Source: a virus | Strand: one strand, 5' to 3' | Virus record (IMG/VR): IMGVR_UViG_3300022857_000035 | Span: 1 to 32,325 of that record | Length of the DNA stretch: 32,325 nucleotides | Notes under the pieces: generated by a model | Database searches by the model: none | What the model was told of the DNA's origin: nothing | The model's input: the letters and a program-made list of their open reading frames with translations, nothing else | In this document: in pieces, positions 1 to 32,325 of the stretch | Position numbering within the stretch: the first letter of the stretch is position 1 | How the letters are laid out: the number at the start of each line of letters is the position of its first letter | Position numbers and translations under genes: made by a program

Positions 1-127
1 AATTTCCTGTACCTAAACCTTTAATATAACTGTGGCTGCCATCATGATAAATCTGTAGATCATCACCAGCACCAAAGGTAGCCTTGCCGTTGTCGCCTAG
101 TGCTATGCCGCCGTTGGCTGTGATTTC
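1..127. repeat. 127-bp exact direct repeat, left copy
   Basis: Bases 1-127 are identical to 32112-32238 and the match ends at 128 (g versus t). On the minus strand both copies encode the fibre module from GEITANGG to GLGTGN. The left copy begins at the first base of the window. A repeat of exactly 127 bases at a contig edge is what a de Bruijn assembler with k=127 would leave at an unresolved repeat. Confidence 0.95.
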
Positions 128-247
128 GCCCGTAAAGGTAGCGCCCGAAAGCTCTGCCTTATCAGTGTTTAAGTTGGTAAAGTTAGCATCAACTTCGTTA
201 TTAGTTAGGGGCGAACCTTTGCCAGCCCTTGTCGTGATAGTAGCCAT
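1..247 (-). CDS. Tail fibre protein, N-terminal part (runs off left edge)
   Basis: The ORF starts at ATG 247, after the ribosome site AAGGGGC, and is still open at base 1, so about 82 residues are visible. It begins MATITTRAGKGSPLTNNEVD and goes on with DANFTNLNTDKAEL, the N-terminal signature of many tail-fibre proteins of aquatic phages, where this end attaches the fibre to the tail. A module with LQIYHDGSHSYI follows, which is repeated word for word in the fibre gene at the right end. The gene lies 16 bp beyond the stop of the structural gene at 264-713. It is probably the 5' end of the same fibre gene whose 3' part occupies 28831-32325. The alternative is two separate fibre genes sharing a module. 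Confidence 0.85.
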   Translation of the reverse strand, partial: MATITTRAGKGSPLTNNEVDANFTNLNTDKAELSGATFTGEITANGGIALGDNGKATFGAGDDLQIYHDGSHSYIKGLGTGN

Positions 248-263
248 TGGAAGCCCCTTCTAA

Positions 264-713
264 TTAAGATGCGGTTAAAGTAATAGTCCAAGTTACTGAC
301 ATAGTATCGTCAGCGGCTTTATTCACTACAGCAAACACTGTACGACAAAGCATAGTGCCACTAGATGCAGCGTTAAATACGCCAGCCTCTGTAACGGCTC
401 CTGTGCCCTCTCCTGCTTCAAACGATGAAACGTAGGTAATGGTATTGCTAGAAGCAGAAGTGCTGTCTAACGCCTCCCTAGAGCCTAGAATCGACACTAG
501 ATCGGTCTGGCCTGAAGATGCAGCGGTAGTGCCTGAACCTAAAGCCATGTGCGACATCACACCGGCAGAAGTGCCACCCATGCGCGAGCAAATAAACTCA
601 AGGCCGGAGCTAACCACCAAGTTATGTATCTCACGGCTTTCTTTTACATTGCCATTTTTGTCTTTCAATACTAGCGCAACATCACCGCTCAGCTTTAATT
701 CTTCGTTAATCAT
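264..713 (-). CDS. Phage structural protein, tail-fibre accessory type
   Basis: 149 aa, starting MINEELKLSGDVALVLKDKN after the good ribosome site AGGTGA. The N-terminal pattern (L-x-G-D-V-x-L-V-L-K-D-x-N-G-x-V, then IHNLVVSSG) is that of a virion protein found beside tail-fibre genes in many phages. The rest is Gly/Ser/Thr-rich and beta-strand-like, with segments such as MALGSGTT and AGVFNAASSGTMLCR. It lies between a low-complexity tail protein (724-1344) and the fibre gene starting at 247, so it probably sits at the tail tip or fibre base. No enzymatic motif is visible. Family resemblance is recalled, not searched. Confidence 0.7.
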   Translation of the reverse strand: MINEELKLSGDVALVLKDKNGNVKESREIHNLVVSSGLEFICSRMGGTSAGVMSHMALGSGTTAASSGQTDLVSILGSREALDSTSASSNTITYVSSFEAGEGTGAVTEAGVFNAASSGTMLCRTVFAVVNKAADDTMSVTWTITLTAS

Positions 714-723
714 AAATCACCTG

Positions 724-1344
724 TTAAAAAGTTCGGCTTGCGCCAACATAATCTTCTGAGAAATAGTCAAAGGCGCAATAACCCTGACTTCGTAAGGAAC
801 CTGTATCATTAGGCCCGATTGTATCACTAACCGCGCTCATACTAGAATAGGCAAAAGAATCCGATAAAGTAGACAAGTCTGATGTAACTTTTGTAAAAGT
901 CATCTCTTGGTCGTCTTCAGCAGAAGCTTCACCGTCTAAGTCATCGGTTACCCCAGCAAGCTCATCAATAAACTTGTGAAAGCCCATAGTCTGATTTTCG
1001 CTGGCAGATGAATTATCTTGCAGTGCTTTACCGACTGCAAACGTATCAATCTGATCTGAGGTTAAACCAGAATCAGCCTGTACTGTGCCAATATCTAACG
1101 CGGCAGAATCCGCAGTGACTGAGCTATCAGATAAAGTCTTGCCAACTGATTGCGTTGCAAGATCGGTTACTGCCTGAGAGTCAGATAAAGACTTGCTTAT
1201 AGACTTAACCTGAACATCAGATAGACCTAATACCTCAAAAAAGAACCTAAAGATTAGGAAGTCACCAACCTTAATGCTGGCAACGGCTTTCTTGAAACCT
1301 ATCTCTGCAACGGCTTTCTTAAAAGCGACTATTGCGTTAATCAT
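724..1344 (-). CDS. Low-complexity tail protein with SDS/AD-rich repeats
   Basis: 206 aa, with ATG overlapping the previous stop (TAATG). A basic, hydrophobic N-terminus (FKKAVAEIGFKKAVASIKVG) is followed by degenerate repeats of about 17-20 residues built on S-x-S-L-S-D-S and A-D-S-A-A-L (roughly residues 45-130). The C-terminus carries GSLRSQGYCAFDYFSEDYVG, a sequence I recognise from tail proteins of marine phages. The middle is very acidic. The repeats and operon position point to an elongated fibre or tail-tip decoration. The function is inferred from context only. Confidence 0.65.
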   Translation of the reverse strand: MINAIVAFKKAVAEIGFKKAVASIKVGDFLIFRFFFEVLGLSDVQVKSISKSLSDSQAVTDLATQSVGKTLSDSSVTADSAALDIGTVQADSGLTSDQIDTFAVGKALQDNSSASENQTMGFHKFIDELAGVTDDLDGEASAEDDQEMTFTKVTSDLSTLSDSFAYSSMSAVSDTIGPNDTGSLRSQGYCAFDYFSEDYVGASRTF

Positions 1345-1673
1345 TAGAAGTCAGCTCTTAAATAGAAGTTTAGCACTGAAAATACCGTTTCTATTGTTCC
1401 ACTAGAGTATGTGATTTCTATTTCGCCTTCGTAATACCCTGCATCAATGTCTAGCTGAGTGCCGGAAAAAGAGAAGATAGCAATGCCGTCTTGGAAATTG
1501 TCGCCTACGTCAGCCGCTGCTAGAGTAAAAAGGACTGTAGGGGTATCTTTAGCTCTAAACTTTAACGCGCAAGTGCCATTAGCAAAGTTGATTACGCTGC
1601 CGTCATCGTCTCTGGTCAATACAGCTTGTATTTGAGGGGCTTGGTCACCCTGTACTAATTGATAAATTCTCAT
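1344..1673 (-). CDS. Baseplate/tail-tip adaptor, BppU N-terminal-like
   Basis: 109 aa, starting MRIYQLVQGDQAPQIQAVLT. The opening (ligand-free beta protein, QGDQAPQIQ, then a D-D-G-S linker) and the closing lines YYEGEIEITYSSG and FYLRADF match the small beta-sandwich of the BppU N-terminal type, which joins receptor-binding proteins to the tail tip in Gram-positive phages and recurs in Gram-negative phages. The ribosome site is CGGAGT, and the start lies next to the stop of the gene at 1677. The assignment is by pattern; a structure prediction would settle it. Confidence 0.6.
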   Translation of the reverse strand: MRIYQLVQGDQAPQIQAVLTRDDDGSVINFANGTCALKFRAKDTPTVLFTLAAADVGDNFQDGIAIFSFSGTQLDIDAGYYEGEIEITYSSGTIETVFSVLNFYLRADF

Positions 1674-1676
1674 GCA

Positions 1677-2102
1677 TTACTCCGGCTTTGTAGGCCATAT
1701 TATATCATCTAAAGATGTAGCGGCTGCGTAAGTTTCGGGAACGTCTCGCAGTGCTTGCCGGTAAACTGCCCATTCTGTTTTCTTTGTAGTGGTTAGCGGA
1801 GTGTCTGGGAACTGCGTCCAATCTGATCCCGCTATTGCAATATCTCTAAGACCCCTAACATTCGACCAATAAATTTCAGACGCAAAAATCCAAGCGTTAT
1901 TTGCCCATTGATGCCAATCGTCAGTAGCGGCATCTCTTGTTTGCCACCCTGCGTCCCAGTACCAAGTGTTTAAAACTTCTTGATCGTCAGAGTTGTGATC
2001 AATATGCCTAGCAATGCATTCATTGTAAGTCTCGCCATCTACATACATATCATCAACAGCAGGGCTAATAGTGTACGCCACTTCACCGTTAATTTTAACC
2101 AT
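1677..2102 (-). CDS. Phage tail assembly chaperone-like protein (tail_APC)
   Basis: I chose ATG 2102 (141 aa, MVKINGEVAYTISPAVDDMY) because AAAGGT lies just before it. ATG 2117 would add five residues and overlap the previous stop as ATGA. The C-terminal third has the signature DWTQFPDTPLTTTKKTEWAVYRQALRDVPE ending in IIWPTKPE, written here in overlapping parts: DWTQFPDTPL, EWAVYRQALRDVP, IIWPTKPE. This signature marks the tail assembly chaperone domain attached to many tail fibre and tail collar genes, which probably helps fibre folding or attachment. The aromatic-rich middle (WYWDAGWQTRDAATDDWHQW) is unusual but fits this group. Confidence 0.7.
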   Translation of the reverse strand: MVKINGEVAYTISPAVDDMYVDGETYNECIARHIDHNSDDQEVLNTWYWDAGWQTRDAATDDWHQWANNAWIFASEIYWSNVRGLRDIAIAGSDWTQFPDTPLTTTKKTEWAVYRQALRDVPETYAAATSLDDIIWPTKPE

Positions 2103-2113
2103 TGCTACCTTTA

Positions 2114-2791
2114 TCATGTAAAAGTACCTATTAAATTTGTTTTAAACCCGCCACCAAAAAGTGACGATGTAGGGGTGCCAATAATAAATGATGGGGCTAA
2201 TTGATGTTTAATTGTATTGTTACCGTAATCCCAAACAACAAAATAGGAGAAAACGGCAGACAATTGGCTGTTAATTTGGCCAATTCCTAAATCAGCTTTT
2301 CCTGTCATAAGAGCATAGACTCCACTCATACTAGGAACATTCATTGTTGAAGCGGTACTGGTAGACGTAATAAATTCAAAAGATACTTGCTGGACTCGAA
2401 AATTGCCGTTGTTGGAATTAAAAGCAGGATCGCCATTAACCTTGTTAACTAACAATCCGTGATCAGGATTATTATTAACGGGCATATCAACGGATCTAAC
2501 TGCAATAATCCAGCTAATCGACTTTAAGGTTGAGTCATTAACGGCCTGCTGGAAAAAGAACTTGTTAGTGCTTGCTACATATTTGAAAGTTAAGCCAGTC
2601 ACGCCGCTTTCTGTAACTGCTTTAGCAAAAATAACGTAAGATGCTGGAGTGTTAGCTGGAAGATCTACAGTATTTTGAGTGTTTCCGTAGCTAGAGCTAA
2701 CTGTCCCGCTGGCAAATACTGCCATATTGTCATAAATTCCGTCAATTTGAATAAAGCCAGATTCGTTTTCGCAAATAATTCCATAACTCAT
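2114..2791 (-). CDS. Tail-tip structural protein, unknown family
   Basis: 225 aa, starting MSYGIICENESGFIQIDG. It is made of short beta-strand-like segments with many Ser/Thr/Asn/Gly residues, and has no membrane segment or catalytic motif. The start (MSYG-I-x-x-x-N/D-x-x-G-x-x-x-I/L-D) closely resembles that of the next gene (MAYGLNVWDASGNVRLDT), so the two are probably diverged relatives or share an N-terminal docking domain. It overlaps its neighbours by 4 bp on both sides, which indicates coupled translation within the tail-tip operon. Proteins of this style downstream of J in lambda-like phages are usually minor tail components; the role here is inferred. Confidence 0.6.
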   Translation of the reverse strand: MSYGIICENESGFIQIDGIYDNMAVFASGTVSSSYGNTQNTVDLPANTPASYVIFAKAVTESGVTGLTFKYVASTNKFFFQQAVNDSTLKSISWIIAVRSVDMPVNNNPDHGLLVNKVNGDPAFNSNNGNFRVQQVSFEFITSTSTASTMNVPSMSGVYALMTGKADLGIGQINSQLSAVFSYFVVWDYGNNTIKHQLAPSFIIGTPTSSLFGGGFKTNLIGTFT

Positions 2792-3066
2792 ACTCTAAAC
2801 ACCTCTACTTCATAAGCTAAAGATGAACTGCCAGTGTTAACATGCTTAAACAAGTTTGTTCCCATTTCTAAGCGGCCAGTATAATTTACAGTAATTCTGT
2901 CATTTAGACCCCAAGTTCCGTCATTTGACATTCCAGAAACTGTAATGGTCGTTGTAGAGTTTCCAGCAGTTGTACCTGTGTAAAGGGCTACAAAACGCAC
3001 CTCTCTATCAGTAGTATCTAACCTGACATTCCCGCTCGCATCCCATACGTTAAGACCATAAGCCAT
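2788..3066 (-). CDS. Small tail-tip protein, unknown family
   Basis: 92 aa, starting MAYGLNVWDASGNVRLDTTD; the ATG overlaps the stop of the large tail-tip gene (TAATG). It is all beta-like, rich in Thr and Gly, and ends FKHVNTGSSSLAYEVEVFRV. The first 17 residues resemble the start of the gene at 2114-2791. Its place directly behind the J-like gene suggests a minor protein that docks on the central tail tip. No motif gives a more exact role. Confidence 0.6.
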   Translation of the reverse strand: MAYGLNVWDASGNVRLDTTDREVRFVALYTGTTAGNSTTTITVSGMSNDGTWGLNDRITVNYTGRLEMGTNLFKHVNTGSSSLAYEVEVFRV

Positions 3067-6000
3067 TAGGCAAGATTCCCTAACTTAACTCTAAGAGTAG
3101 ACCCTTCATAAATTTTTATAACGTCCGATTCTATCTCCATTCTTGAGCCAGTTGCCGCAGATTTAATGCTAATTCCTGCGCTTGCCGTTCCTGAGATATT
3201 AACCTGACTAACGTCAATAGTACCTGTCTTCAACAAGCCGCCATTAATGGTAGTTATCTCAGAGCTTGACGCATTTGCAAGCTCGCTGTTTAGGTTGGTA
3301 AACGTCACCAATCCGTCAAATTGAACGCTATTAAAGGGAGTGTTAAACGTTCTGGTCTGCGTTCCATCAAACTCAGCTTCAGTGACATGCCAGTAAGTGG
3401 CCCAGTATTTAGCGTCACCACCTGTATTGGTTGGCGGGGTAGTTGACCAGTTAGCGGTTAATCCTCCAAATGATCCTGTATTAAAAACAAACTCAGTTGC
3501 GCTAGGAGAGGACGGAGCCGATGCCTGAGAAACCGAATAATAAAGATAGCCGTCCGCACTTCGTATGCCAGCGGCTCCATTAGTTCCGTCAGTTCCGTCA
3601 GTTCCGTCAGTTCCGTTAGTTCCGTCTGTACCGTCTGTACCGTCTGTACCGTTTGAGGCAAGAAGCTGCGGGGCAGACCAATCACTTGTTCCAGTTACTG
3701 AATCTGTAGAACTTGTCGATGTAGCTATTGCGTTACAAACATATAAATTGTCAGTTCCTGCGGGGACAGTTCCAGTAAAGCTATTGCCCAAATCATTATT
3801 ATTAAACGTAGCAGTGCTAAACGTCCAAGTTCTTGTTGTGCTTGGTTTGTCTGTTACGGTAGAGCCAGATCTTTTGTAAGCGTAAACAACAGCCGTATTA
3901 AATCCATTAGTTCCGTCTGTACCGTCTGTACCGTCAGAACCTACACTTCCTAAAATATTAGGTGCCGACCAATCAGATGCAGCAACAGAATCAGTTGCAC
4001 CTGACGATGAAGCAACAGCAGCGCAAATGTAAAGGTCATCTGATCCTGAAGGAACTGAAGCAGTCCAGCTATTTCCTAAATCATTGTCGTTAAATGTTGC
4101 CGTAGAAAATGTCCACGTTCTCGCCGTTGCCGGCTTGTTTGTAGAAGCTAAAGCTGATGCTGAACGCTTGTATGCATAAACAGGTGCGGTATTTATTCCA
4201 TCAGAACCATTATCTCCGTCAATTCCGTTGCTGCCGTTTTGAACAAACAAGATTGGAGAAGTCCAGCTTAAAGTAGCATCTGTACCTGTAGCTCCTGCTA
4301 TTTGAGCTTGAGTTGTTGATGCATAGATTGGATCAGTTCCTGACGGAATAGATGCAGACCAATTTGAGGGGGCAGTAATTGTATTGTTTGTAAAGTTGTA
4401 AGAGCCTCCAGAAGGAGCCGATGGCGATGAAGACGATCTTTGATAAACAGGAAAAACAAATGTACTTAATCCGTTTGCCCCATTAGTTCCATCGGTTCCA
4501 TCGGTTCCGTCTGTGCCATTACCGCCATTTTCTGCAATTATTACAGGTGTAGACCAAGTTCCTGCCGTAACAGTGCCGGTATCTCCTGATACGGAAAACT
4601 GGAATGTGGCTTGATAAATTGGATCAGTTCCAGTAGGCACGGCAATAGACCACCCGCTAGGAGCGGTTAACGTGTTTGTGCCAAAGTTAAACGTACCACC
4701 TGTAGGTGCTGAAAGCGCAGTTGCAGACCGCTTAAATATTGGAGCTGTAAAAGTAGAGGTTCCGTCAGAGCCGTTAATAGCTTCGGCATTAGTGGTCGCA
4801 TTAACCACGCCTGTAAATGCTGACTTATTGCCGCTGTAGTCCACTGACTTAAACTTGTAGTAGAAAGCAGTAGCATCAGCAATGCCACCGTTTAAGAATT
4901 CAGTTACTGCGCTAAATCCACCGCCTACAGTAGCCACTTCAGCATAAGTGCCGCCTGAAGAAGTTGATCGATAGACTTCTACGTTAGAAAAGTCCTTGTC
5001 AGCAGGGTTAGTCCACTTTAGGCTGATTGACTTATAACCAGCCGTAGCTGATAGAGATGTGGGAACTGCTGGTGCAGTAGTATCGCCCGTTGCTGATACG
5101 TTAGCTGTTGCGTATGAGCTGCGAACGCCAATGTCATTGATTGCGCGAACCCTAGTGTAATAAAGCTGACCGCTAATTAGAGGCGATATAGTATGCTGCA
5201 AGCCGTCAACGTCTACAGTGTTCCATGTGGAACCATCTGTTGACCACTGGTAATCATACCGAACGACAAAAACATCCGCGCTGGCAACCCAAGTAGATGT
5301 TATCTGTGGGACTATATTTCCATCATTATTGACGGTGGTGGATGCTGTGCCAGTAAAAGAAGTAGGAGCAAAAACACTGCTGCCGTTATATAGGCTTACT
5401 TCGCCACCAGATAAATAATCTTCTTCGTCAGAAGCTGCCCAGTCATATATTTCAGAAGCCGTTTCTATCGCGCTGACATTGACTATAATCTCTCCCTCCA
5501 GGCTGAGATCAAAGCTATAACCTAATACGTCAAAGACTTTTGATGTCCATCCAATCTTGGCGTTGGTGATCATAATAGTATCACCCGCTTTAAACTTTAA
5601 GGCGGCAAGGTTGCAGGGAACTGTAATCTGAGTCTGCTGTCGTGATTGTAACAAGGCCAATTTAGCCAGACGCTGCGCTCTAACGCTACTGGTCGTAAAA
5701 GGCAAAGGCATATCAAGGTAAATAGGATCGCCATCAGCCGCGCTGTAGGTGCTGCTAATAACGGAAGGATAATCGGCCAGAATATAGTTATCTTCAGAAC
5801 TTAAAAATACGCCTTTCACGCCATTGTAAATACTGCGTCTGCTTTGCTTTGTTTGAATTGATACAGCGGCAACCATTACAGATTCATCAATGGTTACTGT
5901 TGGGGCTGTGTAGGCTGCGCCAGAGATAAAGTATTCACCGCCAGAATGAATGAGCCTGCCTGCCATCGATGACAATAGTGACTCAATGTTATCTTGCCTT

Positions 6001-6815
6001 GAACTGCCTGTATTTAATACGCCATCACAGACGTATCTGTTTTGAGTCCCGCCAGCAGTTAAAGCAACTTGTTGATCACAAAGAACTTGAGCCGTAGATA
6101 ATGCAGTAGCGTTAATGTTTGCGGTGACTTCGGCCAGACCGTATTTAGTATCAAGAAGATAATCCCGAACAATTAAAGCGGGATTCTGAGTCCATACTGT
6201 CGTTGCTGTCGTTGGGTTATAAACTTTTTTCCCGCGAACGATTGCAGATACGTTGGGAAGTCCGTTAGCAAACTGTTCAGCATCATATTCTAGGCGAACA
6301 TAAATATAGGCTGTATCTAATAGTTTGTGATCGGTAGTCCACTGTGATGACGCGGAAACCAGAGTTGAGTCTGCTGTTGTTTGAGTCCCATCATGTAAAC
6401 CAAGGTAAACGTAAGTTCCCCAGCTACCAACAAAACTGCCGCCATCCCAAATCTTCTGATCATTAAAATAGATTTCTTCATAGGCATCAATAGCATGACC
6501 AGCTATAGCAATGACCATGTGCATGAATTTGTTTTCTTCTCCAGTTGAGTCTAAATAAACAATCGACCCGCCAACTCTAGCCCTACCATACACTATCTTT
6601 CTAGTGGAGGCAGGTTCTCGCACCGTCATAGTCGTTCCAGACATTTGCTGACCCATTGACGGAGTAGGCATCAACGCCCTAGAAACCATAGAGAGTCCAG
6701 CACCAATAGCAAACGCTGCCGCAAAAGACCCTAAAGCCCCAAGCCCAAAAAGGCTTAAACTTGCTGCTGCCGCCCCTGCTGCTGATGCTAATCCTGCTAC
6801 TGCTGCAATTGCCAT
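3066..6815 (-). CDS. Central tail-tip / host-specificity protein (J-like) with collagen-like linkers
   Basis: 1249 aa, starting after the ribosome site AGGTAGATAAA. Order: an Ala/Gly-rich hydrophobic N-terminus (1-48), a tail-hub part with RKIVYGRARVGGSIVYLD (72-89) and EIYFNDQKIWDG (114-125), and beta domains to about 470. Then come two fibronectin type III-like domains (about 480-575 and 582-675), and four similar beta modules of about 75-80 residues (685-762, 785-858, 877-956, 974-1055). These are separated by Gly-x-x linkers at 764-782, 861-873, 957-971 and 1056-1083. A C-terminal module follows, with NLNSELANASSSEITTINGG. This is the layout of tail-tip proteins that close the tail tube and contact the host receptor. 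The linkers probably form collagen-like trimers, giving rigid rods between beta domains. Confidence 0.88.
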   Translation of the reverse strand: MAIAAVAGLASAAGAAAASLSLFGLGALGSFAAAFAIGAGLSMVSRALMPTPSMGQQMSGTTMTVREPASTRKIVYGRARVGGSIVYLDSTGEENKFMHMVIAIAGHAIDAYEEIYFNDQKIWDGGSFVGSWGTYVYLGLHDGTQTTADSTLVSASSQWTTDHKLLDTAYIYVRLEYDAEQFANGLPNVSAIVRGKKVYNPTTATTVWTQNPALIVRDYLLDTKYGLAEVTANINATALSTAQVLCDQQVALTAGGTQNRYVCDGVLNTGSSRQDNIESLLSSMAGRLIHSGGEYFISGAAYTAPTVTIDESVMVAAVSIQTKQSRRSIYNGVKGVFLSSEDNYILADYPSVISSTYSAADGDPIYLDMPLPFTTSSVRAQRLAKLALLQSRQQTQITVPCNLAALKFKAGDTIMITNAKIGWTSKVFDVLGYSFDLSLEGEIIVNVSAIETASEIYDWAASDEEDYLSGGEVSLYNGSSVFAPTSFTGTASTTVNNDGNIVPQITSTWVASADVFVVRYDYQWSTDGSTWNTVDVDGLQHTISPLISGQLYYTRVRAINDIGVRSSYATANVSATGDTTAPAVPTSLSATAGYKSISLKWTNPADKDFSNVEVYRSTSSGGTYAEVATVGGGFSAVTEFLNGGIADATAFYYKFKSVDYSGNKSAFTGVVNATTNAEAINGSDGTSTFTAPIFKRSATALSAPTGGTFNFGTNTLTAPSGWSIAVPTGTDPIYQATFQFSVSGDTGTVTAGTWSTPVIIAENGGNGTDGTDGTDGTNGANGLSTFVFPVYQRSSSSPSAPSGGSYNFTNNTITAPSNWSASIPSGTDPIYASTTQAQIAGATGTDATLSWTSPILFVQNGSNGIDGDNGSDGINTAPVYAYKRSASALASTNKPATARTWTFSTATFNDNDLGNSWTASVPSGSDDLYICAAVASSSGATDSVAASDWSAPNILGSVGSDGTDGTDGTNGFNTAVVYAYKRSGSTVTDKPSTTRTWTFSTATFNNNDLGNSFTGTVPAGTDNLYVCNAIATSTSSTDSVTGTSDWSAPQLLASNGTDGTDGTDGTNGTDGTDGTDGTNGAAGIRSADGYLYYSVSQASAPSSPSATEFVFNTGSFGGLTANWSTTPPTNTGGDAKYWATYWHVTEAEFDGTQTRTFNTPFNSVQFDGLVTFTNLNSELANASSSEITTINGGLLKTGTIDVSQVNISGTASAGISIKSAATGSRMEIESDVIKIYEGSTLRVKLGNLA
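3567..3650 (-). repeat. 9-bp tandem repeats encoding a (GTDGTDGTN) collagen-like linker
   Basis: This is the longest of four Gly-x-x linkers in the tail-tip gene (residues 1056-1083). On the plus strand it reads as repeats of GTTCCGTCA, GTTCCGTTA and GTACCGTCT in runs. Further short runs lie at 3903-3947, 4197-4235 and 4470-4526. Neighbouring units are identical at the DNA level, so slippage or recombination could change linker length. Confidence 0.9.
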
Positions 6816-6816
6816 T

Positions 6817-7272
6817 TTATCTACCTAGAAATTTAGAATAAACGCGCTCTATCAGATCAAAGCCCATGCCAAGCATTAGGCTATCAAATGGAATATGCAC
6901 CTTTGTATTAATCATTAGCAAGGAAACGCCACGCTCCTTACAGTAATCTTCTGCAAACTTTATTAGCTTATAGCCTGTTGCTCCCGCCCTGCTATCTGGA
7001 AGTACAAACAAAACATCATTATTTGCAAACTTGTGGTCTTGATAATGAATGCTTTGTGAAACCATCAGGACAAAATAACCAACCAGTGTTCCGTTATCTC
7101 TTGCTGTAAATATGGTAAGAATCCCAGCAGCGTCTAGTTTAGCGTATTCTTTCCAGTTTGGGTTTAGCTTTATCTCGCCTTGGTTTAACGCTACCAATTC
7201 CCAATGCTTATCGAGCAAAGGTTTGATCTCATCCTTTACGTTCGCCATACATTCGTGAGCAATAGTAATCAA
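6817..7272 (-). CDS. GNAT-family N-acetyltransferase-like protein
   Basis: 151 aa if it starts at TTG 7272, which has AGGTAAG about 8 bases ahead. The first ATG is at 7251 (MANVKDEIK) and lacks such a site. The fold pattern is GNAT: DNGTLVGYFVLMVSQSIHY (about residues 59-77, strands 2-4), then a loop with LPDSRAGATGYKLIKFAEDY (about 91-110). In that loop R-A-G-A-T-G-x-K stands in for the acetyl-CoA pyrophosphate loop (Q/R-x-x-G-x-G/A). LLMINTKV and GFDLIERVYSKFLG follow. It lies between two tail genes. Similar enzymes occur in tail operons of other phages; the substrate is unknown and could be a virion or host protein. Confidence 0.75.
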   Translation of the reverse strand: MITIAHECMANVKDEIKPLLDKHWELVALNQGEIKLNPNWKEYAKLDAAGILTIFTARDNGTLVGYFVLMVSQSIHYQDHKFANNDVLFVLPDSRAGATGYKLIKFAEDYCKERGVSLLMINTKVHIPFDSLMLGMGFDLIERVYSKFLGR

Positions 7273-7277
7273 TTGGC

Positions 7278-7889
7278 TTACCTAAAAGGAAATGAGCTGA
7301 TGTTAGTGTTTGTATTCATTGATGCAGGCGAAGGCCGACCCCAGACAATTTCTTTCTCTTGAATCTTAGCGACAAATTCAAAACCTTTATCTGTGGGGTG
7401 TTCAATCTTTTGATCTTCTGCGGTGTAACGCCTAACAGCCGTTCTTTGAAATGCAATTAGCTTATTCTCTGCCGTCACTGTAATCGTAGACGTATCGCCA
7501 GCATCCGCAATCGTCATTACATCCATAAACCCGCTAAACAATATAACAGGGCTAGAAATTAGATCACCGTTTTCATCAAATGCGCCTAGACGGATAGTCA
7601 TCGGCCTGCCTTGGTACGGTTCATCTCTAGCCAAAGTCAATAATGATGCCTTGATACCCGCTAATGTAACGCTTGCCCCGTTAGCTGTTAGATCACTTGT
7701 CTCTTGTATAGAGGCAATGTTTAACAAATCCCCCGCACCCAAATAGGTGTTGGAGTTGTAGGCTAAATCACCGTAACCAGACCACAAGAAAATGCTTCCA
7801 GATGTAAACTCAAGATCAAGCAGGTAGATTGGTCGCACTAATTCAGCGACTGCAACCGCCTGCATTTCGGTGCTTAATACTCTGCTCAT
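7278..7889 (-). CDS. Tail protein, minor-tail/hub type
   Basis: 203 aa; the ATG overlaps the previous stop (TAATG). It starts MSRVLSTEMQAVAVAELVRP and has LDLEFTSGSIFLWSGYGDL, then ETSDLTANGASVTLAGI and LFSGFMDVMTI. These are recurrent lines of a family encoded just before J-like tail-tip genes in many siphoviruses and gene transfer agents. Such proteins form part of the tail hub between the distal tail protein and the tip. The C-terminus (IQEKEIVWGRPSPASMNTN) lacks the NlpC/P60 peptidase found at this position in some phages, and no Cys/His catalytic pair is visible. The hub role is inferred from order. Confidence 0.7.
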   Translation of the reverse strand: MSRVLSTEMQAVAVAELVRPIYLLDLEFTSGSIFLWSGYGDLAYNSNTYLGAGDLLNIASIQETSDLTANGASVTLAGIKASLLTLARDEPYQGRPMTIRLGAFDENGDLISSPVILFSGFMDVMTIADAGDTSTITVTAENKLIAFQRTAVRRYTAEDQKIEHPTDKGFEFVAKIQEKEIVWGRPSPASMNTNTNISSFPFR

Positions 7890-8449
7890 TATAAAGCCTC
7901 AGTAAATGCGAAACTAAACCCATAAATTGACGCAGCGTCAGTAGACCAACCTATATCGTTACTCGATAAACGCCATAAGCTTTTAGGTAAGGTAAAGTCC
8001 AAAACAGTGCCAGTAGTAACCGCTGCCCTTAATGGGGGCTGAAAGTTTAACGTCCCTGCGCCAGATGCCTTATCTGACGTTACCATGTAAAGGTAATCAC
8101 CGACTTGAAAATAAGTGCCTGCCGTAACCGCAGTTGCAGCTACTGAAGTCGTAAGAGTTTCAGATCTAACAGCAGCCGTTCCCGTTGTCGTACTGGTTGC
8201 TGTACTGGTATGCAACGGATGACCGAACGTAAACGTACCAAAACGGCCTTTTAAGCCTACTATAAAAGCCTCGACTGATCGTGCCTCTGCGTGAGTCAAA
8301 GGCGGTAGTGACACCTCTGCTTCCCATATAGCCCCTTGATGTGTATACACCTGCTGATCATAAGTAAACGGTGATGAAGTAACAGCGACCGCCCGTTTTA
8401 ATCGCAGGCTAATTGACTGCAATCCTACATTTGGAAATGCTAAAGGCAT
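7889..8449 (-). CDS. Distal-tail-like protein
   Basis: 186 aa, starting MPLAFPNVGLQSISLRLKRA after the ribosome site GTGGGAG. It contains YTHQGAIWEAEVSLPPLT, then EARSVEAFIVGLKGRFGTFTF and a Thr-rich stretch (about residues 103-125). This is a pattern of phage tail proteins encoded directly after the tape measure gene. By position it corresponds to the protein that caps the tail tube and carries the hub. It has no enzymatic motif. The following gene overlaps its stop, so the two are probably made in fixed ratio. Confidence 0.7.
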   Translation of the reverse strand: MPLAFPNVGLQSISLRLKRAVAVTSSPFTYDQQVYTHQGAIWEAEVSLPPLTHAEARSVEAFIVGLKGRFGTFTFGHPLHTSTATSTTTGTAAVRSETLTTSVAATAVTAGTYFQVGDYLYMVTSDKASGAGTLNFQPPLRAAVTTGTVLDFTLPKSLWRLSSNDIGWSTDAASIYGFSFAFTEAL

Positions 8450-8450
8450 T

Positions 8451-10301
8451 TTATGCTCCCACTAAGGCTTTGCTGAATCCACCACCGCGCTGTCTTGCGT
8501 CTGCAACTGCACCTTTGGCGGCATTGGCTATCTGTGGCATCAGTGTAGCAATTTCTGCACGAACTGTCTGCTGCACGCCTGTAGTGACGTTAATGGTCTG
8601 GTTAACGGTAACGCCGCCACCACCAATTCTGTTGTTAGGTACAATTGACCCTTGCGAGTTAGGCACGAACATTTCTGGCCCGCGCTCACCTACCATGTAG
8701 GGCGCCCCGTTCTGGACTGAGCCGCCAATAGCTCTAGGGGCAAAGTTGCTAGTATTAAACGGGTCAGCGCCACCTAAAGATGAGCCATACCCGGCAGATG
8801 AATTAATGCGTGTCTGGGGGTCAAAAAAGCCAGTAATCGCGCCAAATGCAGCATCAACAATATACTTTTGAATCAGCATTTTAATCAGGCTATCTACTAC
8901 GCTTTTTGCCATAGACTTCATGGCATCAGCGAAGTTAGCCGCTCCAGTTACGCCAGCCGTTAGAGCATCAGTCATGCCGTTCAGACCTTGCTTGGTAAGG
9001 TTCTGGATGTTTTCTTGCATTGATGGCAGTGAATCACTCCACGATTTAAACCCAACCTGCAAGTCGTTTGTAGTCTTAACTAAAGGCGTTAGTACATTTG
9101 GCGCAATTTCGCCAAGCTCTTGAATAGTCCTTAGAAGGTCATCAAAGAAAAGGTTAGTATCATCCATGTCAATAATTCCGCCAAGACTGCTGGCGAATTC
9201 TGAATTACCTTCAGATGCTTTTTGAAGCTGTCCGTAAAGAGCTACATATTGCGTGCCGAGCCTCTGTATATCTGCTTTCTGAGCAACTAAACCGCCATCT
9301 GTAATAAACTCCCAAATACTTGGAATGCCGCCATCCTCCAAGTCACCTATCTGATCGCCAAGCTCTGACATTTCCTTAGCAATGCCTTTCATCTGGTTCT
9401 GAATAGACCTAGTTTCAAAACCGGTGAAGAAATCATTTGCTTTGTTGATTACAGTATCAAGACCTTCAGCAAACTTATCTAACGCGCCCAAAGTGACTTT
9501 TACACCTTCTAAAAAACTGACAGCCATAGATTGAGCCAGCTTTTCTATGCCGCCTTCAGCGTCAGTAGTTCTGATAATGAAATTAGTAAACTTAGTAACA
9601 ATCTCATCGATAGCTGGGGCAAGTGCTGCTGAAAATTGATCTTTTAAGCCTTTCACGATAGAAAGCAATTTGGTGATTGAGTCGTTAGCCTTTTCTACGC
9701 CCTGCGCCGCTTCAGTGGACATAGTTAAGCCAAGCATCTTAGCTTCGCCTAGCAATTCCTTTAGCCCGTCACTGCCTAGCGCCAAGGTGTTTACAAGTGC
9801 AGCACCTTCGGAGTCGAACAGTTTAAAGGCAAGACGCAACTGATCCGATTCGTTATCAACCTTCCCGAATGCGTCAGCCAGTGCAATCATGCGCTGATCT
9901 AGCGGCATCCTGTTTAGCTCTTGAGCATTTAGCCTAAGCTCTTTAATTGCGCCCTTAGCCTCTCCCGTTCCTTTAGCTGCTTCCGCTGTTCTTCGCGTAA
10001 ACCTCTGTAAGGCCATGTCCATAGTATTCGTTGATACGCCTGTAATCTCAGCAGCGTAGCGCAAACCGCCAAGAGCTTCAGTAGTTGTGCCAATCTTATT
10101 AGCGGTCTTAGACAGGGTATCTGTGGCGTCTAAAGATTTTTTTATTAAGTAGCCAAATCCAGTAACACCGCCAACGCCTATTAGGGCAGTCTTCATGCTA
10201 AAGATAGACGCGGTTATACCTTTTAATGCACTACCAACTGCGCCAAATGCGGGCTTAGTTTTATCAAAAGCCTTAATTACAATGCTTACATTTTCAGCCA
10301 T
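8451..10301 (-). CDS. Tail tape measure protein
   Basis: 616 aa from ATG 10301 (MAENVSIVIKAFDKTKPAFG); GTG 10310 is a possible earlier start. Residues 1-70 carry a hydrophobic stretch (ALIGVGGVTGFGYLIKK), followed by long helices with TLSKTANKIGTTTEALGGLR, the opening of the tape-measure family. The C-terminal part contains MTDALTAGVTGAANFADAMK, then VDSLIKMLIQKYIVDAAFGA and the Gly-rich GERGPEMFVPNSQGS, all typical. The protein fills the tail tube, sets tail length and is ejected with the DNA. At about 0.15 nm per residue it predicts a tail near 90 nm. It overlaps the frameshift extension upstream, as H overlaps T in lambda. Confidence 0.93.
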   Translation of the reverse strand: MAENVSIVIKAFDKTKPAFGAVGSALKGITASIFSMKTALIGVGGVTGFGYLIKKSLDATDTLSKTANKIGTTTEALGGLRYAAEITGVSTNTMDMALQRFTRRTAEAAKGTGEAKGAIKELRLNAQELNRMPLDQRMIALADAFGKVDNESDQLRLAFKLFDSEGAALVNTLALGSDGLKELLGEAKMLGLTMSTEAAQGVEKANDSITKLLSIVKGLKDQFSAALAPAIDEIVTKFTNFIIRTTDAEGGIEKLAQSMAVSFLEGVKVTLGALDKFAEGLDTVINKANDFFTGFETRSIQNQMKGIAKEMSELGDQIGDLEDGGIPSIWEFITDGGLVAQKADIQRLGTQYVALYGQLQKASEGNSEFASSLGGIIDMDDTNLFFDDLLRTIQELGEIAPNVLTPLVKTTNDLQVGFKSWSDSLPSMQENIQNLTKQGLNGMTDALTAGVTGAANFADAMKSMAKSVVDSLIKMLIQKYIVDAAFGAITGFFDPQTRINSSAGYGSSLGGADPFNTSNFAPRAIGGSVQNGAPYMVGERGPEMFVPNSQGSIVPNNRIGGGGVTVNQTINVTTGVQQTVRAEIATLMPQIANAAKGAVADARQRGGGFSKALVGA

Positions 10302-10437
10302 TAGATTCACTCATCAGTTGGAAGTAAGCCACCCATTCATAAAAATGATTAAGTGGCATTTGTTCAGCTTCTTCAATACTTATGTGAAGCCGATCAGCCA
10401 AGGATAATAGGTTTACCCTAAACGGATCGGCCTTTAG
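10294..10437 (-). CDS. Tail assembly chaperone, -1 frameshift extension (T-like part)
   Basis: This frame has no sensible start of its own. Read after a -1 shift at the slippery site it adds 47 residues, beginning LKADPFRVNLLSLADRLHIS and ending ECHO-free at MSESNG before TGA 10294-10296. Its core EEAEQMPLNHFYEWVAYFQL is the recognisable C-terminal signature of T-like tail chaperones (PFRVNLL then EQMPLxxFYEWVAYF). The fusion product would be 162 aa (115+47). In lambda, gpG and gpGT coat the tape measure protein and recruit tail tube subunits, and the ratio set by frameshifting matters. The extension overlaps the tape measure start, the same order as G-T-H in lambda. Confidence 0.9.
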   Translation of the reverse strand, partial: LKADPFRVNLLSLADRLHISIEEAEQMPLNHFYEWVAYFQLMSESNG

Positions 10438-10781
10438 TTTTTTATTGCATCCTCTACCGATTCAATCTGAGCAAACATCTGGTTAGCAATCTCAGAGATT
10501 ACCGCAGTTTCTTCACCCATCAAGTCAATACGATCTTCAGCAGAACCAAAAAGCTTGTTGCCGCCTTCGTCTTCAGCCTTCATGCAGATCAGATCAACCA
10601 TCGATCCAATAGTGGTGTTGGTTAGAAAGTTCGGGTGTTTCTTCTGTAGCTGGTCTAAGTCATAGCAAGTAATGCTTCTGCTGAATAACTTAAACGGCCC
10701 AGAGTCATCACCCCATTCAGGAACCAATACTGTGCGCGCCTCTAACTTTCTTCTGTCTCTTAACTCTTTAGCTAGTCCCAT
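10434..10781 (-). CDS. Tail assembly chaperone (G-like)
   Basis: 115 aa, starting MGLAKELRDRRKLEARTVLV after a strong AAGGGGA site. It is a mixed helical protein without membrane segments, sitting between the tail tube gene and the tape measure gene, the place of gpG in lambda-like phages. Its last codons are ATA AAA AAC TAA, so the final seven coding bases form the slippery heptamer A AAA AAC directly before the stop. Most ribosomes should stop here, and a minority should shift to make the longer form. Sequence identity to G is not expected in this fast-changing family; position and frameshift are the evidence. Confidence 0.88.
   Translation of the reverse strand: MGLAKELRDRRKLEARTVLVPEWGDDSGPFKLFSRSITCYDLDQLQKKHPNFLTNTTIGSMVDLICMKAEDEGGNKLFGSAEDRIDLMGEETAVISEIANQMFAQIESVEDAIKN
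10437..10443 (-). other. Programmed -1 ribosomal frameshift site (A AAA AAC)
   Basis: The minus strand reads ..GCA ATA AAA AAC TAA.. in frame 0, giving the heptamer A AAA AAC of the X XXY YYZ type immediately before the stop codon. The -1 frame downstream is open for 47 codons and encodes a T-like chaperone sequence. Eleven bases downstream a small hairpin is possible (GTTTA GGG TAAAC), which may stimulate the shift. Confidence 0.92.
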
Positions 10782-10799
10782 GGTTTTCCCCTTAGTTGG

Positions 10800-11201
10800 T
10801 TATGCTTGTGCTTCGGTTACTGCTCCGTTGCATTGGATTGAAAAACTAGCCTCTACCATACCATCAAACGCGCCAGTTATAGAACGTGACGTTACGATTC
10901 CATTTCCAGAAAAGAAAGTTTCGCCGGAGCCGGTGCCTGTAGGATAAATTTCAAAGTCAACAGATGCGCGCTCATCAAGCACTAGCTGTTGTGCGTCTGC
11001 CTCGTCCCAGTAAACCTCGATTGATACGGTGTTAGAGCCTAAGCCCTGCTTGTAAGATCTGAAAGTGTCACCCATTACTGAATCTTCAATAGTGTCTGCT
11101 GAGCCTTCAAATGTATACGAACGTACTTCACCAACAACGGCTACAGTCGTCCCAGCCAATTGCATTTTTACAACACCAGATGCGCCTGTTTTAGTCGCCA
11201 T
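10800..11201 (-). CDS. Major tail tube protein
   Basis: 133 aa, starting MATKTGASGVVKMQLAGTTV after AGAGGT. Beta-rich with few charged clusters. VGEVRSYTFEGSADTIEDSV (about residues 23-42), then SVEVYWDEADAQQLVLDE-like strands and the ending FDGMVEASFSIQCNGAV, fit the short tail tube family that starts with a switch peptide and ends in a beta strand. It forms stacked hexamers around the tape measure. Its place just before the G-like chaperone and after the tail terminator is that of lambda V. Length is in the family's usual range. Confidence 0.85.
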   Translation of the reverse strand: MATKTGASGVVKMQLAGTTVAVVGEVRSYTFEGSADTIEDSVMGDTFRSYKQGLGSNTVSIEVYWDEADAQQLVLDERASVDFEIYPTGTGSGETFFSGNGIVTSRSITGAFDGMVEASFSIQCNGAVTEAQA

Positions 11202-11222
11202 GATAATACCTCTATATTAAGT

Positions 11223-11657
11223 TTAAGTTGTGCCGCGAGTGTATTGGTACAAAACGCGAATTGTCATTATAACCCCACCAATGGGATCAATAGAACCTTC
11301 ATCAATCTCAATGCGAGTAACCTGCGTATCAAGGGCAAAGCCCCCACGCAAACGATCAACATCAAGACCTTCTTCGATTGCTTCAATTATATCATTTCGG
11401 GCGCTGTCAATCACTGCGCCTTTAACATAGCAAATTAGCTGGTAGTCTATATTTGCCATGCGCTGAGTCATAGACCCGCCCAGACTTGAATCACCACGTT
11501 CCTCGCCCGCGCTCCTAACCAAGATGGCAGGGTATTGAGCGTTTGATAGTTTCTGAAAGTCAAACGGCTCTCTTGTAACGTGCTTAACGCTTACCGGAGA
11601 ACTGATCGCCTGCAGGGTAGACACAAGGTTTTCAGCTATATTTTCTCTAATACTCAT
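11223..11657 (-). CDS. Tail terminator / tail completion protein (U-like)
   Basis: 144 aa, starting MSIRENIAENLVSTLQAISS; its ATGA overlaps the previous stop. The opening helix, followed by VSVKHVTREPFDFQKLSNAQ, then PAILVRS and the later DYQLICYVKG, IEAIEEGLDVD and MTIRVLYQYTRGTT, follow the alpha/beta pattern of tail terminators, which cap the tube and join it to the head. It stands between the gp10-like gene and the tail tube gene, as usual. The call rests on pattern and order. Confidence 0.78.
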   Translation of the reverse strand: MSIRENIAENLVSTLQAISSPVSVKHVTREPFDFQKLSNAQYPAILVRSAGEERGDSSLGGSMTQRMANIDYQLICYVKGAVIDSARNDIIEAIEEGLDVDRLRGGFALDTQVTRIEIDEGSIDPIGGVIMTIRVLYQYTRGTT

Positions 11658-12079
11658 TTTAAATACCTAAAGAATACTTTGCCAAGCCTCTTTTCCTCGT
11701 CTTTATTAAACCCGAAGAAAGGGCGCGTCTTGTTATTCATCGCCGCCTTCTTAGACTCTGTGGCACGAGTAAAGAATATCTCAGCTTGCTGCGCACTTGA
11801 TTTAACAGTCATCGAAGATAACATTTGGCCTGTAAACGATAGGTCTACATTAGACACATTCCGTCCATTCTTCGCCCTGAACCAGGTGTACTCCTCACTG
11901 TACGGCGCAAAATCAAGCCCGTTAATCTGCTCGCCTTTAGCCGTCCTATCTTCAATGATAGTTAAGCCGACCTGCCCAGTAATCAGTAATGCGCGCTTTA
12001 CACTATCAGATAGCTGCTTGCCTTTCTTGCCTATTTGCCTAGCAACCTTCTTGGCGTTGGAGCCAACCTTTATTTCCAT
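11654..12079 (-). CDS. Head-tail joining / HK97 gp10-like morphogenesis protein
   Basis: 141 aa, starting MEIKVGSNAKKVARQIGKKG; the ATG overlaps the previous stop as TAATG. It has a basic N-terminus, and the segment NGLDFAPYSEEYTWFRAKNG is followed by LSFTGQMLSSMTVKSS (about residues 80-95). The second segment is typical of the gp10/virion morphogenesis family (L-x-x-T-G-x-M-x-x-S). The closing FFGFNKDEEKRLGKVFFRYL also fits. These proteins complete the joint between connector and tail. It overlaps the tail terminator gene by 4 bp. Confidence 0.8.
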   Translation of the reverse strand: MEIKVGSNAKKVARQIGKKGKQLSDSVKRALLITGQVGLTIIEDRTAKGEQINGLDFAPYSEEYTWFRAKNGRNVSNVDLSFTGQMLSSMTVKSSAQQAEIFFTRATESKKAAMNNKTRPFFGFNKDEEKRLGKVFFRYLK

Positions 12080-12492
12080 TATCTGACAAGCCGGCCATGG
12101 TTAACGGGTAGCTTTTCATCAGCTTCAATCGTGCCATTGTTATCGTCATCGTATTCAACACCGTCTTGAAATACCGCCTCGATCTCTTCACTGTATCGGG
12201 CTTTGTAGAATTCAATCATGCCCTGGAATCTGTCGCCATCGACCCAGTTAGTTAACTGCGGTAATGCGTACTTCCATAGGACTAAATAAGCAGATGTTCT
12301 AGTCCACTGCGAATCTGTTAAGTAATTAGGGATCAGCTCACCAGATAAACCGCGCTTTTCCCACCAGCGGTTTCTGATTTCTCGCTCAATATCTGATTGT
12401 GCTTTTGCGTGTTCTTGACTGAATGAGTCTATGCCCAGAGAAAGTATGTCGGGCAATAACTGCAATAAATCTGCATCTGTTGAAAATGCCAT
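12079..12492 (-). CDS. Head-tail adaptor with an EF-hand-like loop
   Basis: 137 aa from ATG 12492 (GAGGTT lies ahead of it; an upstream TTG at 12498 is less likely). It is helical, with EREIRNRWWEKRGLSGE (36-52) and then LTDSQWTRTSAYLVLWKYAL (58-77), a pattern of connector adaptors that bind under the portal. Near the end is DDDNNGTIEADE (residues 115-126), which meets the 12-residue EF-hand calcium loop rule: acidic/Asn at 1, 3 and 5, Gly at 6, Ile at 8, Glu at 12. It is the first gene after the capsid gene, as expected for an adaptor. Confidence 0.8.
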   Translation of the reverse strand: MAFSTDADLLQLLPDILSLGIDSFSQEHAKAQSDIEREIRNRWWEKRGLSGELIPNYLTDSQWTRTSAYLVLWKYALPQLTNWVDGDRFQGMIEFYKARYSEEIEAVFQDGVEYDDDNNGTIEADEKLPVNHGRLVR

Positions 12493-12506
12493 GTTCAAAC
12501 CTCAGT

Positions 12507-12534
12507 AAAACCCCACCCCCCGAAGAGGGCAGGG
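12507..12534 (-). terminator. Terminator/attenuator behind the major capsid gene
   Basis: On the minus strand CCCTGCCCTC and GGGGGTGGGG pair over ten positions (with wobble) around a TTCG tetraloop and are followed by TTTT. It lies directly after the capsid stop and before the adaptor gene. Partial termination here would keep capsid mRNA in excess of connector and tail mRNA. Confidence 0.75.
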
Positions 12535-12544
12535 AATCTATTAC

Positions 12545-13378
12545 TTAAAGTGCAGTATCGAAAGTCATCTTGACACCGAAAGTATCGTCCAGCTCACCAA
12601 CACCGTAGACGGCTGTGGCGTTAAGCTCAAATGCGCGCAGAGATGCGTCACGTTGCGGCTCAATGTTGAAGTCTTTTTTCAGTGCAATGGCAAGTGCTTC
12701 TGGAGCGAATACCGCGCCAATAGAATCGCCATCACCATCGATGGCAATGTTAGCAGACTCATAGACATTCATGCCTGCAAGTTGACCGACATAAGCGTTA
12801 CGCATAGCTTCGTTCTGCGCGTCACCACCATTCGGATTAGCGAAGGTGTTAGTCAAGCCAGCTTTAAGCTGATAAGCAACAAACGGGTGAACAACAGCAG
12901 AAATTGCGCCGGTAACTTTATTAGCGCGCAAAGTAGCAGCTGCCTTAAAGAGATCAGCTACAGTGATTTCTGCACCGGCAGAACCCAGACCGCTAGAGAA
13001 GCCGGTAAAGAGAGCAAGCAAGTCCTGATCCATCTTAGTAGCAATGGCGTTACCAAGAACGGTGCCAAGCTCGACAGCAGGGTTACCCGCGCCCATTGTG
13101 GCCAGATCAGTCAGGACAACTTGTGCGCCAACTTCACCAACAGTTACAGAAACGGAGCTGGTCGAGACAGTCGTTGAAGTCAAATCCACCGCCTCGGTCA
13201 GATCGCTGGCGCTGATTGCTGGGTACTTTGGAATCTGAATAGTCTTTCCAGACTGTGATCCGATATTGTACTGAGTAACAAGGCCCATCATTAGGGACTG
13301 CTCTTCAGCGGTGAAACGCGCCTGCGCAATAATGTTTACAAATAGATCGTCTAGGGTGGCACTAGTAGTTGCGGCCAT
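12545..13378 (-). CDS. Major capsid protein
   Basis: 277 aa, starting MAATTSATLDDLFVNIIAQA. The order (scaffold upstream, adaptor downstream), the length and the beta-rich middle fit an HK97-fold coat protein. Visible segments are RFTAEEQSLMMGLVTQYNIG (N-arm helix), KTIQIPKYPAISASDLTEAV, then VGAQVVLTDLATMGAGNP and KMDQDLLALFTGFSSGLGSA (spine helix region). The C-terminal AVYGVGELDDTFGVKMTFDT is also typical. There is no N-terminal delta domain, so scaffolding is supplied by the separate gene at 13426-14088. A terminator directly behind it supports high separate expression. Confidence 0.9.
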   Translation of the reverse strand: MAATTSATLDDLFVNIIAQARFTAEEQSLMMGLVTQYNIGSQSGKTIQIPKYPAISASDLTEAVDLTSTTVSTSSVSVTVGEVGAQVVLTDLATMGAGNPAVELGTVLGNAIATKMDQDLLALFTGFSSGLGSAGAEITVADLFKAAATLRANKVTGAISAVVHPFVAYQLKAGLTNTFANPNGGDAQNEAMRNAYVGQLAGMNVYESANIAIDGDGDSIGAVFAPEALAIALKKDFNIEPQRDASLRAFELNATAVYGVGELDDTFGVKMTFDTAL

Positions 13379-13425
13379 GATTTAAATCCTCAAAAGATTA
13401 ATAGTTAAATAGTAAGTTAGGTTTG

Positions 13426-14088
13426 TCAGGTTGCTTTCTTTTTCATTGCAGCGAAGGCTTCTTTACCGCCCTCATTCCAATTAGCAACCATATCAGCCAC
13501 AGATGCAGACTTCTGTGTGGAGCCACCAGCGTTACCCTGACTGCCTGAACCACCTTGAGAGGCTCGGACATGATGAGGATTGGCCGTTAAGAATTCCGAC
13601 ACCAGCTCACCAGTTGACAGCAGAATTCCGCTATCATTGTATCTTGGCGTGCCTTTGCTGTCCAAAACTTCCACATTGCCATCTTCAGACAGCCGGAGGT
13701 TTTGCCGCAACAGGGCCGAAACTTGTTCAGGATTTACAGCGTTATACTGACTCGCAGAACTCAACAAAGCGCCATCCACCAATGTGGACTGAAGCTTGCT
13801 TTTATAACTTTGTATTTCCAAGTCTTTCTTTTCAACAGTTGACTTCAAGAGAGTGTCGAATTCGCCGCGTGATTTCTGGCGCTCAACTTCTGCATCTTCC
13901 TTGTCCTGCAATAGCTGTTTGGCTTCGTTTATATCAATGCCAGATAGCTGCTTTTCAAACTTTCGTTGCTCTCGGCCTACTCGCTCCGCAACAACGCGGT
14001 CCATGTCTGCTTGAGTAAATGTCTTTTCCTGATTTTCTGTTGCTGCTGTTTCAGTATCAGCTTGTTGTTCCATGTTATCTTCGCCCAT
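13426..14088 (-). CDS. Capsid scaffolding protein
   Basis: 220 aa from ATG 14088 (ATG 14073 is a possible second start). It is very hydrophilic: a Glu/Gln/Thr-rich N-terminus, then a long helix or coiled coil (about residues 25-110) with MDRVVAERVGREQRKFEKQL and EAKQLLQDKEDAEVERQKSR. A Gly/Ser/Gln linker (QGGSGSQGNAGGSTQKS, about 177-193) leads to the basic end EAFAAMKKKAT. A basic C-terminal helix that binds coat protein is characteristic of phage scaffolds. It is encoded directly before the coat protein. No protease motif is seen, so the scaffold probably leaves intact or is cut by an unknown protease. Confidence 0.85.
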   Translation of the reverse strand: MGEDNMEQQADTETAATENQEKTFTQADMDRVVAERVGREQRKFEKQLSGIDINEAKQLLQDKEDAEVERQKSRGEFDTLLKSTVEKKDLEIQSYKSKLQSTLVDGALLSSASQYNAVNPEQVSALLRQNLRLSEDGNVEVLDSKGTPRYNDSGILLSTGELVSEFLTANPHHVRASQGGSGSQGNAGGSTQKSASVADMVANWNEGGKEAFAAMKKKAT

Positions 14089-14141
14089 GTCGCGTGCCTC
14101 TAAAAGAGTAGTTGGTGAATTTAAATTGTATCATATGTTTT

Positions 14142-14213
14142 TTATTTCTTTACTTTCTTCTTTTTCTTCGGACGGCCTACCTTGCTGCCGTATGTTCCTG
14201 CACCTTGTGGCAT
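14142..14213 (-). CDS. Tiny lysine-rich conserved phage peptide
   Basis: A 23-aa ORF, MPQGAGTYGSKVGRPKKKKK followed by VKK, preceded by AGGA eight bases ahead of the ATG. It starts 2 bp beyond the stop of the minor head gene. I recognise the pattern M-P-x-G-x-G-T-Y-G-S-x-x-G-R-P-x-K as one that recurs in head modules of many phages and is usually missed by gene finders. The GRPKKKKK tail resembles an AT-hook and is likely to bind nucleic acid or a negatively charged virion surface. The role is unknown; possibly a minor head or DNA-associated component. Confidence 0.75.
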   Translation of the reverse strand: MPQGAGTYGSKVGRPKKKKKVKK

Positions 14214-14215
14214 GA

Positions 14216-14965
14216 TTATTCCTCGAATACACCTCTAAAATGATGACGGCAATTATAGCCGCCTCGAACCACGAAAGGATCACCGCTTATCTTGCCTGCC
14301 CAACTGCCAGACCAAGCCTCAGTGACTTCTTCTTTGGTGAGAACCTTGCCAACGTGCCTACCACAGAATTCTCTAGTAACGCTATCGTCAGGGCCGAAAT
14401 ACTTAAACTTGGTTGCTCCTGCATCAATGGCTATCTTCGTGTTCACCGTTGCATCAAACTGCATTAGCGAATCATGCAAAGACTGGCTGGCATAACGGCC
14501 TAGCTCAGAGCTAACTGAAGCTTTGATTGTAGCTACGCTTAGGGCAAATGTCGTGCCAACTAATGTATTCTCATATAGCTCTTTAGAAACCACATCTAGA
14601 TAGTTCTGGCCTAAGTCCTCAAATCCCTTAAACGTCATCGACTGAAGCTCAGAGATCACGCTAGGGTCAAGCTTTGAGACATTGCCATACGTGTTGAGCA
14701 TAGCGGCAACCTCGTTAGCTACCACCGTGTACTCTCTTACCAGCCCATCTACCGTAGCCAAGTATTCAGACTCAATAGCCTGCCTTAGCTCAACCCTTGC
14801 TTTAATAGCCCATTCCAGATCAAATAAAGCGCCATCTTTTAAAGGGGCAGTTGCCATTATGTCGGTAATACGGTTTTCAAGCGTTACCAGGGCAGCGGCC
14901 AACTTTCCCTGATGGCCTTCCGCTCTAGCGATTACTGACCGTAGCTGGTCAACATCTTCAGCCAT
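14216..14965 (-). CDS. Minor head protein, Mu gpF-like
   Basis: 249 aa, with ATG overlapping the portal stop (TAATG). The N-terminal two thirds are helical. The C-terminal part has the gpF-like signature: SVTREFCGRHVGKVLTKEEV (195-214), then SGDPFVVRGGYNCRHHFRGV (227-246). The Cys and His residues (C201, H204, C239, H241, H242) may bind a metal, as proposed for this family. These proteins lie next to the portal inside the procapsid and are often injected. It is encoded directly after the portal, the normal position. Confidence 0.88.
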   Translation of the reverse strand: MAEDVDQLRSVIARAEGHQGKLAAALVTLENRITDIMATAPLKDGALFDLEWAIKARVELRQAIESEYLATVDGLVREYTVVANEVAAMLNTYGNVSKLDPSVISELQSMTFKGFEDLGQNYLDVVSKELYENTLVGTTFALSVATIKASVSSELGRYASQSLHDSLMQFDATVNTKIAIDAGATKFKYFGPDDSVTREFCGRHVGKVLTKEEVTEAWSGSWAGKISGDPFVVRGGYNCRHHFRGVFEE

Positions 14966-16359
14966 TAAATAGCGCCTATCTCTTCAGGCTCCGGCGGGAA
15001 CTGGCCTATAGTCATTGCAGATGCCTCGATTTCAGCGTGAGAGCGAGCGAGGTTTTCGTCATCAAGTATAAGATCGGCTATCTGCTTATCTATCTCCATG
15101 CTCAGGGTTACCGACTTAACGCCGGTAGCACGCATTTGCTGAAGGAATACAAGCTCTTGGTCGTAGTCTCTCAAGTCAAAGGAATCAGGGTAGAACACTT
15201 CAACGTCTGGCCTTACGCCCTGCCACTCAGCGAACAACTGCCAAAGCTGCTCCTCTGCCAACTCAAGCAAGTCAGCCTTTTCGGATAATTTCGCATTAAG
15301 CATTTGAAATTCTGTCTGCATAGCCACACCCGACATGGTTACCGCATCTGTACCGCGAACTGCGCCCATATGAGACATACGGTTGATAGACTGAACCTTA
15401 TCCTCAATTGCTGCGCGTACACCGTCCATGTTAGCGCCACTAGGCTGGATCTGGTACGGCTTTAAACTAGGGTCAAGGTCATCCGGCATATTGATCACTG
15501 CGCCTGCGCCTGCACTTGCGTCAGTGGTAAAGCTCTTGACTAGGGTCGGGTGATTTGATATACGAATAAGCTGCTCGATTTCTGACAGCTCTTGATAGAT
15601 AGCTTTCTGCATATAAGCAGCGTCTGACAGATCACTGATACCAATACCGCGAACAACAGACCGCTGAGCAGGTAGGAAAACAGCCGGAATCTTACCTAGC
15701 GAATTTGGCACGCTTTCAATCATCTTTTCAGCATCGTTCAAGGAACTCCAGCTTTCAACTGTATCTTCCCTCCAGACGCGATAAAAGACCTCTTTCTCTG
15801 TGTCGCTGATAAACTCTATAGACTCACGCACCTTCAGATATGTGAGCTTAAAACGGCCGCTAGGTGTCCTCTCGTACTTCCAGTCAAAAACATTCTCAGG
15901 GGTGAACATCGTTACATATGGGCGAATGTCTTGATCAAGCTCTTCTGCCTTGGTGCCTGCGTTTGATGCGGGCTTATCCATCATTAGCCAGACGTTGCCA
16001 TATACTGAAGCCCATACCTGAGCCTGCCTCATAAATGAATTAAAGCTGCGCCCATCTAGGTCGGCATCCTTCATAAAGCTCATTACAGATGCATCATTAG
16101 CCAGTGAGTTAAGCTGCCTTACGGGTGGCACACGCCAAAGAAAAGAGCTGTAGATATGGACCAGATTCTTACAGTGATTATCAATGGGAGTTAAATCAAG
16201 CCGGCGCTGATACTCGTCTTTATCTTCGTTTAAATACTTAGTTAGGTAGCCACCATTCTTGTAATCTTCACCACCCAAATATGATCTTAAAAAGAACTCC
16301 CAGCGATACTTGTTGTTATCGTATTCGGGATGCGTATATTCAATGTCTGTGCTTCTCAT
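14965..16359 (-). CDS. Portal protein
   Basis: 464 aa from ATG 16359, which overlaps the terminase stop as TAATG and has AGGTGGAG ahead (GTG 16368 is possible). The pattern is that of a portal: an N-terminal part with YLNEDKDEYQRRLDLTPIDN and then HCKNLVHIYSSFLWRVPP. A clip and wing region follows, with PYVTMFTPENVFDWKYERTP, then LGKIPAVFLPAQRSVVRGIG and DLSDAAYMQKAIYQELSEIE (stem helix). The end has MGAVRGTDAVTMSGVAMQTE and the helical ELAEEQLWQLFAEWQGV. The dodecameric portal is the DNA entry channel and binds terminase. Neighbours on both sides fit. Confidence 0.92.
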   Translation of the reverse strand: MRSTDIEYTHPEYDNNKYRWEFFLRSYLGGEDYKNGGYLTKYLNEDKDEYQRRLDLTPIDNHCKNLVHIYSSFLWRVPPVRQLNSLANDASVMSFMKDADLDGRSFNSFMRQAQVWASVYGNVWLMMDKPASNAGTKAEELDQDIRPYVTMFTPENVFDWKYERTPSGRFKLTYLKVRESIEFISDTEKEVFYRVWREDTVESWSSLNDAEKMIESVPNSLGKIPAVFLPAQRSVVRGIGISDLSDAAYMQKAIYQELSEIEQLIRISNHPTLVKSFTTDASAGAGAVINMPDDLDPSLKPYQIQPSGANMDGVRAAIEDKVQSINRMSHMGAVRGTDAVTMSGVAMQTEFQMLNAKLSEKADLLELAEEQLWQLFAEWQGVRPDVEVFYPDSFDLRDYDQELVFLQQMRATGVKSVTLSMEIDKQIADLILDDENLARSHAEIEASAMTIGQFPPEPEEIGAI

Positions 16360-17600
16360 TAACTCCACCTTGTTGGCGCTGTAATTATTCTATCAAATGT
16401 GATAGGGAACTGTCTCACGATGAAATAGCCGGTGGCATCATTCATATGGTCAAAGCTGCCCGTCTTGTCTGGTTCCCCATTCTTATCATATGCCTGCTGC
16501 TCTAATCCAAGCGCAATATTCGGGCATTTGTCAACATTCACATAATACATTCTATTCCCTTTCGGGTCACTTAATGCTTTATTGACCGCCGCCACCCGAT
16601 CTCTCACCCGCCCATTCTTTCGCGGGGCGTTTATGGTGAATCCAGCATTCTTGAGCATCTTAATATCACTCATACTTGCATTCGTAGAGCTTGCCGCTGC
16701 ACCACTCGCATCAGGGTAAACGATTACCGGATTGCTTGGGTAGCGAGCCTTGATAATATCAATAACTGCTGGCGTATCTGCGGCACCCATTATCTCATCA
16801 ACTGCGTACCCTTTGCCACCACGCATGATGTGGATGCTTGCCGCCATGTTATTGACGTTAAAATCCATTCCGATGTGTAAGGGCTCATGCTCTTGGGCTA
16901 CTGCGTCAGTGCCACATAGCTTCCTATCATAATTGGTATAAACCACGCCCGCCGTTAGGTTGACGAACTCGCCCTCTAAATAAGCCTGCAAAAGGTTGCT
17001 GGGGTATGTTTCCCTAAGCGCCTCAATGTAGCCATCAGGCAGGTGGGGGTTGCTGTATGTCGGGGCCACTATCAGCTGGTAGGATTCGGTAGGGTTCTTC
17101 TTCCACTTCTCGTAAACGAATCTAAAGCCTTCGGGAGTCGTGCCTACCGCTACGGTGTTGGTTCCTGATTTCTTTTTTTGCCGATTACGGGCGATGATCT
17201 TATTCCAAGCATCGCGGGCCTTGTCTCTAGGCAGCGTGTCCAGCTCGTCAACCATGCTATCCCCAACCTCATAGCCAACAATTGCATCGGGGTTGTCCAT
17301 AGTACGGAATATAATCGTCTTGCCATTAACTTGGATGGTGTGTTCGTGCTTGTTTAACTTCCAAGGAACGCCAAGGCCGTCAAACATCTCGCCAAATCTA
17401 GGGTATGCGATTGTCCGTACAAGTGGGTAACTGGGTAGGTAGTAGGCTATATCCTCCCCATCACCAAAGATAAGGCGAAGAGTTCTTAGCATTAAGGCTT
17501 GTGTCTTGCCTGCGCCGAAGCCTGCAACCATGGCGGGGAATCTGGCCGTACTGTTTACTAACTGGGTTTGAGGGCTTGTGCCTTTGGCCCTAACCTTCAT
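16359..17600 (-). CDS. terL: Terminase large subunit
   Basis: 413 aa. ATPase half: Walker A GFGAGKT (27-33), Walker B SMVDE (115-119, with E119 the likely catalytic glutamate), and coupling motif VGTTPEG (152-158). Nuclease half, RNase H-like: HIGMDFNV with D246, VIVYPDASG with D297, and SFDHMNDATGYF with D384/D388, the expected acidic triad. The protein drives DNA into the procapsid and cuts it. The start overlaps the small subunit by 11 bp and the end overlaps the portal, so the three are translated together. It is slightly short for the family, but all motifs are present. Confidence 0.96.
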   Translation of the reverse strand: MKVRAKGTSPQTQLVNSTARFPAMVAGFGAGKTQALMLRTLRLIFGDGEDIAYYLPSYPLVRTIAYPRFGEMFDGLGVPWKLNKHEHTIQVNGKTIIFRTMDNPDAIVGYEVGDSMVDELDTLPRDKARDAWNKIIARNRQKKKSGTNTVAVGTTPEGFRFVYEKWKKNPTESYQLIVAPTYSNPHLPDGYIEALRETYPSNLLQAYLEGEFVNLTAGVVYTNYDRKLCGTDAVAQEHEPLHIGMDFNVNNMAASIHIMRGGKGYAVDEIMGAADTPAVIDIIKARYPSNPVIVYPDASGAAASSTNASMSDIKMLKNAGFTINAPRKNGRVRDRVAAVNKALSDPKGNRMYYVNVDKCPNIALGLEQQAYDKNGEPDKTGSFDHMNDATGYFIVRQFPITFDRIITAPTRWS

Positions 17601-17955
17601 CTTCTACCACTTCAAAAGCTGTAATCTGATGGTCGTTAAAAGTCTCTAGCTTATCCGTCTGGCCTAGCCAGTTCTTTCCAAGCCACACAAGCATCGTTGC
17701 ATTTCCCTCCATTGCTGCACTATATTGTTTTCTTCTGAGAGAGCTTTTACCGCCTGACCTCTTTTGTCCGATATAGTCCGCAAAAGAACACAACTTTTCC
17801 CGCTTGCAAGCCCTTGACAGCGTGTCGTAATCAATGCTAAGAACGCCGGCAATCTCTTCGCCCGTACATTGAATAGAACACATCTCATCCACCTGATCCC
17901 AATCAATCGGAATAAGCGGCCTATGCGCAGGTTTCTTTGGTAAGTCGTTATTCAT
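17590..17955 (-). CDS. terS: Terminase small subunit
   Basis: 121 aa, starting MNNDLPKKPAHRPLIPIDWD. A helix-turn-helix region spans about residues 20-55 (DQVDEMCSIQCTGEEIAGVL, then SIDYDTLSRACKREKL), as in small subunits that recognise the packaging site. The second half (FADYIGQKRSGGKSSLRRKQ, then AMEGNATMLVWLGKNWLGQT) is the common C-terminal signature of this group, with the WLGKNWLGQ line especially typical. It directly precedes terL. Its DNA target, pac or cos, usually lies within or just upstream of this gene. Confidence 0.9.
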   Translation of the reverse strand: MNNDLPKKPAHRPLIPIDWDQVDEMCSIQCTGEEIAGVLSIDYDTLSRACKREKLCSFADYIGQKRSGGKSSLRRKQYSAAMEGNATMLVWLGKNWLGQTDKLETFNDHQITAFEVVEDEG

Positions 17956-17972
17956 GTAGCGGCCTGTGGTTT

Positions 17973-18227
17973 TTAATCTTCTGCACCAAAATTAACAGAA
18001 ACGCCCATAGATGGGTTATGAGCGAATAGCTCTACATCTTCTGGGGGTAGTTTACTGGTTCTAACGTCTACGGAGTCAGCCCATAGAATCAAGGCTGCCT
18101 TTATCTGATTGCCGGCCGATGGAGTCTCCATCACGTTTTGAGTAATGTTATCAATTTGGGTCAATAAATCAGACCATTCATTGTCAATACAATCACTAAT
18201 ACGTTGGCTAATGTATAACTGTTTCAT
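17973..18227 (-). CDS. Small hypothetical protein, first gene of the late operon
   Basis: 84 aa from ATG 18227 (MKQLYISQRISDCIDNEWSD), chosen because AAGGGG lies 5 bases ahead. The upstream ATG 18242 would include that site in coding sequence. It is acidic and helical in the middle (LLTQIDNITQNVMETPSAGN), then has QIKAALILWADSVDV. No known domain is recognised. It sits about 30 bases behind a strong predicted promoter and 17 bases before terS, so it is the first product of the packaging/structural transcript. Confidence 0.7.
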   Translation of the reverse strand: MKQLYISQRISDCIDNEWSDLLTQIDNITQNVMETPSAGNQIKAALILWADSVDVRTSKLPPEDVELFAHNPSMGVSVNFGAED

Positions 18228-18263
18228 GTTTGCCCCTTGCATTTCTGCGCTGTTGGCCTATAC

Positions 18264-18292
18264 ATAATAATCAGTTTTCTTTACTCAGTAAA
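18264..18292 (-). promoter_or_regulatory. Late promoter with operator-like inverted repeat
   Basis: Minus strand: TTTACT (18287-18292), 17-bp spacer, TATTAT (18264-18269). The -35 box is one arm of the 15-bp inverted repeat CTTTACTCAGTAAAG (18279-18293). The start would be near 18257, giving a leader of about 30 bases to the gene at 17973-18227. It drives the terminase and structural operon. Confidence 0.75.
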
Positions 18293-18311
18293 GGTTAATG
18301 TATTTTACCAT

Positions 18312-18336
18312 AAAAAAAAAGACTCTGTTAAGAGCC
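18312..18336 (-). terminator. Rho-independent terminator ending the early/middle transcripts
   Basis: On the minus strand GGCTCT-TAAC-AGAGTC forms a 6-bp stem (one G-T pair) followed by nine T. It stops leftward transcripts from the genes at 18718 and beyond, just ahead of the late promoter. Confidence 0.85.
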
Positions 18337-18717
18337 TCTTTTGAATTCATCTTTTGCTATTGCCATCAATCCTACTACCACTACTATTATCCCGTACAGT
18401 ACCACGTCACACCTCAACCGTTGATTAAGGGCGCATTGTACCGGTTATCTTGTATGATCTTAAATCATGATATTTCATGAAGGGTATGCATTTGGTGGTA
18501 TGCCCTTTGTCGCGGCAGGCGGGCCAACCTGAGTCACCAGCCCGAAGGCTATCGCTAGTTTCCTGCGATTAAAATAGCTAATGCATAATATGCCCCCTTG
18601 GTTGTGTATTGTTTGTTGATCATGGATTACCGGATTGCAATCGCATGGATTAGCAGAGTGGCTCGTTGCGATCATAGGTGAGCCAAGCCTACTTCAAAGG
18701 TCAGGGGAAACCTCGAT

Positions 18718-18897
18718 CTAATTTAAATAAGCGTACATGGAGATTGTCACAAAGGCAACCAGAACCCCTAGCGATGCAACAAATAGCAGCCTTTTAGCTA
18801 CCTTGTACTTAAAGGCGTAGCTGTCAGCAATTAGCCGGTCTGCAAGCCTGTTAATCTCTTCTACCATTACGGTTAATTCTTTATCTCTATCGTTCAT
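18718..18897 (-). CDS. Small membrane protein, unknown
   Basis: 59 aa from ATG 18897, which overlaps the previous stop as TGATG. It starts MNDRDKELTVMVEEINRLAD, a short helix rich in charge, followed by LLFVASLGVLVAFVTISMYA (about residues 37-56), one clear transmembrane segment near the C-terminus. The predicted form is a membrane-anchored protein with its helical N-terminus in the cytoplasm. It is the last gene before the terminator at 18312. No family is recognised. Confidence 0.65.
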   Translation of the reverse strand: MNDRDKELTVMVEEINRLADRLIADSYAFKYKVAKRLLFVASLGVLVAFVTISMYAYLN

Positions 18898-19106
18898 CAC
18901 CAGGTCACCCCGTTGTCAAAGGAAAACCTGTGCCTGCAAACCTTTAACGCAGCGGTCACCCTAGCCGTGTGGTGGTCGCTCTTGCGCCATTCCTCACCGT
19001 TCCAATAAAAGCTAAAATTGTGGCTGCCTATCTTATAGAATAGGCCATTAAGAATGCCAGCCGCTCCGTCAGGTATGTCCATTTTAAAATCAATAAGGCG
19101 CTTCAT
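18897..19106 (-). CDS. Small hypothetical protein
   Basis: 69 aa, starting MKRLIDFKMDIPDGAAGILN. It contains GLFYKIGSHNFSFYWNGEEW and a His-containing basic helix KSDHHTARVTAALKVCRHRF. The ending FSFDNGVTW suggests a beta hairpin. The start overlaps the upstream stop by 4 bp and the stop overlaps the next start, so it is a tightly coupled operon member. No family is recognised. Confidence 0.6.
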   Translation of the reverse strand: MKRLIDFKMDIPDGAAGILNGLFYKIGSHNFSFYWNGEEWRKSDHHTARVTAALKVCRHRFSFDNGVTW

Positions 19107-19471
19107 TGTCCCACATCATATCCTGCAAACTCTTCTGACTTGATATTAAAGACCTCGTTATAAACTTCATTAACAATATCGCTTAAATGAAGCTCCAAAT
19201 ACAAATAAATGTCCCCGCGCAAAATAAGAGAAATGTCTTCGTTTTCAGTTTCCTCGTACAGGTATCTTAAAAACACTGCCTGCTTGATTACGCAAGGCGG
19301 CAAAACGTCATCCCACCAAGACCGAAAATTAAGCAAAAAGTTGTAGCAAATTTCATCTTTATGCTCGTCTGACATTACAATAAGGCTGCCGTCAAAATGG
19401 CGGTAATCTTTTATCATTCCTGGCAGGTTATCTTCAAGCCAGATTTTAAAATCAATCTCAGGGTGGCTCAT
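19103..19471 (-). CDS. Hypothetical acidic protein
   Basis: 122 aa from ATG 19471 (MSHPEIDFKIWLEDNLPGMI), which has AAGGGGA ahead of it and overlaps the previous stop (TAATG). It is acidic, with many aromatic residues (NFLLNFRSWWDDVLPPCVIK) and a long acidic helix (YLELHLSDIVNEVYNEVFNI). No membrane segment or zinc motif is seen. Its small, acidic, early-module character resembles phage proteins that act on host machinery, but there is no direct evidence for that. Confidence 0.6.
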   Translation of the reverse strand: MSHPEIDFKIWLEDNLPGMIKDYRHFDGSLIVMSDEHKDEICYNFLLNFRSWWDDVLPPCVIKQAVFLRYLYEETENEDISLILRGDIYLYLELHLSDIVNEVYNEVFNIKSEEFAGYDVGQ

Positions 19472-19632
19472 TAGCAAATCCCCTTGAGACAGTCGTTGAA
19501 TTCCATGGTTGAAGCCATGCAGTAAAGGCCAAACAATACAACAGCGGCTAAAATGCCCATTCTGTTATCGTTTTTAAGTTCTTCGGCCTTATCAATTGCT
19601 TTAATTTGGTTGTAGCTCATATCGTGTTTCAT
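19471..19632 (-). CDS. Small single-pass membrane protein
   Basis: 53 aa, starting MKHDMSYNQIKAIDKAEELK after an excellent site AAGGGGAATAAG before the ATG. Residues 24-42 (RMGILAAVVLFGLYCMAST) form one membrane segment, followed by a short Cys-containing tail (FNDCLKGIC). The stop overlaps the next start (TAATG). Its Shine-Dalgarno region is one of two that match the loop of the predicted small RNA at 24594-24663. The function is unknown. Confidence 0.7.
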   Translation of the reverse strand: MKHDMSYNQIKAIDKAEELKNDNRMGILAAVVLFGLYCMASTMEFNDCLKGIC

Positions 19633-19673
19633 CTTATTCCCCTTGTTTGAATGCCCCCGAAAGGGCGGTTTAA

Positions 19674-19892
19674 TTAGGCGCTTATGATTGGTGACATTGA
19701 AAAGTTGCCTAGCGGCATAAAAAATTCAACGTCATCATGGCTATGGATCTTTGCTCGCTTGCTCTCACCTGTATGGGGGTGCAAAAATGTAACTGATTTT
19801 TCGGTGCGCTTGATAACATTGACTTCAAAAGTGCTGTCACTGTTACAAATGAAGCGTCCGATATAAGTCTTGTTTGCCATTAAAGTTTTCAT
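19674..19892 (-). CDS. Small hypothetical beta protein
   Basis: 72 aa, starting MKTLMANKTYIGRFICNSDS with AGGGGC eight bases ahead. A second ATG (MANKTYIG) is possible. The pattern KTYIGRFICNSDSTFEVNVI, then RTEKSVTFLHPHTGESKRAK and IHSHDDVEFFMPLG, looks like a small beta barrel of a type seen in phage early regions. It directly follows the promoter at 19925-19953. No specific function is seen. Confidence 0.65.
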   Translation of the reverse strand: MKTLMANKTYIGRFICNSDSTFEVNVIKRTEKSVTFLHPHTGESKRAKIHSHDDVEFFMPLGNFSMSPIISA

Positions 19893-19924
19893 GGTGTAGC
19901 CCCTGCTGCGTTGAATGAGGTGTA

Positions 19925-19953
19925 ACTATGATCCTTTTACTTGACGTTGTAAA
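19925..19953 (-). promoter_or_regulatory. Promoter for the 19892-18718 gene cluster
   Basis: Minus strand: TTTACA (19948-19953), 17-bp spacer, CATAGT (19925-19930). The -35 arm lies in the imperfect 15-bp inverted repeat CTTGACGTTGTAAAG (19940-19954). Both boxes, the spacing and the upstream 34 bp match the promoter at 26402-26430. Confidence 0.7.
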
Positions 19954-19981
19954 GCCTTATTTTACATATAGGCTAAATTAA
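19948..19981. repeat. Promoter cassette repeat, copy 1
   Basis: The plus-strand block TGTAAAGCCTTAT..TACATATA..GCTAAA.TAA recurs at 26425-26457 with only a few differences (TT versus AA, one extra G, one T/A). It covers the -35 box and the A/T-rich DNA upstream of it, so it may hold an activator site or UP element. Confidence 0.8.
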
Positions 19982-20181
19982 TTATCCCTAAGGTGGCATA
20001 CTCGGCACTCCAGGAACATTTTTTTTCCCCCAAACCCTTTAATGCAATCGCACCCACTTGAATCAACCTCCCCGTCCCCCAGATAGAAATTACCGCTACC
20101 AAAACAGATTTCGCAGTATGGGCTCGGCGCAAATAGCTTAAAGTCTAAAACTGGCACCATTTCTTTGTTGCAACATATCAT
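19978..20181 (-). CDS. Small cysteine-rich (zinc-ribbon-like) protein
   Basis: 67 aa from ATG 20181 (MICCNKEMVPVLDFKLFAPS), with AGGAGA eight bases ahead. It contains CC at 3-4, then CEIC and CDC around a Gly-rich loop (GSGNFYLGDGEVDSSGCDC), and CRVC near the end. Paired C-x-x-C motifs around a G-S-G/G-D-G turn suggest one or two zinc sites, similar to the zinc-binding modules of phage transcription or chaperone-like proteins. The partner is unknown. Confidence 0.65.
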   Translation of the reverse strand: MICCNKEMVPVLDFKLFAPSPYCEICFGSGNFYLGDGEVDSSGCDCIKGFGGKKMFLECRVCHLRDN

Positions 20182-20198
20182 TTTCAATTCTCCTAAAA

Positions 20199-20588
20199 TC
20201 AATTATATGAGACTGGCTCATAACTCTCACTAGCCAGCATCTTCTTGTGTTCTTCCCTATAGTGCTTGGCGATCTCAGCCCTTAGCAGCTTGTTGGTTTT
20301 CATTAATACCTGCCACTTCTCTCTCAGTATATCGAGATGCCCCTGACCTTTGTATTGTTCAAGCCATGCGGTGAAGTCTAAGGGGTTAGCCGTGAAGGTT
20401 AAATGGCAGTAGTGGCAAAGGCATACAGCGTTCATCATTGACCACCTAACGGACTTTGCTGCCCTGCCGAATATGTGCGCACACTCCATGCGCCCGTCTT
20501 GCTTGTGGCAGTGTTCGCACTCATAGCCAGCGCTCTGCCTTACAACGTCACTAAACCACTTATCGGCCGCGTCCCTTTTAATGGCCAT
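20199..20588 (-). CDS. HNH / NinG-like zinc protein
   Basis: 129 aa from ATG 20588, which lies inside the end of the upstream gene. The N-terminal half is a zinc-bound HNH-type fold: C24-x2-C27, then MECAHIFGRA (35-44), then NAVCLCHYCHLTFT (53-66). CAH corresponds to the first His of the HNH motif and C58-x2-C61-H62 to the last. The C-terminal half is helical and basic (WLEQYKGQGHLDILREKWQV). It resembles NinG (Rap) of lambda-like phages, which acts on branched DNA during recombination, and also general HNH nucleases. A nuclease role is probable. Confidence 0.72.
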   Translation of the reverse strand: MAIKRDAADKWFSDVVRQSAGYECEHCHKQDGRMECAHIFGRAAKSVRWSMMNAVCLCHYCHLTFTANPLDFTAWLEQYKGQGHLDILREKWQVLMKTNKLLRAEIAKHYREEHKKMLASESYEPVSYN

Positions 20589-20907
20589 CTTCAAATTCCA
20601 CCGAATCGATTAGCCTGTTTAGATACCATTGTGCCTTGTGCAAATCTTCAGCCGGCTTGCCTTTTAGGTTATAGCGCCAAAGGTATTTCATGCAATTGCC
20701 TTTAAGGTAGCCGGCAAAGGCTTGCGCGGACATAGATGATTCAATCGCCTCAATACACTCTACTGCCCCGCTGCCGTAATGACTGGGGTGATTTACCACA
20801 TCCTCCGCATTTTTGTGGCATTCAGCCATGGCCTTATCAATACTGTACTCTACTGCCGGTATTTCTTTTCTTAATCTTTCCCAATCTTTAACGTCTGGAT
20901 CAACCAT
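20578..20907 (-). CDS. DUF3310 protein (nucleotide kinase-like)
   Basis: 109 aa, starting MVDPDVKDWERLRKEIPAVE after AGGGGAATAAAG. Residues 38-102 have the DUF3310 pattern: VNHPSHYG (38-45), ECIEAIESSM, then YLKGNCMKYLWRYNLKGKPA (67-86) and EDLHKAQWYLNRLI. Members include a T7 protein (gp1.7) with nucleotide/thymidylate kinase activity, and they are common in early modules. Its Shine-Dalgarno region matches the loop of the predicted small RNA at 24594-24663 over 9 nt. The end overlaps the HNH gene by 11 bp. Confidence 0.85.
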   Translation of the reverse strand: MVDPDVKDWERLRKEIPAVEYSIDKAMAECHKNAEDVVNHPSHYGSGAVECIEAIESSMSAQAFAGYLKGNCMKYLWRYNLKGKPAEDLHKAQWYLNRLIDSVEFEDGH

Positions 20908-20909
20908 CT

Positions 20910-21092
20910 TTATTCCCCTATCATTTCTTCGTTAAATTCAATCTCTGAAGGTATAAGATCCATGCAGCCAGTGCATACACCGTAAGCCATATCATCACCA
21001 CCAAGCCAATACTCAAGAACACCCGCACAATCATCACAAAACTGACGATGTAGCGGCATACTTTTTGGAGGAAACTGCACAACGTCACCCAT
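20910..21092 (-). CDS. Small zinc-binding-like protein
   Basis: 60 aa from ATG 21092, overlapping the previous stop as TAATG, with AAAGGTGGG ahead. It starts MGDVVQFPPKSMPLHRQFCD. CDDC (residues 19-22) and CTGC (about 41-44) form a C-x2-C...C-x2-C pair likely to hold one zinc. Between them lies AGVLEYWLGGDDMAYGV. The acidic tail is IPSEIEFNEEMIGE. No known family is recognised; the fold may be a small zinc ribbon. Confidence 0.6.
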   Translation of the reverse strand: MGDVVQFPPKSMPLHRQFCDDCAGVLEYWLGGDDMAYGVCTGCMDLIPSEIEFNEEMIGE

Positions 21093-22264
21093 TAGCCCAC
21101 CTTTATCTTTACGCGGGAATCTTCGCCCGTATCTTTGTGGTAAACAACCGCTGTCATTGATCGCTCCGCTCCGTAACCTGAGTCTGAGTGCCACTGATCG
21201 GTGCTAGTAAGGCTACCCCAGTGTTCAAAGTGCATAGACCCTACCTCTCTGGCGGTATGGTGGTGGATATGACCAAGGTGGCAATATCTGTTTTTCGATT
21301 GGCTCCACTCGTCATCGAGGTTTCTGATAACGGCCTGAAGTATCTGTTCGTGCTTCATTCTGTCGCCGTGGTGAAAGACAAACAGGTTGTTGTGCCACTG
21401 GTAATGAATAAACTTAGAATAATTTTGTAAGACATTTACGCGCTTTTCTTTGGCGTACAGTAGCTCAATGCAGCTTGATAGGTGGCAGGCCATATCGGAA
21501 TCATGGTTGCCGCGAACATTGATAACCACTACTTCTTTGTGTGTTTCTAACATCTTGTTAATTAACGTCTGAAACAGTCTGCCAGCCAGCTTAAAGGTCT
21601 TTGCTATACGGGTATCCACATCTACCGGAGTGCCTTTGGTAGTGGTGTTGGCGCTAGAATCGGCGTGAAAGAAATCGCCTACGTTCAACAATACGCCAAT
21701 CTCTGCATCTCCTACGCGGGAAGCCAGCCGGTTAGTTGAATCCAATAATATGCTGGTCGCAATCTTAACGTCCCAATCAGCGTCATCCCCTGACATTTTA
21801 GCTTCAGAGTCGGCCAGCATACCAAAGTGGTGGTCACCCATCATATACATGGCTAGGTAGTCTGAATTAACCTTCTTGGGAGCCTTTACAGCCGTTTTAA
21901 AGCCGGTTAGATCGTCTTGCATGCCCTCAATCATACAGGCAAGCTTAGCCTTCATATCGCGTTTTTCTGGCTCTTGAATAACCCACTGAAGCGCAATGGT
22001 TCCGTCTTCTTTGTAAGCAGTTGAAACTCTCTTAGCCTCAAACCCTGCCATCGTTTCGCGGTCTACACTCTTATGGGGCGCTACTGCCTTAGATGCTGCC
22101 TTTTCCTCTAGGCGCTTCATCATCTTATCAACAACTCTACGCCCCTTACCTAACGCTGCTGCTGCCTTAGTATTGGAACCGTTAGCTATTACTGCTTGGC
22201 AGGTTTCTCTCTGAACATCACTTGTTGCAAACTCTAATAATATCGCCGGATCTACCTTAGCCAT
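21092..22264 (-). CDS. Metallophosphoesterase with N-terminal DNA-binding-like segment
   Basis: 390 aa, starting MAKVDPAILLEFATSDVQRE after GAGGAATAGCA. Residues 15-55 look like a helix-turn-helix (QAVIANGSNTKAAAALGKGR). From 134 there is a complete calcineurin-like metal centre: MGDHHFG (142-148, D144/H146), VGDFFHAD (195-202, D197), VRGNHDSD (250-257, N253/H254), FHHGD (297-301, H299) and GHIHHH (331-336, H332/H334). The motifs match DNA-processing phosphoesterases more than protein phosphatases, but the substrate cannot be told. The HTH segment would tether it to DNA. Operon context is replication and recombination. Confidence 0.82.
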   Translation of the reverse strand: MAKVDPAILLEFATSDVQRETCQAVIANGSNTKAAAALGKGRRVVDKMMKRLEEKAASKAVAPHKSVDRETMAGFEAKRVSTAYKEDGTIALQWVIQEPEKRDMKAKLACMIEGMQDDLTGFKTAVKAPKKVNSDYLAMYMMGDHHFGMLADSEAKMSGDDADWDVKIATSILLDSTNRLASRVGDAEIGVLLNVGDFFHADSSANTTTKGTPVDVDTRIAKTFKLAGRLFQTLINKMLETHKEVVVINVRGNHDSDMACHLSSCIELLYAKEKRVNVLQNYSKFIHYQWHNNLFVFHHGDRMKHEQILQAVIRNLDDEWSQSKNRYCHLGHIHHHTAREVGSMHFEHWGSLTSTDQWHSDSGYGAERSMTAVVYHKDTGEDSRVKIKVG

Positions 22265-22266
22265 TG

Positions 22267-22707
22267 CTATTCCTCTTGTTTGCGTTTCAGCGCGGTAAAC
22301 TCATTGTACTGTGGTAAGGATAATAATACATCTCTTTTTGCTGCCCAATGATAAACTTGTTCCATAAAATGATACATCTCACCTTTCTGCGTTGGTAACG
22401 GCATGATCTGGTCTGGGTAAACATACTTTCCGACCGTTATAGTCTGGGTGCCTAGAAACATTTTTTTCATCATAAACTTCATGCCTTCTTTCGTTGCATC
22501 TGGCACCTTTCCTATAAACTCAGATGACATTTCCCCGCACCATTTATGGAATAGGTTGTTTTGGCCTTCTGACTTAGGGTCGCAGCGTTGCAGCTTCAGC
22601 ACCAAAGGCGATGAAAAGTCCCAGCTATCTAGCCGCTTTAACAGTAGAGGGATATAAGCTTCTGCATCTCTTCTGCTTTTAAATTTAACATGGTCACCCT
22701 CGTTCAT
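22267..22707 (-). CDS. NinB-like recombination protein
   Basis: 146 aa from ATG 22707, which has AAGGGTGA ahead and overlaps the previous stop (ATGA). Its pattern is F-K-S-R-R-D-A-E-A-Y, then LVLKLQRCDPKSEGQNNLFH (about residues 35-54), WCGEMSSEFIG, and near the end MYHFMEQVYHWAAKRDVLLS. The QNNLFHKWCGEM and HFMEQVYHWAA lines are typical of NinB-type proteins, which bind single-stranded DNA and assist recombination in lambda-like phages. Similarity is by recall, at motif level. Confidence 0.6.
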   Translation of the reverse strand: MNEGDHVKFKSRRDAEAYIPLLLKRLDSWDFSSPLVLKLQRCDPKSEGQNNLFHKWCGEMSSEFIGKVPDATKEGMKFMMKKMFLGTQTITVGKYVYPDQIMPLPTQKGEMYHFMEQVYHWAAKRDVLLSLPQYNEFTALKRKQEE

Positions 22708-23003
22708 AACTTCACCCTTAACCATTTGTCTGACAGCTTCATGTCTGTAGTTTCAAGGCGGTTATATAATCCTGGTCTTTTAAAGTTTGGGCCGTCTGAG
22801 TTCTTTGCCCTTACCTCCTTGTCTGTAAACTCGCATTTGCCCCGCATTCGGCTATGCATGGTTTTGTCATTTATGCCAGCAATTGCAGCCATTTCGGGAA
22901 TCGTGTAGGTTGCCCCAGTCACCAAGGCTTCATTGCTACCGATAAATACATAGTGGGTTGGCTGCTTGCCTGCCTTTCTTGCCCTGCAAGTTGATTCACG
23001 CAT
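22704..23003 (-). CDS. Small HTH DNA-binding-like protein
   Basis: 99 aa, starting MRESTCRARKAGKQPTHYVF. A likely helix-turn-helix lies at about residues 33-55 (YTIPEMAAIAGINDKTMHSR), followed by a basic, Arg/Lys-rich region (MRGKCEFTDKEVRAK, then FKRPGLYNRLETTDMKLSDK). The layout resembles MerR- or DnaA-like small DNA-binding proteins in phage replication modules. Start and stop overlap the flanking genes by a few bases. The role is probably regulatory or replicative. Confidence 0.6.
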   Translation of the reverse strand: MRESTCRARKAGKQPTHYVFIGSNEALVTGATYTIPEMAAIAGINDKTMHSRMRGKCEFTDKEVRAKNSDGPNFKRPGLYNRLETTDMKLSDKWLRVKL

Positions 23004-23409
23004 TTCTCAATTTTCCGTTGAAATAGAATCCGTAAACAGAAAGATAATGCTCTTTTGCATTCAGGTAGTCATCACCGTCTAGCCAACTAATATCTGTCAG
23101 CTCCATATCTTTTGTCATATTTTTTAAGCTTATCTGAGGGATGCTGATCCCTTTTGGGTCTAACTTGGCTACCTGTGCTTGCTTGCCTATGTTTGCAGGG
23201 CTTTGGCCTCCTAGCTCTGTCGCTCTTAAAATCCAAGCATTAGCAAACTTATACATACCACCCTTTGTCTTTCTCTTCTTGGGGTTAAACTCACACCAAG
23301 AAGACATTTTTTTCAGCTCTTGGTGTATGTCAACCTTCGGGAAGTCGCGCTGCCAGACAATAATATCCTCGTCCTTTGGCTCCCACGTTTCGTCCCCTTT
23401 GCATTTCAT
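22996..23409 (-). CDS. Replication protein, DnaT/O-like C-terminal domain
   Basis: 137 aa; its ATGA overlaps the previous stop. Residues 9-65 carry WEPKDEDIIVWQRDFPKVDI, then HQELKKMSSWCEFNPKKRKT and KGGMYKFANAWILRA. The pattern V-W-x-x-x-F/Y-P-x-V-D-I/V-x-x-E-L-x-x-M-x-x-W...N-P-x-K-R-K-T-x-x-G-M-x-x-F...W-I-L-R is the C-terminal module of replication proteins that load the host helicase (O- or DnaT-like). The N-terminal origin-binding half is missing here and may be supplied by the small HTH proteins beside it. It probably starts phage DNA replication with them. Confidence 0.7.
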   Translation of the reverse strand: MKCKGDETWEPKDEDIIVWQRDFPKVDIHQELKKMSSWCEFNPKKRKTKGGMYKFANAWILRATELGGQSPANIGKQAQVAKLDPKGISIPQISLKNMTKDMELTDISWLDGDDYLNAKEHYLSVYGFYFNGKLRNA

Positions 23410-23618
23410 AATGCCACCAAGCTGTATTCAGAAACATGGCATTTTTCACCATATCGGTTAGTAACCGGGACCATTCTGCTAGTAATCTTATGGCCTTGCT
23501 TCTTTAGGTTGCTCACCCTAGATGCCAGCCTAAATATGCCAAGCTCATTTAAAGCCTGAATGCTGTTAATGCTTGGGTTGTCTGATAAGTAGTTAATAAC
23601 TCTTTCTTCTTGTGTCAT
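23406..23618 (-). CDS. Helix-turn-helix protein (HTH_39-like)
   Basis: 70 aa, starting MTQEERVINYLSDNPSINSI after a very strong AGGAGGT site. It carries QALNELGIFRLASRVSNLKK (about residues 21-40), which fits the helix-turn-helix of the HTH_39 family: RVxxYL...SIxSxxALxELGIxRLAxRIxxLxxxG. It ends with a small beta wing (RMVPVTNRYGEKCHVSEYSL). It is the first of a tight run of DNA-related genes and may bind the origin or a promoter together with the replication protein it overlaps. Confidence 0.8.
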   Translation of the reverse strand: MTQEERVINYLSDNPSINSIQALNELGIFRLASRVSNLKKQGHKITSRMVPVTNRYGEKCHVSEYSLVAL

Positions 23619-23640
23619 GCGAACCTCCTACAGTTCTAGT

Positions 23641-23922
23641 TTAATGCAGGGTAGACAAAGCAATAGCCTTATCCTCACCCTCTAGCTCGTCAATAAAATC
23701 TGTAATAACTGCCCTGAAAGGCTTATTTTGAATCAACAGTTCTTGAATGATGCCATGCAAAGTAGAACCAGTAATCTCAACTGATCCGTAAATAGTTTCA
23801 AATGCCGCGCTTGCTTGATAATACTTTTGCGGTATTTTGACAACCGTTTTCTTAATATCCTGCTCCTTTATGTTGAAGCTAAATTCTTTGTCAAACTCAA
23901 TACCTTTTATCTTAATGGCCAT
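23641..23922 (-). CDS. Hypothetical protein, first gene behind the middle promoter
   Basis: 93 aa from ATG 23922 (MAIKIKGIEFDKEFSFNIKE), with AGGGGAT ahead of it. An upstream start is possible but lacks a site. It contains KKTVVKIPQKYYQASAAFET and IYGSVEITGSTLHGIIQELL, and ends VITDFIDELEGEDKAIALST. Mixed alpha/beta, acidic C-terminus, no known domain. It is reached by a leader of about 100 bases from the promoter at 24029-24058. Confidence 0.65.
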   Translation of the reverse strand: MAIKIKGIEFDKEFSFNIKEQDIKKTVVKIPQKYYQASAAFETIYGSVEITGSTLHGIIQELLIQNKPFRAVITDFIDELEGEDKAIALSTLH

Positions 23923-24028
23923 TTTGTATCCCCTACGGTTCGGCAAGCCTCACCAGATGTTTAATTAAATATGCTTTTATATATATTATTCACTAAATGA
24001 TACGTTTTAATATATATTTATTTTAGGT

Positions 24029-24058
24029 GTTATAAACCCTTTTACTTCGAAAAGTAAA
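24029..24058 (-). promoter_or_regulatory. Promoter for the replication gene cluster
   Basis: Minus strand: TTTACT (24053-24058) and TATAAC (24029-24034) with an 18-bp spacer, or TTATAA with 17. The -35 arm lies in a 20-bp inverted repeat, TTTTACTTCGAAAAGTAAAA (24040-24059), related to the 15-bp repeats of the other promoters. Confidence 0.65.
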
Positions 24059-24234
24059 ATTCAAGATCTAAGGGCAAAAGCGACTTAGCGGTTAAACAAA
24101 TGTCTGTATCGTGTATCCAAACTATTCACAGCTAAAAACCGATTCAACCGTGAGGCTCTGTAGGGAGGGTCAACCCTGTATCTGACGTTTAATTTAAGGA
24201 ACCGTCAGCCTAAAGCCCAAACATTGTTTGCAAT

Positions 24235-24294
24235 AAGAAGAAAGGTGGGGTGTTGACGCTATAGGAGTCCATAGCTATAATTACCTTTCTTCTT
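24235..24294. repeat. 12-bp inverted repeat enclosing a plus-strand promoter
   Basis: AAGAAGAAAGGT (24235-24246) and ACCTTTCTTCTT (24283-24294) are perfect complements, 36 bases apart. Inside is a second pair, GCTAT (24258-24262) and ATAGC (24271-24275), lying in the spacer of the promoter. This arrangement suggests operators for a dimeric regulator, possibly the HTH protein at 24363-24566. Confidence 0.85.
24253..24281 (+). promoter_or_regulatory. Strong sigma70-type promoter on the plus strand
   Basis: TTGACG (24253-24258), 17-bp spacer, TATAAT (24276-24281, perfect consensus). The start is expected near 24288. It is the best promoter match noticed in the window and points against all the genes. 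Confidence 0.82.
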
Positions 24295-24364
24295 GCTCGC
24301 ACATGAAGTATACGCCCCCCCCAGGCGTAAAGTAAAGCCCTCCCGTAAAACGGAGGGTTTTTTT
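24288..24364 (+). ncRNA. Predicted small RNA 1 (about 77 nt)
   Basis: From the predicted start near 24288 to a terminator ending at 24364. It contains one hairpin, TACGCC (24311-24316) with GGCGTA (24324-24329) around the loop CCCCCCA, then the terminator hairpin. A peptide of 10 codons (ATG 24303, MKYTPPPGVK) is also possible but has no ribosome site. An exposed C-rich loop is a known way for small RNAs to block G-rich Shine-Dalgarno sites, and this phage uses AAGGGG. Confidence 0.65.
24338..24364 (+). terminator. Plus-strand terminator of small RNA 1
   Basis: CCCTCCCGT and ACGGAGGG pair around AAA (one bulged C) and are followed by seven T. On the minus strand there is no T-run, so it acts on rightward transcription only. 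The T-run touches the stop of the regulator gene. Confidence 0.88.
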
Positions 24365-24566
24365 ATCTCTCACAAAGTTTACAGAACTCATCCACGGTCA
24401 GCTCAAATATCTCGCATAACCCTTGCACCGTATGTAGCTTCATATTCTCCTGTTTGCGCCACTGAAACACTCTCTGACGGCTTACACCCATTAAGCCAGC
24501 TAACTTACTGCTGTTAACGTTATTAAGCTCCTGGGCTACTCTGAGGCTCTTTCCTGCATTTGTCAT
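24363..24566 (-). CDS. Cro/C1-type HTH transcriptional regulator
   Basis: 67 aa from ATG 24566 (MTNAGKSLRVAQELNNVNSS), with AGGTGA nine bases ahead. The longer open frame has no supporting start. The helix-turn-helix is SSKLAGLMGVSRQRVFQWRK (about residues 19-38), followed by MKLHTVQGLCEIFELTVDEF, the remaining helices of a five-helix Cro/C1 domain. There is no dimer or cleavage domain, so it is Cro-like in size. It lies among the most elaborate inverted repeats in the window, which may be its operators. It follows ssb in the same direction. Confidence 0.85.
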   Translation of the reverse strand: MTNAGKSLRVAQELNNVNSSKLAGLMGVSRQRVFQWRKQENMKLHTVQGLCEIFELTVDEFCKLCER

Positions 24567-24587
24567 CTTTATCACCTGTGGTATTAT
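24560..24587 (+). promoter_or_regulatory. Plus-strand promoter inside the regulator start region
   Basis: TTGTCA (24560-24565), 16-bp spacer, TATTAT (24582-24587); each box matches consensus at five of six positions. It overlaps the ribosome site and start of the regulator gene on the other strand, so the two activities could interfere. Confidence 0.5.
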
Positions 24588-24593
24588 TGGGGA

Positions 24594-24663
24594 GCAAGGT
24601 ATTCCCCTGCCTTGTTTTCTCCTATGGTTTGCCCCTCGAAGCTCTGGCCTAGAGGGGCTTTTT
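24594..24663 (+). ncRNA. Predicted small RNA 2 (about 70 nt)
   Basis: From the predicted start near 24594 to the terminator at 24663. The first hairpin is CAAGG (24595-24599) with CCTTG (24610-24614) around the loop TATTCCCCTG. The second hairpin is the terminator. The loop bases UAUUCCCCU are exactly complementary to AGGGGAAUA in front of the genes starting at 20907 and 19632. It is laid out like small RNA 1 (C-rich loop hairpin plus terminator). An alternative is that the same bases act as a ribosome site on the minus strand. Confidence 0.5.
24631..24663 (+). terminator. Plus-strand terminator of small RNA 2
   Basis: GCCCCTC (24631-24637) and GAGGGGC (24652-24658) pair and are followed by TTTTT. 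No T-run exists on the minus-strand side, so this again serves rightward transcription, in a place where no rightward gene is present. Confidence 0.8.
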
Positions 24664-24666
24664 ATA

Positions 24667-25059
24667 TCAGAACGGAATATTGGTATCAAAGTCTTCAACA
24701 GGCGGCTGGCTCTGTTGCTGCTGCGCTTGTGGCTGTGGCGCTCCAACGGTAGCCATATAGCCTAACTTAGCATCAAGAATAGAGATGCTATGTACTGGCC
24801 CATTACTGCTTTCAAAGGTCTTAATCTGACAGCCTGTCCCGCTAATCTCAATAACTGAGCCTTCAACCAAAGCACTAGAGTAAAAATCAGCCTGCTTACC
24901 TTCTTTGGCAAAGATAACGGCCTCATAATTTGTATACTCTTGCGACTTAGTCTCCCTGTTGTAGAACCTAACTCCCAACCGAACTCCGAAACCCTTACTG
25001 TCGCCAGCTTGGAATTTATTAGCTGCTTTGTTTAGCTTTCCTGTAATGCTTATGCTCAT
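24667..25059 (-). CDS. ssb: Single-stranded DNA-binding protein
   Basis: 130 aa, starting MSISITGKLNKAANKFQAGD after GGAGAA. Residues 1-100 are the OB fold, with strands such as GFGVRLGVRFYN, EYTNYEAVIFAKEGKQADFY and LVEGSVIEISGTG. A Gln/Pro-rich linker follows (about 105-120), and the tail DFDTNIPF matches the acidic D-D-x-I-P-F tip used to bind partner proteins. It protects single-stranded DNA in replication and in Erf/exonuclease recombination. It overlaps the exonuclease gene by 4 bp. Confidence 0.9.
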   Translation of the reverse strand: MSISITGKLNKAANKFQAGDSKGFGVRLGVRFYNRETKSQEYTNYEAVIFAKEGKQADFYSSALVEGSVIEISGTGCQIKTFESSNGPVHSISILDAKLGYMATVGAPQPQAQQQQSQPPVEDFDTNIPF

Positions 25060-25652
25060 TGGTGTTTCTCCACTTGGTTTAAAATTACATTAACAGCCGC
25101 ATTTACTTCAACGGCCATGGCTTCGATAAAATCGTTGTTTCTTTCTACCCTCACTAAAACGTGCGGAAGTTCTGGGTGGTATAGAAATAAGTCCCACCAC
25201 TCGCGCTGGCATACCCACATACACCCCTGAATCTGCTGGTAGTATTTCTTAACAGCTATCTGTGGATCTCTCATATAACCCGCGTGCGTACTCTGCGCAG
25301 CGCATTTAATTTCCAGACCCCCACCTTCAACCAGCCCGTCAGGACTACATCCAAACTCTTCAGAGTCATCCAGAATAAACCCATGCTCTGTGACGGCGTT
25401 TCCTGATATAAACTCATAGGCTTCCCGCGCTTCTGGCTCTAGCTCGTTACCCCTTGCCATGTGGTCATTCACATAAAAAGGCTCAGACTTTCCCGTGAGG
25501 CGCTCTGCCACAAGCAAATCAATATACTTTTCAGCAGAAGATGACGGCTTGCCTGCACCTGTAACCAGCTTGGAAAAGTTACTGGCAGATGGCTTTCCCA
25601 GCCGGTCAGCTAACCATTCGGGCGACCCCTGTTGATTATCAAGGGTAATCAC
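25056..25652 (-). CDS. YqaJ/lambda-exonuclease-like recombination nuclease
   Basis: 198 aa with a GTG start that overlaps the erf stop (GTGA). It shows the PD-(D/E)XK pattern of the YqaJ family: QGSPEWLADRLGKPSASNFS (8-27), RGNELEPEAREAYE (67-80), GCSPDGLVEG (101-110, D105), LEIKC (113-117, E114/K116), and YYQQIQGCMWVC (137-148). It should digest one strand of duplex ends to give 3' tails, which Erf then anneals. The pair is a phage-type single-strand annealing system. Confidence 0.93.
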   Translation of the reverse strand: MITLDNQQGSPEWLADRLGKPSASNFSKLVTGAGKPSSSAEKYIDLLVAERLTGKSEPFYVNDHMARGNELEPEAREAYEFISGNAVTEHGFILDDSEEFGCSPDGLVEGGGLEIKCAAQSTHAGYMRDPQIAVKKYYQQIQGCMWVCQREWWDLFLYHPELPHVLVRVERNNDFIEAMAVEVNAAVNVILNQVEKHQ

Positions 25653-26212
25653 AACTTAGCCTGTAGCGCCGCAACTGCGCGGTCATAGTGGACGGCCAGA
25701 ATGTGATCAACCGAAGCAGCCTTTAGCCATCCGCAAAACTTATTGCGATCAGCGCCAGACTCATCAAGCAGCTTTTCAATAGAAACGGCCTGCTCTTTGC
25801 TTACAACTATCTTATCGTCCCCGCGAATCATTGCCGACTCTGCATCGTCATCCGCTACTGGAATGCCAGCCATTGACTGTAAAGCGTACCGCCTAGCGTA
25901 CGTTATGGCTGCGCCCGCTGCTTGTGGGTCTTTCTTAACAGTCGGCAAGGTGTAATCCATCTCAAGCCACTGGCCCGACTTATGCATTAGCCTGGTTTCT
26001 ACGCCAATCCTGTCTTCACTGTTAATAGGGAACTGCGTATAGCTTAGCCCGTTGTCAGCAAATGGCTGCTTGATCGCCTTAATAACTGAGGTTAAATCCG
26101 CATAATTAGACTTAAAGAAAGGGTTAGCTGAATCTTTAACCGCTCCACCCATATCGCCTTGTGCCTTGCATAAAGCTGCTGCCAGCTCGTTTATCTGTTC
26201 TGATGTTTTCAT
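25649..26212 (-). CDS. erf: ERF-family single-strand annealing protein
   Basis: 187 aa, starting MKTSEQINELAAALCKAQGD. The ERF domain covers about residues 8-130: NPFFKSNYADLTSVIKAIKQ, then LSYTQFPINSEDRIGVETRL and the typical DPQAAGAAITYARRYALQSM (about 94-113) and AGIPVADDDAES. The C-terminus is helical. It anneals complementary strands during recombination, repair or circularisation of the genome. The neighbours (exonuclease, ssb) complete the pathway. The ATG overlaps the stop of the small gene upstream. Confidence 0.93.
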   Translation of the reverse strand: MKTSEQINELAAALCKAQGDMGGAVKDSANPFFKSNYADLTSVIKAIKQPFADNGLSYTQFPINSEDRIGVETRLMHKSGQWLEMDYTLPTVKKDPQAAGAAITYARRYALQSMAGIPVADDDAESAMIRGDDKIVVSKEQAVSIEKLLDESGADRNKFCGWLKAASVDHILAVHYDRAVAALQAKL

Positions 26213-26373
26213 TTCACTGCCCCTTGGCTTTGTTCGTAATAGTAACGGTCACTGTAGCCCCTGTAGTAGTGTTCATCTTGGTCAGCTAAGGCCTCCTCAC
26301 CCTGTTTGCAATGCATTTCGCCTGTGACGTAGGCATAAATCTGAGCAAAGTCCACCGTCTTCTTTTGTTCCAT
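26209..26373 (-). CDS. Small hypothetical protein, first gene of the recombination operon
   Basis: 54 aa from ATG 26373 with AAGGGGA ahead, ending in ATGA overlap with erf. It starts MEQKKTVDFAQIYAYVTGEM and goes on HCKQGEEALADQDEHYYRGY and SDRYYYEQSQGAVK. It is rich in Tyr, Glu and Gln, has no membrane segment and no known domain. Good ribosome site, tight coupling to erf and a promoter 29 bases upstream support it as real. The function is unknown. Confidence 0.75.
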   Translation of the reverse strand: MEQKKTVDFAQIYAYVTGEMHCKQGEEALADQDEHYYRGYSDRYYYEQSQGAVK

Positions 26374-26401
26374 TATGTTCCCCTTCGTTTAATTGAACTT
26401 C

Positions 26402-26430
26402 ACTATGCCCGTTTCTCTTTACAATGTAAA
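26402..26430 (-). promoter_or_regulatory. Early promoter of the recombination operon
   Basis: Minus strand: TTTACA (26425-26430), 17-bp spacer, CATAGT (26402-26407). The -35 arm lies in the perfect 15-bp inverted repeat CTTTACAATGTAAAG (26417-26431). The boxes are identical to those at 19925-19953. Confidence 0.75.
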
Positions 26431-26457
26431 GCCTTATAATACATATAGCTAAAATAA
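26425..26457. repeat. Promoter cassette repeat, copy 2
   Basis: The plus-strand block TGTAAAGCCTTATAATACAT, then ATAGCTAAAATAA, aligns with 19948-19981 with a few substitutions and one 1-base gap. It lies at the same place relative to the promoter. Confidence 0.8.
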
Positions 26458-26461
26458 AGGC

Positions 26462-26498
26462 AAAAAAAAGCCCCAACACACGCCAATGTGTTGAGGGT
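26462..26498 (-). terminator. Strong rho-independent terminator
   Basis: On the minus strand CCCTCAACACA pairs with TGTGTTGGGG (one bulged T) around TTGGCG and is followed by C and eight T. It ends transcripts entering from the right, just before the early promoter. Confidence 0.9.
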
Positions 26499-26614
26499 CT
26501 TGGTTTGATAGAAGTTGTTTGCAGCAACCGTTATCAAGAATATGAAAACCTGCACGATAATCATATAACTTACAATGCTAGAACCGTTTAACCACTAAGA
26601 GAAACTGCATCAGC
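26462..26614 (-). ncRNA. Predicted short untranslated transcript (about 150 nt)
   Basis: The stretch between the promoter at 26621-26650 and the terminator at 26462-26498 has no well-supported gene, so the product would be an RNA of about 150 nt. A 53-codon hydrophobic frame (26403-26564) crosses it, but it runs through the terminator and lacks a good ribosome site. Confidence 0.4.
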
Positions 26615-26620
26615 AAGAAG

Positions 26621-26650
26621 ATTGTAATACCTAACTGCGCTCAATGTAAA
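26621..26650 (-). promoter_or_regulatory. Predicted promoter between two terminators
   Basis: Minus strand: TTTACA (26645-26650), 18-bp spacer, TACAAT (26621-26626, five of six). Only half of the 15-bp inverted repeat is kept (AATGTAAAG), unlike at the other promoters. Confidence 0.55.
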
Positions 26651-26661
26651 GTATTAGAAAC

Positions 26662-26684
26662 AAAAAAGCCCCGATTAAGGGGCT
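26662..26684 (-). terminator. Terminator behind the endolysin gene
   Basis: On the minus strand AGCCCC-TTAATC-GGGGCT is a perfect 6-bp stem followed by five more T. It closes the fibre/lysis transcript. Confidence 0.88.
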
Positions 26685-26702
26685 GCTAGTCTTGTCGGGT
26701 AA

Positions 26703-27098
26703 TTAGTATGACCAAAGCGCAGGGCTAGGAAAGCCGTCCTCTTCGGTGCAGGCGTCTAGGTGTATAAATCTACCGCCGCCTGTTTGCTGGATGCCTATTC
26801 TTTTAATGCCGTGCGCCTGAGCCACCCTAATCACTTCTAACGCCCTTTCTCCTGAGCACAACACATCGACCGCCTTACCGTAAGCGTGAGCGCCTAGAGC
26901 TTCTTTGCGGGCTTCTATTGGGTGTAGTGGGCACCTGTAAGCAGACGAGATAACAAGCGGGAACCCGCACTCTTCACGGATAGCATTTAGGGTCGCCAAA
27001 AACCCCAGATCAAATTCGATTGTATTGCAGCCGCATTTGCAGGCCAGCTCTTTGGATCTGAAGTAGCCTTCTTGTTTTTTCTTCGTAGCTTTAGCCAT
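26703..27098 (-). CDS. Endolysin, peptidase M15-type
   Basis: 131 aa, starting MAKATKKKQEGYFRSKELAC; the ATG overlaps the previous stop. The M15 zinc site is complete: LGAHAYGKAVDV (69-79) gives H71 and D78 in the pattern H-x-x-G-x-A-x-D, and RFIHLDAC (110-117) gives H113. CKCGCNTIEFD (20-30) and SSAYRCPLHP (51-60) are family lines of the M15_3 group. These enzymes cut peptide cross-links of the cell wall of Gram-negative hosts. There is no signal peptide, so it depends on a holin. It is the last gene before the terminator. Confidence 0.93.
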   Translation of the reverse strand: MAKATKKKQEGYFRSKELACKCGCNTIEFDLGFLATLNAIREECGFPLVISSAYRCPLHPIEARKEALGAHAYGKAVDVLCSGERALEVIRVAQAHGIKRIGIQQTGGGRFIHLDACTEEDGFPSPALWSY

Positions 27099-27469
27099 TA
27101 TTTGCCCTTCCCTTTTACTCTTTCAACAGTTCTAAGTGAGCCTAGCCCAAGCATCCCCATTAATACAGGTAACATTGTAGCGGTATCAGCTTGCGGTATG
27201 TCCACGCCAAAGCCTGCCAGCAGCGGGGATACTAAGAAGTTAACTCCAAAGCCTAACACGCAAACCCAGCCTGTAGCGGGTCGCCATCCAGATTGAAACC
27301 AGTTGCCTTTAGCGTCTTCGGTATTGAGTTTAATTTGAGCCATTGCAGTTTCTTGCGCATATTTCTGTGACATTGTTGCAATTTCATGCGCTATTTTCTG
27401 TTTTGTGTCTGCATCAGGAATGAATTTATCTAGCAAGCTGGCTACTGGCGCTATAAGACTACTTAACAT
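27098..27469 (-). CDS. Holin-like protein (3TM holin family)
   Basis: 123 aa, starting MLSSLIAPVASLLDKFIPDA. An amphipathic helical N-half (DTKQKIAHEIATMSQKYAQE) leads to NWFQSGWRPATGWVCVLGFG (55-74), then NFLVSPLLAGFGVDI and MLPVLMGMLGLGSLRTVERV. The W-x-x-S-x-W-R-P-x-x-G-W line is the mark of the 3TM holin family found next to endolysins and in gene transfer agents. The membrane segments lie at about 65-84 and 98-113. It would open the inner membrane for the endolysin that follows directly. Confidence 0.85.
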   Translation of the reverse strand: MLSSLIAPVASLLDKFIPDADTKQKIAHEIATMSQKYAQETAMAQIKLNTEDAKGNWFQSGWRPATGWVCVLGFGVNFLVSPLLAGFGVDIPQADTATMLPVLMGMLGLGSLRTVERVKGKGK

Positions 27470-27629
27470 CTCGGTTACTCCATCCTCTGACTGTATCCGA
27501 CTCCCATATTCTTACAGCAAACCATATAATCGCAAACAAGCTAGAAACTGGTGGAAGCCATGCAGCCATTGCTAGTAAAGCGGTTGATCCTGCGGCTACA
27601 TCTAAAACTTCTTTGCTTGATTCAATCAT
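27459..27629 (-). CDS. Small holin-like membrane protein
   Basis: 56 aa, starting MIESSKEVLDVAAGSTALLA and going on MAAWLPPVSSLFAIIWFAVR, then IWESDTVRGWSNRDVK. One long or two short membrane segments span residues 11-40. The line WLPPVSSLFAIIWFAVRIWE-S-D-T-V resembles small phage proteins of lysis cassettes (I-W-x-x-x-R-I-x-E-x-x-T-V). It overlaps the start of the 3TM holin by 11 bp. The ribosome site is weak, so it may be translated poorly or by coupling. It could be a second holin or an antiholin. Confidence 0.7.
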   Translation of the reverse strand: MIESSKEVLDVAAGSTALLAMAAWLPPVSSLFAIIWFAVRIWESDTVRGWSNRDVK

Positions 27630-27664
27630 ATTAAGGCCGTAAGTTAAGTTAGGAGTGAATTATC

Positions 27665-28132
27665 CTACATTGTAACTGCTTTAATCATTAGGTACAAAAC
27701 ATACCCCATACCACCAATTACAGACAAAGCAACGCTATTCCAGATAAAAGCTTTACGCCTTCGCGCCTGAGCATATACGGTCTTCTCTCGCTGATCTTTT
27801 ATCTTCCTGCGCATATTCAATAGCTCCTGATACGCGCTTGCTCCGTAGGAGTACATAAGCAGTTCACGGAGGTCTTTTTCTTGCTGCTGGATCTTCTTGT
27901 TATTGGCAAACATCTCCATAGCCTCTTGCTCTATAGACTTGGATGCCACTAACCTTTTAAACAGAGGAGGGTTTTCTGCTTGCCTTTTCGCCTCGTTGAA
28001 ATCACTAACAGCGCCGTACCACTTGCCAACCTGCCCAAGAGTGTTTTCGATTTCTTGGCCAGCGGATACCATCTTTTGTACCATTTTAAAGGCACTGGTA
28101 GCCATGGCAACGGCGCTGATAGGGTCAATCAT
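27665..28132 (-). CDS. Conserved phage protein with C-terminal membrane anchor
   Basis: 155 aa, starting MIDPISAVAMATSAFKMVQK. It contains GKWYGAVSDFNEAKRQAENP, then PLFKRLVASKSIEQEAMEMF. A charged helix (LLNMRRKIKDQREKTVYAQA) leads to one membrane segment near the end (IWNSVALSVIGGMGYVLYLM, about 129-148). I recognise the M-I-D-P-I-S-A start with P-P-L-F-K-x-L as a protein common in marine phages near lysis and tail genes. The function is unknown; spanin-like or fibre-associated roles have no sequence support here. Confidence 0.7.
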   Translation of the reverse strand: MIDPISAVAMATSAFKMVQKMVSAGQEIENTLGQVGKWYGAVSDFNEAKRQAENPPLFKRLVASKSIEQEAMEMFANNKKIQQQEKDLRELLMYSYGASAYQELLNMRRKIKDQREKTVYAQARRRKAFIWNSVALSVIGGMGYVLYLMIKAVTM

Positions 28133-28137
28133 AGTGG

Positions 28138-28356
28138 TTAGCTCTCTTCGGGGGTTTCAGTCTCTAAGTCAGCAACCAGCATATTAACAAAAGCATCTTT
28201 CCCTACAGACAACTGGTCTAAATTAAACTGGGTGGACTTGATCTTTCTATCTAGGTCATTACAGTGGTTAATCATTGCCTGTTGCTGCGGGGTCATGTCT
28301 TCAAAAGTGTACTCAACGCCATTTACTTCAATAGGGTTTGTTTTTTTCTCGCCCAT
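28138..28356 (-). CDS. Small conserved phage protein (DUF6447-like)
   Basis: 72 aa from ATG 28356 (MGEKKTNPIEVNGVEYTFED), chosen because AAAGGA lies ahead of it; the longer frame has no such site. The I-x-V-x-G-x-x-Y-x-x-x-D/E-M-T-P-x-Q-Q-A-M-I-N-H line (MTPQQQAMINHCNDLDRKIK) is typical of a small helical family in phage fibre and lysis regions. The second half is a helix rich in Leu/Gln/Asp ending TETPEES. No known activity. Confidence 0.68.
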   Translation of the reverse strand: MGEKKTNPIEVNGVEYTFEDMTPQQQAMINHCNDLDRKIKSTQFNLDQLSVGKDAFVNMLVADLETETPEES

Positions 28357-28385
28357 GATAATTTCCTTTAGTTGGTTGGTTAAAT

Positions 28386-28580
28386 TTACTTGTCGGCTAT
28401 GCCGGTGGTGGTTACGAATCGCAGCACAGTGACGCAGGAAGCTATGACGCAACCTACCGCCGCCTGACCTGCTGGTGACACGGGTAAGAACCCAACGTAG
28501 CCCTGAAGGATACTCAGGACTGCGAGGGCTATACTAAACTGTACGGTCTTAGATTTGAGGCTTTTTAATATGATACTCAT
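28386..28580 (-). CDS. Small two-helix membrane protein (holin-like)
   Basis: 64 aa from ATG 28580, which overlaps the previous stop (ATGA). It starts MSIILKSLKSKTVQFSIALA and goes on VLSILQGYVGFLPVSPAGQA, then AVGCVIASCVTVLRFVTTTG. Two membrane segments, about 14-31 and 40-56, are joined by a short loop with P-V-S-P. The pattern L-K-S-K-T-V-x-F-S-I-A-L-A-V-L is one I recall from small proteins in phage fibre/lysis modules that are sometimes called holins. It may be part of a multi-component lysis system with the two membrane genes downstream. Confidence 0.65.
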   Translation of the reverse strand: MSIILKSLKSKTVQFSIALAVLSILQGYVGFLPVSPAGQAAVGCVIASCVTVLRFVTTTGIADK

Positions 28581-28825
28581 TCTGCGGCGTATCCTTTGCC
28601 CGCTAAAATAGCTCCGTTTACTGCGGCCATGTCTTCGCTGCCCCAATCTTCTTTAGCTACCATAAGCTCTAGATGCTGCACATTACGATCAACACATTCT
28701 TGACGGTCTGCGGCATCATTATCTGCCATAGAGTCTCCGGCGATAATAGATGTTATAAGCTCAATGCTATCACCCATTGCTAAGTAGTCTTGTGCTAGTT
28801 GTTCTGCTGTTCTGTCCTGTTCCAT
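28577..28825 (-). CDS. Small acidic hypothetical protein
   Basis: 82 aa, starting MEQDRTAEQLAQDYLAMGDS after AAGGAT. It is acidic and helical (IELITSIIAGDSMADNDAAD, then RQECVDRNVQHLELMVAKED). The end is WGSEDMAAVNGAILAGKGYA. It lies 5 bp behind the large fibre gene and overlaps the next gene by 4 bp. A role as fibre chaperone or attachment factor is possible from position only. Confidence 0.6.
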   Translation of the reverse strand: MEQDRTAEQLAQDYLAMGDSIELITSIIAGDSMADNDAADRQECVDRNVQHLELMVAKEDWGSEDMAAVNGAILAGKGYAAE

Positions 28826-28830
28826 TTTAT

Positions 28831-31800
28831 TTATCCTTCTAAGGTTTCGAGTCTTGCGGTGAGTTCTTGTATAGCTTTAACCAAGATTGGTATTAGTGCG
28901 GCCTCTGCTACTTCCTGAGAGCCATCTTCTCTGTCGTCCCAGAGTCTAAAGCCGTCCTTCAAGCCGCTATCAGCATCAATAGCTACTTTAACTTCTTGGG
29001 CTATAAAGCCGTGGTTAGTTTGTGTGTTTTTGAATACTTCAGTGGAGCCTTCTTCATAGGCGCTGAAGGTTTCTGGGAGTTCGCCTAGTGTCCTATAGTT
29101 CCAAGTGCGAGGCTTTAGAGCATTGATAAAGCTTAGTCCTGCGGTAGAGTCTGTGATGTCCTTCTTGTAGCGTTCATCGGATACTGTAGCCCATGTTGCT
29201 ACGCCGTGTGCGGCTCTTATGTCATTAGCGCCATCGCCTATAGTCGTGTAGTCAGACGCGCCACTAACGTTATAGCCTATGACAACACAGTTACTGTTAC
29301 CTGCCGCGTCAGCATGAGAGCTTTTTCCTAAGAAAGTATTGTAGCCGCCTGTGGTGGTGTTATACCCCGCTTCAGCTCCGAGCGCAGTATTAGCTACCCC
29401 TGTGGTGCTTGCACTTAAAGCGTTTCTTCCCACAGCGGCAAGGTCAGTACCTGTGGTATTACCACCTAAAGAGTTATAACCCACAGCAGTGTTGTTAGAT
29501 GCTGTGGTGTTAGCCGCCAAAGCACCTGCACCAAATGCTGAGTTACTCGCACCTGTAGTGTTTTGAGACATTGCAGCAGTAACATTGCCGATATAATAAG
29601 CACCAAATGCCGCGTTACCTGAGCCTGTAGTGTTAGCACCTAAAGCACTTCTACCGACTGCTGAGTTACCAAGTCCTGTGGTGTTTCCTAATAAAGCATA
29701 AAGACCCACCGCAGTATTATCGGTTCCTGTGGTATTAGCACCTAAAGAGCTATAGCCAACAGCCGTGTTGTTGTCTGCGGTTGTGTTTGCTCCCAAAGCC
29801 GCCTGACCAATGGCAGTGTTAGAGCCTCCTGTGGTGTTAGCATCTAAGGCTGTACTACCTACAGCGGTGTTTAAAGCACCAGTAGTGTTTGAAAGTAAGG
29901 TTTCACACCCTACAGCTACGTTGTTAGCGCCTGTAGTATTAGCACCAAGCGAAGCATAACCCACAGCAGTGTTGTTATCAGCCGTTGTGTTGGCGTCTAG
30001 TGCTAGTGCGCCTATGGCTACGTTTGAAGTGCCTGTGGTATTGGCGGCTAAAGTGTTATAGCCCACTGCTGTGTTGTTAGATGCTGTGGTGTTGGCTTTT
30101 AACGCAAGCCCCCCAAACGAGGTGTTATTAGAACCTGTAGTTGTATAACGTAACGCATCACGTCCCATCGCAGTATTATAACTTGCTGTAGTTAAGGTAC
30201 TTAAAGCATAAGCACCTAATACCGCATTGTTTGCACCTGTAGTAATAGACTGACCCGCTTTCATCCCGACAGCCGAATTAGAGTTACCCGTGGTTACGCC
30301 GCCCAGAGCGTCAACTCCTGCACCAGTGTTTTCTACAGCGGTAGTAATCGCATCACCTGCTCTAAAACCAATTGCCGTATTATTATCACCAGTAGTAATC
30401 GCAGTACCTGCCTCATCTCCCACGACAGTATTATAATTACCACCCGCGATGATGGAGTTACCTGCGTTTACGCCTGCGACAAAGTTAGATGTGCCTGCTG
30501 TTGTAGTTTCAATGCCGCCGACATGGGCTACGCCTGATAGGTAAAGGTCTTTAAATTTATAGTTGGGAACGCCTAAATCAATAGTTCCGTTACTGACAGT
30601 ATTTCCCGTGTCATAAGGTGTAATTGCATCCTGCGAGTTCCAAAATAGAAGACCTACATCACCAGTACCTATATATGTTGAAGATAATTGAGTACCAATA
30701 GACCCTACAGTTGTGCCGCCTTTTTGGAATATTGCAAGGTCGCCGTCAGACGTGAGCCTGTTAAGCTGTAGGCTTACGCTACCGTCTGCTACATGTTGGG
30801 CAGTTCCATTAGGTTGTATTTGATGACCAGCAGTTCCAATGCCTGTGCTAGACTTACCCACCAACAGGTTGCCTGAGGAGTCTATGCGCATGCGTTCTGC
30901 GCTAACAGTTTCATCAGAAAACACTAATGAGTAATTATTAGAACGAACGGAATAATATCTTTGACTGTTTTGTAAGCCAATGCCAGTTGGGTTGGACGTT
31001 GTACTCTTAATATGCATAGCCTGACTAGGCGAGTTAGTGCCAATACCTACGTCTCCGCTGCCCGTGACTACTAAATCATCGCGCGAATCAGTATTATTGC
31101 GAACTCTCCACTTGCCATTATTGTTTGACATCTGAAAGCTATCACCATCAGCATCTTCTAAGGTAATAGCTGGCGTGGTGCTTACAATATGGATGGATTG
31201 TTCAGGGCTAGAAGTGCCAATACCCAAAGCCTCCGCAGACGCATCCCAGAAAAACTTAGGCGTTGTGCCTGTGTCCTCGTAGAATCTGATGTCTCCGTTG
31301 TTGTTGAACTTAGCAACACTTTTGCTGTTTACTTCAAATAAATGATAACCTGAACTAAGAGTAGAAATATGCTTATAAGCACCATTACTTGAGACTTGGA
31401 CAGAACCACCACCGAAAGAATCAATGCTTAATGCACCAGCTCCTGTATTTACAACAGCATTACCATCAACAGTCAAACCATCCATCGTGGCGGTGCCAGT
31501 AACGTCTATGCCTGTGGAGGTGGTGGAGATTCGTGTAGTATTATCAAACTTTAATAAGGACGCGCCTCCATTGATAAACTGAGCGTACCTATGCGATCCA
31601 TCGGCACTTTGGAAGTAGATATTGTCTGACGCTTGTATATAGAGATTACCTGTGCCTGTGTCATTTATAAAACTATTGGCTCCATCATGGTAAATCTCAA
31701 GATCACCACCCGCACCAAACTTAGCCTTGACGTTATCACCAAGATCTAAGCCGTCAGCCGTTATAGTGCCAGTAACGTCTATGCCTGTGGAGTTAACAAC

Positions 31801-32325
31801 AAGAGGTGTAGTGTCTAACGATGATGACGCAGATAATCTAAAGTTAATTACCTGACCAACAGTGCTGTGGTCAATGTATGCAGCGCCTGTAGGTTTAAAG
31901 CGCACATAGTTGTTAGCAATCTCAGAGTTATTTACACCGAAGCGGAACAGTCCAGAAGTATCAGTATCACCAGTAACATCTATGCCTATGTCTGTTGTTG
32001 AAAACTTAGTAACTCCATTGTAGCTAAGGTCAACAGAGCCGTCCTTTGCAAAGCCTGCCATGTTTTCGCCTACATCAGATCGGATCTGAAAGCTGGCTGC
32101 GTCAACCCTTAAATTTCCTGTACCTAAACCTTTAATATAACTGTGGCTGCCATCATGATAAATCTGTAGATCATCACCAGCACCAAAGGTAGCCTTGCCG
32201 TTGTCGCCTAGTGCTATGCCGCCGTTGGCTGTGATTTCTCCTGTTACAGTTAGGGTTCCAGACATCGTACCACCACTAAGATTTAACTTAGAGTTAGTAT
32301 CGGTAAGGCTGAAAGCTTGTCCAGT
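28831..32325 (-). CDS. Long tail fibre with 17-residue repeats and S74 self-cleaving chaperone (5' end outside window)
   Basis: The frame is open to the last base, with TGQAFSLTDTNSKLNLSGGT upstream of the ATG at 32265, so the gene continues to the right and at least 1164 residues are visible. Order: fibre modules with GDDLQIYHDGSHSYIKGLGT and a similar GGDLEIYHDGANSFINDTGT. A beta-rich stalk follows (DVGIGTNSPSQAMHIK and others). Then come about 22 repeats of the 17-residue type YNTLAANTTGTSNVAIG (29275-30432), and the C-terminal S74 peptidase/chaperone. The chaperone begins at SDERYKKDI (Ser codon 29179-29181) with HGFIAQEV and a closing coiled coil (VKAIQELTARLETLEG). Such chaperones help the trimer fold and then cut themselves off just before that Ser. 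Confidence 0.93.
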   Translation of the reverse strand, partial: TGQAFSLTDTNSKLNLSGGTMSGTLTVTGEITANGGIALGDNGKATFGAGDDLQIYHDGSHSYIKGLGTGNLRVDAASFQIRSDVGENMAGFAKDGSVDLSYNGVTKFSTTDIGIDVTGDTDTSGLFRFGVNNSEIANNYVRFKPTGAAYIDHSTVGQVINFRLSASSSLDTTPLVVNSTGIDVTGTITADGLDLGDNVKAKFGAGGDLEIYHDGANSFINDTGTGNLYIQASDNIYFQSADGSHRYAQFINGGASLLKFDNTTRISTTSTGIDVTGTATMDGLTVDGNAVVNTGAGALSIDSFGGGSVQVSSNGAYKHISTLSSGYHLFEVNSKSVAKFNNNGDIRFYEDTGTTPKFFWDASAEALGIGTSSPEQSIHIVSTTPAITLEDADGDSFQMSNNNGKWRVRNNTDSRDDLVVTGSGDVGIGTNSPSQAMHIKSTTSNPTGIGLQNSQRYYSVRSNNYSLVFSDETVSAERMRIDSSGNLLVGKSSTGIGTAGHQIQPNGTAQHVADGSVSLQLNRLTSDGDLAIFQKGGTTVGSIGTQLSSTYIGTGDVGLLFWNSQDAITPYDTGNTVSNGTIDLGVPNYKFKDLYLSGVAHVGGIETTTAGTSNFVAGVNAGNSIIAGGNYNTVVGDEAGTAITTGDNNTAIGFRAGDAITTAVENTGAGVDALGGVTTGNSNSAVGMKAGQSITTGANNAVLGAYALSTLTTASYNTAMGRDALRYTTTGSNNTSFGGLALKANTTASNNTAVGYNTLAANTTGTSNVAIGALALDANTTADNNTAVGYASLGANTTGANNVAVGCETLLSNTTGALNTAVGSTALDANTTGGSNTAIGQAALGANTTADNNTAVGYSSLGANTTGTDNTAVGLYALLGNTTGLGNSAVGRSALGANTTGSGNAAFGAYYIGNVTAAMSQNTTGASNSAFGAGALAANTTASNNTAVGYNSLGGNTTGTDLAAVGRNALSASTTGVANTALGAEAGYNTTTGGYNTFLGKSSHADAAGNSNCVVIGYNVSGASDYTTIGDGANDIRAAHGVATWATVSDERYKKDITDSTAGLSFINALKPRTWNYRTLGELPETFSAYEEGSTEVFKNTQTNHGFIAQEVKVAIDADSGLKDGFRLWDDREDGSQEVAEAALIPILVKAIQELTARLETLEG
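29275..30432 (-). repeat. Tandem 51-bp (17-residue) repeats in the tail fibre
   Basis: About 22 units of the form x-x-x-L/G-x-x-N/T-T-T-x-x-x-N-x-A-V/I/F-G. One unit (near the QNTTGASNSAFG part) carries seven extra residues. Units in the middle (such as YASLGANTTGANNVAVG and YSSLGANTTGTDNTAVG) are nearly identical, while those at both ends have diverged, a common sign of expansion from the middle. Confidence 0.93.
32112..32238. repeat. 127-bp exact direct repeat, right copy
   Basis: Identical to bases 1-127. Here the module GEITANGG to GLGTGN is followed by LRVDAASFQIRSD and preceded by SGTLTVT. In the left copy it is preceded by ELSGATFT. Confidence 0.95.

Follow-up and report, generated by a model that had tools for sequence, protein, structure and literature searches.

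The window analysed here is a 32,325-base IMG/VR virus record from a marine virus of bacteria, and essentially all of its genes lie on the minus strand. The gene order comprises a tail fibre with an S74 peptidase domain, lysis genes, ERF, a YqaJ exonuclease, SSB and an HTH_26 regulator, followed by a non-coding gap of 440 bp. Beyond the gap are a small gene, HTH_39, a gene of 137 amino acids (aa), NinB, an SbcD-like exonuclease, DUF3310 and NinG/HNH, and the last block consists of the terminase, portal, capsid and tail genes. A strong terminator-like site at 18342-18315 (minus strand), before the terminase genes, is a possible late-gene control point for read-through. By protein, the nearest isolates are Pseudoalteromonas and Vibrio phages; no close DNA relatives were found among isolated phages. 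The window has no tRNA, and no integrase, CI-type repressor or par genes were recognised in it. A small-RNA (sRNA) cassette sits in the non-coding gap, and its features and those of the neighbouring region are listed in Table 1.

Table 1. Features of the non-coding gap and its surroundings (positions in the window)
Feature	Position	Strand	Basis or remark
HTH_26 (Cro/C1-type) gene, 67 aa	24363..24566	-	upstream of leader
Outer inverted repeat, perfect 12 bp, arms 36 nt apart	24235..24294		repeat search
sRNA promoter TTGACG-17-TATAAT	24253..24281	+	promoter scan, 11/12
Inner inverted repeat GCTATAGGAGTCCATAGC in promoter spacer, operator-like	24258..24275		comparison of relatives
Putative small RNA, about 77-80 nt, start inferred from the -10	24288..24366	+	fold, covariance model
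Hairpin 1, conserved loop (U/C)UCGCAC	24289..24308	+	alignment of relatives
Hairpin 2, C-rich 7-nt loop	24311..24329	+	alignment of relatives
Intrinsic terminator of sRNA, at stop codon of HTH gene	24334..24361	+	scan, alignment
Leader promoter TTTACT-18-TATACT, facing the sRNA promoter	24307..24336	-	scan, 9/12 in window
Structured leader RNA, about 300 nt	23985..24300	-	covariation
AT-rich tract	23955..24029		includes the 60 nt with the highest AT content in the window (88%, next 80%)
Hairpin with conserved tandem G.A, just before first ribosome-binding site	23937..23954	-	compensated stems
Replisome-organizer-like C-terminal-domain gene, 137 aa	22996..23409	-	sequence similarity

The initial annotation had described TTGACG-17-TATAAT as the strongest promoter, placed inside nested inverted repeats and followed shortly by a clear terminator, and all of these elements were recovered. 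The promoter hexamers (24253-24258 and 24276-24281, separated by 17 nt) are the best of 28 promoter-like sites between 20 and 32 kb, and nowhere else in the window does a site on either strand score 11/12 or more. Since shuffled sequences yield 0.68 such sites on average, the score alone is not significant. The outer repeat (arms AAGAAGAAAGGT, 24235-24246, and ACCTTTCTTCTT, 24283-24294) is not overwhelming, with one 12-bp repeat within 60 nt observed versus 0.18 expected from shuffles; the arms of the inner repeat are GCTAT (24258-24262) and ATAGC (24271-24275). Because shuffles approach both promoter score and repeat, the significance of the sRNA comes from its conservation. A folding calculation, named as a check in the initial annotation, gave -25.9 kcal/mol for the RNA at 24288-24367 (z -4.1), and no shuffle was equally good. 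The 6-bp hairpin with a C-only loop that had been proposed retains its stem (UACGCC/GGCGUA, 24311-24316/24324-24329) and loses the C-only loop, which reads CCCCCCA. As a key feature the C-only loop was rejected, since the loop varies among relatives and the C-richness is local. A ten-codon open reading frame (ORF) within the sRNA of the window (ATG at 24303) was also rejected, most relatives having no ATG there. The statement that this place has no rightward gene holds, but something else is present: the start of a leftward structured RNA lies within the sRNA gene.

The HTH protein was found at 51 viral loci, and wherever the flank was long enough the sRNA unit lies antisense just downstream of the HTH gene. 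The order of the unit in relatives is upstream arm, promoter with inner repeat, CCTTTCTT, hairpin 1, hairpin 2 and terminator. Promoter, hairpins and terminator recur in dozens of viral contigs, although related contigs are not independent and the alignments were partly selected with short anchors. Among the 26 distinct sRNA sequences aligned, 7 of the 14 consensus pairs have changes on both sides. One stem pair of hairpin 1 is G-C, C-G or A-U across relatives, and hairpin 2 has several unrelated-looking stems, its sequence being swapped and its stem kept. A covariance model of the sRNA identified 36 further loci (E <= 6e-6). Forty distinct variants, for whose selection the promoter played no part, have TATACT (15), TAAACT (15) or TATAAT (10) as their -10, and the T run of the terminator is retained on the plus strand across relatives. 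The folds of hairpins 1 and 2 are not clearly better on the plus strand than on the minus strand. Regarding known families, neither the sRNA nor the leader had a match at the Rfam 15 gathering score in the window and six relatives; for the sRNA, RF02278 (Betaproteobacteria toxic small RNA) reached 21.8 bits against a cut-off of 50, and RF02837 (anti-hemB) reached 18.3 bits against 49.5. Because the cassette, the compensatory changes, the -10 and the terminator are kept in relatives, we take the small RNA as real. The regulated phage small RNA of the initial annotation is therefore well supported by sequence comparison: its promoter and terminator, whose joint loss from relatives would have spoken against it, are retained together.

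The same annotation had named the Cro-like protein of the next gene as a likely controller, and on this point the comparison of relatives argues against it. The inner repeat switches type from GCTATA..TATAGC to ACTGT..ACAGT with an unchanged recognition helix (VSRQRVFQWRKQENMKLH), and a very different HTH is found beside the GCTATA type, which is the type of the window. Co-variation of HTH and operator was thus rejected, as the operator type changes independently of the recognition helix. Since the inner repeat varies while the helix is constant, the adjacent Cro-like protein is not supported as controller of the sRNA promoter.

The conserved parts of the sRNA appear to serve a second transcription unit on the opposite strand. 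All 26 variants have the linkers AAGTAT and GTAAAG unchanged, and the hairpin 2 between them is freely swapped. On the minus strand the linkers read TTTACW-17/18-KATACT, corresponding to a -35 and a -10 (54 variants listed). A promoter pattern had been used to select the list of 54, so the leader promoter draws its independent support from the invariant columns of the 26 variants, which were not chosen on the invariant TAT and GTAAAG columns. As the linkers would form a minus-strand promoter, the conserved loop of hairpin 1 would be the start region of the leftward RNA. Read on the minus strand, the outer repeat makes up the 5' stem (P1) of the leader. In the window all 12 bp match, and some lineages preserve the stem with different bases; as a universal feature the repeat was rejected, being weak or absent in L173, L199, L201, L202 and L224. 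Both double roles, of the outer repeat as leader stem and of the conserved linkers as leader promoter, had been overlooked in the initial annotation.

In the minus-strand alignment of 47 leader sequences, the consensus structure has an energy of -37.6 kcal/mol (covariation term -10.5), and 28 of its 43 pairs show compensatory change on both sides. The reverse complement is about half as good (-17.0). As G-U combinations far outnumber A-C among the paired cells (181 versus 3), the structure is assigned to the minus-strand RNA. In the 3' part of the leader (about 24100-24030, minus strand), CCCUUAG pairs with a CUAAG upstream; an AAGGG downstream of it has two potential partners, this same CCCUU and the 5' CCUU, so that the structure may switch. 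At least 119 viral contigs carry the leader pattern; the leader has a wider distribution than the sRNA. A similarity search found no leader in PLSDB plasmids, and the single match of the pattern in bacterial genomes (L269) was rejected as chance, lying in what seems to be coding sequence without the rest of the RNA. Upstream sequence was sufficient at 87 distinct leader loci; the sRNA cassette is present at 46 of these and missing at 41, so the sRNA is an add-on to the leader and not the reverse. Leaders without the cassette directly follow the HTH gene or a divergent gene. Since about half of the leader-bearing viruses do without it, the sRNA is dispensable to the leader.

The AT-rich tract comes next after the leader. 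In three of five long records (the window and two others) no 60-nt stretch of the genome is richer in AT than the one found here, and in two more it ranks third. The hairpin that follows is GGU-GA-GG-CUUG-CC-GA-ACC or GGC-GA-GG-CUUG-CC-GA-GCC and is a possible translation element. Leader, AT-rich tract and hairpin are conserved before first genes that fall into about 70 clusters; this first-gene slot (loci L173-L268) looks like a gene-exchange hot spot, with HNH-type endonucleases, a DNA methyltransferase, winged-helix and small proteins. In each of the 46 loci that were long enough to test (at least 2.5 kb), the 137-aa gene follows downstream of the leader. A conserved block of its product is similar to part of a phage replisome organizer (52% over 59 residues, phiRgIBDN1) and to part of a Vibrio phage replication initiation protein, and no Pfam family matches the protein. 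On this similarity, the gene may be described as a free-standing counterpart of the C-terminal domain found in phage replisome organizers. Neither the window nor eleven leader-bearing records contain DnaB-type helicase, DUF1376, Phage_rep_O or IstB. DnaB is present in the related Pseudoalteromonas phage Pq0, and in Vibrio phage 1.184.A the HTH gene is directly followed by DUF1376. One relative, a viral record of 32,132 bases (L277+L278) with its main ORFs on one strand, is probably complete because it has a 99-nt terminal direct repeat; no helicase, primase or polymerase was recognised in its ORF sequences, part of which were searched against libraries. GC skew was uninformative as an origin marker, being monotonic, as expected with genes on one strand.

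Considering both RNAs together, we think it somewhat probable that the small-RNA gene is an OOP/pO-like counter-transcript restraining the replication-linked leader and its operon. The rightward sRNA promoter would face the leftward leader promoter, so that each polymerase crosses the promoter of the other, and because the promoters point head-on with inferred starts about 12 nt apart, the polymerases could collide or occlude. From these starts, sRNA and leader share about 12-16 nt of complementarity in a 5'-terminal part that includes the hairpin-1 loop of the sRNA and half of the 5' stem of the leader. Head-on interference by the sRNA unit would lower leader transcription, and pairing of the sRNA with the nascent leader would probably add to the restraint. 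Lower leader transcription would mean less transcription through the AT-rich tract, and the accessory gene, the winged-helix gene, the replisome-organizer-like gene, NinB, NinG and the late genes would also be restrained. Sequence comparison establishes the conservation and covariation of both RNAs, the overlap of conserved promoters and a location between the 3' end of a Cro/CII-like gene and a replication-type gene downstream; the transcription of both RNAs, their start points, their pairing and the direction of the effect are what we infer. Against the counter-transcript stand the plus-strand hairpin folds, which are not clearly better, the dispensability of the sRNA, the 9/12 score of the leader promoter and the overlap with the HTH gene, of which there is hardly any.

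Alternatively, the region could be an RNA-primed origin, in which the leftward RNA would be an RNA II-like primer or R-loop former opening the AT-rich tract, and the sRNA an RNA I-like inhibitor. We consider this unlikely, even though a number of observations agree with it: the conservation of leader and AT-rich tract while the next genes vary (about 70 clusters), the position of the AT-richest 60 nt in three of five long records, the absence of the four replication families named above from the window and 11 leader-bearing records, the probably complete 32-kb relative whose ORF list has no recognisable helicase, primase or polymerase, and a phage precedent (PMC7157519). However, the conserved hairpin and the ribosome-binding site come immediately afterwards, an arrangement like that of an mRNA leader, the presence of the replisome-organizer-like gene means that a protein initiator may exist, and sRNA and leader overlap at their 5' ends only, far below RNA I/RNA II. 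Quite unlikely is a specific form of such an origin, protein-light and proper to small marine phages, in which the leader would open or prime the AT tract and the replisome-organizer domain would recruit the host helicase; the sRNA would then be a copy-number or timing inhibitor, module-swapped like plasmid incompatibility loops. The sRNA could also act in trans, its pyrimidine-rich 5' end and C-rich loops (CUUUCUUCUU, CUCC, CCCCCC) blocking ribosome-binding sites of host or phage mRNAs, and its closeness to the leader would be incidental. Many variants do have a C- or pyrimidine-rich loop, and there is a weak, sub-threshold likeness to RF02278 and RF02837. Both Rfam scores are far below the cut-offs, however, the loop becomes CAUCAGU or CAGCAGU in several lineages, and no sRNA occurs away from the leader in the loci examined, which were mostly found via the leader or its neighbours, making action in trans distinctly improbable. 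That the element works as DNA only, with the repeats as operators of the leftward promoter beside a bidirectional terminator and the rightward promoter as a by-product without functional sRNA, is very improbable. In its favour, hairpin 2 is placed in the leftward promoter's spacer, regulators could bind to both repeats, and the promoter score alone is not beyond chance; against it, a conserved plus-strand -10 and a rightward-facing terminator U-run would be unneeded, and HTH and operator do not co-vary.

If the counter-transcript reading is true, control over the replication region lies with a convergent sRNA promoter and a structured RNA in a group of small marine phages without a recognised helicase, primase or polymerase. 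The lambda pO/OOP arrangement would then recur in unrelated sequence, a structured RNA family without an Rfam match would be added, and the locus would offer a compact, testable module for the start of replication in such phages or their switch to the second operon.

Structured 5' leaders ahead of the variable genes of a long operon are known from HK022 put and other antitermination leaders. The leader described here likewise precedes the variable genes of one long operon; in contrast, it is much larger, and antitermination is putative, with the terminator-like site at 18342-18315 downstream. In ColE1, RNA I is a short RNA of three hairpins that counters a long structured RNA upstream of an AT-rich region, and the present locus shares this arrangement. 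Complementarity over the whole length, as between RNA I and RNA II, was not found, the overlap being about 12-16 nt from the inferred starts. The locus also differs in the replication-type protein gene nearby and in having no Rfam match; priming is a proposal here, and the AT-rich tract is compatible with a long RNA acting as primer as in ColE1. RNA-based origins have been described for the parABS mycobacteriophages RedRock, Alma and LadyBird (PMC7157519). These have in common with our locus a phage region with non-coding RNA, linked to replication and without an obvious classical initiator, but they are extrachromosomal prophages with parABS, and no par genes were recognised here.

In phage lambda, less pR transcription passes through the origin because of the convergent promoter pO (PMC3985674), from which the short OOP RNA beside cII is made (PMC3985674, PMC5869508). 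The locus shares with OOP/pO a short RNA that has its own promoter and terminator, is oriented against the operon, has a small regulator gene on one side and a replication gene on the other, and converges with operon transcription as pO does with pR (PMC3985674, PMC5869508). Judged by sequence only, the gene order agrees: HTH, sRNA, leader, small gene(s) and replisome-organizer-like gene. OOP overlaps cII by 52 bases, whereas here the overlap is a few bases and the terminator ends at the HTH stop (24363). Unlike lambda OOP, there is no LexA-type box (exact CTGT-N8-ACAG) anywhere in the window, a facing promoter lies a few tens of bp away and a large structured leader follows. Given the small overlap and the absence of the LexA-type box, lambda OOP is an analogy in layout and not in membership. 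The sRNA unit probably brakes the replication genes, much as the OOP RNA region does in phage lambda.
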